A stretch of 64,000 nucleotides of DNA from a bacterium (GTDB lineage Bacteria > Bacteroidota > Ignavibacteria > Kapaibacteriales > UBA7675), in contig JAUIKM010000003.1 of NCBI GenBank assembly GCA_030430495.1, positions 1-64,000 on the forward strand. Reading direction: 5' to 3'. The notes under the pieces are model-generated. The model did not search any database, was not told the DNA's origin, and saw only the letters and a list, made by a program, of their open reading frames with translations. Shown piece by piece: positions 1-64,000 of the stretch. Position 1 is the first letter of the stretch. Each line of letters begins with the position of its first letter. Position numbers and translations under genes: made by a program.

Positions 1-369
1 GTCGACTCGCTGGGATACCTCTATGGCGGCACCAACAAAGGCGACATATACCGCACCAAAGAATCGATCTACACCGCGACGGGACTTAATACCTCCGAAT
101 CAATCGACTCTGGGTTTAACTTCTCACTGTCTCCAAACCCGACGACCGGAGACTTAACACTGGACTTCACACTTGAGACTCGGGGACTTGTGACTGCTGA
201 GTTGTTCGACATGCGCGGCACGCTGGTTAAACAAGTCTTCTCACGGCAGTACTCCGCCGGTTCTCACCGCGTGACTAACAAAATGGATTTTGTTGTGGCG
301 GGTGTGTATGTGCTGCGGTTAAGTGCGGGTGCGCGAGTTTTAAACAAAATGATTGCGATAGTTCGTTAG
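1..369 (+). CDS. C-terminal end of a secreted protein with a T9SS sorting domain (5' partial)
   Basis: The reading frame is open from the first base and stops with TAG at 367-369, so only the last 122 residues are seen. From about residue 43 it carries a type A T9SS sorting domain: the LSPNPTTGDL start, then ELFDMRGTLVKQVF, then a short strand containing GVYVLRLSAG and a basic/hydrophobic end. In known T9SS bacteria this domain sends the cargo through the outer membrane and is then cleaved. The function of the missing N-terminal part cannot be told; the stretch before the domain (SLGYLYGGTNKGDIYRT) looks like the end of a beta-propeller or repeat domain, which is only a guess. Confidence 0.8.
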   Translation, partial: VDSLGYLYGGTNKGDIYRTKESIYTATGLNTSESIDSGFNFSLSPNPTTGDLTLDFTLETRGLVTAELFDMRGTLVKQVFSRQYSAGSHRVTNKMDFVVAGVYVLRLSAGARVLNKMIAIVR

Positions 370-578
370 GCGTTTTGTCTAATCCCTTCAGCGACAAAAC
401 CATGATTGGCATCGGCGGCGGCGCGGCGGAAGACAATCCGCAACGGACTTGCCGCGACCGGCTTACTCAACGCTGCAAAACTGCCGAACTGACGCCAAAA
501 GCGCCGATTTCCGGCTGCATGACAAACAAAACGGGTTTTAAAAGGGGCTTTCCCCCCGCGCAACAAGTCTGGAAGTCT

Positions 579-1119
579 ATGCGACGCCCGGAGGAACTGA
601 CGGAACTGATTCAGTCGATGTCAAAGTCCGAAAAACGCTATTTCAAACTGTTTGCCGGCAGGCTTGCGCGCGTTAAATCGAGCAAGTATCTGGAATTGTT
701 CGACCTGATGGCCCGCGGCGATTCGGCGTAAAAAAACGGCAGGACGGAAACGGAGCTGACGCAAATTAGCGGCATCCGCAACCGGCCCTCCGCCGAACAC
801 TACCTCTACGACCTCGTCATAACAGCGCTGCGCGCCTGCCTCGCCGGCAAGTCCGTTCAGAAGCGCCTGCGCGAAGGTATAGACGACGCCGAGCTGCTGT
901 TTGCCCGCGGTCTGCCGGATCAGGCCGCCCGGATGTTTAAACAGCTCTGTTCCCCGGCCGAACAGCACGAGGATATTAGCGCCCCGCTGATAATCGTGCG
1001 CCGCCAACGCGAAATGATTTCGGCCCGCGCCGACGGAGCGGACCAGGATGCCGCAGGCGGCGCAGTCGCAGTTGCGCGAACTCTTCGATTCGCAGGAATT
1101 GCGGAGCTCACTGCAATGA
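579..1119 (+). pseudogene. decayed TPR-type cytoplasmic protein (in-frame stop, frameshift, truncated)
   Basis: From ATG 579 the frame reads MRRPEELTELIQSMSKSEKR, YFKLFAG and KYLELFDLM. This is the typical start of a roughly 500-residue Bacteroidota helical-repeat family of unknown function. A TAA at 729-731 interrupts the frame, yet the same frame goes on with family-like sequence (EHYLYDLVITALRACLAG, then ELLFARGLPDQAARMFKQL) to about 1020. Similarity then moves one frame forward (AQSQLRELFDSQELRSSL, stop TGA 1117-1119). The rest of the family length is absent. The family match is from memory; the stop and the frame change are read directly. A sequencing error could explain one lesion but hardly all three. 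Confidence 0.65.
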
Positions 1120-1575
1120 ATCGGAGCATTCTGCGACTCTGGATGGAGCAGTTGCCCGAAGCGGCCGGCCGCCGCGGCAGATAAACCGCAGGTTTTGCAC
1201 CGCAGTCGGGAGCAAACAACCGCATAACAATCAATCGATTTTCGGCAATTATTCTGGCAGAGCCGCATCGTTCGATTGTAAACAGAGCCGTAAGCGAGCA
1301 CGCAAGCGTCGGCAAATTTCCGCAGACTGCGGCGGCGCGCTCACGGTCGGTCCGGCAGCGGAACAACGCTATGGCGATAATTGGCAACGAGGCGGATCAA
1401 TCCCCGTTTTCAGCGCCAAATCGATTAATGCGCGCCGTTTCCGGCGAAAACGACACTCATTTCAGCACTTTTTTCATGCGAACTTTCGAACTATACGTCG
1501 ATTCAGTTTGTATCTTTGGTCGCTGAAAAGTAGCGTGATTCTAAAAATTTCAGACTTGTCATAAGACCTTTCTCA
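1120..1575. other. intergenic region, no gene seen
   Basis: This stretch of about 450 bases follows the decayed gene. I see no convincing reading frame, RNA gene or strong terminator. It may be the eroded 3' part of the pseudogene. The AT-rich end (about 1480-1575) probably holds the promoter of the next gene. Confidence 0.5.
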
Positions 1576-3681
1576 ATGCAAGAGTCCATGCAAACTACGC
1601 AGAGTACTTCCTTTATCCGTCCTCTGACGCTTGTTGCGGTCGTAATGATCTGGTCGTGCATTACGGCAAATGCGCAGAATAATGTGGGTATCGGCACTCA
1701 GTCGCCCGAAGCGTCGGCCTTACTTGAACTGCGGTCAACCAGCCAGGGTTTGCTGGTTCCGCGGATGACAACGACGGAACGCGACAACATCGCGGCGCCG
1801 GCCAACTGGCTGCTGATTTTCAACACAACTACGGAAGAATTCCAGTACTGGAACGGTACGATCTGGGTGGCGTTCAGCACGTCCGGCGGCGGTTCCGGCT
1901 GGTCGCTGACGGGTAATACCGGAACGTCCGCGCCGACAAATTTCCTCGGTACAATCGACGCTCAGCCGTTGCATCTGCGCGCCGGCAACAACGTCACGGC
2001 CGTATTTGAGACCAACGGCGCACTGCATCGAGGCACGGCGGGCAATGCCCGCGGCGGCAGCGCAGTGGACCTGCAGTACGGCGCAGCTGGAGCGGCGGTG
2101 GCCAGCGGCGGTTATGCCGTGATTGCCGGCGGCCAGGCCAACACCGGCTCGGGCAGTTATTCGGTGATCGGCGGCGGCCAATCGAATACGGCGAGCAACA
2201 GCTACGCCAACGTCCTGGGCGGACAGTCCAACACCGCCTCGGGTCAGTTTTCCGCGGTGAGCGGCGGCCAGAGCAACCAGGCGTCGAACGCCTACAGCTT
2301 TGTAGGTGCGGGACAGTCGAACACCGCCAGCGGCTCCAATGCCGGCGTCGGCGTTGGATTGTCCAACACGGCCGGCGGCTCCTACAGCTTTATCGGCGGC
2401 GGACAGTCAAACCAGGCGAGCGGCAGCAACTCCGGCGTAAGCGTCGGCCAGAGCAATAATGTCTCGGGCGACTATTCACATATCGGCGGCGGTCTGTCGA
2501 ACGCGGTGACGGGCAACTACAGCAGCATCGGCAACGGCCAGAGCAACACCATTTCCGGCGCGCATTCGGTCATTCCCGGCGGACGCAACCTGACGCTGGG
2601 AGCGACGAGCTTCGGCTACAACGCTTCTCCCGCGGCTCTCGACCTCTCGGCGCAGAGTTCGATCGCCTACTTCGGCGACGTGGACATCTGGCTGGGCAAC
2701 AATCAGTCGACGGCGCGGGCGCTGCGTTTTTACGAGCCGACCGGCGCGCCGGCAACGGCGCAATACTCGTCCTTCCGCGCCCAGGCGCAGAACAGCACAA
2801 TAGACTATATCCTGCCCGCCGATCCCCCGGCGGACATTAATGAAGTGCTCGGCGTCAACAGCACGAGCGGCAATATTACACTGGAGTGGAAACCGGGCGC
2901 CGGCAGCGGCTGGAACCTGGACGGCAACACCATCATCAACGGCGAATTCCTCGGCACGCTCAACGCCGAGGATCTGGTTTTTCAGGCCAATTCAACGGAG
3001 TACGCGCGGATCACAACGACGGGCTCGGTCGGCATCGGCACAAGTTCGCCGCACACATCGGCCCTGATTGAACTGAGCTCAACCGACCGCGGTTTTCTGA
3101 TGCCGCGCATGCTGGAAGCCGAGCGCGAAGCGATCCCCAACCCGGCCGAAGGTCTGATGGTCTACACAACCGACGGCGGCTTCCCCGGCATCTACTACTT
3201 CGACGGCGTCGAGTGGGTGCGCGTCGTGGTTCCCAACTCGCTTGGCGGTGTGTTGGTGAAAAACAAAACGAGCAGCGAGTCGCTGAACAACAGCACGACA
3301 CTGCAGAATGACGACCACCTTTTTGTGGATATTCCCGCCGGTCAGACCTGGATCATCGACGGTTTTCTGCGCGTCGTCACAACTTCAAACCAGCCCGACT
3401 TCAAGTTTGCATTTACCGTGCCGACCGGCGCGACGATGACGGCCGGATATCACGTCAACGAAAACGCGACCAACATTCTGGCCGGCGCTCTGACGACCTC
3501 CGGACAGTCGGTAACGGTCAACCTGACTTCGAATGAATCGAGCATCCTGATCTATAAAATCATGATCGTCAACGGGGCCAACGCCGGTACTTTCCGGATT
3601 CAGTGGGCGCAGAACACGTCCAACGGTACGGATGTCACGGTGCTTTCCGGGTCCTTCTTTATCGCTTCGAGGGTGTTCTGA
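1576..3681 (+). CDS. secreted repeat protein with YadA-head-like repeats
   Basis: 701 residues. A signal peptide (basic start, LTLVAVVMIWSCITANAQ) is followed at about residues 37-97 by a module NVGIGTQSPEASALLEL...GLLVPRM...FQYWNGTIWV, a form common at the start of Bacteroidota tail-fibre-like surface proteins. Residues about 175-335 are roughly ten 15-residue units of the form GGQSNTASGSYSFIG, resembling the beta-roll head of YadA-type adhesins. A second GIGT...SALIEL...YYFDGVEWV module starts near residue 485, followed by a beta-rich C-terminal part. There is no classical YadA anchor and no T9SS sorting domain, so surface attachment is unexplained. ATG 1588 is an alternative start. The stop overlaps the next start by one base (TGATG), so the two genes are very probably co-translated. 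The adhesin or fibre role is inferred from the repeats. Confidence 0.8.
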   Translation: MQESMQTTQSTSFIRPLTLVAVVMIWSCITANAQNNVGIGTQSPEASALLELRSTSQGLLVPRMTTTERDNIAAPANWLLIFNTTTEEFQYWNGTIWVAFSTSGGGSGWSLTGNTGTSAPTNFLGTIDAQPLHLRAGNNVTAVFETNGALHRGTAGNARGGSAVDLQYGAAGAAVASGGYAVIAGGQANTGSGSYSVIGGGQSNTASNSYANVLGGQSNTASGQFSAVSGGQSNQASNAYSFVGAGQSNTASGSNAGVGVGLSNTAGGSYSFIGGGQSNQASGSNSGVSVGQSNNVSGDYSHIGGGLSNAVTGNYSSIGNGQSNTISGAHSVIPGGRNLTLGATSFGYNASPAALDLSAQSSIAYFGDVDIWLGNNQSTARALRFYEPTGAPATAQYSSFRAQAQNSTIDYILPADPPADINEVLGVNSTSGNITLEWKPGAGSGWNLDGNTIINGEFLGTLNAEDLVFQANSTEYARITTTGSVGIGTSSPHTSALIELSSTDRGFLMPRMLEAEREAIPNPAEGLMVYTTDGGFPGIYYFDGVEWVRVVVPNSLGGVLVKNKTSSESLNNSTTLQNDDHLFVDIPAGQTWIIDGFLRVVTTSNQPDFKFAFTVPTGATMTAGYHVNENATNILAGALTTSGQSVTVNLTSNESSILIYKIMIVNGANAGTFRIQWAQNTSNGTDVTVLSGSFFIASRVF

Positions 3682-4085
3682 TGTCTTTCGGGCGCGCCTT
3701 GTCACGTCGTATCATTTTGCTGAGCATCGCGGCGCTGGCTGTCGGCGCCCTGATGTTGCCCGCACAGACCACGCTGTTCAACAACGGTGCGGTGATCGGC
3801 ATCGGCAGCGGCGCACAGATAGGCGTGATCGGAACCATGGTCACGCAGGACTCCGATATCGACATCGTCACCTCCGCCAGCCTGCGCGTTGAGGGCGATC
3901 TGACGGTTTCCAGCAACACACTCACGGCTCTGGGCAGCGCCGAACTGATCGTCACCGGCAACCTCGTCATTCTTGCGCCGGGCACCGTAATCCGCATGAC
4001 CAACGGCACGATCAACGTCAGCCAGAACATTCTCAACAACGGCACGCTGGACAACCGCGGCACCGTCAACGTCGGCAAACCCTGA
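3681..4085 (+). CDS. small secreted beta-helix-like protein
   Basis: 134 residues, starting inside the stop codon of the upstream repeat protein. Residues 1-29 form a signal peptide (IILLSIAALAVGALMLPAQ). The mature part is a run of short hydrophobic strands separated by N/G/T turns (for example SLRVEGDLTVSSNTLTALGS, then LIVTGNLVILAPGTVIRM), a pattern typical of beta-helix folds such as those in haemagglutinin-like proteins. No family is recognised with certainty. The tight coupling suggests it works with the upstream repeat protein as a partner or cap at the cell surface; this is inference. Confidence 0.7.
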   Translation: MSFGRALSRRIILLSIAALAVGALMLPAQTTLFNNGAVIGIGSGAQIGVIGTMVTQDSDIDIVTSASLRVEGDLTVSSNTLTALGSAELIVTGNLVILAPGTVIRMTNGTINVSQNILNNGTLDNRGTVNVGKP

Positions 4086-4611
4086 GCAGTTTGCCCGCCA
4101 AGACGCCGCCTGCAAAAGTACCGACTAAAAAACAGCTCCGGCTTCACAATCCGCACAAGTATTTTTGGCGGCATTACTTTTTCGTCAATTAATACTTAAG
4201 TTCATCAGGCGCCGGCCGGCCGCAGGCAGCTCCGATCATCGAATGTGAACCGGGGACAAACTCAATACCCGGCCGGCTGTCGGACATGTGGCCTACGCCG
4301 AACGCGATTGCTCGAAACTGAAAGACTCCGCGCCGGGCAAAGCCTGGAGCTACAGATCGCTCGTAACATTATCCCGCACCGACCGAATTAACTCGCCGTT
4401 CTATTTGGCTTTCACTGTTGGAGCGCGCGGAAGGCGGAAAAAGGTTTGTCTGGTAATCCGGCAACGGCCAGGCTCGGATTTTATAGCGCCGCAGTTGATT
4501 TTCTGATGGGAAAACGATAATCTTGACGCTGGTTTTACATCAGCTGCGCGTATTTCGGGACGCCATCCCACTCAACCATTTCCTGTACGCTATTTTTATC
4601 TGGAGGATCTC
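4086..4611. other. intergenic region, no gene seen
   Basis: About 525 bases between a small surface protein and the lipoprotein gene. No gene, RNA or clear repeat is visible. The AT-rich stretch around 4540-4600 probably contains the promoter of the next gene, which has a clear GGAGG ribosome-binding site seven bases before ATG 4612. Confidence 0.5.
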
Positions 4612-5061
4612 ATGCCGCTGAAGCACACACCCAAGGGCCTGTGGCTGGTGATTGTATGCTGCGTCTGCCTTGGGGCGGGCATGCAATCGTGTTACACCTA
4701 CCGCACGCACGCCCCCGGCTATCCGGGAGTAACCGACGAATACAAGGAAAACTCCGTCGTTGTCTGGAATTTCTTCTGGGGTTTTGTTGCGGAACAACCC
4801 GAGGTCGACAACTGCAACGGCCAGGCGCTGGCCGAGGTTACCGTCCGGAGCAATTTTGCCTTTGACCTGCTCAGCGTCGTCACGCTCGGCATCGTCGCCC
4901 CCAAAACCGTGGAATGGCGCTGCGCCAGAGCCACGCCCGACGAAGGCGAAATCGACCTTGGCCTCCTGCCGACTTCACCGCCGGCCGGCAACGCCTCGAA
5001 CAATGACAAACAAGAAATTCACCAAAAAGAACCGCAAAACGGAGAAGACAACGATGAGTGA
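4612..5061 (+). CDS. Bor-like lipoprotein
   Basis: 149 residues with a good Shine-Dalgarno site (GGAGG, 7 bases before ATG). The N-terminus is a lipoprotein signal ending GMQSCYTY, so Cys27 is the likely lipidated residue. The body VVVWNFFWGFVAEQPEVDNC, then LAEVTVRSNFAFDLLSVVTL and GIVAPKTVEWRC follows the pattern of the lambda Bor family (a glycine-rich hydrophobic membrane-close segment and a TLGI motif). The last 40 residues are polar and acidic. Bor of lambda is an outer-membrane lipoprotein tied to serum resistance; the role here is unknown. The next gene starts eight bases before this stop, so the two are in one operon. Confidence 0.75.
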   Translation: MPLKHTPKGLWLVIVCCVCLGAGMQSCYTYRTHAPGYPGVTDEYKENSVVVWNFFWGFVAEQPEVDNCNGQALAEVTVRSNFAFDLLSVVTLGIVAPKTVEWRCARATPDEGEIDLGLLPTSPPAGNASNNDKQEIHQKEPQNGEDNDE

Positions 5062-6583
5062 TCACTCCCCTACCTTCATCGACGCCAAACGCAAACGCTG
5101 GACGAACTGGCATGAAAACTTCAGCAATTCAATTGACCAACTGCTGGACATCTGGAATTGCGAGCCGGAGCATTCAACGATAGCCAATTACAACGGCACC
5201 AGCCGCGGCATACAGGCGCTGGCGGGACGCGCCATTGCGGAGAATAAAACACTGCGCGCCCTCGGCGGCGGTTGGTCGCTTTCGCCCATTGCCACGGCGA
5301 GCGGCATCCTGTTAAACACGCGGCCGCTCAACTACCGCTTCAAGTTAAAACACGACCACATGCACGCGTCGTTCAAGGGCAAGGTGGACGACCTGGCGTT
5401 TGTACAGTGCGGCATGTCGGTGGCGGATATTAACAAATACCTGCGCGGGCGCGGCAAATCGCTGCGCAGCTGCGGCGCCAGCAACGGCCAAACGATTGTC
5501 GGCGCGCTCTCCACAGGTACGCATGGCTCGGCGCTGGACGAGGGCGCCATCAACGATCAGGTCGTGGCCATGCACATTATCACCGGCCCGGACAGTTCGG
5601 TCTGGCTGGAACGCGCTTCACGCCCGGTGACGAAGGACAGCCTTGCGGCGGCTCTGGGCGCCGAACTTAAACGCGACGACGATTTGTTTAACGCGGCGGT
5701 GGTTTCATTCGGCAATTTCGGCATTATCCACAGCGTGGTGCTGGAGGAGACCGACCTGTTTTATCTACAGGCCTACCGCGTTAAACGCCCGCTGGACGAA
5801 GGAATGTGGAAGGCCATCGACCAGCTCGACTTCAGCAACATCAACCTGCCGAAAGGTCCTGGACGCCGCCCCTTCTACTTCCAGACGGTGATCAATCCCT
5901 TCGATACGGACGGCGGCGTGTTTACAACGGTGATGTACAAGGACGATTTAAAAGATCCGTCCTGCGCACCGCTGGAAAGCGGCGGTAAAATTGTGGAAGG
6001 CGACGGCGCGGCCGAGATAATCAGCGTCATCACGGACATGGTTTCCGAGGTGACGTCGGACGTCACCAGGCTGCTGGTTAACTCGTTCTATCCCGAGTAC
6101 CAGGGCCGTTGCGGCACATTGAGCGAAGTGTTTACGGACACAACCACGCGCGGCCGGGTGTTGAGCGCCGCGATGGGCGTTCCGCTGGGCCAGGCGCGCA
6201 AAGCGGTGGAAATCTGTTTAAGGGAAGTTAAACGCTTTGAGGCTCCGGTGGTGCTGGCAACGCGTTATGCGCGGCAGACCCAGGCGACGCTGGGGTTCAC
6301 GAAATTCGGCCCGCAGACCTGTATTCTGGAGGTCGACGGTCCGCAGTCGCGCCGCGTTAAATCGCTGTACAACCGCATCTGGAAAGCGCTGGACAAGGCG
6401 GGAATCGACTACACCTTCCACTGGGGTAAAATCAACAACTTAAACGCAACCAATGTCCGTCGTCACTACGGCGAGGAAAACGTCAAAGCCTGGATCAAGG
6501 CACGGCGCGAGATTCTGCCGACCCGTGAGCAGCGCGCCATCTTTTCCAATGGTTTTATTGACGAACTTAACATGTCCGATTAA
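5054..6583 (+). CDS. FAD-linked oxidase of the sugar-1,4-lactone oxidase type
   Basis: 509 residues from ATG 5054, overlapping the lipoprotein stop by eight bases. The N-terminal FAD (PCMH-type) domain shows LRALGGGWSLSPIA (residues 68-80) and ALSTGTHGSALDEGA (about 155-170). The C-terminal ALO-type substrate domain ends with YTFHWGKINN near residue 455. Relatives (L-gulonolactone oxidase, arabinonolactone oxidase, alditol oxidase) oxidise aldonolactones or polyols, often with O2. In many of them the GGGHS histidine carries covalent FAD; here it is Trp74, so the flavin is probably not covalently bound, as in plant galactonolactone dehydrogenase. There is no signal peptide, so it is cytoplasmic. 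Substrate unknown. Confidence 0.85.
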   Translation: MSDHSPTFIDAKRKRWTNWHENFSNSIDQLLDIWNCEPEHSTIANYNGTSRGIQALAGRAIAENKTLRALGGGWSLSPIATASGILLNTRPLNYRFKLKHDHMHASFKGKVDDLAFVQCGMSVADINKYLRGRGKSLRSCGASNGQTIVGALSTGTHGSALDEGAINDQVVAMHIITGPDSSVWLERASRPVTKDSLAAALGAELKRDDDLFNAAVVSFGNFGIIHSVVLEETDLFYLQAYRVKRPLDEGMWKAIDQLDFSNINLPKGPGRRPFYFQTVINPFDTDGGVFTTVMYKDDLKDPSCAPLESGGKIVEGDGAAEIISVITDMVSEVTSDVTRLLVNSFYPEYQGRCGTLSEVFTDTTTRGRVLSAAMGVPLGQARKAVEICLREVKRFEAPVVLATRYARQTQATLGFTKFGPQTCILEVDGPQSRRVKSLYNRIWKALDKAGIDYTFHWGKINNLNATNVRRHYGEENVKAWIKARREILPTREQRAIFSNGFIDELNMSD

Positions 6584-6598
6584 CACGGCTTTGCACCC

Positions 6599-8476
6599 AT
6601 GACGATGCGACTTCCCTTTTATCTGATCGCTTGCCTTGCGGCAGCTCTTTTGATTTTTTGTTCGTCAGCGAGTGCGCAGCCGCGGAACGACAACGCGCCG
6701 CTCGGCATTAACCTGAGTTCGGCCGTGCCCTGGGAGACGGACTGGATGTTCGTCAACATTGCGCATCACTCGCTCGGCTGGTTTCCGGCCGGGCAAAATC
6801 CGCAGTGGGGACAGTGGTACGACCGCGATGAGCTGACAGATTTGTACTATCTGCCGGCGGGCGCGGACGGCATTCTGTGTATCATCTGGGACGCGCCGGC
6901 GGCCATCAGCGGCGAGTTCGTTTTGAACTGGGACGGCGACGCCGAACTGCGCGTACTTTCGTATCTGTCGAATCCAACGACGGTCGGCAGCGCCGCCGGG
7001 CACATGGAAGTGCGTCTGGAGGACGATCGATTTTTCTTTGTGGAAGTGTTAAACAACAGCGACGACAATCCACTGCGCAATTTCGACTGCCGCAGGAAAG
7101 AACACACATCGCTCGACCAGACTTTCACGCCTGAGTTTCTCGACTTTGTGCGCAATTTTAAAGTTGTGCGGTTCATGGACTGGATGCAGACCAACAACAG
7201 CGCGGTTGAATCCTGGGACGACTACACGCCGGACGGCGCGCTATTACAGAACCGCGTATCGTTTGAGTACATGTTTGAACTGGTGAACGAGATTCAGGCG
7301 GATCCCTGGTTCTGCGTGCCGCTCATGGCGGACGACGCCTTTGTGCAAACAATGGCGGAGCGAATAATCGGCGGCGTCGATCCCTGGTTAACAGTTCGGG
7401 TTGAACTGTCCAACGAAGTCTGGAACGGCATTTTTGCGCAGCACCAGCAGGCGGCACAGCGCGCGCGGGAGCTGGAACTGGCGAGCAGCGGCAACGACTG
7501 GGAGGACGCGCCGGCGTATTACGGCTATCGCAGCGCGCAGATTCACAACATCGTGGAGGAGACCTTTGCGCCGGCGGATGCGCCGCACGCTCTCTGCCCG
7601 CTGATCGCCTGGCAGGCGGTGAACACCTTTTTTGTCGAGCGCGATGTCATGCCGCAGTACCGGGCCGCGCGCAATGACGGCGCAGCGCCGCATTCGATGG
7701 CCATCGCGCCTTATCTGGGCGGATCGCTGGGTTCGCCAGACCGGCAGGAGACGGTCGCGGCCTGGACGCTCGACCAGCTCTTCGACCAGCTGTTTAACGG
7801 CACTGTCTACCCGGACGACGGCAATGTCGCGTCGACGATGGCCTTTGTGAGCGACTACAAAAGCCGGCTGAGTGAGTGGGGCGTCAGCGATCTGATCTGC
7901 TACGAGGCCGGTCAGCACCTGGTGGGCCACGGCGGCGCGGAGAACAATGTTGAATTAACAAATCTGTTTATCGCCGCCAACCGCGATGCGCGCATGCGTG
8001 AAGTGTACACGCGTTACCTGGACGGCTGGCGCGCCGCGGGCGGCAGCCTGATGACCATGTTCGCGTCACATGGCCGGCCGAGCAAATGGGGCAGCTGGGG
8101 CATGCGCGAGATTCTGTCGCAGGCACCCGCTGAAAGCCCCAAATACCTGGCCTGCCTGGACTTCATACAGAGCAACCCGGCACTCTGGTCCGCCTGCGAA
8201 TTCAGCTGGGGCGACGTCTCCACGGCCGTGGACGCCGACATGGCGTCGCCGAGCGCGGACTTGCATGTGCGGCACAAAGGCGAATTGTTAACAATCAGCC
8301 TGCCCTCCGCGGGACGCGTCCAGATTGTCGACCTGATGGGGCGGCAGTTGTTTAACACCGCGGCAAACGAGGGCGAACTAGCCGTCTCTCTGCGCGCCAT
8401 GCCGACGGGCATGTTGTTTGTGGTTTACAGTAGTGGAACGGACTTGCAGACGCGGCGACTGATTCACAGGCATTGA
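6599..8476 (+). CDS. secreted glycosidase-like protein with T9SS sorting domain
   Basis: 625 residues, 15 bases after the oxidase. Residues 1-26 are a signal peptide (LIACLAAALLIFCSSASAQ). The mature protein begins GINLSSAVPWETDWMFVNI, as in a poorly characterised group of secreted proteins often annotated as cellulose-binding or glycosyl hydrolase-like. VELSNEVWNG near residues 268-277 resembles the Asn-Glu acid/base motif of clan A glycosidases (Glu273). The end (VQIVDLMGRQLFN, then AMPTGMLFVVYSSG) is a T9SS-type sorting domain. So it is probably exported to the cell surface and acts on a polysaccharide. Enzyme activity is an inference; the export signals are seen. Confidence 0.75.
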   Translation: MTMRLPFYLIACLAAALLIFCSSASAQPRNDNAPLGINLSSAVPWETDWMFVNIAHHSLGWFPAGQNPQWGQWYDRDELTDLYYLPAGADGILCIIWDAPAAISGEFVLNWDGDAELRVLSYLSNPTTVGSAAGHMEVRLEDDRFFFVEVLNNSDDNPLRNFDCRRKEHTSLDQTFTPEFLDFVRNFKVVRFMDWMQTNNSAVESWDDYTPDGALLQNRVSFEYMFELVNEIQADPWFCVPLMADDAFVQTMAERIIGGVDPWLTVRVELSNEVWNGIFAQHQQAAQRARELELASSGNDWEDAPAYYGYRSAQIHNIVEETFAPADAPHALCPLIAWQAVNTFFVERDVMPQYRAARNDGAAPHSMAIAPYLGGSLGSPDRQETVAAWTLDQLFDQLFNGTVYPDDGNVASTMAFVSDYKSRLSEWGVSDLICYEAGQHLVGHGGAENNVELTNLFIAANRDARMREVYTRYLDGWRAAGGSLMTMFASHGRPSKWGSWGMREILSQAPAESPKYLACLDFIQSNPALWSACEFSWGDVSTAVDADMASPSADLHVRHKGELLTISLPSAGRVQIVDLMGRQLFNTAANEGELAVSLRAMPTGMLFVVYSSGTDLQTRRLIHRH

Positions 8477-9259
8477 GACTCCGAGCTTCGAGGCTTAAAC
8501 ACAAGAATTCCCGGCTTCAAGCTGCGCGACAAACAAAAGAGTCGGAAGAGCAAGAGACTGGAGCGGAGCGATCAGGCTCGGGGCGGTCAGGAGTCGGAGC
8601 AGGCAGAAGTACAAGCGCTGCATGAAAAGCACCGCCTGCGCTGCTATTGAGACTGCCGCTCAAAGCGCCCGTTTCAGGTCAATTTCAGCGATCAATCCGA
8701 CGTCGAAGCGCGATTGCCCGGCGCGGGGGCCGTCGGAAGAGATCAGGCCTCCGAGAATACCGGTTGTGTGCTACGGGACGGAAAATACAGGCGAAAATGA
8801 GCCAAAATGGGCGGAAATTAGTTGCTTAGGCAACTATCTGGCGGATTTTCAGGCCCATAAATGGGCCCCCACCCCTCCACCACCTGTCCAAAATTTTCTC
8901 ACCTCCAACTCCCGGGCACAGCCGCCCGACCGCGTTCTCCGCGGCGAAATTTTCGACAGACTACGCGCCGGATACCGGCATGAACGCTACCGGCGCACTT
9001 CAGCCAAACCATCCGGATGGTTCGGCCTGTGCAACATGCGCTGGGCCGCGGCTTCACACAAGCGGAAACAACTGAACGGGCAGATTACGCCGCCAAGCGT
9101 AGCAAAAAACGTGGGTAAACGCAGTCAGGCAGAAGTTCAACGCGCCGGAACGCAGGAATGCGGAACCACGGAAAACCGCAAAATACGGAGTGAAAAACAT
9201 TCCGGGCGCAGCAATGCGGGTCGTCACGGCGCACTACAGATTAAAACGTAGCGAAACGC
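8477..9259. other. long intergenic region with a dispersed degenerate repeat (copy A)
   Basis: About 780 bases between the glycosidase-like gene and tmk. A 209-codon frame on the plus strand has no protein-like character. GTTGCTTAGGCAAC at 8821-8834 is an inverted repeat inside the longer palindrome TAGTTGCTTAGGCAACTA. Bases about 8870-9185 align by eye with 30390-30665: shared blocks include CTCCCGGGCAC, a palindrome flanking TCCGGA, CAACATGC, CTGAACGG and GTAGCA. It is therefore a diverged copy of a non-coding repeat, not a gene. Confidence 0.55.
8818..8836. promoter_or_regulatory. palindrome resembling a MarR-type operator
   Basis: TAGTTGC-TTAG-GCAACTA is a perfect 7+7 inverted repeat with a 4-base centre. 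A very similar palindrome (GTTGCCTAAGCAAC, also preceded by TTA) is at 30021-30034 in the related intergenic repeat. The shape fits MarR-family operators, but no regulator gene is nearby, so it may just belong to the repeat. Confidence 0.35.
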
Positions 9260-9883
9260 TCAGGCCTCCGCGCGGGAGCGCCAGAGCGACATCAGATGCT
9301 GCGTGACTTCCTCCGGCGTCGGTGCGCCGTCAACCACCAGAAAACGCTGCGGCTCGCCCTCGGCGATGTAATCGTACCCTTCCAGCACGCGCTCGTAGAA
9401 ATCGCCGCCGGCAAGTTCCATGCGGTCCTTTTTACCGCCGCGAACAGCTGCGCGCTCGTGCGCCAGGTCCAGCGAAATGCGCAGGTAAAACGTGACCTTT
9501 GGTTGCAGACCGCCCGTGGCAATGCGGTTGCAGGCTTCCACGTCCGCCAGGTCCAGCCCGCGGCCGAACGCCTGATATGCCACCGTGGAATCATAAAAGC
9601 GATCCGAAATAACCGTGGCGCCGCGCCTGAGCGCCGGCCGGATTATGGTGTCGACCAGCTGGGCGCGGGCGGCGTTAAACAACATCAGCTCCGTGCGCCC
9701 GGTCATTTCCGTGTTTTTTTTGTCGAGCAGCATCGCGCGGATCTGCTCGGAAATAGTGGTGTTGCCCGGCTCGCGGACCATGACAACCTCCCGCCCCATC
9801 TCCTCCAGGCGCTGCCGCAGCAACTCCGCCTGCGTGCTCTTGCCGCAACAATCAATGCCTTCAAATGTGATAAACATCTGCAA
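9260..9883 (-). CDS. tmk: thymidylate kinase
   Basis: 207 residues, the usual length. It phosphorylates dTMP to dTDP with ATP in dTTP synthesis, in the cytoplasm. The P-loop is FEGIDCCGKSTQ (residues about 7-18), the substrate loop is REPGNTTISEQIRAML, and the DR motif is ISDRFYDSTVAYQAFGRGLD. The lid region is basic (RGGKKDRME). The P-loop has CC where GA or GS is common. ATG 9883 is used; ATG 9877 two codons on is also possible. It follows rsmI by 51 bases on the same strand and probably shares its transcript. Confidence 0.95.
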   Translation of the reverse strand: MQMFITFEGIDCCGKSTQAELLRQRLEEMGREVVMVREPGNTTISEQIRAMLLDKKNTEMTGRTELMLFNAARAQLVDTIIRPALRRGATVISDRFYDSTVAYQAFGRGLDLADVEACNRIATGGLQPKVTFYLRISLDLAHERAAVRGGKKDRMELAGGDFYERVLEGYDYIAEGEPQRFLVVDGAPTPEEVTQHLMSLWRSRAEA

Positions 9884-9934
9884 TCCTGTTAAATGACGGG
9901 GACCCGGGAGTCCCGCAAGTTTTGAAGGCCCTGT

Positions 9935-10651
9935 TTAATCGCCGGCCGCACTGCGCTGCGCACCGCCCACCACCAGCACCACCTCGCCTTTGATTTCACC
10001 GCGTTCTTCAACAATTGCCAGCAGGTCGTCAACCGAGGCGCGCAGGTGCTCCTCGAATTTCTTGGTTAACTCGCGACTTAAACAGACGCGGCGTTCGCCC
10101 GCGCCCGCGGCATGCATTTCCTGCAGCAACTGTTTAATGCGGTGCGGCGCTTCGTAGACCACGCAGGTGTCATCGTGCGCCAGCAAATTTTTGACAAATG
10201 CGGCGCGGCCCTTTTTGTGCGGCGGAAAACCGAGGAAGCTGAATCGGTCCGTCGGCAGTCCCGAGGCGACCAGCGCCGTCAGCGCGGCATTGGGACCCGG
10301 CAGCGGCACCACTTTTAATCCGGCTTCGGTCACGGCGCGCACAATCCGAAAACCGGGATCGGAGATGGCAGGCGTGCCGGCGTCCGAGACCAGCGCCACA
10401 CTTTTTCCTTCGCGCAGCAGGCCAGCCACGTCGTCCGCGCGGCCTTCCTCGTTGTGTTCGTGCACACTCAGCAGCTTCGGCGGCTGGATCGAATACATGC
10501 GCAGCAGGCGGCCCGTGTTGCGCGTGTCCTCGCAGGCGACAACATCGACCGAGGCCAAAACCTTGAGCGCGCGCAGGCTGATGTCCTCGCGGTTGCCGAT
10601 CGGCACCGGCACGAGAAAGAGGGCGTTTTCGAGCTCCAGACGTGATTTCAC
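9935..10651 (-). CDS. rsmI: 16S rRNA 2'-O-ribose C1402 methyltransferase RsmI
   Basis: 238 residues, slightly shorter than E. coli RsmI. The enzyme uses S-adenosylmethionine to methylate the 2'-OH of C1402 in the P site of 16S rRNA. Family marks: LFLVPVPIGNREDISLRAL at the start, VACEDTRNTGRLL, VALVSDAGTPAISDPGFRIV (the SAM-binding tetrapyrrole methylase motif) and PLPGPNAALTALVASGLPTD. It is upstream of tmk in the same direction. The short region behind its start (10652-10804) holds a plus-strand promoter and terminator, described separately. Confidence 0.95.
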   Translation of the reverse strand: MKSRLELENALFLVPVPIGNREDISLRALKVLASVDVVACEDTRNTGRLLRMYSIQPPKLLSVHEHNEEGRADDVAGLLREGKSVALVSDAGTPAISDPGFRIVRAVTEAGLKVVPLPGPNAALTALVASGLPTDRFSFLGFPPHKKGRAAFVKNLLAHDDTCVVYEAPHRIKQLLQEMHAAGAGERRVCLSRELTKKFEEHLRASVDDLLAIVEERGEIKGEVVLVVGGAQRSAAGD

Positions 10652-10680
10652 AATTTTTCCATTTTAAGCTGTCGCGGCAC

Positions 10681-10709
10681 TTGACAAATGGCATGCCGCT
10701 GAGTATATT
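10681..10709 (+). promoter_or_regulatory. strong sigma70-type promoter in front of a short transcript
   Basis: TTGACA at 10681-10686 and TATATT at 10704-10709 are separated by exactly 17 bases. It points away from rsmI and towards the 3' end of tadA, with no reading frame behind it but a terminator 30-70 bases on. The -10 box TATATT is the same as that of the tRNA-Ala promoter in this window. Confidence 0.6.
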
Positions 10710-10715
10710 GCCGCC

Positions 10716-10780
10716 GTCTGATTTTTTAACCTTAATCGGCCCGCGAAACCAAACCTCCTACTTGCACGCGGGCCTTTTTT
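10716..10780 (+). ncRNA. putative small RNA (about 65 nt) with intrinsic terminator
   Basis: A transcript starting about seven bases after the TATATT box would run through an AT-rich 5' part (ATTTTTTAACC) and end in the hairpin GGCCCGCG (10738-10745) / CGCGGGCC (10767-10774) followed by TTTTTT. The 21-base loop contains CCTCCT, complementary to a Shine-Dalgarno sequence. No protein is encoded. No known RNA family is recognised. The idea that it is an antisense-type regulator acting on ribosome-binding sites is inference; it could also simply be a terminator shielding rsmI from readthrough. Confidence 0.45.
10738..10780 (+). terminator. intrinsic terminator
   Basis: An 8-bp GC-only stem (GGCCCGCG with CGCGGGCC) is followed directly by six T residues. 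It is oriented for plus-strand transcription although both neighbouring genes are on the minus strand. Confidence 0.7.
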
Positions 10781-10804
10781 ATGCCCTGAATTTTCAAACC
10801 GCGC

Positions 10805-11296
10805 TCAATTGTCGCTCAGTCGGCCGTTGCGCTTTTCCGCGCGCAGTTCGGCGAAAAACGAGCGCAACATCCCGCCGCATTCATCCGCCAGCACGCCGCC
10901 GCGCACATCGCAGCGGTGGTTCAACCTGTCGTCGGTCGTAATCGAATACAGGGACTCACAACCGCCCGCCTTGGGATCGCGCGCGCCGAAGACGAGTCGC
11001 GGCACACGCGCCAGTACAATCGCGCCCGCGCACATCGTACAGGGCTCCAGCGTGACGTACAGAACGCAGTCGATCAGTCGACGGCTGCCCAGGTGTTCGG
11101 CCGCGGCGGTAATGGCGATCATCTCCGCGTGCGCCGTCGGATCCTGCAGCATCTCCGTCTGGTTGTAGCCCTTGCCGATCACGATATTGCGGTGAGTTAT
11201 GACCGCACCGATCGGCACCTCGCCCGCGCGCCAGGCCTTCTCGGCCTCGCGCAGCGCCATGCGCATGAAATGTTCGTCGCTGGACTCAAGCAACAT
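10805..11296 (-). CDS. tadA: tRNA adenosine(34) deaminase TadA
   Basis: 163 residues from ATG 11296. The frame is open much further upstream, but that part is an out-of-frame read of mutT. TadA turns A34 of tRNA-Arg(ACG) into inosine. Zinc and catalytic motifs are present: TAHAEM (His ligand and catalytic Glu) and [11 protein letters not shown] (two Cys ligands), followed by [15 protein letters not shown], typical of TadA. The gene overlaps the 3' end of mutT by 11 bases, so the two are translationally coupled. Confidence 0.93.
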
Positions 11297-11729
11297 CGGC
11301 TTCGCTCCCGCCCCCGTTTGCGTCGTCCTGCAGCTGCTCGCAGATCTGGCGATTGCCGTGCAGGATGTCGTATGAAGTAAAATCGCGCGGATGAATCCAG
11401 GCCAGCTTCGCAAAGGCGCGGTTGCGCAGCTCGCCGCGCCAGGAATCAACGGCAAAGTAGTGCACCGAAAACGTGCCGGCGTCGCTGTATTCGCTGACGT
11501 CGCAGCGCAGCTCGCGCAGGCCCGCAACTTCTATTTCCAGCTCCTCGCGCAGTTCGCGTCGCAACGCCGCTTCCAGACTCTCGCCCGCTTCCACCTTGCC
11601 GCCGGGAAACTCCCACTGCAGCGGATACTTTTTGTCGGCGGGCCGCAGCCCCATCAATACGCGGTCGCCGTCGCGCAGTACAGCAACGACGACTTCCACG
11701 GCCGCGGGCCGTTTTTCATTATCTGCCAT
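11286..11729 (-). CDS. mutT: MutT-type Nudix (8-oxo-dGTP) hydrolase
   Basis: 147 residues. The Nudix box [20 protein letters not shown] plus ELEI matches the pattern GX5EX7REUXEEXGU except that the final Gly is replaced, within normal variation. The N-terminal [20 protein letters not shown] and QWEFPGGK are typical of 8-oxo-(d)GTP sanitising MutT. The C-terminus [15 protein letters not shown] and LAWIHPRDF also fits. It is 21 bases downstream of porD and overlaps tadA, forming one minus-strand operon. True substrate preference among Nudix enzymes cannot be fixed from sequence. Confidence 0.88.
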
Positions 11730-11750
11730 TGATTCTCACTTTGATGTGGG

Positions 11751-12662
11751 TCAACCGCCGAGCGCTTCGATGTAGGTGCTGGAATGGCCCGGGTCCAGGT
11801 AGTTAAGCATTTTCAGCACCAGCGCGCGGTTCTCGTAGTCGCGGAAGAGCTCCGCCAACTCGTCGTGTTTGAAATCAAACCAGGCCTGCATCAGCGAACT
11901 GGCGCCCACCAGACCGTCCTTGAACTTCACCATGTCTTTTAAGGTCGTTTCCAGGCCCTGATAGGCCGCCGCCGGGTCTTCCGACAGCAGGTCCAGACCG
12001 TCGACATAATATGCGAACAGAAGTTTGCGGAAATCCTCGTAGCGCGGATTGGTCAGCTCCTTCACAAGGGTGTACTTCGTGATCTCCCCCGGTTCAAACT
12101 CCAGCGCGTAGCCAAGCGCATTCTGGGTCGAACCCAGCTGCCAGATTTCAAACGCCTGCTCGTAATAATAGGTGCCGTCAAGCTCGCCGAAGGTGTCGAA
12201 ATCCATGCCAAGCGCCAGGAAGAGATAAAAATCGATCGTGCTCGAAAAGTGGTCGAAGCGCCCCTCCGTATAACCCAGCACGGCATTGCGGCTGTAGGGA
12301 AAAAACCACTCTTCCTCGTAGATCTGAAGCGAAAGCGACTGCGATCCGTCGGCGCCCATCAGCGGGCGCTGCGCCGTCATCACCAGCCGCGCCTGATAGT
12401 TATCTCCCTGCCGCGACATCAGGAAAATAGAGAGGTTGACGGTGATCGGCTCCGTATCCCACTGATCGCCCGTAAAACTCTGGTTGTTGACGTAGGAAGC
12501 CACGTCGCGCTCCATCGTCATAATGTCCTCGCGCTGGTCATTTGGAATCTGTTCCATGTTGACCGTCACGTTCGCGCGGAATTCTTGCCCGTTCACCTTG
12601 AAAGGGCTCCCCATGGACACGATTGCACTTGCCAGCAGAAATATATAAAGCGACTTTGACAT
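11751..12662 (-). CDS. porD: T9SS protein PorD (DUF4835 family)
   Basis: 303 residues from ATG 12662; codons upstream of that are not protein-like. A signal peptide (LYIFLLASAIVSMG...NGQ) is followed by QEFRANVTVNMEQIPNDQRE, the start typical of DUF4835, then TMERDVASYVNNQSFTGDQW, then IDFYLFLALGMDFDTFGELD and LTNPRYEDFRKLLFAYYVDG. This family includes PorD of Porphyromonas, needed for type IX secretion and gliding. It is thought to be periplasmic or outer-membrane associated. The presence of many T9SS sorting domains in the window agrees. It leads an operon with mutT and tadA. Family membership is recognised from memory. Confidence 0.85.
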   Translation of the reverse strand: MSKSLYIFLLASAIVSMGSPFKVNGQEFRANVTVNMEQIPNDQREDIMTMERDVASYVNNQSFTGDQWDTEPITVNLSIFLMSRQGDNYQARLVMTAQRPLMGADGSQSLSLQIYEEEWFFPYSRNAVLGYTEGRFDHFSSTIDFYLFLALGMDFDTFGELDGTYYYEQAFEIWQLGSTQNALGYALEFEPGEITKYTLVKELTNPRYEDFRKLLFAYYVDGLDLLSEDPAAAYQGLETTLKDMVKFKDGLVGASSLMQAWFDFKHDELAELFRDYENRALVLKMLNYLDPGHSSTYIEALGG

Positions 12663-12699
12663 CAAATTACCTTCAAAATTTCGCAGGAAACATCGCCGT

Positions 12700-13531
12700 G
12701 GAACAAACTCCAAAGTTAGTCGGTGCAGAGGTTCCGCACAAGCTGTACGCACTGCTCTACTCGATTTGTGCATTGTTTCATCCCGCACTCGTCCACGCCC
12801 ATGACGACGCGGACAGCGCCGAATTCGTGGCGGAGGCTCTCTGGCTTCCAACCGGACGCGCCGCCGCACCCGACTGACTGCAGCACATCGACAATAACAT
12901 CCTGTTCGCGGATGTGTCGCCCGCACCGTTCGGGCTGAGCGGACTGCGGCGCGGGACGCTGGGACTGGCCTGGCGGCACAACGACTGGTCGGCTTCGCGC
13001 CTCGTTTTGCGCGGACGCGGTGACGAGCGCTACTTTGACGGCGCACTGGATGCCGGACTGGCGCTGCGTTTATCCCGTTTTGCCGACCTTGCCGTTAACT
13101 GGAGCGCTTCTGTTTTCCGCACGGCGGGCGGCGCCGCATCATGGCGTCACATCATTCGTTCGGCGGCGCGATTGCCTTTGCTGGAACACCTGCACTTCTA
13201 CTGACTTCATGAATTTTCTTGTTTGTCAGCGGGTTTGAAGCCGGAAACAACCGCGTGGGTCGCTCAGACCGGAGTCGATCTGTTTCCCGCCGCGCCGCTG
13301 CACATCACGACGGCGCTGGAGTTCGGCGCTGTAGAGACCGCGCGGCTGCACCTGTCTTTCAGCAGCCGGGGCGGCGAGTACATCGACGCGGCGCTGGAAC
13401 TGCACAGCTTTCCGCACGAGCTGGGCGCGGCTGCGGCGCTGAAGGTCGATGCACTGCGACTGCACATGGAGTCCCGGCTGCACGCCGACCTGGGTTTCTC
13501 GTTTAACGCTCGTTTTGAACTCGCTCTATGA
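12700..13531 (+). pseudogene. barrel-like outer-membrane protein gene broken by two in-frame TGA codons
   Basis: One continuous frame carries a signal-peptide-like start (LYALLYSICALFHPALVHA), then HDDADSAEFVAEALWL, a TGA at 12875-12877, LQHIDNNILFADVSPAPFGL and beta-rich sequence (LRLSRFADLAVNWSASVF), a second TGA at 13202-13204, and again beta-rich sequence (VDLFPAAPLHITTALEF) to TGA 13529-13531. No ATG/GTG start precedes the signal-like segment. Alternating hydrophobic strands suggest a beta barrel. TGA is the normal stop of many genes here, so recoding is unlikely. It sits just before another barrel protein gene and may once have been its partner. Decay or sequencing error are both possible. 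Confidence 0.55.
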
Positions 13532-13710
13532 CCGCATTCCGCTACAGCCCGATCCTCTTCGGTTGCGACGGCCCGCACGGCCGCAGCCGGAAACTCAGTC
13601 GGCGCGCGCGCCAAGAGTTTAACAGCACGGATGAGCACGCCGGCACACAACCGCGCACAACGAGTAAACAACACGCGACAAACAATTAAACTTTCCGCGC
13701 AGACCAGTTA

Positions 13711-13817
13711 AACAAGCAGCACAGAACGAACAAACAAGCAGCACAGAACGAACAAACAAGCAGCACAGAACGAACAAACAAGCAGCACAGAACGAACAAA
13801 CAAGCAGCACAGAACGA
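13711..13817. repeat. 22-nt tandem repeat, about five copies
   Basis: The unit AACAAGCAGCACAGAACGA (plus ACA) is repeated head to tail with starts at 13711, 13733, 13755, 13777 and 13799; the last copy is cut after 19 bases. The copies are identical by eye. It is non-coding (22 is not a multiple of three) and lies between the broken barrel gene and the next barrel gene, about 90 bases before its start. There are no spacers, so it is not a CRISPR array. Confidence 0.9.
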
Positions 13818-13904
13818 GTGAGCAAGATCTCAGGTCCGACTTAATCACAAGTTCCAGGGCGCCGGGCGCGTGAGTTCGCCCGCTTAAACGGAAAGACAGC
13901 AGAC

Positions 13905-15818
13905 ATGCAATTCAGATTTCACCTGTTGACTGCCGCCGCACTTGCGACGCATTTGTTGAGCGCCTGCGGCGCGGCGCATTCACTGGAAACGGACAACACC
14001 GGGAGTGTTAACAACACTTCCGACACGGCGGCCGCGGGCATTCACACCGATCGGATCGAAGACTTCGACGCGGCGGATCTGCCCGCCGCGGAATTTGAAG
14101 CGGACGAACTGGAAGATTCGGACGCACCGCGCAACACCGGCAATCAGACCGAGCCTGGCGGCCGCGAAACTCGCGAGCCGCACGCCGCCGCTTCGGCCGC
14201 ATCTGTTCTGCAGGCGTTGCGCCCTACGCAGCTGCGCTGCGATCTTCGCCTGCGGCTGCATCCCGAGACGAGCCGCGGGTTCAGCGAATCAGTTTACCGC
14301 GGCAGTCCCGTGGCGCTGCGGCAATCGCTGCACTTAAACAATCCGCACTACGCCGCCGCTGTGTTAACGGAAAAAGACGAAGGCGAAGTTCGCGCCGCCG
14401 ACTTCATCAGTGCGTTTGCGGCGCTGCGACACGACGACTTTCAATTAATACTGGGCGACTTCAGGCTTGAGCACGGCCTGGGGCTGTTGTTCGGCCCCGC
14501 TTTTGGCCTGCGCCGCGGTACGCAGTACTCAAGGTCAATTACTGCGCTGCGGCAGCGCGGGCGCGGCAACAGCGGCAGTCTGGAGACGGGATTCATGCGC
14601 GGCGCGCTGCTGGAGTACGGCGGCGGCGCAATTGCCGGGCTGCGCGGCCTGCGCCTTTTTTACTCGAGGCGCGAGCTGGCCGCCACCGCTAAACAGGATG
14701 AAAACGGTGGAAACTACATCTCTTCGATTTACAAGGCCGGACTCTTCCGCAGTGCCGGCGAGCAAGCCAAACGCGGCGCGTTCACGCAGTCCATCTCGGG
14801 CGTTTTGCTGGACGGCGCGTGGCGCGGCTTGTCGGTTCAGCTTGGTGCCGCCAACCTGCGCAACAGCCTGGCGGTGCGCAGTAACGCAGCGGACGCCATG
14901 CCCGGATTCGGCGGCACGATGTTCAGTCTGGCGCTCTCCGGTAAGCTGGGCGAGACATACCTGGCGACAGAACTGTTGCGCGACAGCCGAGGAAGAATCG
15001 CCTGGACGCTGCGTCTGCTGCGCGATTTCGACAATCTGCGCGCCTGGTTTTTCCTGCGCGACGCCGAGCCGGAGCTGCGTTCGCCATTCGGCGCGCAGAT
15101 CGGCGGGCGTTCTCCGCCCGCCAACGAACGCGGCGTCTTTGGCGGTTTCAGCTGGAAAGCGGCGCGCGGCCGCACACTCAATTTCACCTGCGACCTGTAC
15201 GGCGATCGCGCCGCGCCGTCCGGCGCTATTTTTCCGACCACGCAGTTGGCCGCGCGCCTCGAATGGCGCGAAACGGTCCAACACCTGGGTGAATTGCGCC
15301 TGCTGTACGCACATCGCGCTGTCGTATCGTTTACCGGCGGCAGCGGCCTGCGCGACACCAATCTAGGCGTCGAAGCCGGACGCCACGAATTTCAGGCCGA
15401 TCTGCGCGGCCGATTCAGCGCCGAGAGCCGCTGGCGTCTGAGCGCAATGTTTAAGGCGCTCAGCGGCGACGCAGCCGCGGAACAGAGCTGGGCCGTACAC
15501 GGAGCGGTCGATCTGGCGATGGTGGAATGCATGAAGCTGCGCGCGACGCTGGCGTGGTTCAACAGCAAATCCTACGACGGAGCACTGTGGATCGTGTCGC
15601 CGGCGGGCGTGAGCGTCTACAGTCCACGCCCGCTCTTTGAACGCGGCTTGTTCGGCTCACTCGCGGTCGACCTGAAGCCGACTGAACACTGGCGGATCTA
15701 CGCTTTGTTCGATCTGATGTTCAAGCCGGACGTCGCGGGCATCGGCAGCGGCTACGATCTGGTGGATGGAAACCGTCGCAGCAGGTTGACCCTGCAGGTT
15801 CGATATCAGATAAAGTGA
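13905..15818 (+). CDS. outer-membrane beta-barrel protein (relative of HhH-domain barrel proteins)
   Basis: 637 residues. The start MQFRFHLLTAAALATHLLSACGAA looks like a lipoprotein or Sec signal; an acidic low-complexity segment follows (about residues 25-90). The main part reads LRLHPETSRGFSESVYRGSP, then LTEKDEGEVRAADFISAFAA and LILGDFRLEHGLGLLFG, the pattern of Ignavibacteria/Bacteroidota outer-membrane proteins that usually have an N-terminal ComEA-like helix-hairpin-helix domain. That domain is not visible here. Amphipathic strands run to the C-terminus, ending SRLTLQVRYQIK as barrels do. Function unknown. The acidic segment in place of the DNA-binding HhH domain is unusual. Confidence 0.7.
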   Translation: MQFRFHLLTAAALATHLLSACGAAHSLETDNTGSVNNTSDTAAAGIHTDRIEDFDAADLPAAEFEADELEDSDAPRNTGNQTEPGGRETREPHAAASAASVLQALRPTQLRCDLRLRLHPETSRGFSESVYRGSPVALRQSLHLNNPHYAAAVLTEKDEGEVRAADFISAFAALRHDDFQLILGDFRLEHGLGLLFGPAFGLRRGTQYSRSITALRQRGRGNSGSLETGFMRGALLEYGGGAIAGLRGLRLFYSRRELAATAKQDENGGNYISSIYKAGLFRSAGEQAKRGAFTQSISGVLLDGAWRGLSVQLGAANLRNSLAVRSNAADAMPGFGGTMFSLALSGKLGETYLATELLRDSRGRIAWTLRLLRDFDNLRAWFFLRDAEPELRSPFGAQIGGRSPPANERGVFGGFSWKAARGRTLNFTCDLYGDRAAPSGAIFPTTQLAARLEWRETVQHLGELRLLYAHRAVVSFTGGSGLRDTNLGVEAGRHEFQADLRGRFSAESRWRLSAMFKALSGDAAAEQSWAVHGAVDLAMVECMKLRATLAWFNSKSYDGALWIVSPAGVSVYSPRPLFERGLFGSLAVDLKPTEHWRIYALFDLMFKPDVAGIGSGYDLVDGNRRSRLTLQVRYQIK

Positions 15819-16097
15819 TTCCCGCGTTTATGGTCGGGCCTGACCCGACGTCCCGGCGACCAGGAGTGGACTTGCAGCCAAAAATCTCCGGCGCTCGCGA
15901 ACCGGCCTGCAACCGGCCGACTTGCGGTGCGATGGTTAACAGGAGATTCAGGCGAAGCCAGAAAAAGCAAGCCGCGCATGCGAGGCGAAGCGCTCATGAA
16001 TTTGTCGAAACCGGATCGGGGAAAAATGCTGCGAGCCGCGGCGGATCGAGTAAAAAAATCCGGCCAATCGGGCAAGAATTTCGGCGGTGAAAAACAA
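15819..16097. other. intergenic region, no gene seen
   Basis: About 280 bases between the barrel gene and the tRNA-Ser terminator. A small inverted repeat (TCGGGCCTGACCCGA, 15836-15850) lies just behind the barrel gene. No reading frame or RNA gene is convincing. Confidence 0.5.
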
Positions 16098-16130
16098 AAA
16101 GTCGCCCCGAATATTCGAGGCGACTTTTCC
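16098..16130 (-). terminator. terminator behind tRNA-Ser
   Basis: AAAAGTCGCC and GGCGACTTTT form a perfect stem with an inner CGAATATTCG self-complementary part. On the minus strand it starts seven bases after the tRNA 3' end and continues into a T-rich run. It fits as the intrinsic terminator of the tRNA. Confidence 0.75.
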
Positions 16131-16133
16131 GTG

Positions 16134-16221
16134 CGGAAAGAGGGGGATTCGAACCCCCGGTACCCGTGAAGGTACACTCGCTTTCCAGGCGAGCCCGTTC
16201 AACCACTCCGGCACCTTTCCG
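16134..16221 (-). tRNA. tRNA-Ser(GGA)
   Basis: 88 nt, class II with a long variable arm. The acceptor stem is CGGAAAG/CTTTCCG, the anticodon arm is CTCGC-CTGGAAA-GCGAG with anticodon GGA, and the T arm has GGGGGTTCGAATCCCCC. CCA is not encoded. A terminator follows and a promoter precedes it on the minus strand. Confidence 0.95.
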
Positions 16222-16246
16222 TGTTTTTTGGTCAAAAACAGCTCCG

Positions 16247-16274
16247 AAAATACGACTTTCCAGAACAATTTCAA
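16247..16274 (-). promoter_or_regulatory. promoter of tRNA-Ser
   Basis: On the minus strand TTGAAA (16274-16269) and TATTTT (16252-16247) are 16 bases apart, placing a start about 15-20 bases before the tRNA. The position directly before a stable RNA gene makes it credible. Confidence 0.5.
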
Positions 16275-16757
16275 TGTTTTAATGGGCTGAAAGTGAATAT
16301 TGCTACGATTTGGTAATTGCGCGACAGTCCATATGCCGTCCAGACCAAAAGTCGCCGGGAAAATTTTCCCGATTGCTACGGGATGATTGTATATTGTTCG
16401 GCGGGTCCGGCATTGCACCGTCGCCAAGGGAAGCGCGTGGCGATCGACGGCGCAAAGATCAAAGTCGACGGAAAACAAGCTGCAACTGCCAACCAAAAGT
16501 AGCGGCACTTTCGGCCGGAACGCAGTCATCTACAAGTCGAAGCGTTGAAAATCATATGTAGAGTCGCGAGAGCCCGCTTTTTCCGGGATGCCCACGCCGG
16601 TCAAACCATCCGTTCCGGAGCCGATCCGGAATGTGCCGTTGAATTGCCGGAAGTGGAACACGCGGCGCTGCAATGCATCGAGCTGTCAACAAAGTACAGA
16701 GCACATGCCTGAAGGGTAGCCTGCACCATTTTCAGGTCAACAATTGGCGGAGTACAA
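16275..16757. other. intergenic region, no gene seen
   Basis: About 480 bases between the tRNA-Ser promoter and the chemoreceptor gene. No gene or RNA is recognised. The reading frames present are short and lack protein-like composition. Confidence 0.5.
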
Positions 16758-18791
16758 ATGAGAATCTGGAAGCGAATCAGAATCCGATACAAAATCATCC
16801 TGCCGATAATGCTGATCTCGCTGCTATCCGGTGGAGCCCAGTACTGGTACTTTGCGCAGCACGAACGCGAATTGGCATTTGAGCGCATGCATGAGGAAGC
16901 CAACTTTGTGCTGGACGCGGCGGAAAGAGCCCGGCACTACGTTGCGCGCCAGGATAGCCTCAAGCTATTTGACAACCTGGATTCGCTCGACCGGAAAGCG
17001 CTGCTGCACACCGTGCCCATTTTTGCCGCGATGGAAGTTGCGCACGGCCGAGCCGACGACCTGGGCGTACAAGTAAACGTGCCCTCCCGCCCCGGCGTAG
17101 TTCGGAACAAAGAACACAACACACCCAATGAACTGCAGCGCTCCGTCCTGGCCAGGTTTGAGCGCGAGCGGAGTACAATTGAATTCGACACAGTTAACCA
17201 GGCCGGCAACAGCTACCACGTGTTTCGGCGCATCGATCTGACGCCGGACTGCCTGAAATGCCACGGCACGCCCGAAGACGCTGCACTGTTCGGCCAGGCA
17301 GCGAACGACGAAGGCACCGACCTACTGGGCCACGAAATGGAGAGAATGCAGGCGGGCCAACTTAAAGGCGCATTTGAAGTCGTCTACGACCTTGGCCCGG
17401 AGCAACCCGCAATAGGCGGTCATTCCAGGATAATTCTGGTGATTTCCGGCGGAACAACCGCCGCGCTGATACTCGTGGCCCTCATCGTGGCCTCGGTGGT
17501 CAGCCGACCAATAATCCGACTGGAATCGGCCGCCAAGCGCTTTTCCAGCGGCGAGGCCGAGGTACACGTGGATGTCGACAGCGAAGACGAACTTGGTACA
17601 CTGGCGGAAACCTTCAACGCCATGACGGCCTCCATCAGCAATTCCATGGCCGCAGTCAAGCAGAAGAACGATCAGGCGGAACTTGCGGCGCACGAAGCCG
17701 ACGAGTCGCGCGAGTTGATTGAAGAGCAGCGCGCCTACCTGAGCGAAAAAGTGGATGAGATGCTGGCGGCGATGAATCACTTTGCCGGGGGCAATCTGGA
17801 CGTCTTCCTCGAAGTGGACAAAAAAGACGATATCGGTAAACTCTACGATGGTTTCAACGGCGCCGTGGCCAATATCCGCACGGTGATCGGCAAGGTGCAG
17901 GAAGCCGCCGACGCGGTGGCCAGCGCGGGCGTCGAGATCTCGGCCAGCACTGACCAGATAGCCGCCGGAGCGCACAATCAATCCGAACGCATCATGGAAA
18001 TTGCCTCCGCCATCGAAGAGATGACGGCGACAATCATGGATACTTCGCGCAACGCAGCCATTGCGGCGGACACATCGGAAAACGCCAGCAACCGCGCCAA
18101 ACGCGGCGCGGAAATCGTAACCGAGACGCGCAACGGCATGGAAAACATCGTGCAGCTGACGCGCAATACAGGACAGGTGGTCGGTTCGCTGGCCACGCGC
18201 TCTCGTCAGATCGGCAAGATCACTCAGGTGATCGACGACATTGCGGATCAGACCAACCTGCTGGCGCTCAACGCCGCGATTGAAGCAGCGCGCGCGGGCG
18301 AGCAGGGCCGCGGATTTGCCGTCGTGGCCGACGAGGTGCGCAAACTGGCCGAGCGCACGACCAAGGCAACCAAGGAAATCGCCGAAACCATCGAGGCGAT
18401 CCAGGAAGAAGCCAACGAAGCCAACCGTTCGATGGAAGTCGCTTCACAGGCCGTCAGCGACGGCATGCGGCTGACGGAGGAAGTGGAAAAGGCGCTGAAC
18501 GACATTCTGGCCGGTTCGAGCGCGGTGGTGGACATTATCGCGCAGGTGGCGGCGGCGAGCGAGGAGCAGCATATCACGAGTTCGTCGATCAGTGAAAACG
18601 TCGAGAATATCTCCAGCGTCACGCAGCAGTCGGCCGCGGGCACGCAGGAAATTGCGCGAACGGCGGAAGACCTCAGCCGCCTGACCGAGAACCTGCAGGA
18701 CGTCACGAGTCGTTTTGTGCTGGACGCCAGCCAGAATGCGGGACGCCGCCTGCGGGCCAACGGCCGCGAATACTCAAGGCTCGGCGACTAA
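16758..18791 (+). CDS. methyl-accepting chemotaxis protein with periplasmic c-type haem domain
   Basis: 677 residues with GGAG eight bases before ATG. A first membrane helix (about 13-32) is followed by a periplasmic domain like DUF3365/Tll0287, which contains TPDCLKCHG: Cys165, Cys168 and His169 form a CxxCH c-type haem site. The second helix is about 225-250, then a HAMP domain (to about 305), a linker coiled coil, a second HAMP-like unit ([20 protein letters not shown]) and the cytoplasmic signalling hairpin with the very conserved tip [20 protein letters not shown]. So it is likely a redox, oxygen or NO sensing receptor that controls CheA. No che genes are nearby. Ligand is inferred only. 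Confidence 0.92.
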
Positions 18792-18829
18792 GATTCCCGA
18801 CCAGATTTCCTGATGTGCCGAATCAAGAT

Positions 18830-18870
18830 GCGCCGGACGCAGACTTCACCGCTGTCCGGCGCAGTGCGTT
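18830..18870 (+). terminator. terminator between convergent genes
   Basis: GCGCCGGAC (18830-18838) and GTCCGGCGC (18854-18862) make a 9-bp perfect stem, followed by AGTGCGTTTT. It lies 40 bases behind the chemoreceptor gene and before the end of the convergent OmpA-like gene. Confidence 0.6.
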
Positions 18871-18918
18871 TTAACGTGCCCCGCCGACCGGGGCGTCCCA
18901 CAAATCAATCTGGTTTTG

Positions 18919-20970
18919 TCAGCGTTGATCGGCGGCGGGCAGCGGCGTCTGTACCTCCAGCGCCACCGTGCGGCAGTAGTAGCGTCCTTCCGGCAGGTCG
19001 TTGTCGTACTTGAGGTCGGCGGCGCCGATCCCCTCCACCGAGTCCAGCATGGCGTCCGGCTCAATGCGGTCCAGATAACGGCGCACGGCCTGTGCGCGTT
19101 CGTCGGATAAATCGAGGTTGTAATCCCAATCGCCGAGACGGTCGGTCGAGCCGATGATCTTCACACGCGAGTCGTCGCGCACCGCGGCAGAGACAAACTC
19201 GTCCATCATCACTTTGTTGTCGTCGCTGATGTCGAAGCGATCGAAGTCAAACACAATCAGGCTGAGACGACTGACTTCAAACTTTTCGCGGCTTTTGATA
19301 ATCGGAAACCGGCACTCGGCGTTGGCGACCTGGCCGCGCAGGTCGACGATCTGCAACTCGCCGTCGAGCGAATCGCGCGCGTTGATCTGACGCCCGAGTG
19401 CAATCATTTCCTGGTTTGAGAGTGGCACTTCCACCGTGGCCGGCGGCGCGTTATCGCCGTCAAAGCTGGTTACGTGGCGACCGCGGTACTGCAGCGAAAG
19501 ATCCCACTGCCGCGCCATGTGTTCGTTGCGCATGTCGACGGCAAACTTCTGGCGGCTGTGCACCGGCACGTATTCGCTGAATCGCGAATGCACCACGGGA
19601 CCCAGAAGAAAGGGATCGTCGGAAGCGAGTTCCACGCGGCGATTCTCCTCCACCCCTTCGGCGTATTCGTTGCTGGACGCCAGTTGCGGCATGCGCGCGG
19701 CGGCAAGCGTCAGGCGTTCAGGCGCAATGTCCCAGTTGTCGATCAGGAAGTCGCGCACCTGTTCGGCGCGGCGGCGCGCCAGCTCGCTTTGTTGATCGGC
19801 CGGTACTTCGCGCCCGTCGGTCGTACCGCGGATGTTTAATTTTGAGGAAGGATTGGCCCGCATGCGCCGGCCGATTATGTGCAGAATGTGATAATAGGTC
19901 GTGAGCGTTTCACGCGGCAGGTTCTGCGGGTCGAAGTTGGCGCGCTCAACCCCGGGTTGGTAGCGCGGCGCAAGCTCGCTGCCGCCCTCGTTAAAAAAGA
20001 GATAGGGCAGCAAAGGAATTGTCTGAGTCACGATGGTTTCGCGTACTTCGAGCGGCGTGGTGTTGATCGCCGCAATGACGGCGTCTTCCACCGTCTCGGT
20101 CGGCAGATCGGCAACAGGCGGCTCGGCCTGCGGCGTTTGTTCGCGCGGCACGACGGTCGGAATGGTCTCGTGCTGTTGCCAACGCAGTCCGACGCCCAGA
20201 CGCAGCATGTTGACGCTCCACTCCGCGTCCTGGACCAGCGAGTTCAGGCCGTAGCGGAAGGCAATTTCCGGGTGAATCGAAAAATCTTCGCGCAGTTCAA
20301 AGTCGGCCCCGATTGCGGCCGATGCGCCATAGGAAGTCGCCAGGTTTTCAATCTCACCGGATCCCGTCGGGTGGCGCGCCAGCCCGTCCGGAAACAGCAG
20401 AGCTTCCGGCTGCACGATAGACTCCTCCTGCAGATAGTCGGAGCCGAACAGGGCCACACCGGCATCGACCGAAGCGCGGAAGTACACGGGAATCGACTCC
20501 AGCGGCTGCACGCGCGCACCGATGTCCACCACCAGGTAGTCCAGCGTGCCGTCGTAGGTGTGTTCGCGGATGTAGGGAACGTAGTCGTCGCTGTCGGGAT
20601 CGTAGGCGGTCAGGTCGTTGTCGCACTCCACCTGAAGACCGACCTCGCGGTGGTCGTACATCAGTCGCCCGGACAGCTGCAGCAGGTCCGGCAGCAGAAT
20701 GTAATCCAGGGAAAGTCCGGCGAAGTAGCCTTGCGACGAGCCGTCTTCAAAGTTGCCGCAGTCACCCAGGGTGCTGAAAATGGGCAGGTCGGTCGAGTGC
20801 CACAGGAAACTGTAGCCGCCGAACAGCCCGATAAAATATTCGGGATCGCCCTGAACCCGGGCGATCGAATCCTGCCCGGACGGCTGCGACCTCAGGGGCA
20901 AACAAACGAACAGGAAGGAAACACAGAGAACGAGCAGTCTGTACCGCCAAGCCGCGCAGAATATGGTCAT
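18919..20970 (-). CDS. outer-membrane protein with two OmpA-like domains
   Basis: 683 residues from ATG 20970 (the frame is open 24 codons further, but these lack a signal). Signal peptide LLVLCVSFLFVCLPLRS. Residues about 25-260 look like a beta barrel (YFIGLFGGYSFLW, then SLDYILLPDLLQLSGRLMYD). Two peptidoglycan-binding OmpA-type domains follow: one with LNIRGTTDGREVPADQQSEL and ARRRAEQVRDFLID, and a C-terminal one with VKIIGSTDRLGDWDYNLDLS and DERAQAVRRYLD. Between them is a segment of extracellular or periplasmic type. It probably ties the outer membrane to the cell wall. Two OmpA domains in one chain are less common than one. Confidence 0.85.
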   Translation of the reverse strand: MTIFCAAWRYRLLVLCVSFLFVCLPLRSQPSGQDSIARVQGDPEYFIGLFGGYSFLWHSTDLPIFSTLGDCGNFEDGSSQGYFAGLSLDYILLPDLLQLSGRLMYDHREVGLQVECDNDLTAYDPDSDDYVPYIREHTYDGTLDYLVVDIGARVQPLESIPVYFRASVDAGVALFGSDYLQEESIVQPEALLFPDGLARHPTGSGEIENLATSYGASAAIGADFELREDFSIHPEIAFRYGLNSLVQDAEWSVNMLRLGVGLRWQQHETIPTVVPREQTPQAEPPVADLPTETVEDAVIAAINTTPLEVRETIVTQTIPLLPYLFFNEGGSELAPRYQPGVERANFDPQNLPRETLTTYYHILHIIGRRMRANPSSKLNIRGTTDGREVPADQQSELARRRAEQVRDFLIDNWDIAPERLTLAAARMPQLASSNEYAEGVEENRRVELASDDPFLLGPVVHSRFSEYVPVHSRQKFAVDMRNEHMARQWDLSLQYRGRHVTSFDGDNAPPATVEVPLSNQEMIALGRQINARDSLDGELQIVDLRGQVANAECRFPIIKSREKFEVSRLSLIVFDFDRFDISDDNKVMMDEFVSAAVRDDSRVKIIGSTDRLGDWDYNLDLSDERAQAVRRYLDRIEPDAMLDSVEGIGAADLKYDNDLPEGRYYCRTVALEVQTPLPAADQR

Positions 20971-21042
20971 AGACAAAGTCGGGCAAATCAATCGGCGCGC
21001 GCCGTTGCGCAAAAATTCCGTGCACGGAGGCCTTCCCTGCAA

Positions 21043-21308
21043 CGCGGGATAATTTAAGAGAATTTTCTATCTTTACGACGCCCGATCCATGCAGCAGCGC
21101 ATGAAACCGCGTCTGTCGCGGCATTGCGGACAGCAATGTCGTTTCGACGTCCAGGTTTCCACCATGCGCACCGGCCGGGCCCCTCCCGCCACGGAGCTCT
21201 CGTTTATACTCGCCGCACGGTCTCACGACGGGCCGCAACGCGCACGACCACACGCAGGAAACGACTAAGATGCCATCCTGTCGGCAGTCCACGACAGGAC
21301 GCCGACGG
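21043..21308. other. divergent upstream region, no gene seen
   Basis: The space between the divergent OmpA-like and LD-carboxypeptidase genes. Promoters for both must lie here (the AT-rich stretch 21050-21075 is a candidate for the minus-strand gene), but no convincing consensus pair could be chosen by eye. Confidence 0.4.
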
Positions 21309-21456
21309 AGTGATTACTGAAGAAATATCCAAGGTCGGCGACATGCAGGCACAAGCCGTGTCTGACTCCCTGGCACAGCGAATTAACGACAGTATGGTGA
21401 CGCCGTGGAACGAACTCAGACCCGGACTGGAATTTATCTTGGGTGGAAATGACTGA
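21309..21456 (+). CDS. possible small protein coupled to the LD-carboxypeptidase
   Basis: A 48-codon frame from GTG 21309 reads ITEEISKVGDMQAQAVSDSL and ends GLEFILGGND, with the stop overlapping the next gene's ATG 21449. Its composition is protein-like, unlike the frame before it, and the overlap suggests coupling. There is no family match and no clear ribosome-binding site. It could be chance or a leader sequence. Confidence 0.25.
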
Positions 21457-22684
21457 AATGAACCCGGAACGACGACAATTTTTGCAGGGTGTGGCGGCAG
21501 TTTCTGTCGCCGGCGCGCTGGGTTTTACTGCGGCAGCCGGTCAGACGCTGCCCGCAAGCGCATTACCGGCCGCAACTGACGCAGATTCCGCTCCTTCCAC
21601 GAACACAGAAAAGGACGCCTCGACGCTGCTGGCGGACAGGGAATCAATCAGGCGCCAGATGATCCGGCCCGCGGCGCTGCACAAAGGGTCCAAAGTTGCG
21701 CTGGTGGCTCCGGCCAGCGGCGTCAGTCAATGGGACATCCGCGACGGCATCCGCACCCTGGAGTCGCTTGGCCTGGAAATTGTACTCGGCAGCACCATCA
21801 ACAACGTCAAGGAATTCCTGAGCATCAGCGACGAAGAGCGCGCGGCGGACTTTATGCAGTTCATTGAACGCAGCGACATCGACGGCATCGTCTGTGCCCG
21901 CGGCGGTTACGGCGTCATGCGCATGCTACCCTATCTGGACTACGATCTCATCCGCCGCTACCCAAAGGTGGTTGTGGGGTACAGCGACATCACGGCGCTC
22001 GTCAATGCCATCGTGGCGCGCAGCGGCGTCATGGCTTTCCACGGGCCGGTGGCATACTCCACCTTTGACGACTACACAACGAAGTATTTTCGCAAAACGC
22101 TGTTTGAGGAGGCCGCCGTCGGCGAAATCGGCGACAGCGGCGAGTTTAACCATCGCCGTTTTTCGCGGCGTAAAATGTTAACACTGCATCCCGGTTCGGC
22201 GACCGGTTGTCTCTGCGGCGGCAACCTGACGCTGGTGGTTTCGACGCTGGGTACGCCCTACGAAATCGATACGCGCGACGGCGTCCTTTTCCTTGAGGAC
22301 GTATCGGAAGAACCGTACAAACTGGACCGCATGTTAACACAGTTGTGGCTGGCGGGCAAGCTGCAGCAGTGCCGCGCGTTGGCATTCGGCCGTTTTGAAA
22401 AGTGCGACCGCTCGGCGAACCCTTACTTCCCGCACTCACTGGAAGAAGTGTTGCGCGACTGGACGGAGCGCGTGGGTGTGCCGGCGGTATACGGCCTGCC
22501 GGTGGGGCATATAAAACGCAAAATTACGGTGCCGGTTGGCGCCAGAGCCGAACTTGACGCGGACAATTTAACTTTAAACATTCTGGATCCGGCTGTGAGC
22601 CTGACGCCAGCGCGCAGCACGATCCGCGTCAACGTGGAACCCGTCGAGCACCTGCTGCGCGACGACGCTTTCGGAACGCGTTAA
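21449..22684 (+). CDS. LD-carboxypeptidase (S66 family) with export signal
   Basis: 411 residues from ATG 21449 (GTG 21443 and ATG 21458 are alternatives). The N-terminus NPERRQFLQGVAAVSVAGAL is a twin-arginine-like or lipoprotein-free Sec signal, so it is periplasmic; family members such as LdcA are often cytoplasmic. It would cut the L-Lys/Dap-D-Ala bond of murein tetrapeptides. Catalytic residues of S66 are found: Ser179 in VVGYSDITALV, Glu283 in LFLEDVSEEPYKLDR and His354 in GLPVGHIKRK. The N-terminal nucleophile domain has DGIVCARGGYGVMRMLPYLD. Role in wall recycling or remodelling is inferred. Confidence 0.9.
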   Translation: MTEMNPERRQFLQGVAAVSVAGALGFTAAAGQTLPASALPAATDADSAPSTNTEKDASTLLADRESIRRQMIRPAALHKGSKVALVAPASGVSQWDIRDGIRTLESLGLEIVLGSTINNVKEFLSISDEERAADFMQFIERSDIDGIVCARGGYGVMRMLPYLDYDLIRRYPKVVVGYSDITALVNAIVARSGVMAFHGPVAYSTFDDYTTKYFRKTLFEEAAVGEIGDSGEFNHRRFSRRKMLTLHPGSATGCLCGGNLTLVVSTLGTPYEIDTRDGVLFLEDVSEEPYKLDRMLTQLWLAGKLQQCRALAFGRFEKCDRSANPYFPHSLEEVLRDWTERVGVPAVYGLPVGHIKRKITVPVGARAELDADNLTLNILDPAVSLTPARSTIRVNVEPVEHLLRDDAFGTR

Positions 22685-22991
22685 AGATTTAAACAATTTG
22701 AGGCTTCTCTCCGAGGGACTGCGCTCGGCGCTTATCACTATTGTGTTCCACCTGGCGGCGCAGGGACTTCAGACTTGACCTTTCCACAGACTTGTACTTT
22801 CCACAGACTTGCACTTCCCACAGACTTGCACTTTCGACTTAACTCTGCGGTTCGACGACTTTGAGCTGCGGCTTCTGACTGCACTTCACGGTTGACGGTT
22901 ACAGAGCGCTTCGCCATCTCGTTTCACTCGTCGGCTTGCTTTTTTCTTTTGTTCATCACCGGGTGGCGCGTACCGGGCATTCCCGCGTCAA
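22685..22991. other. intergenic region with a 17-nt tandem repeat
   Basis: Bases 22780-22830 contain three head-to-tail copies of a 17-nt unit CTTTCCACAGACTTGTA (second and third copies with one or two changes), flanked by partial copies. The rest, between convergent genes, has no gene. The unit is short and non-coding. Confidence 0.6.
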
Positions 22992-25900
22992 TCACTCTCC
23001 CACCACCAGCGTCTGTGCGTCGCTGAACGGACCGGCGTTTAAACGAATCAGATAGACGCCCTTGCTCAATCCTTGAGGCACTTGCACTTCGTGTTCGCCC
23101 GCCGCCATTCTTCCGCCTGCAAGTTCGGCCACGACTTCGCCGAGCGTGTTAAACACCTGCAAGCGCGCCTCCGTGCCGAATCCCAGTTCAAAGCGAATCG
23201 TCGCGCCCGAACCGGCCGGATTGGGCTGCGGCGCGTGCAGCGCAAATGTCCCTGCGCCAATTGTCAGCAGGCGCGCATTGCCCAGGCAATAAGGCGAATA
23301 TTCGATGTTGGCGGCGTTTAATTCACCGGGCGTAAAACACGGGACCGCGGCGCGTAAAGACATGGCCGCGGGCGTGACCGCCACGTGCCCGTCGCTGTTA
23401 ATGCCGGCCAGAAATACATCGCTGCGCCATTGCAGCAACTCGGCGGCGTCCGTCGGCGGGCCCTCGCCCGCAATGTGCAACATGCCGCCGTTAACGTCCG
23501 GCGTGAGTGTGAACGTCCAGCCGGGCACGCTGTTTATTGACCCGGGGACGATGCGCGTCGCGCTCTGATCAAATGCCAGATCGACATCGACCGAGTTGAC
23601 AATGCCGCGATCGCCGCTCTGCCTCAGCCGCCAGGTGATGCGGTCGCCCGGCAGCACGCCGGTCTCGTCGATCGAGACGTCAATGCCGGTGCGCGTCGGT
23701 GTTGTCACTTCGACCGTGATTTCCGCGCTGGTCGCGCAGCCGTCCACACTTGTAAACGTCGCACTCAGGGTCCGGCTGGTGTTTAACCTCAGCGTCGGCG
23801 CAAAACTTGCCGCGTCGTCCAGTCCCGCCGCGGGCGTCCAGGCGATCGTGCCGGGCTGGTCCGCCGCGGCGTTCAACACAATGTCATCGCCGGCGCAGAT
23901 CGAATCCGGCGCGCGCAGCGTCAGCGCCGGCCGCGGAAATACTTCAACAAATACCGAGTCGAAGGCCGCGCAGCCGTCGCGTTCGGCGCGCAGATAGACC
24001 CAGCGCGACTCCTCCGCCGTGAAGCGCGGCGCGGCGATCGTGTTGTCGTTGAACAACTCCGCCGGCGTCCACCGCAGCGTCGCACCCGCGGGCGCGGCGG
24101 CGTTAAGTTGTACAAGCTCGCCCGCGCAGATCGGTGCGACGGGATCGATGTTAAGGTCCAGCGCTTCGTTGACGCTAATTTCTATTTCGGCACGTGCCGA
24201 ACAGGTTCCGTTGAATGCCGTCAGCGTGTAACGCGTGTTTGTGCGCGGCCGCGCCGTCGGCGTCAAACTCTGCGGGTCGTCCAGCTCATCGGCATTGTCC
24301 CATTCAAAGCGCTCGGCATTCTGCACGACGGCAGTTAAACGCACGGGCGCATCGGGACAGACCGTCGTCAGGTCCGCCGTCAGCTCAATCGTCGGCGGCG
24401 TGTCGACGCGCACAAAAACGGAGTCGCGCGCCGCACAACCCTCGGGCGAGACGACATCGAGATAGTACCAGCGCGAAGCGGGCGGGTATACCGTCGGAGT
24501 GCCGGAGTTAACATCGTCGATGTATTCATCGGCGGGCGTCCATATTAACATGCCGCCGGACGTCTCCGCGTTTAACTGCGCGCTTGCGCCGGCGCAGAGC
24601 GCAATGTCCTCGCCCGCATCGATGACCGGCGGCGCGATGACTTCCACCGTGCGCGTGGTCTCGCTCGCGCCCCAGCGGTTGGTCACGACCAGGCGGATAA
24701 GGTGTTTGCCGGGCGTGTTAAACTGCAGCGCACCGGGATCGCGAGTGTCGAAGCGGCGCATCGCGCCGCCAGGGTCCACAATCATCCAGGACCACTCTTC
24801 CGGCAGGTTGACGCTGCCGTCGCTGATCTCGACGCTCTCGCCAAGGCAGATGAGCGTATCGCTGAGTGTAATACGCGCATCCGGCCCCAGGCACAGGTCC
24901 GCCGGATTATCCGAAAACCAGGTGTCGACGTGGTTCGGCAGGCCGGTGCAGATTTGTGAACCGACGGAGTTTGGGAATTCAATGCCCGTTCGTTGAAAAT
25001 CGCATGCCAGACCCTTGGCGTTGGGATTGTTGATTACGCCCAGCCAGCCGTCGCCGCGAACACTGTAATCCATGGCCACATAAATCTTGCCGTCGGGAGC
25101 CAGTTGGATGCCGCAGACTCCACTGCTTTGACCATCGGGGTTACGAGTCTCGACGATGGTGCGCTCATTGAAAATGTCGGAAATATCGGGGCCTGCTGTC
25201 AAATCATATTGCACAATTTGAATGCTTCCGGACATACTCAATTGATATAGCATTCTTCCATCTGGTGAAAACGACAATTGTTTGGCGCTTTCATCATTGG
25301 TAAAAGGCATCGCGGCAAATCCGAAGGGGGAATGCACGCGCCCTGTGGTATTGTCAAAATGAAACAATTCGGTGATCCTTCTGGGGATGCCGCCCGAACT
25401 CATGATTAATAATCTACCGTCTGGTGAAAACTCCAGCGCGCCCAAGTCCGAAAGTATCCCGGACTCTAAACGAGGACCTGAAAAACTGTCAACAAAGCCA
25501 TCTTCAACTCCATCTTGAGTCAACTTGAATGCCAGATACCTGTTTGTCTGTCTCTGGACAGAAAGAATCCAATAGTAGTTGTCCTCACATACCCATGTCG
25601 CCGCGATACGCTCCGTCGCCAGCGGATCCAGCAACACGTCGCGCTCGACGAATATGTTGCTGCCCGGCGGCGCTTCAATGTCGACGAGCGCATAAAACAT
25701 TCCAAGTTGAGCGGTCAGCGGCGGCGACATGTCGTCAACGTAAAAAATGTAATAGTACCTGTCCGAGCCCGGCAGCGGCAATATGACGGCGCTCTGCGAA
25801 GCTGTCCGTCTACCGTAGAGTTGTCTGCCGTCCTCAAATTTCGTGTCGCCGCGCCGAAAGAGCAGGTCGCCGTCGAAAAAGAGCAGGTATTCACCCGTCG

Positions 25901-26108
25901 TCGGATCGGCGATGGTCGTCAGTCCCTCGCCGCCATAACCCAGACCGTCGTAGAGCGGCGTCGGCGGCGTGGTGTTGAAATCCAGGCCGCGGCCCTCGCC
26001 GAAATACCAGATGTTGCCGTATTTGGGCGCGCCGAAGGATTGTGCCGCGAGTGTGGCGCCGGCGATAAGCAGTAGCGCGATGCAAAGAAAGAGGATATGA
26101 CGTCGCAT
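22992..26108 (-). CDS. large T9SS cargo protein with propeller-like and Ig/PKD-like domains
   Basis: 1038 residues. Signal peptide ILFLCIALLLIAGATLAAQ, then GNIWYFGEGRGLDFNTTPPT, the classic start of a Bacteroidota surface-protein family with a beta-propeller-like N-terminal half (repeats such as LEFSPDGRLLIMSSGG and LSFSPDGRMLYQLSMSG). From about residue 415 there are successive Ig/PKD-like units (CLGESVEISDGS, CAGASAQLNAETSGG, CPDAPVRLTAV, CAGELVQLNAAAPAG, CAGDDIVLNAAADQPG). A cohesin-like piece follows, then the T9SS sorting domain (QPNPAGSGATIRFELGF, LSKGVYLIRLNAG). Surface adhesion or a structural role is likely but unproven. A paralogue lies at 46181-48547. Confidence 0.82.
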   Translation of the reverse strand: MRRHILFLCIALLLIAGATLAAQSFGAPKYGNIWYFGEGRGLDFNTTPPTPLYDGLGYGGEGLTTIADPTTGEYLLFFDGDLLFRRGDTKFEDGRQLYGRRTASQSAVILPLPGSDRYYYIFYVDDMSPPLTAQLGMFYALVDIEAPPGSNIFVERDVLLDPLATERIAATWVCEDNYYWILSVQRQTNRYLAFKLTQDGVEDGFVDSFSGPRLESGILSDLGALEFSPDGRLLIMSSGGIPRRITELFHFDNTTGRVHSPFGFAAMPFTNDESAKQLSFSPDGRMLYQLSMSGSIQIVQYDLTAGPDISDIFNERTIVETRNPDGQSSGVCGIQLAPDGKIYVAMDYSVRGDGWLGVINNPNAKGLACDFQRTGIEFPNSVGSQICTGLPNHVDTWFSDNPADLCLGPDARITLSDTLICLGESVEISDGSVNLPEEWSWMIVDPGGAMRRFDTRDPGALQFNTPGKHLIRLVVTNRWGASETTRTVEVIAPPVIDAGEDIALCAGASAQLNAETSGGMLIWTPADEYIDDVNSGTPTVYPPASRWYYLDVVSPEGCAARDSVFVRVDTPPTIELTADLTTVCPDAPVRLTAVVQNAERFEWDNADELDDPQSLTPTARPRTNTRYTLTAFNGTCSARAEIEISVNEALDLNIDPVAPICAGELVQLNAAAPAGATLRWTPAELFNDNTIAAPRFTAEESRWVYLRAERDGCAAFDSVFVEVFPRPALTLRAPDSICAGDDIVLNAAADQPGTIAWTPAAGLDDAASFAPTLRLNTSRTLSATFTSVDGCATSAEITVEVTTPTRTGIDVSIDETGVLPGDRITWRLRQSGDRGIVNSVDVDLAFDQSATRIVPGSINSVPGWTFTLTPDVNGGMLHIAGEGPPTDAAELLQWRSDVFLAGINSDGHVAVTPAAMSLRAAVPCFTPGELNAANIEYSPYCLGNARLLTIGAGTFALHAPQPNPAGSGATIRFELGFGTEARLQVFNTLGEVVAELAGGRMAAGEHEVQVPQGLSKGVYLIRLNAGPFSDAQTLVVGE

Positions 26109-26521
26109 ATGCTGTGGTTGATGTGATAAACTGATTCAGCTAAATGATGTGGAATATACACAGCCTGCCGACAATCCGGCAAAGAGAGTTGCGCGGGGCA
26201 GTATATGCATGCACGGGGTACGACGCATGCAGGCGCTTTTCGTCTCAATGTCTCGCAACTAATCGTGGAGAGTGCCGGGAAATCTTGTTGCAACAGCAAT
26301 AGTAATTCACCAGCAATAAGAAATAGTTGCACACAAATATCTAATATGGCTATTGGAAATTGCCGCGATACTTGTAGCTTCGCACTGTCGCAGTTTATCA
26401 CAATTGCACCGAGTGTCGTCCTCGCTACCTGGAAGTACGCCCAAACACCGCCCAGCAGTCCCGGGGTTGCGGCATTCACCAATCCACATGGTTGTTTACT
26501 GCCATTATTGATGGAGAATCT
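26109..26521. other. divergent promoter region, no gene seen
   Basis: About 410 bases between two divergent T9SS cargo genes, clearly more AT-rich than the genes. Both promoters must be here. No RNA gene or long repeat is seen. Confidence 0.5.
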
Positions 26522-29500
26522 ATGCAGTCTTTGTATGAATTCCGGCACCGTGCGCCCGGAATGTTGTGCGCCGCACTCGCGGCACTACTTACCTTGTCCG
26601 TGACATTCCATGAGCTGTCGGCGCAGATACCCAACTGCGCCGGTGCCCCCTACAGTTGGGAGTACGCCATGACGCCCTACAACCTCTCCGGCGGGCAGAA
26701 TCCCGATTGGGCCGAAGACGTCGCCGTCGCGCCGCCCGCCCTCGGAAGCGGATACTTTGCCGCGGGCTACAGTCAGACCTACCACTATCAGGGGGCCATC
26801 GGCAATGTCGGCGACATGTTCGCCGTGCTGACGGACCTGAACGGCACGGTCATACGCGACGGTCGCTGGGGCGGTCAGGACGACGACATTGCACATGCCT
26901 GTCTGGCCGACGACAATGGCTTTCTGATGGTAGGAGCCACCGAGAGCTACGGCTCCGGTCTGGAGGATATTTTTATCGTGCGGGTCGACTGGTTCTTCGG
27001 CCAGCAGTGGGCGCTGGCCATCGGCGGCAGCGACAGCGACATCGGCTGGGCCGTCGAGGAAGTCAGCGATGCCAACGGCGGCGGTTACATCGTCGCGGGC
27101 ACGACCCGCAGCTTCGGATTCGGCCCCGGATCGACGAATTTCTACGTCATCCGCCTGCGTGACGACGGTTCGGTCATGTGGGAGCGCAGCTACGGCAGCA
27201 CCTCCTCGACCGACTACAACGAAGCGCGCGCCATCGCCGAGTTCGACGACGGCGTCGATGCGGGTTTTGTCATTGCCGGATTTTCCAACAGTCGTACGGC
27301 GACCAAAGAAGACGGCGTCATCCTGTGGATCGACCACGCCGGAACGGTGCTGCGCAGCCGCACCTACATTTCGGCGGCGGCCGGCGCGGGCGACGTGCGA
27401 TTTGAAGACGTTGAACCGATTGGAACGCTCGGAGCGCACAGCGGTTACGCGCTGACAGGCACCGTCGCCAATTCGGCGACGAGCTCGGATATTCTGGTGC
27501 TGCGCACCGACGTCAACGGCGACATCGCCGGCGGCGGCTATGCGCGCGAAATCAACGCGCAGCCCGGATCGGCCTATCCCGATGCGGCCAGTGACGTCGA
27601 GGTGACGGGCAACGGCGAACTGGTGGTCTCCGGCGAAAGCAAGGGATTCTTCGGCAATGAGTACAGCCTTTACCTGACGGTGCTCGACGGAACAGGAACG
27701 GCGACGATGGCGCGCGCGATCGGCGCGGGCGCGACGAACAACGTGCAGCGCGGCGCGGCGCTCGCATTCACCGCCGACGGCGGTTTTCTGCTGGGCGGAC
27801 GCGACAACGGCCAGGACGTCGCCGGCGACGACGACCTCTACGTGGTCAAGCTCGACTGCAACGTCAACGGCGGCGTCGGCTGCCGCGTACAGGTCGTCAC
27901 CCCGACGGAGTCGACCTTCAGTTATACCAGGCTGAACACGTCCTACCTCTACGAACAATCACACTCCACGCACGCGACGATCACCGTACTGCAGGGCGTC
28001 GAGGATCACGGCAACATCCTGATCTGCTCCAACGGCCAGCCCGGCGATCCGGTCAACGACTGCTGCCCGCAGGTGCCCAAACCAACCTGGCAGAGCCATG
28101 TAGGGGTAGCCACAGAACTGGAAAATGGAAATGGTGTCATACATGCTAACCAAAACGGAGAATACGCAATCGTCGGCGTGTTTCGGGATCCGTATTTCCC
28201 TGGCAGATTACTTGATGGTTTTCTCTCAACTTTCGACGCACAAGGCGACCGCCTGATGACCTGGGCCTACGGTGATGAGCGTAACGACGGCTTCAACGCC
28301 GGCGTCGAGGGCCGCAACGGCGGCATGAACCTCGGTTATGCCATGGCCGGATATAATGAAGGTCGATTGGATGACCAGGTACCGTACTCCCTGGACGCCT
28401 GGTGGGTCTTTGCCGACTACAGCGGCATACTGAGCACCGACCGCGTGTACGGCGGGCAGGGACATGACGAGTTTCACGACATCCAGAGCATTGCCGCCGG
28501 CGTGCCCGGCTACATCATGGTCGGGCAGTCCAACAGCTTTAATGGGTCGCTGCAGGATTCTACGCATGACGTCTATGTCGTGCGCACCGACGTGGCCGGC
28601 ACGCCGCTGTGGGCCTACGTTTACGGCGGCGACGGAGACGAAGTCGGACGCGCGGTCACCCTGGTGGCCAATGACGACGACGTCAACAACGGCACCGGCC
28701 AGGGCGGGTTCCTCGTCGTCGGCGAGACGGATTCCTTCGGTCCCGGTCAGAACTCGGTCTATGCGCTGCGCATCGATCCCAACGGCAACATCCTCTGGGC
28801 GCGCACCTACGGCGGAAGTTATGACGACGTCGGCTATTCCGTCGAGGAAGTCAGCGATGCGTTTGGCGACGGCTTCATCATTGCCGCCGAAACCGACAGC
28901 CACAGCAGCGGTTTCAGCACGGACGCCTTTGTGTTCCGCATCGACTACAACGGCAACTACGTTCCGGGCGCCGTGCGCCACGTCTACGGCGGCTTTGCAC
29001 AACAGGGCCAGACCGACCGCGCCTTTGAAGTCAAACCGCTCGAATGCGGCGACGGCTACATCTTTGTCGGAGAGACAAACTCAGCCGGGCGCGCCACCAC
29101 GATGGACGCCTGGGCGGTTAATATTGACGAGATGGGTGCAATCAACTGGAGCAGGGTCTACGGCCTGAACAGTTTCGGCGATGAAGGCGAGTTCCGCGAT
29201 GTATTCGTCAACTGGAACTCAACGCCGGCGCAGGGTGAATACTTCACCTTTGCCGGGACGAATATGAACCCGACGCCGGGTACCGAAGACGCCTATATCG
29301 TCACCGCCGGATGCAACGGCGCGACGCAGGAAAGCGGCGTCGACTGTCGCATTGCAAGCGGGCCTCTGACCGGCGTGTCGACGGCCAGCCTGAATGTGGA
29401 CGTGACCCTCCTGACGGTGCGCTCGGTTGATCTGGCGCAGTACAACTGGCTGCGCTACAGCGAAGACGACGACCTGACCTTCGTTGTGCCGGAATACCGC

Positions 29501-29836
29501 AACTGCTACGAACCGGCGGCCCTGTATCGTCGCGACGAGGGACCGCAACCGTCGAGCGAGGTCGAAATCACCGCTGAGGTCGAAGCCGGCGTGTATCCCA
29601 ATCCGGTTTCGGCGGGACAGAGCTTCGGCGTGGTGGTCGATCTGGAAGACAATCAGGCAATCGAGATTCGCGTGGCCAATCTGGTCGGCGAGGTGTTCAG
29701 CACAACATCGCAAAGCGGCTATGCCGGCCGCAATGTCGTTGAGTTTAACACCCAGGGGTGGAGCGCCGGAAGTTATCTGGTCGAAATCATCCTGGCCGAC
29801 GGGACCAGTCGACGCGCCATGTTGACGGTCCGTTAA
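26522..29836 (+). CDS. large T9SS cargo protein with repeated propeller-like units
   Basis: 1104 residues from ATG 26522, which has GGAG eight bases before it; an upstream TTG is less likely. Signal peptide LCAALAALLTLSVTFHELSAQ. About a dozen repeats of some 50-60 residues have the shape ...GGYIVAGTTRSFGFG..FYVIRLRDDGSVMWERSYGG..., typical of SBBP/beta-propeller-like repeats in secreted proteins. Two halves are joined near residue 520 by a linker that recurs near the end (YTRLNTSYLYEQ and LAQYNWLRYSED). The T9SS sorting domain is VYPNPVSAGQSFGVVVDLED to the end. Divergent from the other cargo gene. Function at the cell surface unknown. Confidence 0.82.
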   Translation: MQSLYEFRHRAPGMLCAALAALLTLSVTFHELSAQIPNCAGAPYSWEYAMTPYNLSGGQNPDWAEDVAVAPPALGSGYFAAGYSQTYHYQGAIGNVGDMFAVLTDLNGTVIRDGRWGGQDDDIAHACLADDNGFLMVGATESYGSGLEDIFIVRVDWFFGQQWALAIGGSDSDIGWAVEEVSDANGGGYIVAGTTRSFGFGPGSTNFYVIRLRDDGSVMWERSYGSTSSTDYNEARAIAEFDDGVDAGFVIAGFSNSRTATKEDGVILWIDHAGTVLRSRTYISAAAGAGDVRFEDVEPIGTLGAHSGYALTGTVANSATSSDILVLRTDVNGDIAGGGYAREINAQPGSAYPDAASDVEVTGNGELVVSGESKGFFGNEYSLYLTVLDGTGTATMARAIGAGATNNVQRGAALAFTADGGFLLGGRDNGQDVAGDDDLYVVKLDCNVNGGVGCRVQVVTPTESTFSYTRLNTSYLYEQSHSTHATITVLQGVEDHGNILICSNGQPGDPVNDCCPQVPKPTWQSHVGVATELENGNGVIHANQNGEYAIVGVFRDPYFPGRLLDGFLSTFDAQGDRLMTWAYGDERNDGFNAGVEGRNGGMNLGYAMAGYNEGRLDDQVPYSLDAWWVFADYSGILSTDRVYGGQGHDEFHDIQSIAAGVPGYIMVGQSNSFNGSLQDSTHDVYVVRTDVAGTPLWAYVYGGDGDEVGRAVTLVANDDDVNNGTGQGGFLVVGETDSFGPGQNSVYALRIDPNGNILWARTYGGSYDDVGYSVEEVSDAFGDGFIIAAETDSHSSGFSTDAFVFRIDYNGNYVPGAVRHVYGGFAQQGQTDRAFEVKPLECGDGYIFVGETNSAGRATTMDAWAVNIDEMGAINWSRVYGLNSFGDEGEFRDVFVNWNSTPAQGEYFTFAGTNMNPTPGTEDAYIVTAGCNGATQESGVDCRIASGPLTGVSTASLNVDVTLLTVRSVDLAQYNWLRYSEDDDLTFVVPEYRNCYEPAALYRRDEGPQPSSEVEITAEVEAGVYPNPVSAGQSFGVVVDLEDNQAIEIRVANLVGEVFSTTSQSGYAGRNVVEFNTQGWSAGSYLVEIILADGTSRRAMLTVR

Positions 29837-29888
29837 GTCGATTCCCTGGATTCGACGGCTAATTGTTTAAACATTGTTTAAACGCTGC

Positions 29889-29918
29889 GGGCCGCCTCTG
29901 TTAACACGGAAGCGGCCC
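29889..29918 (+). terminator. hairpin behind the cargo gene
   Basis: GGGCCGC (29889-29895) pairs with GCGGCCC (29912-29918) across a 16-base loop, about 50 bases after the stop of the large T9SS cargo gene. Only a short T-rich stretch (CATTTTAA) follows, so termination strength is uncertain. Confidence 0.5.
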
Positions 29919-30675
29919 CTGGCATTTTAAACATCAATCTCAACGGCAAACAAAATAGTCATAAGAGCCTGAGGACAAGCGCAGCGCAGGCCTCAAAGCG
30001 ATCAGTAAAACAGGCATTTAGTTGCCTAAGCAACAATCTCAACCGCTCAGTCCAACTTAAACAAACGCGCACGCGGAATCAAAAACCGGCATGGCCGGCG
30101 ACAGCCGGCACGCTAAAAACAGTACGGGCACCCTGGATTTCGGTGCGCGCTCAAAACCGGATGTTAAACCGCTGTTCCGCCTCAAATTTCCGTCGCACGT
30201 CAATTACCGAGCCTGGCGAAATCCCGCCGGCCGACGTTAGTGTTCGGCGACCGGAATCGGCGTTGATCGAGGGTTTTGTGCGGTGGGATGGGCTGGAGCC
30301 ATCCAGATTTTCAGGATTGATGCAGACTGAAGACTTTGAGACTTGAGCGGCCGGTTTCCCGGGACCCGTTGGGTCCCCCTCCGCCGCCGTGCCATTTTTC
30401 ACATTCTCCAGACTCCCGGGCACACCCAACCGGTCCCCGTGTCCGTGGATTTTTTTGCAGACCAACGCCTCCCCCGTTCGTGGAAGCGCCTGCACGCGGC
30501 GCGGCCGAACCTCCGGACGGTTCGACAGCTACAACATGCACCGTCAGCTACAGTTAAACAAACAGAAAAGACTGAACGGCATAGTTTCGGCGCTGAACGT
30601 AGCAGACTCTCTGCTTAAGCGGTTCAATTCGGTGTCGTGCGGCATTGCGGAAAACGCGCAGCGGAAGACCTGCAC

Positions 30676-30715
30676 ACAAAAAAAAAAGAGCCGCAAACCC
30701 CAAGGCTTACAGCTC
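30676..30715 (-). terminator. intrinsic terminator of argS
   Basis: On the minus strand GAGCTGTAAGCC and GGTTTGCGGCTC pair over 12 bp (with wobble pairs) around a TTGG loop and run into about ten T residues. It starts 35 bases after the argS stop codon. Confidence 0.85.
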
Positions 30716-30749
30716 CTGTGTAATGTTGTACAATGTACAGTTCCGACGT

Positions 30750-32396
30750 TTACATCGACTCCGGCGCAGAAATACCCAGAATCGTCAGGCCGTTCTTCAT
30801 CACAATCTGCGTTAAACGGGCCAGCGCCAGGCGCGCCTCCGCCAGCTCGCGCGGCTCAGCAGAAATGATCTGACAGTCGTGGTAGAATTTGTGAAAGGCC
30901 GAAGCCACGTCGCGCAGGTAGTCGCAGATGACGACGGGTTCGAGCGTCTCCGAGCCCTTGATGATTGTCTCGCGGAAACGCAGCAGCTCCTTGATCAGGG
31001 TCATCTCACGGTCGTGAGTCAGCTGCGACCAGTCGATGTCCGCGCCGATCGTAAGGCCCTGCTCCGCGGCTTTGCCCTGCAGCGAAGCCACACGTGCGTG
31101 CGCGTATTGCAGATACAAGACCGGATTTTTCTCCGTCTGATCGCGCGCCAGCGCCAGATCGAATTCAAACTGCGTTGAGTTGTTGCGCATCAGGAAGAAG
31201 TAGCGCACGATGTCCGCGCCGGCCTCTTCAATCAGGTCGTCGATCGTGTGCACCTTGGCGTTGCGCTTGGACATCTTGACCTGTTTGCCGCCGTCCGTCA
31301 GCGTCACAAACTGGTGGATGAGCGGCGTGATTTTGCTCACGTCGTAGCCGAGCACTTCGCAGGCCTTGATCACGTCCGGCACCGTGGCCGCGTGGTCGGA
31401 ACCGAGCACGTCGATAATCCAGTCGAAACCGCGCTCGAGTTTGTCGATGTGATAGGCGATGTCCGGCAGGCGATATGTCGGTTCGCCGGAAGACTTTATA
31501 AGCACGCGGTCCTTGTCGAGCCCCAGTTTTTCCGCCGCAAACCAGGTGGCGTCGTCCTTCTCGTAGATGTATCCGGCGTCGCGCAGACGCTCCAGCGCAG
31601 CCGTCACAAAGCCGTCGCGATGCAGGTGCTGCTCGTTGACGAACATCGTGTGTTTGATGCCCAGGCGCTTCATCGTGTCTACAATGCGTGAAAAACACCA
31701 CTCCTCGGCGCAGGCGCGCACACGCGCTTCGCTTTCTTCCGAATGATCCAGCAGAGCGTTGCCGTAGGAACGCTCGATTTCCGATGCGATTTCTTTGATG
31801 TAGTCGCCGTGGTAGCCGTCTTCCGGAAAGGGATAATCTTCCTCGCCCAGCAGCTGGTGATAACGCGCGTAGGTCGAGTCCGTCAGCTTTTTCATCTGGT
31901 TGCCGGCGTTGTTGAAGTAGTACTCGCGTTCCACTTCGTAGCCGTTCCACTCCAGAATATTCGCCACCGTGTCGCCCACGGCGGAGTTGCGTCCGTGTCC
32001 CAGATGCAGCAGCCCGGTCGGGTTGGCGCTGACGTATTCCACGTTGACGCGTTTGCCCTGCCCGGTGGTCGAAGCGCCGAGGCGCTCGGGTTTTTCCGCG
32101 GCAAGCGCGGCGAGGCGCTCGTGGAAGAACTTCGGGCTGAAGGCAAAGTTGATGAAGCCGGGACCGGCAATGTCGATTTTCGGCACGAGCTCGGGGTCGA
32201 CCCTGAGCTGCGCTATCAGCTTCTCCGCGACGGAGCGCGGCGCCATTTTCAACTCGCGGGCCAGCGCCATTGCCAGATTGGTGGACAAATCGCCATGCTC
32301 GGGATTGCGCGGAAGTTCGAGCAAAATATCGACGTCGCCCGCGACGCCCAGTGCCTGTACGGCTTCGCGCAATCGCGGTTGAAGATAGGCTTTCAT
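30750..32396 (-). CDS. argS: arginyl-tRNA synthetase
   Basis: 548 residues from ATG 32396 (a GTG two codons before is possible). Class I synthetase charging tRNA-Arg. Seen in order: the N-terminal additional domain (to about 90), the HIGH signature as LLHLGHGRNSAVGDT, the KMSKS loop as KQVKMSKRNAKVHT, and a C-terminal DALR anticodon-binding domain with VLYLQYAHARVASLQ and YLRDVASAFHKFYHDCQI. Length is normal for the family. A strong terminator follows, and the preceding TPR gene ends 93 bases downstream of this gene's start region, so it is probably its own unit or the end of the minus-strand series. Confidence 0.95.
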   Translation of the reverse strand: MKAYLQPRLREAVQALGVAGDVDILLELPRNPEHGDLSTNLAMALARELKMAPRSVAEKLIAQLRVDPELVPKIDIAGPGFINFAFSPKFFHERLAALAAEKPERLGASTTGQGKRVNVEYVSANPTGLLHLGHGRNSAVGDTVANILEWNGYEVEREYYFNNAGNQMKKLTDSTYARYHQLLGEEDYPFPEDGYHGDYIKEIASEIERSYGNALLDHSEESEARVRACAEEWCFSRIVDTMKRLGIKHTMFVNEQHLHRDGFVTAALERLRDAGYIYEKDDATWFAAEKLGLDKDRVLIKSSGEPTYRLPDIAYHIDKLERGFDWIIDVLGSDHAATVPDVIKACEVLGYDVSKITPLIHQFVTLTDGGKQVKMSKRNAKVHTIDDLIEEAGADIVRYFFLMRNNSTQFEFDLALARDQTEKNPVLYLQYAHARVASLQGKAAEQGLTIGADIDWSQLTHDREMTLIKELLRFRETIIKGSETLEPVVICDYLRDVASAFHKFYHDCQIISAEPRELAEARLALARLTQIVMKNGLTILGISAPESM

Positions 32397-32488
32397 GGTC
32401 ACCCTGCCGAAAAATCAATCACATACTAAAAATCCGGTGCATGCGGCAGCACGCACCGGACATGATCTTTGTACAAATCTAGCTATTG

Positions 32489-34060
32489 TCACTTCAGCGT
32501 CAAAGTGCGCGCACTTTCTTCAAACATGCTTTTGTACTGCTCAAAGATGGCTTCGGGCGCTTCATACGTGGCGATAACGAGGTTTTTGGTGCTGGCCAGA
32601 ATGACCTGCAGCATGCGCACCGGCTTGTCCTCCGGCTTTTCCTGGAAAAGAATATCGCGGCGGATTCCGGCGTAGTTGCCGACTTCTATGCGCGACTCCT
32701 TGAGTACTTTGTTCGACACGACGCTGTCCGGATCGACGTTCTGCACCAGCTGCGATCCGAATTCGAGAATCTTGCGCTGCGGCTGCGAGGGATCGTTCAA
32801 AGGCACGTCGCGCAACATGGCCAGATTGACGCCAACCACGAGCTGTATGCCCTCGTCCTCGTTGACTTCGGATTCGGATGCGGTAAAATAGGACGTCCCG
32901 CCGGACTCGGATGTGCGCGTGTACCAGCTCTGCGGCAGGCGCACGGCAAAGTCGCCGGAGGAATGCTCAAAGGTCGCCATCGGGTCCGGCGGCGGTTTGA
33001 GGCCCAGTTCGCGCATGCGCTGGCGGACTTTGACCTTGGCGGGCACATCAAATTTGTCCGAGTTCAGACAGGAAAGCAGGTCGGCTTCGGCGCCTTTCAT
33101 ATCGCCTTTGGCCGCCTTGGCGTCGGCGCGGTGAAAGAGTGCATAAGTCGCCTTCGGCTCGCGTTGCATGAATTCGGTCAGGTCGGCGATCGCGTCGTCG
33201 TACTGCTGCAGATGGTAGTGCGCCAACGCGCGGTTGAAGTAGAGCTGCGGGTCGTTGAACCCGACTTTTTCGAGCGCGTTGAAGTCGATCAGCCCCTGAC
33301 GAAACTGTTTAAGGTCCATATAGGCGTTGGCGCGCGAATACATCGCGTCCCAGGCGTCGGGCGTCAACTCCAGAACCTTCGTAAAATCGGCAATCGAGGC
33401 GTTGTAGTTGCTTAACATGTAGTGCGCATTGGCGCGGTTGAAGTACGCGTCGGGATTGCGCGGGTTGGCGTCGATCGCCTTGGAGTAATCCTTGATCGCG
33501 CCGTCGTAATTGCCCATGTCGTAGAAGGCGTCGCCGCGGCGCACCAGAATTTCCGTGTCATTGGGGCGCAGCTTGAGCGCTTTGTTGAAATCGATTATCG
33601 CCTGGTAGAAACGCCCTGAGGCCACGTTGGCCATGCCGCGCAGCACCAGCGAATTGTCGTCGTTGGGCTCGTGTTTAAGTATTTCGTCCAGATCGGCGAT
33701 CGCCTCGTCAAAACCGCCGCTCTCCATGTAGGCGATCGCCCTGTTAAACAGGATCTGCGAATCGCCGCGGCGCAGATTCAGCGCGCTGGTGTAGTCGTCG
33801 ATAGCCGGAGCAAAACGGCGCAGACCCACGAGGGCGTTGGCGCGGCGCACATACAGGTCCGGATCGGTCGACTGGATGTTGAGCGCGCGCGTGTAATAAT
33901 TGACCGCCGCGGCGTAATTCTGAGCGCGCACGGCATTATCACCCTGATTCATCAACTCGGAGTAATTCTGACCGAAAGATGCGGAGACAAAGACTAACAA
34001 GAGAAAAATCAGGCCGGTGCTGCGTGCTAAAAAAGTGCTCATCATGTTCCGATTGGTCAT
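32489..34060 (-). CDS. secreted TPR protein with a PsbP-like C-terminal domain
   Basis: 523 residues from ATG 34060. A signal peptide (LIFLLLVFVSASFGQ) is followed by about eight TPR units (for example ALNIQSTDPDLYVRRANALV and ALKLRPNDTEILVRRGDAFY) to about residue 330. The C-terminal 170 residues (FAVRLPQSWYTRTSESGG, then VVGVNLAMLRDV and LVIATYEAPEAIFEQYKSMF) resemble the PsbP/Mog1-like fold used in many secreted proteins. It probably acts as a periplasmic or outer-membrane assembly scaffold. No partner is evident from the neighbours. Confidence 0.8.
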   Translation of the reverse strand: MTNRNMMSTFLARSTGLIFLLLVFVSASFGQNYSELMNQGDNAVRAQNYAAAVNYYTRALNIQSTDPDLYVRRANALVGLRRFAPAIDDYTSALNLRRGDSQILFNRAIAYMESGGFDEAIADLDEILKHEPNDDNSLVLRGMANVASGRFYQAIIDFNKALKLRPNDTEILVRRGDAFYDMGNYDGAIKDYSKAIDANPRNPDAYFNRANAHYMLSNYNASIADFTKVLELTPDAWDAMYSRANAYMDLKQFRQGLIDFNALEKVGFNDPQLYFNRALAHYHLQQYDDAIADLTEFMQREPKATYALFHRADAKAAKGDMKGAEADLLSCLNSDKFDVPAKVKVRQRMRELGLKPPPDPMATFEHSSGDFAVRLPQSWYTRTSESGGTSYFTASESEVNEDEGIQLVVGVNLAMLRDVPLNDPSQPQRKILEFGSQLVQNVDPDSVVSNKVLKESRIEVGNYAGIRRDILFQEKPEDKPVRMLQVILASTKNLVIATYEAPEAIFEQYKSMFEESARTLTLK

Positions 34061-34249
34061 TGAATTCTGTTGCCGGGCGGAATTTTCGCCACAAGACATT
34101 AACGAACAGTGCCGCGAATGATTGAAACGTCCCGTTTGCCGCATCCTGGCGGTTGCGACGGAGCCAGAACACGAGGCGCGCCGCGCCGTTACAGTCGCCG
34201 CAGTCCGGCCGCTTTGTAAAAACGCCCGAAACAAGCCGAAAACAGGGGT

Positions 34250-34612
34250 TCATTCAGCCGCGCCGGCGGCCGAAGCCAGATGCGCCAGGAAAGCGTCCAG
34301 TTTGTCGTGGTCCAGAATGTGCCCGATGTCGGCGTTGCGCGCACGCCGTATCATCTCGCCATGCGTCGCCGGAGCGATGCCGATCACCGGAAATCCGTCG
34401 GCGCGCCGCAGACTGCGCATCGCCGAAGCAAGGTCGTAACCGCGGGCCGCCAGATCGAGCAGCAGCACGCGCCCCGCCCCGCCCTCGGCATTGAGCTCGG
34501 CCGGTGCGCTCGCGGCGGTCACGCCGAGTCCGTGCGCGCGAATCTTTTCAACCAGTCGTGCGCGGCTGAATTCGTTTTCCACAATCAGGAGAATGTGCGG
34601 TTCAGAGGCCAT
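34250..34612 (-). CDS. degenerate response-regulator receiver domain
   Basis: 120 residues with the layout of a lone receiver: HILLIVENEFSRARLVEKIR at strand 1, RVLLLDLAARGYDLASAMRS at strand 3 with an Asp, FPVIGIAPATHGEMIRRARN around the switch Thr/Ser region, and GHILDHDKLDAFLAHLAS at the end. The acidic pair after strand 1 is Glu-Asn rather than Asp-Asp, and the usual Lys near strand 5 is not clear (HDK), so phosphorylation is doubtful. The gene overlaps the 3' end of the SirB1-like gene by 11 bases. It may work as a protein-binding pseudo-receiver. Confidence 0.6.
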   Translation of the reverse strand: MASEPHILLIVENEFSRARLVEKIRAHGLGVTAASAPAELNAEGGAGRVLLLDLAARGYDLASAMRSLRRADGFPVIGIAPATHGEMIRRARNADIGHILDHDKLDAFLAHLASAAGAAE

Positions 34613-35504
34613 TGAGACAGGATTGCAGTTCGTGGAGAGTGTGATGCAGCGCGTCGGCTTCCCAGCGGCGCTCCTTTTTCGAATAGGCCAGCATCAGATT
34701 GTTCAGCATGCGCGCCACAATGCTGATGTTGTTCACCGGCGTCAGCATCTCATCGCTGAAGCGCAATCCCTGATTGGCCAGGAATTCCTTGCAGTCGCGC
34801 CGCGAGAGGAAAACGCCCTTGCTGTAAGCGTCGATGTAGACGTTCAGGTCCGAGTTGTAAACCACAAAATGCGCCGGCATGCCGATGCCCTGAATGTCGA
34901 TGCCGCAGCGCTCCGCCACGAGCATGTAGAGCACCGCCAGCGAGATGGGGATCCCCTGGCGGCAGACGAGCATGGTCTGAATAAAGGAGTTTTCCGGTTC
35001 GTAGTAGTCGTTGTCCGCGCCGCGGAATTTTTCCTCGTCAAACAAGACGTGATTCAGGCTCAGAACCAGGTTGAGTTCGTTCTGCACGCGATTGGAAATG
35101 AACACCTCGTGCACGCGCAACGCAAACTTGTCCAGTGCGGTCCTGATCGCATCCGGGTCGGTGTCGGAGACGCCAAAGGCCGAGATGCGCAGCATCGCCC
35201 ATTCCAGGTCGATGTCGCGCCGCTGCAACGCCGCACGGCGCACGTCCGTCAGCAGCGCGTCGAGCTCCTGCAGACGAAAGCGCTGGATCACCGCCTGAAT
35301 ATTGACCTGCATCTGCCTGTTGCCGCAGTGCGAGGCCATGGCGCGCAGCACCGGCAGTATCTCCGCGCCGTAGCTGTGCAGTTTGTCGCGCACCGTCAGC
35401 GCCACGGCCGGGTCGCCGTCGTCCAGCAGCGTCGTGAGTGCGTTAAACTCGACGCGGCAGATCGATGCGGGCAGTATGGAGTCGAGCGCGTGATGCATGC
35501 ACAT
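34602..35504 (-). CDS. SirB1-like transglutaminase-fold protein
   Basis: 300 residues. The central part matches the SirB1/UPF0162 family: LNLVLSLNHVLFDEEKFRGA, then NDYYEPENSFIQTMLVCRQG, IPISLAVLYMLVAERCGIDI and GIGMPAHFVVY. This has the transglutaminase-like core (Cys in the LVCRQGIPISL motif, His in MPAHF). The N-terminal 90 residues are helical, HEAT-like. No enzymatic activity is established for the family. It overlaps the downstream receiver-like gene, so the two probably act together. ATG 35498 is an alternative start. Confidence 0.8.
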   Translation of the reverse strand: MCMHHALDSILPASICRVEFNALTTLLDDGDPAVALTVRDKLHSYGAEILPVLRAMASHCGNRQMQVNIQAVIQRFRLQELDALLTDVRRAALQRRDIDLEWAMLRISAFGVSDTDPDAIRTALDKFALRVHEVFISNRVQNELNLVLSLNHVLFDEEKFRGADNDYYEPENSFIQTMLVCRQGIPISLAVLYMLVAERCGIDIQGIGMPAHFVVYNSDLNVYIDAYSKGVFLSRRDCKEFLANQGLRFSDEMLTPVNNISIVARMLNNLMLAYSKKERRWEADALHHTLHELQSCLNGL

Positions 35505-35525
35505 CCGGGTCGGTTCGACGAAGAG

Positions 35526-36422
35526 TTAGTAGCGCGAAGGTTTGTGCGAGTGATACTCGTCCGGCAGCGACTCGACGATGATGTCGAATGCCTCGCGCGG
35601 ATCATCGACTATCCGGAACAGGTCCAGGTCGCTGCGCGAAATCATGCCGAAATCGGCCAGCGCCTTGAAGTTAAACACCTTGTTCCAGAATTCGCTGCCG
35701 TACAGAATGATCGGGATTTTTTTGACAATCTTCCCCGTCTGCACCAGCGTCAGCAGTTCAAACAGCTCGTCCATCGTGCCGAAGCCGCCCGGGAACACGA
35801 GCATGGCCTTGGCCAGGTAGAGGAACCAGTATTTGCGCATGAAAAAGTAGTGAAACTCAAAATTCAACTCCGGGCTGATGTAGCCGTTGGGCGCCTGCTC
35901 AAACGGCAGCGAGATATTCAGCCCCACACTCCGGCCGCCCGCCTCATGCGCGCCGCGGTTGGCCGCTTCCATAATTCCCGGTCCGCCGCCGGAGCAGACG
36001 TAAATGCGCTTGCCGGGTTTGAACGCCAGCGACCACTCCGTGATCAGAGCCGCCGCTTCCGACGCCGCCTGGTAGTACTTCGAGTAGCGCTCGGCTACGT
36101 CGATCTCTTTTTTTACGGTCTTCAGCGCCGCTTTTTCCGCCGCCGTGCGGGCAGCCGCCCTGCGCTGCTCATAATCCGTTTTGCGCCGCTCCAGCCGTTC
36201 GGGCGAGAGAATCCGCGCCGAGCCGAAAAAGATCGCAGTGTGGTGTATCTTGTGTTTCTGCAGAATTTCCTGTGGCTGCAGGTACTCGGCCAGGATGCGC
36301 ATGGTACGCGCGGAGCGTCGGTTGATAAAATCCAGGTCCTTGTAGGCCTTTGGTGCGCGCTCCTGCACTTCGAGATACGTTTCCGCCCGAGGCGTTTTTT
36401 GCGGTTTCATGTCGTCACCCAT
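35526..36422 (-). CDS. LOG-family (lysine decarboxylase-like) phosphoribohydrolase
   Basis: 298 residues from ATG 36422 (ATG 36410 also possible). The family motifs are present: IYVCSGGGPGIMEAANRGA and LVFPGGFGTMDELFELLTLV, the PGGxGTxxE nucleotide-binding motif. The long N-terminal helical part (about 100 residues) is as in the larger TIGR00730-type proteins. Such enzymes release free cytokinin bases or cleave nucleoside monophosphates. The name lysine decarboxylase is historic and wrong for this motif. It is 21 bases upstream of the SirB1-like gene on the same strand. Confidence 0.87.
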   Translation of the reverse strand: MGDDMKPQKTPRAETYLEVQERAPKAYKDLDFINRRSARTMRILAEYLQPQEILQKHKIHHTAIFFGSARILSPERLERRKTDYEQRRAAARTAAEKAALKTVKKEIDVAERYSKYYQAASEAAALITEWSLAFKPGKRIYVCSGGGPGIMEAANRGAHEAGGRSVGLNISLPFEQAPNGYISPELNFEFHYFFMRKYWFLYLAKAMLVFPGGFGTMDELFELLTLVQTGKIVKKIPIILYGSEFWNKVFNFKALADFGMISRSDLDLFRIVDDPREAFDIIVESLPDEYHSHKPSRY

Positions 36423-36518
36423 TCCTTTTGTATTCCAACGCACTGAAACCTGTGCTCCCCAGGCAGTCGCGAAAATACGAATATATTCAGTTTAACAAAG
36501 TGTTCGCGCCCGCTGCAT

Positions 36519-37259
36519 TCAGCCGGACCCGCGCGCCAGCCGGTAGCCTCCATCCACGGCCAGCACCTGACCGGTTATATAACGCGAACACTCGGCAAAA
36601 AACTTAATGGCATCGAATAAATCGTCCACACTCCCCTTGCGGCGCATCGGAAAACGCGCATCGTTTATCTTCATGGATCCTTCACCTTCTTCCCCCGGCA
36701 CGACAATCAGTCCGGGCGCAACGACATTCACACTTACGGCCGGCGCCAGTTCCAGCGCCAGTGCGCGCATGGCGTGCGTCAGCGCCGCTTTGGACATGTG
36801 GTAGGGCAGCCTTCCCCGCCAGACTTCCTCCGCCCCCAGCGACCCGAGCGTCACAATTCTCCCTTCGCCTTCCGGCCCGACGCGCCGTGCAAATTCCTGC
36901 GAACACCACAGCGCGGCGTACACATTGGTGCGCACGTATTCATCCAATTGATGCTGTTTAACTTCCAGCGCCGGAATTGCCGCCGGGAACAGCCCCGCAT
37001 TGTTAACCAGAACGTCCAGCCCGCCAAACGCATCCCAGGCGCGCGCCACCAGACCAACGGCTTCTTCTTCGACGGACAGATCGGCTTTAAACACTTCGGC
37101 GCGGCGACCGTACTGTTGTTTAATCTCTTCGGCCGCACTGTGTGCGCCGTCCGCGGAGCTGCGGTAGTGCAGGGCCACGTCCCAACCCGACGCCGCAAAA
37201 CGCATGGCCAGCCCGCGCCCCAATCGCTTGCCGGAACCGCTTATCAGAACTGTCGCCAT
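36519..37259 (-). CDS. short-chain dehydrogenase/reductase, pteridine-reductase-like
   Basis: 246 residues. The cofactor motif is VLISGSGKRLGRGLAMRFA, close to the GSGKRLG type seen in pteridine or dihydromonapterin reductases (FolM/PTR1), followed by VLVNNAGLFP and a catalytic set with Ser in IVTLGSLGAEEVW and YHMSK (Tyr, Lys). The end has ITGQVLAVDGGYRLARG. It would use NAD(P)H to reduce a carbonyl or pterin. The substrate is inferred from the start motif only. Stand-alone or first of the LOG/SirB1 series. Confidence 0.82.
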   Translation of the reverse strand: MATVLISGSGKRLGRGLAMRFAASGWDVALHYRSSADGAHSAAEEIKQQYGRRAEVFKADLSVEEEAVGLVARAWDAFGGLDVLVNNAGLFPAAIPALEVKQHQLDEYVRTNVYAALWCSQEFARRVGPEGEGRIVTLGSLGAEEVWRGRLPYHMSKAALTHAMRALALELAPAVSVNVVAPGLIVVPGEEGEGSMKINDARFPMRRKGSVDDLFDAIKFFAECSRYITGQVLAVDGGYRLARGSG

Positions 37260-37300
37260 AAAAATCCCCCCAAAGGCCTTCTTGTTAGTCCGGCGGCTGT

Positions 37301-38302
37301 TTAGTGAACAAAGGGCAGTTTAACAACTTCGAGTTCGTACGTGCCGCCGTCATCTGTCTGCGCACGGTGACGAGCGCCGTAGCTGGCGTACTGACTGCGC
37401 AGATACCCCAGTGAGATCCAGCTGTTTAACTCGGGTGAAAACGCCGTACTGGTAATCACGCCGGTCAGGCGCGTCTCGTCGCTGAAGCTTGCACCGGGCG
37501 GCACGGCGGCTTCAGACGTAAAACCTATCAGGCGCTGTTTAACTTTGTTGTAGGAATCCAGCCGCGCAATGACTTCCTGACCGATGTAACATCCCTTGCT
37601 GAAACTGATGTACTGCACAAGCCCGGCTTCCAGCGGGTTGAACGCGTCGGTCCACTCGCTGCCGCGTTGTCCCAGACCGGCCTCGATGCGCAACACTTCG
37701 AACACGTCTTCATCGACCTGCGGCACCTGTGCCGAGATAACCCGCATGCCGCCGAACACCGCCTCGGCGTGCTCCTCAGCGAAACAAAGCAGAAATGAGA
37801 ACTCGCACATCGGCGCCTGTTTAACCAGAAGTACGGGCGCACCGAACAGTTCGGCGCTGCGCCACGCGCCGACAGGCATGTCGTCCGCGCCCGCAATGCC
37901 GAGTTCGCCCAGGCGCTGGACGGCGTGCGGACCGAATAGTCGCAGTGCCCGCCAGTCGCTCGAAACATCGCGCGTTCTGAAATCTTCCATGATCGTGTAC
38001 TTCGTAAACCAGCTGCGCGCGGGCGCAGCCGCGCCGGGCGACATCAGCAGCAGAATATCCTGTTCGCGCCGCACGACGTTGACCACGTCGATAATGCGCG
38101 CTTTTTCAGTCAGCAGCACGGTGTACCTGCCGTCGCCCGGCTGCAGGTCGCTCAGGTCGTTCGTGGTGAGGCGCTGCAAAAGGCCTGGACCGTCGATGCC
38201 GCGGCAGGCCAATACATCGATGGACGAATAATCAAACCAGGCGGCCGAACTTTTGGCGGCGCTGTACTGTTCCGACTGACTGCCGTCTAGCATTTTGGAC
38301 AT
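37301..38302 (-). CDS. ygfZ: YgfZ/GcvT-like folate-binding protein
   Basis: 333 residues from ATG 38302; ATG 38293 is also possible and the open codons upstream are not protein-like. The N-terminal half is a GcvT-type folate-binding fold (ACRGIDGPGLLQRLTTNDLS, DGRYTVLLTEKARIIDVVNV). The family signature of YgfZ is present as SFSKGCYIGQEVIARLDSYN with its conserved Cys. YgfZ helps build or repair certain iron-sulfur enzymes in a folate-dependent way; it is not the glycine cleavage T protein, which lacks KGCYIGQE. It is divergent from the subtilase gene. Confidence 0.88.
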   Translation of the reverse strand: MSKMLDGSQSEQYSAAKSSAAWFDYSSIDVLACRGIDGPGLLQRLTTNDLSDLQPGDGRYTVLLTEKARIIDVVNVVRREQDILLLMSPGAAAPARSWFTKYTIMEDFRTRDVSSDWRALRLFGPHAVQRLGELGIAGADDMPVGAWRSAELFGAPVLLVKQAPMCEFSFLLCFAEEHAEAVFGGMRVISAQVPQVDEDVFEVLRIEAGLGQRGSEWTDAFNPLEAGLVQYISFSKGCYIGQEVIARLDSYNKVKQRLIGFTSEAAVPPGASFSDETRLTGVITSTAFSPELNSWISLGYLRSQYASYGARHRAQTDDGGTYELEVVKLPFVH

Positions 38303-38372
38303 GAAGTTTTTTACCGTTGAATGTGTTCGTAGATTGACATTTCTCTTGTGCAATTTCCGGTGGTAACGATCG

Positions 38373-40445
38373 ATGCCCGCTTTGATTTTTGCGTTTACCC
38401 GTCCGCAAAGCTCGATTTCAAGCGCCGTACGGCCGCTTTTCTGCGCTTTTCTGCTGCTCCTCTGCGGCGGCCTTCCACTGCTGACGACCGAGCTTCGAGC
38501 TCAGGAAGAAGACCACTTCCGCGTGTTCCTGCGCGACAAGGGGCCGGGCGAATTTGCGCCGGGCAGCGACCTGTACGCCGCCGCGCGCGAACAACTGAAC
38601 GACCGCTGTCTGGAGCGCCGCGCAAAAAGTCTGCCGCCGGATCAGATTCTGACCGTCGAAGATGCACCGCTCTACCCGCCTTATCTGGAAGCGCTGCGCA
38701 GCGCCGGAGCTCAGGTCAAACTGGAACTGCGCTGGCGCAACTACGCCCTGGTACAATGCGATTCTGCGACGGCCGCGGCGCTGGGCGAGCTCGAATTTGT
38801 CGCAGCCGTGCAGATGAGCCTGAACGTCACAACCACGTTAACCTGTGAAATACCGCAGTCGCGCCTGAACATCGGCGGCCCGGCCTGCGGCAGTCTGGAC
38901 TACGGCGAATCCTGGAGCCAGGTCGCCTCGATCAATGTACCCGTCCTGCACGAAATGGGTATCATGGGCGAGGGCGTGCGCATCGGACTGCTGGACAGTG
39001 GATTCCGCTGGCGCGACACGCGCAGCCTGCAGCACGCCAACGTGATAGCCGAACGCGATTTTATTTATCTGGACGACAACACGGCGGACGAGGACGGCGA
39101 GCTGCCGGGTCAGGAAGGCCACGGCACACTCGTGTTATCCGCTCTGGCCGGCTACGACCCCGGCGAGCTGATCGGCACGGCGCCGCTGGCGGAATTCCTG
39201 CTGGCCAAAACCGAAGACCTGCGCTTTGAGCACCACCGCGAGGAAGACAACTTTGCCGCCGCCGTCGAGTGGATCGAGTCCAACGGCGCGGATATTCTCT
39301 CGGCCTCGCTGGGCTATCGCGGCTTTGACGAGGGACAGGAATCCTATCCAGCGGAAGTGCTTGACGGGGAAACGAGCATCGTCACACAGGCGATCAACGG
39401 AGCGTGCGCGCGCGGCCTCGTCTGCGTAGTTGCCGCCGGCAACACGGGCCCGCAGCCGCAGACGCTGCTGCTGCCGGCCGACGCCCCGGATGCAATCTCC
39501 GTTGCCGCGGTCTCGCCCGACGGCGACATAGAAGCGTACTCGGCGCGCGGCCCGGCCGAGTTCGGGCTCAAACCGGACATCGCCGCGCAGGGCTCGGCGG
39601 TTAAGACGGCCGTCGGCGGTCCCGGCGGCGACTACGTGAAGATCAACGGCACCTCACTGGCCGCGCCCTTGATCAGCGGCGGCGCGGCGCTGCTGCTGCA
39701 GCTGCACCCCGACCTGACGGCGGCGGAGCTGCGGGACCTGATGTATTCGACCGGCTCCAGAAGCATGGAACCGGACAGCGCCATCGGCTACGGCATCGCC
39801 GACATTCCGGCGGCGGCGCGGCGGCGCGACCCGGTAGTCTCTCCCTACCTGACATTTTACCCGCTGGGAGCGGTACAGCGCGTTGTGGCGGTGACCGAGG
39901 ATCGCGACGCGCATGCAACGCTCCATGTGCAAAACGACGCCGGCGGCTTCGACGACTTCCCGATGCAGTTTCAGGCGCCGATGTTCTTCTACGCGGATCT
40001 GCCGCGCTCAATGTTTGATCAGCCCGGTGACAAACAAAAAAATGCCTTTGTGGAAGTTGAGGCAGCCGGTCAGATTCTGCGGGTACCGATGGAAGAAAAC
40101 AGCTATGCGTCGCTCTGCGGCGATGGAACGTTCATTCCCTGCGGAATGCGGTCCGATCTTTTGCCGCTTGACTTTCCGGCCGCCGCCAATGAGGGCGTTT
40201 TTCCGAGTGTGGGCGAACGCAGCCGCGAACGCGTCCTGATCGTGGACAGTCCCGCCGCGGCCGGTTGGCGGATGGAAATTGCGAGTCTCGACGGACGCCT
40301 CTGCGCCGACCCGCTGCGTGGCAGGTTTACACCCGGTTTCAATGCGGTGCGAGTGCCGACCGAACGCCTGGCCGCCGGAATGTATCTGATCCGTCTGGAA
40401 CTGCCGGCACAAGCCAAATATTTTAGCTTTTTTGTCGTGGAGTAA
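38373..40445 (+). CDS. secreted subtilisin-like serine protease with T9SS sorting domain
   Basis: 690 residues. A long signal peptide (PLFCAFLLLLCGGLPLLTTE) is followed by an inhibitor-like pro-region, then the S8 protease domain with Asp208 (IGLLDSGFRW), His250 (GQEGHGTLV) and Ser428 (INGTSLAAPL); the oxyanion Asn lies in VVAAGNTGPQ. The last 80 residues (RVLIVDSPAAAGWRMEIASLDG, GMYLIRLELPAQAKYFSFFV) are T9SS sorting-like. It probably digests proteins at the cell surface or outside the cell. The catalytic set is complete. The downstream SDR gene starts 55 bases later. Confidence 0.92.
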   Translation: MPALIFAFTRPQSSISSAVRPLFCAFLLLLCGGLPLLTTELRAQEEDHFRVFLRDKGPGEFAPGSDLYAAAREQLNDRCLERRAKSLPPDQILTVEDAPLYPPYLEALRSAGAQVKLELRWRNYALVQCDSATAAALGELEFVAAVQMSLNVTTTLTCEIPQSRLNIGGPACGSLDYGESWSQVASINVPVLHEMGIMGEGVRIGLLDSGFRWRDTRSLQHANVIAERDFIYLDDNTADEDGELPGQEGHGTLVLSALAGYDPGELIGTAPLAEFLLAKTEDLRFEHHREEDNFAAAVEWIESNGADILSASLGYRGFDEGQESYPAEVLDGETSIVTQAINGACARGLVCVVAAGNTGPQPQTLLLPADAPDAISVAAVSPDGDIEAYSARGPAEFGLKPDIAAQGSAVKTAVGGPGGDYVKINGTSLAAPLISGGAALLLQLHPDLTAAELRDLMYSTGSRSMEPDSAIGYGIADIPAAARRRDPVVSPYLTFYPLGAVQRVVAVTEDRDAHATLHVQNDAGGFDDFPMQFQAPMFFYADLPRSMFDQPGDKQKNAFVEVEAAGQILRVPMEENSYASLCGDGTFIPCGMRSDLLPLDFPAAANEGVFPSVGERSRERVLIVDSPAAAGWRMEIASLDGRLCADPLRGRFTPGFNAVRVPTERLAAGMYLIRLELPAQAKYFSFFVVE

Positions 40446-40500
40446 GTCTTGTTGCTAAACACAGATTGAATTACAGCACTGGAAATCGGAATATTTTCCC

Positions 40501-41193
40501 ATGCAAACAGCCCTGATTACCGGATCTACCGGCGGCCTTGGCATATACGTCACCGAAAAGTTCCTGCGAGAGGGCTGGCGCGTGCACGCCTCGGTCAACA
40601 GCGCAGAAGGACGCGATTTGTTAAAAGAGCGGTTCGACAGCTGGCTGGAAGACAGCCTGACGGTTTGTGAGTGCGACCTGAGCACCGAAGCCGGAGCGCG
40701 CGAGTTTGCGGCGACGGCGCCCGCAACGCCCGACGCCCTGATCAACCTGGTGGGCGGCATCCGCGCCGGCACGCTGATTGACGAAACCTCCATTGAATCG
40801 TTTGACCTGATGATGTCGCTCAACGTGCGCACCACCTTTCTGGTGATTCGCGAGGTCGTGTCCAACATGCGCCGCAACGGCGGATCGATCGTGACGATCG
40901 GCGCGCGCGCCGTGGAGCAGCCCGAGCCGCGCAAAGCCGCCTACGCCGCATCCAAGGCGGCCGTGGCGGCGCTGACGCATGCGGTGACGGCCGAATACAA
41001 GGAACACAACATCCGCGCCAACTGCATCCTGCCGGGGATTATCCGCACGAACGCGAACCGCGAATGGGGCGCAGACGACGAGATCGAAAAATGGACGCCG
41101 CCGGAAGATATCGCCGCAGCGGTGTTCAGCCTGTGCACGGAAGCCGGCAAGGGCATCAACGGCGCGACGATCCCGATGTACGGCAAACTCTGA
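40501..41193 (+). CDS. short-chain dehydrogenase/reductase
   Basis: 230 residues. ALITGSTGGLGIYVTEKFLR is the NAD(P)-binding start. DALINLVGGIRAGTLIDETS follows, then the catalytic residues Ser in GGSIVTIGARA (position shifted towards Gly-Ala) and YAASKAAVAAL (Tyr and Lys). It ends NGATIPMYGKL without the usual VDGG. The catalytic Ser is not obvious, since IGARA replaces the common xSSxxG; this is unusual but seen in some SDRs. Substrate unknown. Confidence 0.85.
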   Translation: MQTALITGSTGGLGIYVTEKFLREGWRVHASVNSAEGRDLLKERFDSWLEDSLTVCECDLSTEAGAREFAATAPATPDALINLVGGIRAGTLIDETSIESFDLMMSLNVRTTFLVIREVVSNMRRNGGSIVTIGARAVEQPEPRKAAYAASKAAVAALTHAVTAEYKEHNIRANCILPGIIRTNANREWGADDEIEKWTPPEDIAAAVFSLCTEAGKGINGATIPMYGKL

Positions 41194-41286
41194 GTAAACA
41201 TCCGCATGGGCGTCGAGGCGGTCAGCGCATCGACGCCTGTTTAACTACCTGCAGCACTTCTCCAGACCAACCCAGACTGTTAAGGC

Positions 41287-43116
41287 ATGGCCAAACGACG
41301 CGGTCGATACAATCAGGAACCGACGCCCAAACTTACGGCGGACCAGAGCAAACGCGAATTGCGTTTTCTGTTAACGTTTTTACGTCCGTTTAAAGTGCGC
41401 TTTTCACTGGCGCTTTTGTTGATGATTATCAGCAGTGCGGTCAGCGTGGCCTTCCCCGCCCTGATCGGCCAACTGGTGGACGTGGTACTACCGGGCTCGG
41501 CCAGCCTGTTTAACATCGGCGGATTTACTTTTACGCTGGGCGAATTCGCCGTGGCGATGGGCGCGCTGCTGCTCGTGCAGTCAGTCACGCGCTACTTCAC
41601 GTCGATCAACCTGGCGACCATCAGTGAAAATGTGCTGGCGCAACTGCGCTCGCGTTTGTTCGAGCGTCTTACGCGCCTGCCGATGCGCTTTTTTGCCGAG
41701 CGCCGCGTCGGCGAACTTTCCTCGCGTTTAACCAACGACCTGACGCTCATTCAGGACACGCTGAGTTTTGCCGTGCTGGAATTCATCCGGCAGACGGTGG
41801 TGCTGATCGGCGGCGTGATATTTATCGCCGGCATGAATTTTCAGTTAACGGGTTTTGTCCTGTTAAGTGTGCCGCCGCTCGTGCTGATCGCGGTGGTGTT
41901 TGGTCGCTGGATAAGGCGCTACAGCACGCAGACGCAGGACGCCCATGCGCGCGCCAATACAATTGTCGAGGAAAGTTTACAGGCCATCGCCTCGGTCAAG
42001 TCCTTCGGCCACGAGCGCTATGAGGGCGCGCGCTATCGCGGCGCTGTCGACGAAGGCGTACGCCTGGGAATCATCGGCGCCAAGCTGCGCTCGGCTTTTG
42101 TGTCGTTTATCATCTTTGCGCTGTTCGCGGGCATCTGCGCGGTGATCTGGAAAGGCGGCCAGCTTGTAGAAAGCGGCGAGATTTCGCTCGGCGCGCTGGT
42201 GTCCTTTCTGATGTACGCAATGTTTATCGGCGGTGCGATGGGCAGTTTTGCCGATCTGGTGGGCCGCATTCAACGCACGCTGGGCGCTTCGGTACGCATC
42301 CGCGAGCTCCTGAACGAAACGCCGGAGAACCTGCCGGAGGAAGAGCCGCAGGACGTCCCCCAACTGCGCTCGGTTAAACTTGACGATGTGACTTTTGCCT
42401 ATCCCAACAACAAAAGCCGCCCGGCGCTGATGAACATCAGCATGGATATTAAACCGGGCGACCGCATTGCGGTTGTCGGTTCCAGCGGCGCGGGCAAGAG
42501 CACGCTGGCCAACCTGCTACAGCGATTTTACGATCCGGACAGCGGCCGCATTTCCTTTGATGGGCAGGATATCGCCGAACTGGACCTGGCGACGGTGCGC
42601 CACAACGTCGGCATCGTGCCGCAGGACATTGTTTTATTCGGCGGCACGATAGAGGAAAATATTCGCTACGGGCGGCTGGACGCGAGCCACGAAGATGTTA
42701 ACAGGGCGGCGCAGCTGGCCAATGCCGACGAGTTTATCGCATCGCTCGAAAAGGGTATGCAGACTGTCGTCGGCGAGCGCGGCCAGAAACTGAGCGGCGG
42801 GCAACGCCAGCGCATCGCAATCGCCCGCGCGATTCTCAAGAACCCGCCGATTCTGATTCTCGACGAAGCGACTTCCTCACTCGACGCGCACAGCGAGCAC
42901 CTGATCCAGGAAGCGATGAAACGTTTGATGGAAGACCGCACGACGATTGTGATCGCCCACCGCCTCTCGACCATCCGCCTGTGTAATCGCATCTACGTAT
43001 TCGACAAGGGCCGCATCGTCGAGGAAGGCACGCACGAGGAGCTGCTGGCGCGTGAGGGCGTATATGCCTATCTGTGTGAATTGCAGTTTGGAATGGGCGA
43101 CGGGATTGAGGGTTAA
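41287..43116 (+). CDS. ABC exporter, fused permease and ATPase (MsbA-like)
   Basis: 609 residues. The N-terminal 320 residues contain six membrane helices (type IV ABC exporter), and the nucleotide-binding domain follows with Walker A VVGSSGAGKSTLANLL, signature GQKLSGGQRQRIAIAR, Walker B ILILDEATSSLDAHSEHL and switch His in IVIAHRLSTIR. It would work as a homodimer in the inner membrane and export lipids, peptides or drugs. The substrate cannot be told. A long perfect inverted repeat lies 11 bases after the stop. It is not obviously linked to the tRNA-like element behind it. Confidence 0.93.
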   Translation: MAKRRGRYNQEPTPKLTADQSKRELRFLLTFLRPFKVRFSLALLLMIISSAVSVAFPALIGQLVDVVLPGSASLFNIGGFTFTLGEFAVAMGALLLVQSVTRYFTSINLATISENVLAQLRSRLFERLTRLPMRFFAERRVGELSSRLTNDLTLIQDTLSFAVLEFIRQTVVLIGGVIFIAGMNFQLTGFVLLSVPPLVLIAVVFGRWIRRYSTQTQDAHARANTIVEESLQAIASVKSFGHERYEGARYRGAVDEGVRLGIIGAKLRSAFVSFIIFALFAGICAVIWKGGQLVESGEISLGALVSFLMYAMFIGGAMGSFADLVGRIQRTLGASVRIRELLNETPENLPEEEPQDVPQLRSVKLDDVTFAYPNNKSRPALMNISMDIKPGDRIAVVGSSGAGKSTLANLLQRFYDPDSGRISFDGQDIAELDLATVRHNVGIVPQDIVLFGGTIEENIRYGRLDASHEDVNRAAQLANADEFIASLEKGMQTVVGERGQKLSGGQRQRIAIARAILKNPPILILDEATSSLDAHSEHLIQEAMKRLMEDRTTIVIAHRLSTIRLCNRIYVFDKGRIVEEGTHEELLAREGVYAYLCELQFGMGDGIEG

Positions 43117-43127
43117 AAACTGAAGAC

Positions 43128-43190
43128 TACGTAAAACTGCGTACGAGCGGTGAGCCCCAAGGGCACGCCGCTCGTACGCAGTTTTACGTA
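43128..43190. repeat. 23-bp perfect inverted repeat (bidirectional hairpin)
   Basis: TACGTAAAACTGCGTACGAG plus CGG at 43128-43150 pairs without mismatch with 43168-43190 across a 17-base loop that itself holds GCCC-CAA-GGGC. The stem is much longer than common intrinsic terminators and has no clean T run (ATTTTG follows). It could end transcription of the ABC gene in both directions, or be the border of an inserted segment that contains the tRNA-like element. Confidence 0.85.
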
Positions 43191-43361
43191 ATTTTGCCGG
43201 GAGTTGCCCGCTTACCCGCTAAAATCCACCGCTTACACCAGAAACCGACACTCCAGACTCGACCTTGCTGAAGAGGCGCACAATGGTGAAGTACGCGAAT
43301 TCAAGTATCTTGTGTGTGATTTCTCTCAAGACAGTCATTCGATGTTCGACATTGAACACAC

Positions 43362-43432
43362 TCCGGGGTAGTTCAGCGGCAGAACTCTCGGCTTGGACCG
43401 AGCAGGCGCTGGTTCGAATCCAGCTCCCGGAC
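43362..43432 (+). tRNA. tRNA-like element with a six-base anticodon loop
   Basis: All arms of a tRNA can be drawn: acceptor TCCGGGG/TCCCGGA (one G-T pair), T8-A9, D arm GTTC-AGCGGCA-GAAC, anticodon stem CTCGG/CCGAG, variable CAGGC, T arm GCTGG-TTCGAAT-CCAGC, then C. The anticodon loop is CTTGGA, six bases instead of seven, so the anticodon is unclear: UGG (Pro) if base 38 is missing, or UUG (Gln) if base 33 is missing. The body resembles bacterial tRNA-Asn more than tRNA-Pro or tRNA-Gln. CCA is not encoded. It lies 18 bases before the start codon of a large unknown gene in the same direction. Confidence 0.75.
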
Positions 43433-43449
43433 AAGGAACGGAAACAGGC

Positions 43450-45756
43450 ATGCCGGAAGACAACGCTTCACCTCAGCATCGACAGGTTGGCTTTGAATAC
43501 ATCAAGAGCCGCCTGGCTCGCGCTTTACTGACCGGCCTGCAGGATCACGACGAAGCGACCAGAAATCGCGCTAAGGAAAAAGCAGCAAAATGGCTCGCGG
43601 CACTACACACAATTCTTGACGGCGGCAGTAGATTTGGTTCACGCACACCAATCAGAGGCATTCCGGCCTGGGTTACTCTGGAAGTACTCACAGGTGGATT
43701 TGCCACAGAGAACTTTCCCGCAGGCGGTGAACTTCAGCAACATGAGATTGAACTTCTGTCAAAAGTGGGAACGATAGAACCCGGCAGAGAGCGCGAAGCG
43801 ATTAACACCTGGTATTTAACTGAAGCAGGACTGAATGAATTAAACAAACTGCTGGATTCGAATTGTTACAAGGTCACCTATCCGGAAGAAGGTGCATTGC
43901 TCTCGATTGCATACCTGATGCGACACGGACGCATTGACGCAGCTCGCAACGTCATTACCACGCTTGCACCGTTCATGCACAAACTGCGATTTTTCCCCAG
44001 GACAAGCTCACTCCCCCGAAAGCAGGATGATACCATATTTTTGAGAGATGTCGCTGCAACCATTGATGATGTAAGTTCAGTCAAAGTCAACGAACACCTG
44101 ACCGCACAGAAGGAAGCGGTGACGGTTTGGGCTGTTCATCACGATCGCGTGGTAGCTCTGTTTCTGGAGACGCTGGTCGACGGACGCCCAGGCGGAACTT
44201 TTACGGCAGATTGGCGAAAACGCGCCAGACGGTTGCAGCGCGAGTACAACAATTTGCGATCAACACACAAACTCGGAGGCAAAGCGCACAAAACCGGCGG
44301 GCACGCATCGCAGTTGCGAGAGTTCATGATGAAAGCGGCAGATACACCCCAATTGATAAACAACGCCGACCTTAAACGCATTCAACACATCTTAACCTGT
44401 TTTGTTAACAAACGAGGAGTTCCCGGTTCCCGTCAACATCTGGAGTATCGCAAACGCCAGGCCGCTGATGTAAGCGCAGCTACTCATCGTGAACTTGCCG
44501 GCGCGGTTGTGCAACGACTGGAACTGTATGACCCAACCGACGGGTTAAAGTCGACTGACAAGGTGTTGAAGAACATCAGCTCGGAAGAATCTGACTATTT
44601 CAATTTACCCGCAGGGTCTCCTGTGCCTGACTCGATAAAACGCAAAGTTAATCGGTGTCGCCGAGGAACAATGGAAGACCTGGTGAGTGACGGAATCATT
44701 CCATCCACGGAGCTCGTTGCCGCAAAATTGCCGCTGCTAACGGCTGATATTCGCGCGCGCGGCTTTGCAGACCGCGCTCTGCAAGACCTTTACGCCGCCA
44801 TTTATCGCTCTTTTCGCCGACGCAGATCGCTGTTGCTGTTAAATCTGCAGAGCCAGGTAAAGATAGACGAGTTGCCCTGGATCGCTGCAATAGAAGAATT
44901 CCGAACTGAAGATATGGCTTCGGCCGCGGCTGCCATGGCAAAGCTAAAAGATACGGTTAAACTGGCTCTCAATGCCTTTCCGCACACCACCCTGCCGAAC
45001 AAATTTCTGCGCGAATTACGAGCGTTGTCACAGAGTGCAGGAGCCCAAATCCCCTTTGTAGATGAACTGGCCGCCGACATCTTCACCGGCACTTTCACGT
45101 TTAACTTTGTTAAAGCCGCGCACCTGGCTGCGGAGTTGCTGCAAGACTCGTTGTACGCGCGCTACTACGACATTGACTATCAGGAAGTGCTTCGGATTGA
45201 TGTTCCGACAGAGCCGAAAGCCAGTTCCAACTCGCGAGTTCCGTCCAGCTCTGCCGCATTTACGGCGCTATGCCGCCGACGGGCAAAAACAAACGGCGGA
45301 AACATGCGGGCCATGAACGGAATGATACTGGAACAGCAACAGATAGTTACCAGCCAGAATCTGGCGGGATTGTTTGTGCAACTGAATATGTTTGCAGATT
45401 TGCAAGACCATCTGCCGGACATGGCGCGACGCTGTTTTATCTGGATCTGCCGTCGTCTTCAGATGAAACAAACGCGCGTTCACGCAAGACTCATTGCCAT
45501 CAAGAATTCAGCATACGCCTGGCGCCATATGTTGTTTTATTTGTCGCTGCTCGAAACGTCCACCCTTGCCGAGTTCTGTCATTGGATGCGCCAACACCTG
45601 CAAAAGCAGCGGGCAGAGTTCCAGGTCCTGTTTCATCCCGCCGTCAATGAACTGCTGTTGCTCGTAGCAGGGCAACAAACATTTGAATGCAACTCCGATC
45701 AAATCGCAAACAGAATATTTCTTGGCTGGTCGGATACGCGACACTGGCTGATGTGA
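43450..45756 (+). CDS. large protein of unknown function downstream of the tRNA-like element
   Basis: 768 residues from ATG 43450; AAGGAA lies 15-20 bases upstream and may serve as a weak ribosome-binding site. An upstream TTG start (43393) would lie inside the tRNA-like element and is rejected. There is no signal peptide and no membrane segment. Notable, probably conserved-looking stretches are FEYIKSRLARALLTGLQDHD, GSRTPIRGIPAWVTLEVLTG, YRSFRRRRSLLLLNLQSQVK, TTLPNKFLRELRALSQSAGA, GMILEQQQIVTSQNLAGLF and RCFIWICRRLQMKQTRVHAR. The protein is basic and helix-rich with arginine clusters, so RNA binding is plausible. I believe similar proteins occur in other phyla, but I cannot name a family. 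GC content looks lower than in the genes before it, which fits acquisition from outside. Confidence 0.85.
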   Translation: MPEDNASPQHRQVGFEYIKSRLARALLTGLQDHDEATRNRAKEKAAKWLAALHTILDGGSRFGSRTPIRGIPAWVTLEVLTGGFATENFPAGGELQQHEIELLSKVGTIEPGREREAINTWYLTEAGLNELNKLLDSNCYKVTYPEEGALLSIAYLMRHGRIDAARNVITTLAPFMHKLRFFPRTSSLPRKQDDTIFLRDVAATIDDVSSVKVNEHLTAQKEAVTVWAVHHDRVVALFLETLVDGRPGGTFTADWRKRARRLQREYNNLRSTHKLGGKAHKTGGHASQLREFMMKAADTPQLINNADLKRIQHILTCFVNKRGVPGSRQHLEYRKRQAADVSAATHRELAGAVVQRLELYDPTDGLKSTDKVLKNISSEESDYFNLPAGSPVPDSIKRKVNRCRRGTMEDLVSDGIIPSTELVAAKLPLLTADIRARGFADRALQDLYAAIYRSFRRRRSLLLLNLQSQVKIDELPWIAAIEEFRTEDMASAAAAMAKLKDTVKLALNAFPHTTLPNKFLRELRALSQSAGAQIPFVDELAADIFTGTFTFNFVKAAHLAAELLQDSLYARYYDIDYQEVLRIDVPTEPKASSNSRVPSSSAAFTALCRRRAKTNGGNMRAMNGMILEQQQIVTSQNLAGLFVQLNMFADLQDHLPDMARRCFIWICRRLQMKQTRVHARLIAIKNSAYAWRHMLFYLSLLETSTLAEFCHWMRQHLQKQRAEFQVLFHPAVNELLLLVAGQQTFECNSDQIANRIFLGWSDTRHWLM

Positions 45757-45940
45757 GTGGCGTGAAGAAGCGGTCAGCCTTAAACATGGGCTCACAGCAC
45801 CCAGGTAGGTTGCAATTTTTGTCCGGGAACTGTGCGTTCGCCCGCTGAACACGGATGATTACAGCCACACTCTGTTCTGACGAAGTGGCTTGACGACTCT
45901 CACCTGAATTATTTCACACTGACTCGACGCCTCACGCCCA
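45757..45940. other. short intergenic stretch, nothing recognised
   Basis: AT-richer sequence after the unknown gene. No clear T-tailed hairpin and no copy of the 43128 inverted repeat were found here by eye, so a right-hand border cannot be set. Confidence 0.4.
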
Positions 45941-46045
45941 TATACTCGACGACGGACTCATAGATTGTTAACTTCTAAATCGTTGACGAGCAAGATGGAT
46001 TGAAAAGGCAAGCCGCCGTCCGGGATTTTGGCGGCGCGGCCGGTC
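45941..46045 (+). repeat. structured intergenic repeat, copy 1
   Basis: A block of about 31 bases (ACTCGACGACGGACTCATAG, then ATTGTTAACTT) is followed by a looser stretch and AAGGCAAGCCGCC, with a hairpin GCCGCC/GGCGGC and a further small hairpin CCGGT/ACCGG (46040-46054). The same order is found at 53403-53525 in the same orientation. It is not coding. It lies between the unknown gene and a T9SS cargo gene. Confidence 0.75.
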
Positions 46046-46180
46046 TGATACCGGAACATTCCAAATTGGACGGACAACAGCAGGTTCTCCTCCGGAATAA
46101 TTTACCGGACTGTAACCTTTCAGCGATTAAAAAATCTACAGTGAGTTGAAAGATGTGCCAATCGCCAACTGGAGGCCTCT

Positions 46181-48547
46181 ATGCTGAGACGCTACACCAT
46201 TTGCACGCTTGCGACCATGCTGGTCTGTACAATCTCGTACGGCCAAAGCAGCAGCGCACTTAACTGGTATTTTGGATTTGGAAACGGTCTGTCATTTGAA
46301 GATGGTCCGCCCAAAATAGTTACCGGCGGACAGACCAGGATGTATGAAGGCGGCGCCACATATTCCGACCCGTGCAGCGGCGAACTCATGTTTTATACCG
46401 ACGGCACCAGAGTTTACGACCGCGAACACCAGTTGATGCCCGGTTCCGCAGGACTGACTGCCTACAGTCTCTCGCCCACTTCGTCGACGGCGCAGTCCGC
46501 AATCATCATTCCGCACCCCGGCGATCCCGATTTGTTTTATATTTTCAACCCCGGCAACGAAACATATCCCCTCGACACATCCTGGCCGCAGTTTAACCGC
46601 GACGCCCACATGCATTGTTCGTATCAGGTGGTTTCAATGTCGGCGCGCGGCGGTCTGGGCGACGTCATCGACCGAAAAGTACTGGGAATGGAGTACCACT
46701 TATCAGAAAAAATCACGGCAATTCACGATAGAAATAAGGACGAATACATCGTCGTTACGAAAACGCGAAGTACAGGTGAATTCTGCCTCTGGCGCATTGG
46801 AACGGAAGGTATACGCGAGACTCCACAGGTAGTTAAACCCGTGGGTATTGTCGACTCGAGCATTACCGGCCACCTGAAGTTCTCGCCCAACGGCAGGAAA
46901 CTTGTTGAAGTTGACAACGCTTCCCGACACAGCGCGGTGCGCATTTACGAATTCGACTTAAACAGCGGACTGCTGAGCAATCCAATATATTTGCGAACTC
47001 CGCCCGAATGCAACGGATATGCCGCCTTCCTCTACGGCGTATCTTTTTCACCGGACAGTCGCATGTTGTTTACCTGCGGGGCACACTGCGGCCTGCAGCA
47101 GTACCGCGTCGACGTGCACGATTCGGCGGCGATCGCGGAATCGCGCTATGTGGTGGATCACATCGACGGGTCCAGATTTTACGAGGGCACGTTGCAGATT
47201 GGACCGGATCGCAAGTTGTACGCCTACAATGGCAACTATGCAATTTCCTGCATCGAAAATCCCAACGCCTACGGAGATGACCTGATACTGCGACGCAAAG
47301 TCCTGGAGTTCGAGCAAAGGCTCTTCTCGTTCGGCCTGCCGAATTTCATGGATCAGATATTTGATCTGGAATATCAGGGCGACAAGGCTATTCATGTTGA
47401 AGCCGACACAGCAGCAGATCCTTTCTGTCCGGGTGAATCTGTTCAACTGCACGCTTCCGGCGGCGACAGTTACATCTGGGAACCGGCGCATTTGTTTAAT
47501 GACAACACTCTGGCGGATCCGATTGCACGGGTACCAGAGACCACCTGTTTTACCGTAAAAGCGCAACAGGGAGACTGCGTGGCGATTGCCGGAATTGTGG
47601 TTAAAGCTCACCCGACTGAACCGCTCAATACCGGTGAAGAATTAAACATTTGCATCGGCGAAAGCGTGCAGCTCAACGTTGAGGGCGAAGGGCCGTTTGA
47701 ATGGGAGCCGCGCGAGAGTCTGGACAATCCCCTGGCGAAAAACCCGACAGCTTCTCCGTCAAACACGACCGTCTACCGCGTTTATTCAAAGAACGACAAG
47801 GGCTGCAATGTGGAAGGTCAGGTCCGGGTAAATGTAAGGCAGCCCGCCGCGATGCCTTTCACGCTGGCCGTGGGCGACGCCGACCATGTCAAACCGGGCA
47901 GAGTTACATTTCCAATGTCGATTGAGGCGGGTTCCGACGACCTGCCTTTCCCCTTGAACTCCTTCAGCGTCACGCTGAGCTACGCGCACGATTTGCTGCG
48001 CATCGACAGGGTGGCCGGCGCGACACTCCTGGGGTCGGAACACAGGGACGGGCGGACCTACGTGACGCTCGAATATGCGGCGCGGACCATCAGTGAAGCG
48101 CGCACGCTGCTGGGCAATCTGGAGTTCTTTGCACTTTTGACTGCGCAGGACACCACGACGCTGACGCTGGAAAACTTCAAAATGGACGAAGTTGTCGACA
48201 AGTGCCGCATTCCGACGGCGCAATTCCGCGGCGCGCACTATTCAAACGCGGCCTACTGTCTGACCTACCAGGTGGTGCTGCGTCAGCTGTTGCGTGCACA
48301 GCTCTCGCCCAACCCGGCCGACGAGTACTTTGAGCTGCAGATTCAACCTTCAACCGGCGTTGAAACTGTGCGCATCGTCGTTTTTGACAACATGGGAAAA
48401 GTTGTGCACGACGAGACGGCGGCGACGCCGCAGGGACAGAGGACGACGGTGCGCATTGAAACGGCAAACTGGCCCAGCGGCATCTACGCCGTGCGCGTGC
48501 ATTCGGGCCGCTCCAGCACGACGGTAAATCTCTCGGTGGTGCACTGA
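46181..48547 (+). CDS. T9SS cargo protein with propeller-like and Ig-like domains
   Basis: 788 residues with GGAGG seven bases before ATG. Signal peptide ICTLATMLVCTISYGQ, then ALNWYFGFGNGLSFEDGPPK, the same start as the protein at 22992-26108. The N-terminal half is propeller-like (LKFSPNGRKLVEVDNASRHS, GVSFSPDSRMLFTCGA). Two Ig/PKD-like units (CPGESVQLHASGGDSYIW, CIGESVQLNVEGEGPFEW) and a cohesin-like part (LAVGDADHVKPGRVTFPMSI) follow, then the T9SS sorting domain (LSPNPADEYFELQIQPSTG, GIYAVRVHSG). A surface-exposed structural or adhesive role is likely. It is a shorter paralogue of the other cargo protein. Confidence 0.85.
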   Translation: MLRRYTICTLATMLVCTISYGQSSSALNWYFGFGNGLSFEDGPPKIVTGGQTRMYEGGATYSDPCSGELMFYTDGTRVYDREHQLMPGSAGLTAYSLSPTSSTAQSAIIIPHPGDPDLFYIFNPGNETYPLDTSWPQFNRDAHMHCSYQVVSMSARGGLGDVIDRKVLGMEYHLSEKITAIHDRNKDEYIVVTKTRSTGEFCLWRIGTEGIRETPQVVKPVGIVDSSITGHLKFSPNGRKLVEVDNASRHSAVRIYEFDLNSGLLSNPIYLRTPPECNGYAAFLYGVSFSPDSRMLFTCGAHCGLQQYRVDVHDSAAIAESRYVVDHIDGSRFYEGTLQIGPDRKLYAYNGNYAISCIENPNAYGDDLILRRKVLEFEQRLFSFGLPNFMDQIFDLEYQGDKAIHVEADTAADPFCPGESVQLHASGGDSYIWEPAHLFNDNTLADPIARVPETTCFTVKAQQGDCVAIAGIVVKAHPTEPLNTGEELNICIGESVQLNVEGEGPFEWEPRESLDNPLAKNPTASPSNTTVYRVYSKNDKGCNVEGQVRVNVRQPAAMPFTLAVGDADHVKPGRVTFPMSIEAGSDDLPFPLNSFSVTLSYAHDLLRIDRVAGATLLGSEHRDGRTYVTLEYAARTISEARTLLGNLEFFALLTAQDTTTLTLENFKMDEVVDKCRIPTAQFRGAHYSNAAYCLTYQVVLRQLLRAQLSPNPADEYFELQIQPSTGVETVRIVVFDNMGKVVHDETAATPQGQRTTVRIETANWPSGIYAVRVHSGRSSTTVNLSVVH

Positions 48548-49218
48548 CACATTCCGTGTCTGCGGAACGCAACCTGGTAGCGGAGAGCCAGGGCACAATA
48601 GTATCTGCCTGTTCATCAGGAGGCGGCTCATCGTTGAGGTCTGCTCGCACGAAGAGCCGCCGGCGCGCGAGGGCTGGTACGCGCGTCCAGGGATTATTGG
48701 TTGATCGGGACGCGCGACGGGTTTGAGGTGTTAACCGAAAAAGAAACCCAAATTCAAAAGGTCTGATAAGCCACCGGGAGCCGCAGTTCACCGTGAACTC
48801 ATACATCGTTCCGGTTTATAGATGCGGGAGCACTTAACAACATGGTGCAAAATTTTTCACTTGCAAATTGCATCCGTCTGCTTTAGCTTTGCCTCCAGCA
48901 GTTGCATTCGGCAGAGTTCTCTGCTTGTCATGTATATTTTTCTGCCAGTACGCTTGTGTATATTGATTTGTTGATGCAAAAATGCCGGCTTGAGAAGCCG
49001 AAGATTCCCCCCCACCATTATTTTTCTGAGATCTATCTCTTCCCCCCCCCCGGTAACATCATCCATGTACTTGCTGCCATATCTGCATGTGCGGTGGCAA
49101 CACGTATTGATTTTTCCTTCAGGTCACTTAAACAAAAGCAACAGTGATGTGGACGGGTACGCCCGGCCCTGAACTTGTTGCTGCAAATACCATCTGATTT
49201 TTTGGAGTTCAAGTTTAT
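48548..49218. other. long intergenic region with poly-C tracts
   Basis: About 670 bases without a protein-like frame. It holds a run of seven C (49007-49013) and a run of ten C (49042-49051) in otherwise AT-rich DNA, roughly 170-210 bases before the next start codon. Such tracts can vary in length by slippage. Sequence is clearly poorer in GC than the surrounding genes. Confidence 0.55.
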
Positions 49219-52200
49219 ATGTTTACCAAACAACATACGTGTGGAATATTGCTGGTACTGTTCGCACTATTCTGGAGCGGCAGTCTGATAGCGCAAGGTG
49301 GAAGCTGCACACACATTCTGAGCCTCGGCGCACCCGCGGCGGGCGCAACGGGCGTCAGCCTGAATCCCGAAATCCTTATTAACTGCAACAACACAATCGA
49401 CGCAGCTTCGCTCAATTACGAATCACCTGTTTGCATTCAGGTCACAACAGGAACGTGTGCACCGTCGATCTATCTTTTGAGGCAGAATGACTATTTGACA
49501 TTAACGGAAGGCACTTGGAAATTCGTAGCAGAATACATAACCACAGTGTCGGTAAGCGCCAGCCAGATCAGAATTACATTACCGCCGGAAGAAGAGCTGG
49601 ACCCAGGCACAAAATACGCAATCGCCGTTCGCGGTTTAACCTGCTACGAGGCGAGTTACGGCTGCCCCGCGGATGTCAACCAGGACTGGGCCTTTGCATT
49701 TGAAACTGCTGATATTTCGCCGCAACTGACCAGTTACTCGCTTGATGATGGTAAACCAATATCATGCATGGACAAAATCACACTTGGATTCAACCGCGCA
49801 TTGTCAACCTTGTACCCATCCGGCAATCCCCTGGTAGAAGTCAAGAAAGTCGGTGCATTCCAGACCAGTACTAGCACGTACGCAGTGTCAAGTGAATCGA
49901 TAAGCCCAAGTCTGTCCATGGACGGCAAAACCGTTACGATTTACAGCAACAGCAGTTGGACGCCGGGTGAGAGCTACGTTCTGTACGTCAATCAGAATCT
50001 GCTGGACGGCGATGCCAACAACAAACTCTCGATTAATTTTTCCGCCAGAGAGCTCGGCTACGCCACCTTTACCACGGCCGTCGTCGGTACCGCCGCCAGC
50101 GTCACAACCGGTAGTATGTACTTTTCGCTCGGAGAAACTCATCCAATATATCCGAGCACAACCATGGTATTTTCGGCTCCGCTGATCGTGGGCGACCTCT
50201 GCTTTAAACGCTGGTTGTGTGACGATGAACCAACGATTGACAAGTCGACGAACAACGTGTTTAACGTCTGGTACGATTGTTCAACCCTGAAGGAGCTGAA
50301 CGTGACAGCGGAGTACGCGCCCGTACCGGTGCGCAAGTTGCGTGTCGCCAAATCGACGGTTGGTACAGTATTTGCCGATGGCTACAACAGTTCCAATGCA
50401 ACGTCGACCAACAACTGCTACAATTTGCTGCGCGGCAAGAACAAATTCCTTGAGTTGGTGGCAATTCCCGCGACAGGCTATGAGTTTGAAAAATGGGTCA
50501 GCGACGACAGCGACTTCAACAACAACAGCAGTCCGCGCATTTTGATACCAATCAAAGATCCGCGCGTGGTGGACATCGATCCAAATCCCGGCGATTTCGC
50601 CCCTGTCTTCAAGCCGATCAACATTCTTCCCGCCGGTGCTTGCAGCGAACTCACACTCACCGTCAACGTGGAATGCGACCCGGCTGCCAAAATCGACATC
50701 AAACAACTCGTCACCGTCAGCCTGGGCGTTCCCTGGAGTATCAACGGCGACAATGTGTCCGACTATAAGTCATATGTTAACGATAACCCCGCGGACGATG
50801 CCGTGGAAAGCCACGACGTCACTGTGACAATCAACCCTGCTTACACCGGTTGTTATGAAATTGAGAGTTTTGTGCTGTACCGCAACGGCTCGATTGTCGA
50901 ACGCCGCGCCGGCAGCCAGGACGATCCGTTGGGACTCTCGACTATCGACGTTGACGGAATTATCCTGCGCAACTCTGTTAATCCACCCGATCAGCAGTGC
51001 AACAAGTACCTGGCCATTCGCGTGCGCAGGTTGACAAAAACACTTACGATTGAAGCCAAAATGAGCGATGGCCAGTTCATACCCTATCTGGCCGGATTAT
51101 CGCTGCAACAGGATATTGCGCGTGAACAGGTTCTGTCCGGCGCAAACGGCGTCTGGAAAGCCGAGTCTCCGCAGAGCAGCAGCATGATCAAAAAAACGCT
51201 GGTATACGAATATCTGTGCGACGACGACGCGGTCTGGTTTCCGCAAATCGAATCCTGGGCAAGCGGAATATATTCTTACACAGACTGGCAATGCCCCCTG
51301 GGAGCGGACCCCGACCCCGCCACCGGCCTGACCTGCCAGTCAATTACCAACGCGTCAAAGGATGAGATAACAGTTCGGATGGATCGGGACAAACTGATCT
51401 GCTACGAGTTCGCGACCACATTCCGCCTGCTTCAAATCGGCTACACCGATTCAGAGAATCCGGGCGCTATTGCCTGGCGCAATGTGACCGGTCCCAACAG
51501 CTTCCCGAACAGTGAAGAAAAACTGGTGGATATGTACATCGCTACAGATGGATCGTACTTCAATCGCCCTGAACACAGATACTATCCGCAGTTAAAGTTC
51601 CGTTTTAACCTTCCCGTGGATGAAAGCACGCTCGAAGGCGGTAACCTGCGCGTGCGCGACCTGGGTTTCCGTTACGGCACCGACCGCCAGAACCGCTACG
51701 ACAACCTCGGTTTTCAGACCTACGACTACAAAATCGGCACCAACAGTGAAACGCTGGAGGACGGAGGAACCGTGGCCGTGTTTAACATGAAAACCTCTGA
51801 CGGCAGTGGGCTCTATATGTGCCACTCCAACCTGATGAAGATCTATGTTCAGCCGGATGCCAAGTCGGCTACAAATGTCGCGCTGATAAATCCAATTACG
51901 GAAGGAGTAAAAATTGCAACCGAGAACCCGGCACTGCACATCAGGATGAAATATATCCAGAATGTCATGTTGGGAGATCATTGTATTTGGGGCGGTCAAC
52001 CGGACGTATTTGTATTTGGCCATGCCGCGTACAACAATGGCGTGTACGTTCCAAACGCTCTGACACAGGCCAACTCGAATCTGCGATGGCCGTCGAGCGG
52101 CGCGTGGGACGGCATGCAATTTACCGAAACCAGATACCCCGGCACTACAATGCTGCAGGTACAAAAACTTGACGACATTGGTACGGCAGCCTATGGATTT

Positions 52201-52521
52201 GTCATGATCGACGAGGGCGGTGGAAATACCAGCGACAATTACGCCACAGCTATGGCCTCGGTCGAGGCGGCGCTTAAAGTCGTCAATGCAGTCGATGCAA
52301 GTGCCCCCGCCGGTTGGAATATTGGAGGCGCTATTGCCCAGGCGATCCTCACATTTCTTAGCGGCGATCTTTGCGATGACTTCCCGATGCACCGCGGTGA
52401 GACGCGTTTGCTGAAAGCCAATCGCCTGTGGGACTGTACCCAACTGTACAAGATCAGAGATCGATTCCACGGCGGACACCGCGGCAACGTGATGATCGAA
52501 TACTGGCTGGGCGACAACTGA
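49219..52521 (+). CDS. very large secreted protein with Ig-like domain, function unknown
   Basis: 1100 residues with TTGGAG 14 bases before ATG. Signal peptide GILLVLFALFWSGSLIAQ. Residues about 30-160 and 165-300 look like two bacterial Ig-like (Big_5) domains: APAAGATGVSLNPEILINCN with TIDAASL, and PGTKYAIAVRGLTC. Later parts hold InlB/Listeria-repeat-like Cys-containing beta units (KRWLCDDEPTI, FEKWVSDDSDF, AEYAPVPVRKLRVAKSTVG) and the C-terminal third is not recognised. No T9SS sorting domain is seen at the end (HRGNVMIEYWLGDN). Codon use is more AT-rich than that of housekeeping genes here. It may act with the next small secreted gene. Confidence 0.75.
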   Translation: MFTKQHTCGILLVLFALFWSGSLIAQGGSCTHILSLGAPAAGATGVSLNPEILINCNNTIDAASLNYESPVCIQVTTGTCAPSIYLLRQNDYLTLTEGTWKFVAEYITTVSVSASQIRITLPPEEELDPGTKYAIAVRGLTCYEASYGCPADVNQDWAFAFETADISPQLTSYSLDDGKPISCMDKITLGFNRALSTLYPSGNPLVEVKKVGAFQTSTSTYAVSSESISPSLSMDGKTVTIYSNSSWTPGESYVLYVNQNLLDGDANNKLSINFSARELGYATFTTAVVGTAASVTTGSMYFSLGETHPIYPSTTMVFSAPLIVGDLCFKRWLCDDEPTIDKSTNNVFNVWYDCSTLKELNVTAEYAPVPVRKLRVAKSTVGTVFADGYNSSNATSTNNCYNLLRGKNKFLELVAIPATGYEFEKWVSDDSDFNNNSSPRILIPIKDPRVVDIDPNPGDFAPVFKPINILPAGACSELTLTVNVECDPAAKIDIKQLVTVSLGVPWSINGDNVSDYKSYVNDNPADDAVESHDVTVTINPAYTGCYEIESFVLYRNGSIVERRAGSQDDPLGLSTIDVDGIILRNSVNPPDQQCNKYLAIRVRRLTKTLTIEAKMSDGQFIPYLAGLSLQQDIAREQVLSGANGVWKAESPQSSSMIKKTLVYEYLCDDDAVWFPQIESWASGIYSYTDWQCPLGADPDPATGLTCQSITNASKDEITVRMDRDKLICYEFATTFRLLQIGYTDSENPGAIAWRNVTGPNSFPNSEEKLVDMYIATDGSYFNRPEHRYYPQLKFRFNLPVDESTLEGGNLRVRDLGFRYGTDRQNRYDNLGFQTYDYKIGTNSETLEDGGTVAVFNMKTSDGSGLYMCHSNLMKIYVQPDAKSATNVALINPITEGVKIATENPALHIRMKYIQNVMLGDHCIWGGQPDVFVFGHAAYNNGVYVPNALTQANSNLRWPSSGAWDGMQFTETRYPGTTMLQVQKLDDIGTAAYGFVMIDEGGGNTSDNYATAMASVEAALKVVNAVDASAPAGWNIGGAIAQAILTFLSGDLCDDFPMHRGETRLLKANRLWDCTQLYKIRDRFHGGHRGNVMIEYWLGDN

Positions 52522-52543
52522 TCCGCATAGTTAAACATACTGT

Positions 52544-52588
52544 CTCCCGGCGGTCAAACTCAGAATTGTACTGCCGGGAGCAGCTTTT
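52544..52588 (+). terminator. terminator behind the large secreted protein
   Basis: CTCCCGGCGGT (52544-52554) pairs with ACTGCCGGGAG (52570-52580, one mismatch) and is followed by CAGCTTTTAA. It sits 22 bases after the stop codon. Confidence 0.65.
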
Positions 52589-52719
52589 AACTCTTGCCCG
52601 TTCATGGGAAAACAATCTTTTTGCTGCCCTGATGATTTCCTTGTTTGTCACGCAGACAGAAGTCTTGAGTCTGCCGTTAAACTTCGAGTATTCAATCTTT
52701 CAATTTTGCGAGAAATCCA

Positions 52720-53382
52720 ATGTTACAATACAGTCACAACCTGTTTTCAGTTCTTGTTCTGGCGGCCGTGCTGAGCCTCGTCGCCGGCGCGAATGATGCC
52801 CGCGCCGAAGGCGGCGACATCGTTGTTAGACAACCCGGCGCAGGAGAGGTGTTCACAGCCGGTGAAACCATGCGCATCACCTGGCTTTCAGCGGACGCGG
52901 AAGGCACGGTTACCATCGACATGTGGAATGGGGACGCGGCGGAATACATTCCGATCGGTGCAAACATCCCGATCGCTAATGGCGCGTTTAAATGGATCAT
53001 TCCGTCAAACCTGTACGGATCTCAATTCCGGCTACGCATCAGCAGCGACGCCAATCCATCTGTTTTGGCGCTGAGTTTTTCCTTTTTTTCAATTAAACAG
53101 AACAACACGCCAGGACCCGGTCCCGGCTTGCTCGTGGACTCGGGGTCGGTGCGCATCGCCCCCAATCCCGCCGGCGAACAGATTGTCGTTTCGTGGGATG
53201 AAGACGTCAAGCCGGTTTCAATCACCCTGATCGACCTGCTCGGAACGCGCATTAAAACCCAACGCGTCGACGGCGGTGCAACCGCCGGATTCAGGATCGG
53301 ATCGCTGACCGCCGGCACCTACATTGTAGAAGCGCAACGACTGGACGGCACCGTGGAGCGCGGCAAGTTTATTAAACACTGA
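52720..53382 (+). CDS. small secreted protein with Kre9/Knh1-like and T9SS domains
   Basis: 220 residues. Signal peptide FSVLVLAAVLSLVAGANDARA. Residues about 30-125 (IVVRQPGAGEVFTAGETMRI, TWLSADAEGTVTIDMW, FKWIIPSNLYGSQFRLRIS) match the Ser-Thr-rich GPI-type (Kre9/Knh1) domain found in many bacterial surface proteins. A Pro/Gly linker (NNTPGPGPGLL) joins it to a T9SS sorting domain (VRIAPNPAGEQIVVSWDEDV to LTAGTYIVEAQRLDG). Probably a surface-attached carbohydrate- or protein-binding module; function unknown. Confidence 0.82.
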   Translation: MLQYSHNLFSVLVLAAVLSLVAGANDARAEGGDIVVRQPGAGEVFTAGETMRITWLSADAEGTVTIDMWNGDAAEYIPIGANIPIANGAFKWIIPSNLYGSQFRLRISSDANPSVLALSFSFFSIKQNNTPGPGPGLLVDSGSVRIAPNPAGEQIVVSWDEDVKPVSITLIDLLGTRIKTQRVDGGATAGFRIGSLTAGTYIVEAQRLDGTVERGKFIKH

Positions 53383-53402
53383 ACCGCCCCTTCCCTGCCG
53401 GA

Positions 53403-53525
53403 ATACTCGACGACGGACTCATAGATTGTTAACTTTAAACTCGATGACCAAAAAGAAAGGGTTTAAAAGGCGAGCCGCCCAAAGGTATCCGGGCGGCGCT
53501 GCAATGCGTTTAAATCGCATTGTAA
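53403..53525 (+). repeat. structured intergenic repeat, copy 2
   Basis: Shares with copy 1 (45941) the block ACTCGACGACGGACTCATAG, then ATTGTTAACTT, followed by AAGGCGAGCCGCCC with a hairpin GCCGCCC/GGGCGGC and a second hairpin CAATGCG/CGCATTG around TTTAAAT. The paired arms differ in sequence length from copy 1 yet still pair, so the structure may matter more than the letters. It lies between convergent genes. Confidence 0.75.
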
Positions 53526-53531
53526 TCAGAC

Positions 53532-56177
53532 TCACCAGCGCACAGGCAACCAGTAACTTAACTTTAACCCGAGGAACGAGTCGGAGCGATTGGTAATTGA
53601 TTCCGCCGCGTCCAGAAATCCGGCACGTTCGGACGCAAACGCGAAGTCTTCGCCGTTCTGCTGCCAGACAAAAAACAAGGTGGAACCCGGCAGCCATTCC
53701 CAGCGGACAACCAGGTTGGAACGGAATGATGTAAACAGAAAATCCGGCGCGGGCAGGACAACCTGCTCGCCGTCGACGATGTAAGCGCTGCCGATGCCGT
53801 CAAAGAGCGGGTCGGCCGAGCCGATGTCCTCGCCGTAGATTAACAGTTCGGAACCTCCGGCTTCTTCCAGCTCCCCGAACTGCTCGTAGGAGCCGCTGGC
53901 GGCAAAAGGCTCGGCGTACAATTCAATTGATAAATCCGGCGTAAACGAATAGTTAACGCGCAGCGGCAGCGCCAGCGTGCTGCGATTGATTTTACCAAAA
54001 ACATAGCGCATACCGTACGTGGCCTCACGGCCGCCGGCCTGCTGTTTAACATACTGGAACTCGTTGATTTCGCGGCGGATCCAGGGCTCAAACGTCAGGT
54101 CCAGACGCCCCGCGCCGCGGTAAGACACGGATCCAAAGATTGTCAGGCGGTATGGATCGCCGCTCTGAACATTGTACTCGCCCCCAATGGTAAAACGCGT
54201 GTTCAAGGCAAAGTTGCTGTTCAATCTTGCCTCGATATCCCACACGGCTTTTTCACGCACGAGTGGACCGCCGCGCGAAAGATCGTCGTTAAACGCCTCC
54301 GGGTTGTACTGCACGGCGGCGTTAAAGTCATAGAAATTGTTAAAGGTCGTGTTAAACGCAAATTCGAGCGAGGAACCCAGGCGATCGCCGCCGTAGTTCC
54401 AGTCCTGCTCGTAGGTCAGCTGCATGCCGTATTTGCGCAGCAGAGGACCCGGCTCGTTCTCGCGGTAGTTTAACCACGTGCGCCCGTTGATTCCATCGAC
54501 GCTGTTGATCGATCCGGCGTCGTTAATTTCAAATCCGGGCGACTCCGTCCAGATGCTCGCGCCGCCCAGCCAGTGTTTGCCCTCCAGGCGCTCCACGCGC
54601 AGCGAGGCGGTGTATCCCTCCAGCGAGGTCAGCGAAGAGTCGACCTCCACGTAGTCCGCATCGGGACGCTGGTAAAAACGCGCGCTGGAACGCTGCAACT
54701 GCGTGATGTATTCCTTTGTTCCGCTGACGCCGCTGCCGCCCAGGTGACCGCGAATGCGGTACTCGCCCGCGCCCGTCCACAGTTCCCAGTCGAGCCCGCC
54801 GGAAAAAGCCTGCTCGCTGTAGGTGCGCGCCACGTCGTCGCCCGCATCCGTGTTGCGCAGCACGGCCGTCGCCATTGCGCCGATGGTCGACACGTCTTCC
54901 TCGCCGAATTCCTGCTGCACGCGCGCCACGCCAAAACTGCTCCGCGGCGCCAGCGCCAGGTCGACCACGTCGCCATTGCCGTTTTCGACCGCGCCCGTTT
55001 CTTCACTTGTTAACGCGCCCAGGACGCCGAGCGACATTCCACCCTGCGTGCGTCCCGTCACTTTGGCGGCACTCAGGATTGTCGTATTTTTTGGCGCTTC
55101 ACCGGGCGGAACCGCGCCCACGCGCGGCGTTTCTCCAACGCGGCGCGAATAAAAATAACTCGGCCCGACGTTGGCCGTAAGCAGTTGACTGCCTTCGATA
55201 AAAAAGGGCCGGCGCTCGTCAAAAAAGGTCTCAAAGGCGGAGAGGTTAACTTCGGCCGGATCGGCTTCCACCTGTCCGAAGTCGGGGTTAAACGTCGCGT
55301 CGAGCGTGAAGTTTGCACCCAGTCCCATTTTGAGGTCGCCGCCTGCGCGCACATTTGTTTGTGTCTCCGCGCCGCCGTTGGGATCCGTCAGCCGTTCCCA
55401 GTCGCCCGCCACGTAGGGCAGCAGTTCGACGCCGCGAGCGGATTCAACGCCGCTTAAACCGAGGACGCGTCCCATGCGCGAGGACCATCCGGTGGCGTTG
55501 CGCGGAATCACGACCCAGTACACATCTTCATTGCGCCCCGGAATCCAGCGGTTGATGTTAAGTCCAAAAGGCAGCTCATTTTCACTCTGGTTGTAGCGCA
55601 GCTGACTGAATGGAATGCGCATCTCCGCCGTCCAGCGATCTGTTAATATTTGCGTGCGCGCCTCCCAGACCGGGTCAAAGGAATAATCGCGGTTGTACTC
55701 CTCGTCGGTCGGATGGTAATAATCGATGCGCACGCCGGTAGCCGTCACGCCGAAGCTGTAGGCCGTGCGTTTATCGCCATAGGTATCCAGCGAAATAATG
55801 ATGCGCTGTGAATTCCCGGCATTGTCGCGCCGTGAAACGGTGGCGAGCATCTCCTGCGGGTCGTCGCAGAACATCGTGGCGCCAATCCAGAGCGCGTCTT
55901 CGTCGTAGGCCACGCGCACTTCGGTGAGTTCGTTGGGCGCACCGAATTCGTTGGGCTCTTTCTGCGCAAAATCGGCTATCGGCCGGGCGCGATGCCACAC
56001 CTCTTCATCGAGACGCCCATCCAGCTGCGGCGTTTCGCCGTTGAGCGGCAGCGCCGTGACAATTTTTCCGGCGACATTATTTGCAGCCGGTTCGGGGCTT
56101 CCCTGGGCCTGACACTCGATGGCGAGCAAAAGAAAAAAAGCAAGCGGCAAGGCCGCGAAGCGCTCAAGAAGCTTCAT
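53532..56177 (-). CDS. DUF5916 outer-membrane protein with CBM9-like domain
   Basis: 881 residues. Signal peptide LPLAFFLLLAIECQAQ. Residues about 40-220 form a carbohydrate-binding family 9-like domain (PQLDGRLDEEVWHRARPIAD, VRVAYDEDALWIGATMFCDD, WTAEMRIPFSQLRYNQSENE). The rest is the DUF5916 beta barrel (FVDERR-like motif FETFFDERRPFFIEGSQLL, then many amphipathic strands, ending LGLKLSYWLPVRW). Widespread in Bacteroidota; it may bind or take up carbohydrates, but this has not been proven to my knowledge. Stand-alone gene. Confidence 0.88.
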   Translation of the reverse strand: MKLLERFAALPLAFFLLLAIECQAQGSPEPAANNVAGKIVTALPLNGETPQLDGRLDEEVWHRARPIADFAQKEPNEFGAPNELTEVRVAYDEDALWIGATMFCDDPQEMLATVSRRDNAGNSQRIIISLDTYGDKRTAYSFGVTATGVRIDYYHPTDEEYNRDYSFDPVWEARTQILTDRWTAEMRIPFSQLRYNQSENELPFGLNINRWIPGRNEDVYWVVIPRNATGWSSRMGRVLGLSGVESARGVELLPYVAGDWERLTDPNGGAETQTNVRAGGDLKMGLGANFTLDATFNPDFGQVEADPAEVNLSAFETFFDERRPFFIEGSQLLTANVGPSYFYSRRVGETPRVGAVPPGEAPKNTTILSAAKVTGRTQGGMSLGVLGALTSEETGAVENGNGDVVDLALAPRSSFGVARVQQEFGEEDVSTIGAMATAVLRNTDAGDDVARTYSEQAFSGGLDWELWTGAGEYRIRGHLGGSGVSGTKEYITQLQRSSARFYQRPDADYVEVDSSLTSLEGYTASLRVERLEGKHWLGGASIWTESPGFEINDAGSINSVDGINGRTWLNYRENEPGPLLRKYGMQLTYEQDWNYGGDRLGSSLEFAFNTTFNNFYDFNAAVQYNPEAFNDDLSRGGPLVREKAVWDIEARLNSNFALNTRFTIGGEYNVQSGDPYRLTIFGSVSYRGAGRLDLTFEPWIRREINEFQYVKQQAGGREATYGMRYVFGKINRSTLALPLRVNYSFTPDLSIELYAEPFAASGSYEQFGELEEAGGSELLIYGEDIGSADPLFDGIGSAYIVDGEQVVLPAPDFLFTSFRSNLVVRWEWLPGSTLFFVWQQNGEDFAFASERAGFLDAAESITNRSDSFLGLKLSYWLPVRW

Positions 56178-56498
56178 GGTACAATCCTGAAATTCGATCT
56201 ATGTATGTAGTAGTGCGCCCGCCGGCGCGTATGTCAGCCTCTCGTCGGCAAATATAGGAAAATGGGTCCAATCGGGCGGCAGGGTACACGGATTCTGGAC
56301 CTCTCTGGGGGCGGGACCGCTTCTTCCGGCTTGACCGGCTCACGCACGCGTGGCCTCTTTGACAATCTTGTTTACCATCGGGAACAAAACATGAGAGCGG
56401 CCGGACTGTTTAACTGCTTCGATTCCGACGTCGCGGGTTTGTGGTAAACGAAAGTTCAATATTCAACTGTTAAATGTCAAACCACACTTGAGCGTTTT
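56178..56498. other. intergenic region, no gene seen
   Basis: About 320 bases between the DUF5916 gene (start side) and the end of the TPR membrane gene. No RNA gene, clear promoter pair or repeat is recognised. Confidence 0.4.
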
Positions 56499-57737
56499 TT
56501 AACTGCGGATGACATTTGCAACAATCAGCGTCACAAACAGAATTCCCACGGCAAGCAGGAGCATCGGCGCGGGCGAGTCGCCAGTGAACATCGCTGTTAT
56601 CATGGCCGCCAGGAGCAGCGACAAAAGAAATATGGAACCAACCATTGCCTTGCGCAGTCGTTTGCCGTCAGTCTGATAATAGACGGAAATCGGAATGGTC
56701 AAGGCCACCAGCACATAGGCCGGAAACAAGGGATCCAGGTCTTCGGTGACGATCGCCAGAGTAGAAAAACAGGCCGCCGAAGCAAAAAGAACGGCAAAGG
56801 ACCAGGCCGAATTTTTGTCGTCGCTGTCCATCGCCAGACGCCCGTCGCGATTAAACAGGAGGAAAAAGTTAAACATCGCCGAGCCGGTCCAGGTCAGATA
56901 AACAAATGCTACGTACAGTCCAATCAGCGTCCACGCGAGCGGCGCCAGGCCGGGGATGTCAACGAGAACTCCATATGCAAAGCGGTAGCCGAGGTAACCG
57001 CCGATGATGATTCCCCACCGGGTTTTTAAGGGCAGCCCGCTGAGCCACAACAAAAACATCAGGACATAGCGGTATACGAGGTGACGCGCCTTCAACGACT
57101 CAACCAGTCCGCTGCGCGCCCAGTCGTTGTTCGGGTTAAGCCGCAGAGCTTCGCGAAAGTGATCGGCGGCTTGTTTAACATTTCCGCGGCGCATTTGCAG
57201 CCAGCCATTGTTGGCGTGACTGTAGCTGTCGTTCGGATCAAGAACAAGAACCTGTCCAATCGTTGCGTCCGCCTCGTCATTGCGGTTAAGGCGTTGCAGC
57301 GCCATTGCGCGCAGGTTCGCCGCGGCGGTATTCTCCGGTTCCAGCTCCAGCGCGCGATCGGCCATGTCCAGCGCCAGATCTGTATCGCCCAGCGCCAACT
57401 GAATACTCGCCGCCAGGCACCAATATTCAGCGGTTTCGGGATCCATTTCAATGGCGGTATGCACTGCCGCGTCGGCTTTTTTGTGCATGTCGGCCTCGTG
57501 CAGGACGCTCGCCAGGATGTAGTGCGCCCAGTCGTCGTCGGGACTTAAACGCACGCCCTCGTTCGCGGCTTCCAGCGCCTGTTCCGCTTTCTGCTGGTTG
57601 GAGAGCGCCACGGCCAGAAACGAGAACGCGTTGCCGTTCTGCGGTTGTTCCGCCAGCACCCGACGCAACTCGGTTTCCGCATCGGCATAGCGATGCAGTG
57701 AAAGAAGTTGAGTGGCGCGGACGAGGTCTGCCTGCAT
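56499..57737 (-). CDS. TPR protein with C-terminal membrane domain
   Basis: 412 residues from ATG 57737 (a GTG three codons before is possible). Residues 1-210 are about six TPR units (LHRYADAETELRRVLAEQPQ, ALRLNPNNDWARSGLVES). Then come about five to six membrane helices (LMFLLWLSGLPL, IIIGGYLGYRFAYGV, LIGLYVAFVYLTW, FAVLFASAACFSTLAIV, IFLLSLLLAAMIT, LLLAVGILFVTLIVANVI). It is 33 bases downstream of the AAA ATPase gene and very probably in the same operon, so it may be the membrane partner of that ATPase. Family unknown. Confidence 0.8.
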   Translation of the reverse strand: MQADLVRATQLLSLHRYADAETELRRVLAEQPQNGNAFSFLAVALSNQQKAEQALEAANEGVRLSPDDDWAHYILASVLHEADMHKKADAAVHTAIEMDPETAEYWCLAASIQLALGDTDLALDMADRALELEPENTAAANLRAMALQRLNRNDEADATIGQVLVLDPNDSYSHANNGWLQMRRGNVKQAADHFREALRLNPNNDWARSGLVESLKARHLVYRYVLMFLLWLSGLPLKTRWGIIIGGYLGYRFAYGVLVDIPGLAPLAWTLIGLYVAFVYLTWTGSAMFNFFLLFNRDGRLAMDSDDKNSAWSFAVLFASAACFSTLAIVTEDLDPLFPAYVLVALTIPISVYYQTDGKRLRKAMVGSIFLLSLLLAAMITAMFTGDSPAPMLLLAVGILFVTLIVANVIRS

Positions 57738-57770
57738 TGTGATCACCTGTTTGCGTTCAGAACGGACGGA

Positions 57771-59204
57771 CTACTTCTTGATATTGAGATAGGTTAAAAT
57801 GTCGTCGTACTGACCGCCGACATTGGAATAGAGCGCATAGTTGCGTGCCGAGCTGAACCAGTCGACGGTGGAGGGACGCACTTTACGCAGGGCGTTTTTC
57901 AGATCGCGCGTTTCGATCGGTGCGGGTTTACCTGAGCGGAGCGCCTCGCGCAGTTTTTCTTCGGTGGCGATATCGACGAGCGATTTAAGGTCGGCGCCTG
58001 AGAATTTGTCGGTTTTGCGCGCCAGGGCCTGCAGATCGATTTTACCGCGCGGCTTGCCTTTGAGCTGCAGATCGAGGATGACGGCGCGCGCCTGTTCGTC
58101 CGGCGGCGGAACAAACAGAATGCGGTCGAATCGACCGGGACGGCGGAAGGCGGCATCCAGGTGCCATGGCGCATTTGTGGCGGCGAGAACGAGCACGTCG
58201 GAGTTATCGCTCTGCACGCCGTCCAGCTCAGCCAGAAACTGGTTGATGAGGTGACGCGAACCATGCCGGCGCATATCGGTTCGATCAGCACCCAATGCGT
58301 CGACTTCGTCAAAGAACAGCACGCATGGTTTGTTGTCGCGCGCCTGTTCAAAGATGGCGTGCAGGTTGCGCTCGCTGCTGCCTATCCACATGTCGAGCAC
58401 ATCGTGAATGCCGACTGAAAGAAAGTTCGCTTTGATCTCCCCTGCCGTGGCGCGCGCCAGCCATGTTTTGCCGCAGCCCGGCGGCCCGTAGAGCAGAATT
58501 CCGCCGCCGGTTTGTTTGCCGTAGGCGGCGAACAACTCCGGGTGCAGCAGCGGCATGATGATCTTCATGCGAATTTCTTCTTTGACGTCGTCCATCCCGC
58601 CGACGTCGGCAAAGTTTTTATCGGGACGTTCCGCTTCGAGTTCGCGTTCGCCGGGCTGCTGCGTGTTGGGCAGGCGCATTTCGTCCTCGTCGTCCTCGTC
58701 GTCCTCGTCGTCTTCGTCAAATTCGTTGTCGGTCTCCATTTCGCGGAGCGGCGATTCGGCGGCGTCGAAGAATGGCGAGCGCATGGCCTGGCTGCGATAG
58801 TCGGAAAGTTGACTATCGAGCTTGACACTGCGCAGCGCGGGGTCGGCGGCGAGCGCGGCAAAATAGGACGCGGCCGCGGCTGCTTCGTCGCCATTGCTCA
58901 GCTGGACGCGCGCATGCAGCAGGAGCGCCGCTGCCGGCGGGCTTGAAACGGCCAGGAGTTCATCGAGCAGAACTTCAGATTGAGCGATGCGGCCCAGCGC
59001 AAAGAATGTCTGCGCCAGGCCGAGCTGCAATTCCGTGCTGTCGGGAGCGGCGCGTAGCGCGACCAGAAACTCTCTTTCGGCCTGAATAAAGTCACCGGCC
59101 TGAAAGAGCGCTTCGGCATACAACGTGCGCAGCATGAGGTTGTCGGGCGAGGCCTGGAGCGCCTCGCGCAGCCGTTGAAGGTTTTTCTCGGAGGATCTAT
59201 TCAT
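57771..59204 (-). CDS. AAA ATPase with N-terminal TPR region
   Basis: 477 residues from ATG 59204. Residues 1-120 are TPR-like (LRTLYAEALFQAGDFIQAER). An acidic linker of Glu and Asp repeats (near residues 160-175) leads to a single classic AAA module: Walker A LLYGPPGCGKTWLARATAGE, Walker B PCVLFFDEVDALGADRTDMR, and the second region of homology NAPWHLDAAFRRPGRFDRIL with the arginine fingers. It is like CDC48/spastin-type proteins but with one ATPase ring. It would form a hexamer that remodels or unfolds proteins chosen by the TPR region. The C-terminus (VDWFSSARNYALYSNVGGQY) is typical of AAA helix-rich ends. Linked to the TPR membrane gene. Confidence 0.88.
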   Translation of the reverse strand: MNRSSEKNLQRLREALQASPDNLMLRTLYAEALFQAGDFIQAEREFLVALRAAPDSTELQLGLAQTFFALGRIAQSEVLLDELLAVSSPPAAALLLHARVQLSNGDEAAAAASYFAALAADPALRSVKLDSQLSDYRSQAMRSPFFDAAESPLREMETDNEFDEDDEDDEDDEDEMRLPNTQQPGERELEAERPDKNFADVGGMDDVKEEIRMKIIMPLLHPELFAAYGKQTGGGILLYGPPGCGKTWLARATAGEIKANFLSVGIHDVLDMWIGSSERNLHAIFEQARDNKPCVLFFDEVDALGADRTDMRRHGSRHLINQFLAELDGVQSDNSDVLVLAATNAPWHLDAAFRRPGRFDRILFVPPPDEQARAVILDLQLKGKPRGKIDLQALARKTDKFSGADLKSLVDIATEEKLREALRSGKPAPIETRDLKNALRKVRPSTVDWFSSARNYALYSNVGGQYDDILTYLNIKK

Positions 59205-59330
59205 CAATCTTGCAGGGAAATTCAGGATATGTTGTCAGGTTTTGTCTTTGACCCGGACAACTTAGGATCAAAAGAAGCGGCACACAAACAAAATGTGGAC
59301 AAAAAAAGTAAGCGGCATGTAAAAAAGATG

Positions 59331-59359
59331 TTGCGCAGCAGGAATAGACGCCTTATATT
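59331..59359 (+). promoter_or_regulatory. promoter of the tRNA-Ala/tRNA-Asp unit
   Basis: TTGCGC (59331-59336) and TATATT (59354-59359) are 17 bases apart; the -10 continues to TATATTTG, the TAnnTTTG form known from Bacteroidota. It ends about 22 bases before tRNA-Ala. Confidence 0.6.
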
Positions 59360-59381
59360 TGCTGCTCTTTTGAAGTGGCGG

Positions 59382-59454
<73 letters not shown>

Positions 59455-59471
59455 CAAAAAATTTGACAATC

Positions 59472-59545
59472 GGGATCGTAGTTCAGTTGGTTAGAACGCC
59501 TGTCTGTCACACAGGAGGTCGCGAGTTCGAGTCTCGTCGGTCCCG
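59472..59545 (+). tRNA. tRNA-Asp(GTC)
   Basis: 74 nt: acceptor GGGATCG/CGGTCCC, anticodon arm CCTGT-CTGTCAC-ACAGG with anticodon GTC, T arm GCGAG-TTCGAGT-CTCGT, discriminator G. It is 17 bases after tRNA-Ala and followed by a terminator. Confidence 0.95.
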
Positions 59546-59550
59546 CTTAA

Positions 59551-59590
59551 AAAGCCCTGCAAGCATTGCTTGCGGGGTTTTTGTGTTTTT
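59551..59590 (+). terminator. intrinsic terminator of the tRNA unit
   Basis: CCCTGCAAGC pairs with GCTTGCGGGG around an ATT loop (10 bp, one wobble), followed by TTTTTGTGTTTTT. It is placed directly after tRNA-Asp. Confidence 0.85.
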
Positions 59591-59619
59591 GGGGATTTGG
59601 ACAGGATGGGGATTACAGA

Positions 59620-60198
59620 ATGGCAACGGAGAAACCATACCCGGGCCGGGCACAGGTCGTTGAAACGCCGGATGAAATCGTCATCACGATTCCGGCCAGG
59701 AGAAAGTGGTACCTCATACTGTTCCTGACTGCATGGCTGGGAGCTTGGTTGCTCGGCGAAGTCTTTGCGCTGGGCACCGTGTTGGGCGGATACCATGGAA
59801 GCGGTGGCGAGTTTGTTTCACTTTTTTTGCTGGTCTGGTTAACAATCTGGACCGTTGGCGGTGTTCATGTCATCAGACGACTTGTGTGGATGCTTGCGGG
59901 CAGGGAAATCATTTCAATCAGTCAAACGGAATTCCGGATTCACAGGCAGGGCCAGCTGTTCAGCAATCCAAAGGTGTACGATGTTAAAGAGGTCAAGAGA
60001 CTGTTGGTTAACTCCACCGGCGGGATTCATCCGTTCTTCAGAGAATTTCACAGCTCCGGTTTCTGGAACATGGGCAACAACGGCATGCTCAAGTTTGACT
60101 ACGGTTTAAAGACCGTGCATCTGGCCGGCGGAATTGACGAAGCTGAGGCCCGACACCTGTTGGAGAGGATTGAGGCGAAGAAATTGTTGCGGGAATGA
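59620..60198 (+). CDS. small membrane protein of unknown function
   Basis: 192 residues from ATG 59620 (codons upstream overlap the tRNA terminator and are rejected). Two membrane helices are seen: WYLILFLTAWLGAWLLGEVF and VSLFLLVWLTIWTVGGVHVI. The cytoplasmic part is a PH-like or bPH2-like beta region (ISISQTEFRIHRQGQLFSNP, MLKFDYGLKTVHLAGGIDEA) ending in EAEARHLLERIEAKKLL. This is the layout of several small bacterial membrane proteins of unknown role. Family name not certain. Confidence 0.75.
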   Translation: MATEKPYPGRAQVVETPDEIVITIPARRKWYLILFLTAWLGAWLLGEVFALGTVLGGYHGSGGEFVSLFLLVWLTIWTVGGVHVIRRLVWMLAGREIISISQTEFRIHRQGQLFSNPKVYDVKEVKRLLVNSTGGIHPFFREFHSSGFWNMGNNGMLKFDYGLKTVHLAGGIDEAEARHLLERIEAKKLLRE

Positions 60199-60639
60199 AC
60201 GCGGCGGCAACTGACATTGCTGTTTCAACGTCCGCAAACATCTGCCGGAACCGCCCGCGCCATTGCGTGTCTGTCCCCTACTCTTGACAGCAAAGTGGTC
60301 CAAAATTTTGGGATTACAACAAGCGCTACCGCCGTGTTCCGCCTCAGTTGGAAACAAAGCTTTCCCCCGGTGATATAAGGAGCATTCCCAGGAGGAGCAA
60401 TGTGCTCAAGAAAGAAGTATTCAGCTGTAGGGAAAGTCAAAATCGATCGGGAACATCTTGTCAAACACGGGTCAGTTCCCGAGTCTGCAACATACTTTGG
60501 TTAACCGGGATTCACTCCTCCCCTCCACCCGACAAACAAATTGAATACTCCCCCACTTGCCAAAAAACCGTATTATGCCGCCCACACGGATAACACATCC
60601 GAAGATCATATCTTATCACTCATTGTATTTGGAGTCTTA
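60199..60639. other. intergenic region, possibly with a leader reading frame
   Basis: About 440 bases. A 34-codon frame from ATG 60400 (GGAG close before it) reads CSRKKYSAVGKVKIDREHLV and stops at 60504, but has no family and may be chance. The last 100 bases contain the ribosome-binding site GGAG seven bases before the next start. Confidence 0.3.
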
Positions 60640-61698
60640 ATGTGTACGCGCGTATTTAACAACCGCGATGGCGCAGTCCTGTCAACGGGACGCAACATGG
60701 ACTGGGCCAATCCTTTTGTCACGACACTGAATGTTTTTCCAAAGGACACCTGGCGCACGGGACTGCCGGCCGACGACAAAAGCGGCTATCCGCCCGTCAC
60801 ATGGAAGTCGGAACACAACAGCGTGGTTGCGGCAGTCGGCGGATCGGCTATCTCAGACGGTATTAACAGCGCGGGACTGGTGGTCAACATCCTCTATCTG
60901 GCCGGCAGTTCCTACGAACCCGAAAAGCGCAATCCGGGAATGAAAGGACTCAGCGTGCTGCGCTGGGTGCAATACGTGCTCGACAAGTTTGCCACGGTTA
61001 AACAGGTCGTGGCAGAGTTCAGCGGCAATACCGAGCTGGTCATTGTCGGTGCGGCGGTGCCGGACGAAGGCGGCGGCGAAGCCAAACCGGCCGAAGTCCA
61101 TATGTCCGTCTCCGACGCCAAAGGCGACTCGGCCATTATCGAGGTGTTTAACGGGGTGTATCAGGTGTCCAGCAATCGCTCGTATCGCGTGATGACCAAC
61201 GACCCAGAGTTCTCCAAACAATTGACGCTTAACGACTTCTGGCGCTGGCAATGGGATCCGGCAAACAAACACAGGACCAATTCGCTGCCGGGCGAGACCT
61301 ACTCGCCCGCCCGTTTTGCGCGCGCCGAGTACTTCGTCAATCACGTTAGAATTGAAGCAGACGAGAACGCCGCAGTTGCACAGAATTTCTCCATCCTGGC
61401 CAATACGGCCGTTCCCCTGGGCGTGGAAGCGCCGGCGGATCAACCCAATATCGCACCGACGCTGTGGTCGACGGTGGCGCTGCACGACGCTCAGCGCTAC
61501 TATTTCAAAGATGCCGTCATGCCGAACGTTTTCTGGACCGACCTCAAAAACACCGGGAAATTCAAGACATTCCCCTCTCCGGGCGAATGCCTGAATCTGC
61601 TGGTTGAAGCGGGCGACAACTACAATTACATGGCCGGCTGCGTGAACGAACGATATTCCCTGATGCACGATCCGATGGCAACGCAGCAACAAAGCTGA
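60640..61698 (+). CDS. choloylglycine hydrolase/penicillin V acylase-type Ntn hydrolase
   Basis: 352 residues, starting at ATG 60640 with GGAG seven bases upstream; this start puts Cys at position 2, the catalytic nucleophile of the family after Met removal. A longer frame upstream is rejected for that reason. MCTRVF, Arg18 and Asp21 (GRNMDW) match the numbering of bile-salt hydrolases; MTNDPEF and SPARFARA fit the later Asn and Arg sites. It cleaves amide bonds (penicillin V, N-acyl homoserine lactones or bile salts). Which one cannot be told; there is no signal peptide. A terminator follows. Confidence 0.9.
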   Translation: MCTRVFNNRDGAVLSTGRNMDWANPFVTTLNVFPKDTWRTGLPADDKSGYPPVTWKSEHNSVVAAVGGSAISDGINSAGLVVNILYLAGSSYEPEKRNPGMKGLSVLRWVQYVLDKFATVKQVVAEFSGNTELVIVGAAVPDEGGGEAKPAEVHMSVSDAKGDSAIIEVFNGVYQVSSNRSYRVMTNDPEFSKQLTLNDFWRWQWDPANKHRTNSLPGETYSPARFARAEYFVNHVRIEADENAAVAQNFSILANTAVPLGVEAPADQPNIAPTLWSTVALHDAQRYYFKDAVMPNVFWTDLKNTGKFKTFPSPGECLNLLVEAGDNYNYMAGCVNERYSLMHDPMATQQQS

Positions 61699-61719
61699 GC
61701 CTTATTGGATTGAAAAAAG

Positions 61720-61754
61720 GGTCGGATGCGCCCGCGCGGTGTATCCGGCCTTTT
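61720..61754 (+). terminator. intrinsic terminator of the amidase gene
   Basis: GGTCGGAT (61720-61727) pairs with ATCCGGCC (61743-61750) and four T follow. It begins 21 bases after the stop codon. Confidence 0.75.
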
Positions 61755-62567
61755 GACTGCGACTGTCAATTAACGCCTACAAATACGGGCGCGCTTGCAG
61801 TTCGACAACTGCGGGGTGCACTATTAAACAAGCAGACACATATCGTTCGTCCGCTCCGACCTCGCTTCCGGGACCTGAAGTCCACGGAGTTCATGGTCAA
61901 AGAATTGCAGGAAGCGTTGAAATTCTCGCTGATATGCACTTCCCCGTCCGCGAATCCGCTCAGTCAAACTGTACGCAGGCAATCAAACATCAACTCCGTC
62001 GGCATCCCGGACGAATTGGTTGCGTGACAGACATTCGAGCAATCCATCACGATATCCGGCAAGATTGTCACTCGGCTATTTTTTTTCGAAAGATGATTTT
62101 TTGTTTTGCTGTGCATTTGAGAATGTTGTACCTTCAATCACTGCTATACTACTACGATTGGAAGTGCGACGGAAATGTTCATGCCACGACCAATGTTTGG
62201 ATTCTCCAAGGTAATTGAGATCAACTACCAGTAGAAGTATTACCATATTCAGACCACCCTGTCCTGATCAGACGGCAATCAGTTGTCAGCCCAAATTGTT
62301 GCTGGTGGATTACACGGAATCTGGTTCAGAAAACCGATCAACACTTACTACTGCCATTTGTTGATTCTCTGCGCTGATTCAATCAGATACATGTCGAGCA
62401 ATTGCCATACATGTAGCATAGATCGTTGTTAACATTTTGTTAAACAGCAATCTATCCCAACATGTCGGCCGCCATCCAGGAGTGATGGGGGTTAACACGG
62501 CTCTGCCGGCACTGTAGTTCAGCGACCAGATTTTACTTTTTCAAACTCACGAACAAACAAAGATAAA
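61755..62567. other. long intergenic region, no gene seen
   Basis: About 810 bases, markedly AT-rich towards the right. Frames of 60-100 codons are present but not protein-like. The promoter of the fibre-like gene must lie near the right end. Nothing else was recognised. Confidence 0.45.
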
Positions 62568-64000
62568 ATGGCAAATACACCAGAGTTGACAACGACCGTA
62601 ACAGATGCCGCCGGCGCAGCCGTCATTCACATTGACAGTGCATCAGAAAGCAGTGCAACAGACAATAAATTGATCATTTCGATAAGCAATCGAACCAACA
62701 ATGAAATTACGATTGACAAGCTGACCGGCGAGGCTTCCTCCAGCAATTACAACGTCATGTTTAAATTGCCGAACAGCAAACTGTACTTTTACCACGCTCC
62801 TGATGTAGACGCATCAACAGCCCCCGGCAACTGGAGTCTGGCGACTGCGCCGGGAACGGACGGAGGATGGATCGATACGATATATCTGGCCAATGCCGAG
62901 TCGAGCATCCTCAATCCCATGGGGCAAGCCGGCGACACTCTGACGCTGGTCATCAACTACAGCGACATCGTACCGAATGATCCCAAGTCGCTGAACATAC
63001 TCGTGGAAGTCGCCTATGAGAATTTCACCGATTCGTCCGGAACGCCGGTCAGTGGGACCGCACCGACGCAATCCATGGTGCTGATGGCCAACGCCGGCCG
63101 ACCATCGCCATTGATCGGAGAATTCGTCGGAGCGCGAACTGTCCTGAACGACGGCAGCACACAACACCAACTGACACTTCGCCTGCTTAACACTTCTCTG
63201 GACCCGGTTCAATTGCTTGTGCCGCCGTCGGGCGAACCAACGCAAAGCTACATCGAAGTGATTCTGCCGATTTCTGATGAGCAGCAAGACGAGCTGTGGG
63301 CGCTGTGCAACACCAGCGCATGGGATTTAATTCAGGTAGCCCTGAGCGGCAGTGCTTCCGCGGGTTGGCAAGTAAACAAAAGCGCCACGACGGCGGGATC
63401 GATAAAACTGGAACCAGACATTACAATGACGACGAATATTCCGACAGACGGCGTCATTGAACTTCAACTCAGCAATGTAGTTTCCGGCCTGGCTCCCGGC
63501 ATCGTTCAGGTACAGGTCGCGCTGCATCGTTTTGCGATAATTGGCACGCAGGCCTTCGGAGCTACCCTGGAGAAAACACCGCTGGTTTACAATAGCAGTC
63601 CGGGAAGCGGAATGACTCTGGCTGCCGGGTCGCTTGGTTTGCAAAGCGCACTGGTTGTTTCGGGTGACAGCGACGACATCCTGACGCACATCGTCCAATC
63701 GGGAGCCGGCTATGCCTTGCAGGTCGACGGTGGCAACGTACAGTTAAGCAGTGATATTACAGCGGCAGGCAATGCCAATATCAGCGGCAGTCTGACAGCC
63801 GGCAGCGCCAATGTTTCCGGCAATGTGACAGCCGGCAGCGCCAATGTCTCCGGCAACCTTGCAGCCGGCAGCGCCAATGTTAATGGCAATCTTACGGCCG
63901 ACAGCGCAAACGTTTATGGGGATGTAACGGCCAATAACGCCCATGCTGCCGGTACTCTTACCGCAGGCAGCGCCAATGTCTCCGGCAACCTTGCGGCAGG
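62568..64000 (+). CDS. fibre-like repeat protein (3' partial)
   Basis: At least 477 residues, running out of the window. No signal peptide: MANTPELTTTVTDAAGAAVI. The first 390 residues are a beta-rich region of unknown family (IISISNRTNNEITIDKLTGE, GFxLxVE-type strands, PSGEPTQSYIEVILPISDEQ). From about residue 395 there are 11-residue units of the type TAGSANVSGNL (at least six seen), which would form a regular beta structure as in tail-fibre or phage-like shafts. It may be a cytoplasmically made fibre for an injection-type machine or a surface shaft; this is inference. The rest lies beyond the window. Confidence 0.75.
   Translation, partial: MANTPELTTTVTDAAGAAVIHIDSASESSATDNKLIISISNRTNNEITIDKLTGEASSSNYNVMFKLPNSKLYFYHAPDVDASTAPGNWSLATAPGTDGGWIDTIYLANAESSILNPMGQAGDTLTLVINYSDIVPNDPKSLNILVEVAYENFTDSSGTPVSGTAPTQSMVLMANAGRPSPLIGEFVGARTVLNDGSTQHQLTLRLLNTSLDPVQLLVPPSGEPTQSYIEVILPISDEQQDELWALCNTSAWDLIQVALSGSASAGWQVNKSATTAGSIKLEPDITMTTNIPTDGVIELQLSNVVSGLAPGIVQVQVALHRFAIIGTQAFGATLEKTPLVYNSSPGSGMTLAAGSLGLQSALVVSGDSDDILTHIVQSGAGYALQVDGGNVQLSSDITAAGNANISGSLTAGSANVSGNVTAGSANVSGNLAAGSANVNGNLTADSANVYGDVTANNAHAAGTLTAGSANVSGNLAA
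63785..64000 (+). repeat. 33-nt coding tandem repeat (11-residue units)
   Basis: Units of the form ACAGCCGGCAGCGCCAATGT plus TTCCGGCAATGTG follow one another without gaps through the end of the window; some copies are strongly changed (TANNAHAAGTL), so it is an old array with recent identical copies (AGSANVSGNL). It is inside the fibre-like gene. Confidence 0.85.

Follow-up and report, generated by a model that had tools for sequence, protein, structure and literature searches.

A tRNA-like RNA and a large orphan protein very probably form a paired two-component unit. The hallmark of the family is a conserved RNA body combined with a free anticodon loop, and the unit is patchily spread over at least nine phyla. 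The representative examined here lies in a stretch of 64,000 nucleotides from a bacterial contig (the window), with the RNA at positions 43362..43432 of the + strand and the 768-aa protein encoded downstream on the same strand at 43450..45756.

The window RNA was recognized by ARAGORN, Rfam, a cloverleaf scan and visual inspection. ARAGORN reports a tRNA of undetermined type with a two-letter anticodon at 43362-43432 (+), and cannot name it because the anticodon loop comprises six bases, CTTGGA. The Rfam tRNA model matches with 52 bits (E 2.9e-8). All 21 of 21 stem pairs are formed, by eye as well as by scan: TCCGGGG/TCCCGGA for the acceptor stem (43362-43368 / 43425-43431, + strand), GTTC/GAAC, CTCGG/CCGAG for the anticodon stem enclosing the six-base loop, and GCTGG/CCAGC. 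The T loop reads TTCGAAT, the discriminator base is the C at 43432, and CCA is not encoded. Both the TTC in the T loop and the GG in the D loop are present. As no perfect cloverleaf occurred in 260,870 bases of control DNA, the window cloverleaf is not a product of chance. The preliminary description, made from the letters of the window, had claimed a complete tRNA fold with a six-base loop, and this held.

The host genome contains an ordinary tRNA set, including a separate ordinary tRNA-Gln(TTG) (L029). Furthermore, the family covariance model R1 assigns 79.9 bits to the window RNA and at most 63.3 bits to every other tRNA in the genome. For these two reasons the window RNA is apparently not among the decoding tRNAs of the genome and probably fills no visible gap. 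Two further odd tRNAs are found in the same genome (L033, C64:212845-212918; L034, C28:15016-15088). In both, the acceptor is GGGGGTG, CCA is encoded and the six-pair anticodon stem is mismatched; mobile-element genes (serine recombinase, VirD4-like) adjoin them. A perfect 22-base inverted repeat, ACGTAAAACTGCGTACGAGCGG, the sole such pair in the window, is located at 43129-43189 directly past an ABC transporter gene.

The partner protein was described beforehand as a 768-residue product without known domain, directly downstream in the same direction, encoded by a gene poorer in GC than its left neighbours. These claims also held: the GC content is 52% compared with 56-60% in the left neighbours, and no match was detected in Pfam, NCBIfam or PADLOC, nor to solved structures, with an empty profile search of PDB sequences. 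Searches of PHROGs and NCBIfam returned nothing convincing. AlphaFold2 yields a confident all-helical model (pLDDT 90.4, pTM 0.86). Foldseek searches of solved and viral structures with the full model and with the C part (residues 282-768) gave no hit at E <= 0.001; the N part was not folded alone and a known fold there is not excluded. The best structure-search matches are weak (VIA Z 7.3 over 49 residues; 5.5 over 201 residues). All matches of the C part are weak (Z <= 5.5); those to HEAT-type proteins suggest without proving that the predicted structure may be an alpha-solenoid.

Family proteins measure 700-870 aa. Conservation is maximal at residues 65-96, 449-480, 513-576 and 609-640, and the invariant polar residues include E146, R459, Q469, N517, E628, Q629, N637, K685, Y689 and R692. 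In two planctomycetes the gene is split near residue 280 into two adjacent open frames (G856:C60:23182-25514 and G991:C194:1209-3426), an arrangement which may point to a two-domain protein. Among 57 members, PADLOC matched only three, weakly, with the model C3a124 of unknown function (best E 5e-4).

Relatives are widespread and sparse. The first scans of genome and viral contigs, made with the single sequence, were negative. Plasmids searched by tblastn then yielded six relatives covering 84-100% of the query at 31-37% identity, with hosts in Embleya, Streptomyces and Curtobacterium. With a seven-protein alignment as the query, at least 289 relatives were found in species genomes, of which 80 loci were kept for analysis. 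The kept loci belong to Proteobacteria, Actinobacteria, Planctomycetes, Myxococcota, Acidobacteria, Melainabacteria, Armatimonadota, Verrucomicrobia, Chloroflexota and Eremiobacterota. Relatives span essentially the whole protein at 31-45% identity, and some are plasmid-borne. In even samples, relatives are carried by 1/397 other Pseudomonadota, 9/292 further Planctomycetota and 2/295 other Actinomycetota. None was found in the organism's own order or phylum (60 relatives and 394 phylum genomes), in phages and viral contigs, or in E. coli genomes searched at the DNA level.

The RNA accompanies the protein at most of these loci. Five of the plasmid relatives have a directly adjoining upstream tRNA on the same strand by Rfam, and the sixth (L038) by ARAGORN. 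Overall, 75 of 87 loci, namely 74 of 86 homologue loci and the window, have a same-strand cloverleaf closely upstream of the protein gene in which 20-21 of the 21 stem pairs form. These 75 loci contain 92 tRNA-like RNAs of 69-74 bases. Eleven additional loci were met after the RNA family had been defined; the RNA is present in seven and absent from four, all four from the planctomycete sample. The preliminary description had suggested that the pair may be one unit and had proposed an inspection of the regions upstream of homologues. This check was run and the suggestion held: most homologues have a tRNA-like RNA in the same orientation, with covarying stems.

The RNA fold is under selection, as attested by its pairing and by covariation in stems and tertiary contacts. 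In an alignment of 32 members, 99.6% of the stem cells are paired (slid controls, 31-48%), and changes on both sides occur in 14 of the 21 pairs, amounting to 139 cells against a shuffled mean of 43. At the tertiary pair 18-55, 18 members have G-U and 12 have A-G; 19-56 is G-C in 31 of 32. The family covariance model scores the locus RNA highest in each of 13 RNA-bearing genomes (78.7-90.8 bits). T-loop TTC and D-loop GG are kept by most non-actinobacterial members. In Actinobacteria, GGCRG replaces TTCGA in the T loop, AG replaces GG in the D loop, and T54 and T55 are absent. Some members encode CCA. The standard tRNA finder calls these RNAs ordinary Arg, Pro, Lys, SeC or undetermined tRNAs.

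The anticodon loop behaves differently from the body. Eighty-seven loops have seven bases and five have six; the later loci add two six-base loops and one five-base loop. One point of the preliminary description, its emphasis on the six-base loop, needs correction, since that loop is not the hallmark: most members have a seven-base loop with an arbitrary anticodon, and the five- and six-base loops are recurrent variants. The 87 seven-base loops contain 26 anticodons without any isotype pattern, while C32 and U33 are invariant. On the protein tree, positions 34-37 underwent about 20 parsimony changes each, compared with a mean of 4 elsewhere. Positions 20, 26, 57 and 59 are nearly as variable, so a lack of constraint suffices to explain the rate at 34-37. 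Within the otherwise free stretch 34-37, position 34 shows an unexplained bias: 79 of 87 loops have a pyrimidine there.

The RNA body co-evolves with the protein and the anticodon does not. Distances between RNA bodies and between proteins are strongly correlated (Mantel/Spearman rho 0.80, 0/500 permutations), and the correlation persists within each of two family halves (0.48 and 0.35, 0/1000 each). For the anticodon loop the corresponding value over the whole family is 0.03 (127/500 permutations), with a weak trend inside Actinobacteria (0.19, 6/1000). Furthermore, where two or three RNA copies stand in tandem, the anticodons differ in 15 of 16 neighbouring pairs, with 0.73 differences per site at positions 34-37 and 0.077 elsewhere. 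The RNA is therefore a dedicated tRNA mimic, probably a non-decoding one; the latter attribute is inferred, in the absence of aminoacylation or ribosome data.

RNA and mRNA very likely share one transcript of which the mimic is the 5′ end, an inference from sequence alone without expression data. At 54 actinobacterial-type loci, the profile of the upstream sequences contains a GAAA box together with TTG around -40 and TA around -16 relative to the tRNA start, a sigma-70-like promoter from which transcription would begin at the tRNA 5′ end. The start codon, taken as the first one in frame, comes 1-3 bases past the discriminator base in 52 of 75 loci. Spacings of 1 to 72 bases occur, and where they leave room there is often a Shine-Dalgarno-like stretch. 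There is no space for a second promoter, and RNA and mRNA would therefore reside on one transcript. In the window, 17 bases separate the discriminator base at 43432 from the ATG at 43450. This spacer, AAGGAACGGAAACAGGC (43433..43449, + strand), contains the Shine-Dalgarno-like AAGGA and is too short for a promoter or terminator. A promoter scan before the window tRNA found no site, which is weak evidence given that the promoter type of the organism is not known. If RNase Z cuts at its usual place, most actinobacterial mRNAs could be leaderless. The preliminary description had offered two alternatives, a tRNA mimic with its protein and a tRNA used as 5′ leader; both are partly upheld, by the co-evolving mimic and by the RNA as transcript 5′ end.

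A minority of members have no RNA in cis: 12 of the 87 loci (six myxobacteria, three planctomycetes, one Obscuribacterales, one armatimonad and one Comamonas), and likewise the four later loci. In the 12 RNA-less genomes, a search for a copy in trans gave a best family-model match of 70.1 bits, and wherever a match was read it proved to be an ordinary tRNA. No other Rfam RNA was found upstream of the RNA-less loci. These members cluster on the tree (two changes versus 11.4 expected), so the absence reflects one or two losses or gains. No residues separating RNA-bearing from RNA-less proteins were identified. Since this sub-clade retains the protein without RNA in cis, or in trans above the scores of ordinary tRNAs, the RNA is not always needed.

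No neighbour gene is conserved, the largest neighbour cluster consisting of antisense shadow ORFs, and no conserved integrase lies near the unit. PADLOC matches among the neighbours are few and mostly to generic models, without a clear defence island. RtcB is present in 25 of the 33 host genomes examined and adjoins the unit in only two. In Undibacterium sp. TS12 (L055, 1755-9173) RtcB, RtcA and DUF6847, in this order, precede the tRNA mimic and the orphan protein, and a second RtcB comes after them; in the other genome, that of a planctomycete (L044), RtcB is found next after the protein gene. RtcB adjacency is a lead towards RNA damage; it is no proof. In bacteria, operons with RtcB are responsive to cleaved tRNAs and may also encode Y RNAs, whose tRNA-like part has been suggested to inhibit an anticodon nuclease by competition (PMC7790460).

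Two side observations concern host genomes. In the planctomycete L044, which has no upstream mimic, four or five tRNA-like genes whose anticodons differ stand in tandem on the minus strand (2030-2439), 2.6 kb from the homologue; they resemble the family model only weakly, two of them scoring 32 and 17.5 bits. The genomes of L051 (Comamonas) and L062 (Corallococcus) contain unusually many RtcB matches, seven and eight respectively, some being pieces of one gene.

How might such a unit work? In the scheme we favour, RNA polymerase would start at the tRNA 5′ end and read on into the open reading frame, and RNase P and RNase Z would excise the mimic; both steps are inferred from sequence alone, the second without processing data. 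The mature mimic would then be bound by the protein, leaving an anticodon loop exposed and unused for decoding. A physical complex is likely, an inference made without binding data. The remaining steps are speculative: anticodon nucleases of phages, plasmids or rival bacteria would cut the loop of the mimic, and cleavage would alter the activity of the protein, triggering a translation-stress, repair or self-sacrifice response.

As to function, a bait or sensor of tRNA damage is the proposal we prefer, though it is less likely than not; it remains speculative and has not been shown. The loop freedom, the length changes and the differing tandem loops are compatible with a bait directed at enzymes which recognize or cleave anticodon loops. 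They may also reflect a loop that simply does not matter. The points cited in support are the tandem anticodon differences and the RtcB neighbours in L055 and L044. Those which count against the explanation are the RNA-less sub-clade, the rarity of RtcB adjacency, the unconserved neighbours and a loop variation that could be mere lack of constraint. Taken as a whole, an RNA-protein unit with the bait or sensor as its speculative last step is, by a small margin, more probable than the contrary. The safest reading, which is likely though inferred, is that of a dedicated RNA partner made on the same transcript as the protein, with the ratio fixed by co-transcription. A bolder reading envisages a widespread undescribed ribonucleoprotein class, an RNA-based translation guard in which the free non-decoding loop is the bait and a new-fold alpha-solenoid reads the damage; this too is less likely than not.

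Among the rival explanations, a purely cis-acting leader is still possible. Here the fold would control mRNA processing or translation, or autorepression by the protein, and the free RNA would have no function. This is supported by the position of the RNA, which as the putative transcript 5′ end abuts the start codon at most loci, and by the RNA-less sub-clade, in which the protein can work without RNA. However, a leader has no need for two or three tandem copies with different loops or for a D-loop/T-loop tertiary contact maintained by covariation, and the start-codon spacing is variable (1-72 bases), often with a Shine-Dalgarno-like stretch when there is room.

A type III-like toxin-antitoxin system, where an upstream RNA, sometimes in tandem, directly inhibits a toxin protein, is unlikely; neither toxicity nor neutralization has been shown. 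The layout matches, with a structured, at times repeated RNA followed by a protein gene and a single promoter before both, and so does the patchy spread, partly on plasmids. Known type III toxins are small endoRNases of the ToxN fold. However, no ToxN-type family was matched among 57 relatives (Pfam, PADLOC), and RNA-less homologues are hard to reconcile with a toxin that needs an RNA antitoxin.

A genuine charged tRNA decoding its anticodon, for mistranslation or codon reassignment and with the protein as helper, is very unlikely. The complete cloverleaf, the CCA encoded in some members and the ever-present U33 would fit, but 26 anticodons without isotype pattern, five- and six-base loops, actinobacterial T loops devoid of T54 and T55, and a body independent of the anticodon count against it. 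Lastly, tRNA genes are common integration sites and the partner gene has a lower GC content than its left neighbours, but coincidence, or the tRNA gene as integration site of an element carrying the protein, is all but excluded by one tRNA family that co-evolves with the protein and lies close to it in constant orientation across at least nine phyla, by the lack of a conserved integrase nearby and by the held-out loci (RNA in 7/11).

The paired RNA-protein unit remains our preferred reading. tRNAs are the best-catalogued RNA genes. Our search of the open-licence literature found no description of the pair, and an earlier mention of the protein is not excluded. No described family has the defining features tested. 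The joint evolution of RNA and protein suggests a new kind of RNA-protein machine and not an ordinary tRNA located next to a gene by accident; such a machine would be at hand if a tRNA family were shown to be the dedicated partner of an orphan protein. With two genes in about 2.5 kb, the unit provides a simple handle for asking if tRNA decoys help bacteria to sense or block attack on translation. In addition, annotated anticodons of these RNA genes are unfit for codon-usage or genetic-code studies.

Several known systems invite comparison. The family RNA has the four cloverleaf stems of a canonical tRNA but not the isotype-matched, conserved anticodon in a seven-base loop. tRNA-Sec, tRNA-Pyl and allo-tRNAs likewise display non-canonical loops and D-loop/T-loop contacts without the usual partners (review PMC7609411); those, however, decode. 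Where PMC7609411 discusses anticodon loops and unusual tRNAs, it does not mention any tRNA mimic that is linked to a protein and varies in its anticodon. In tmRNA-SmpB, a tRNA mimic also has a dedicated protein, whereas the family RNA lacks an mRNA-like part and a tag reading frame, and the proteins are unrelated. The family protein does not meet the PADLOC criterion for known anti-phage defence systems. Type III toxin-antitoxin systems (ToxIN, CptIN, TenpIN) share the layout of an RNA gene, single or tandem, directly upstream under one promoter. Their RNA is a pseudoknot and not a tRNA cloverleaf, and the family protein, at 700-870 aa, has no ToxN match.

The Ro60 (Rsr)/Y RNA (YrlA) system, often found in rtcBA operons, differs in several respects. 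No TROVE domain was detected in 57 family members at E <= 0.1, and the protein itself has neither a TROVE nor a vWA match. Y RNA has a Ro-binding stem, whereas the family RNA, 69-74 bases long, is simply a full cloverleaf located at the putative transcript 5′ end. Unlike an RtcB repair operon, the unit is linked to RtcB at only two loci (2/33 genomes). Ro60 is a ring of HEAT-like repeats; the family model is all-alpha with weak HEAT-type matches only (C part, Z <= 5.5). Nevertheless, both proteins are largely helical, and both systems place a small RNA with a tRNA-like part beside a dedicated protein, with a link to RNA repair (PMC7790460).
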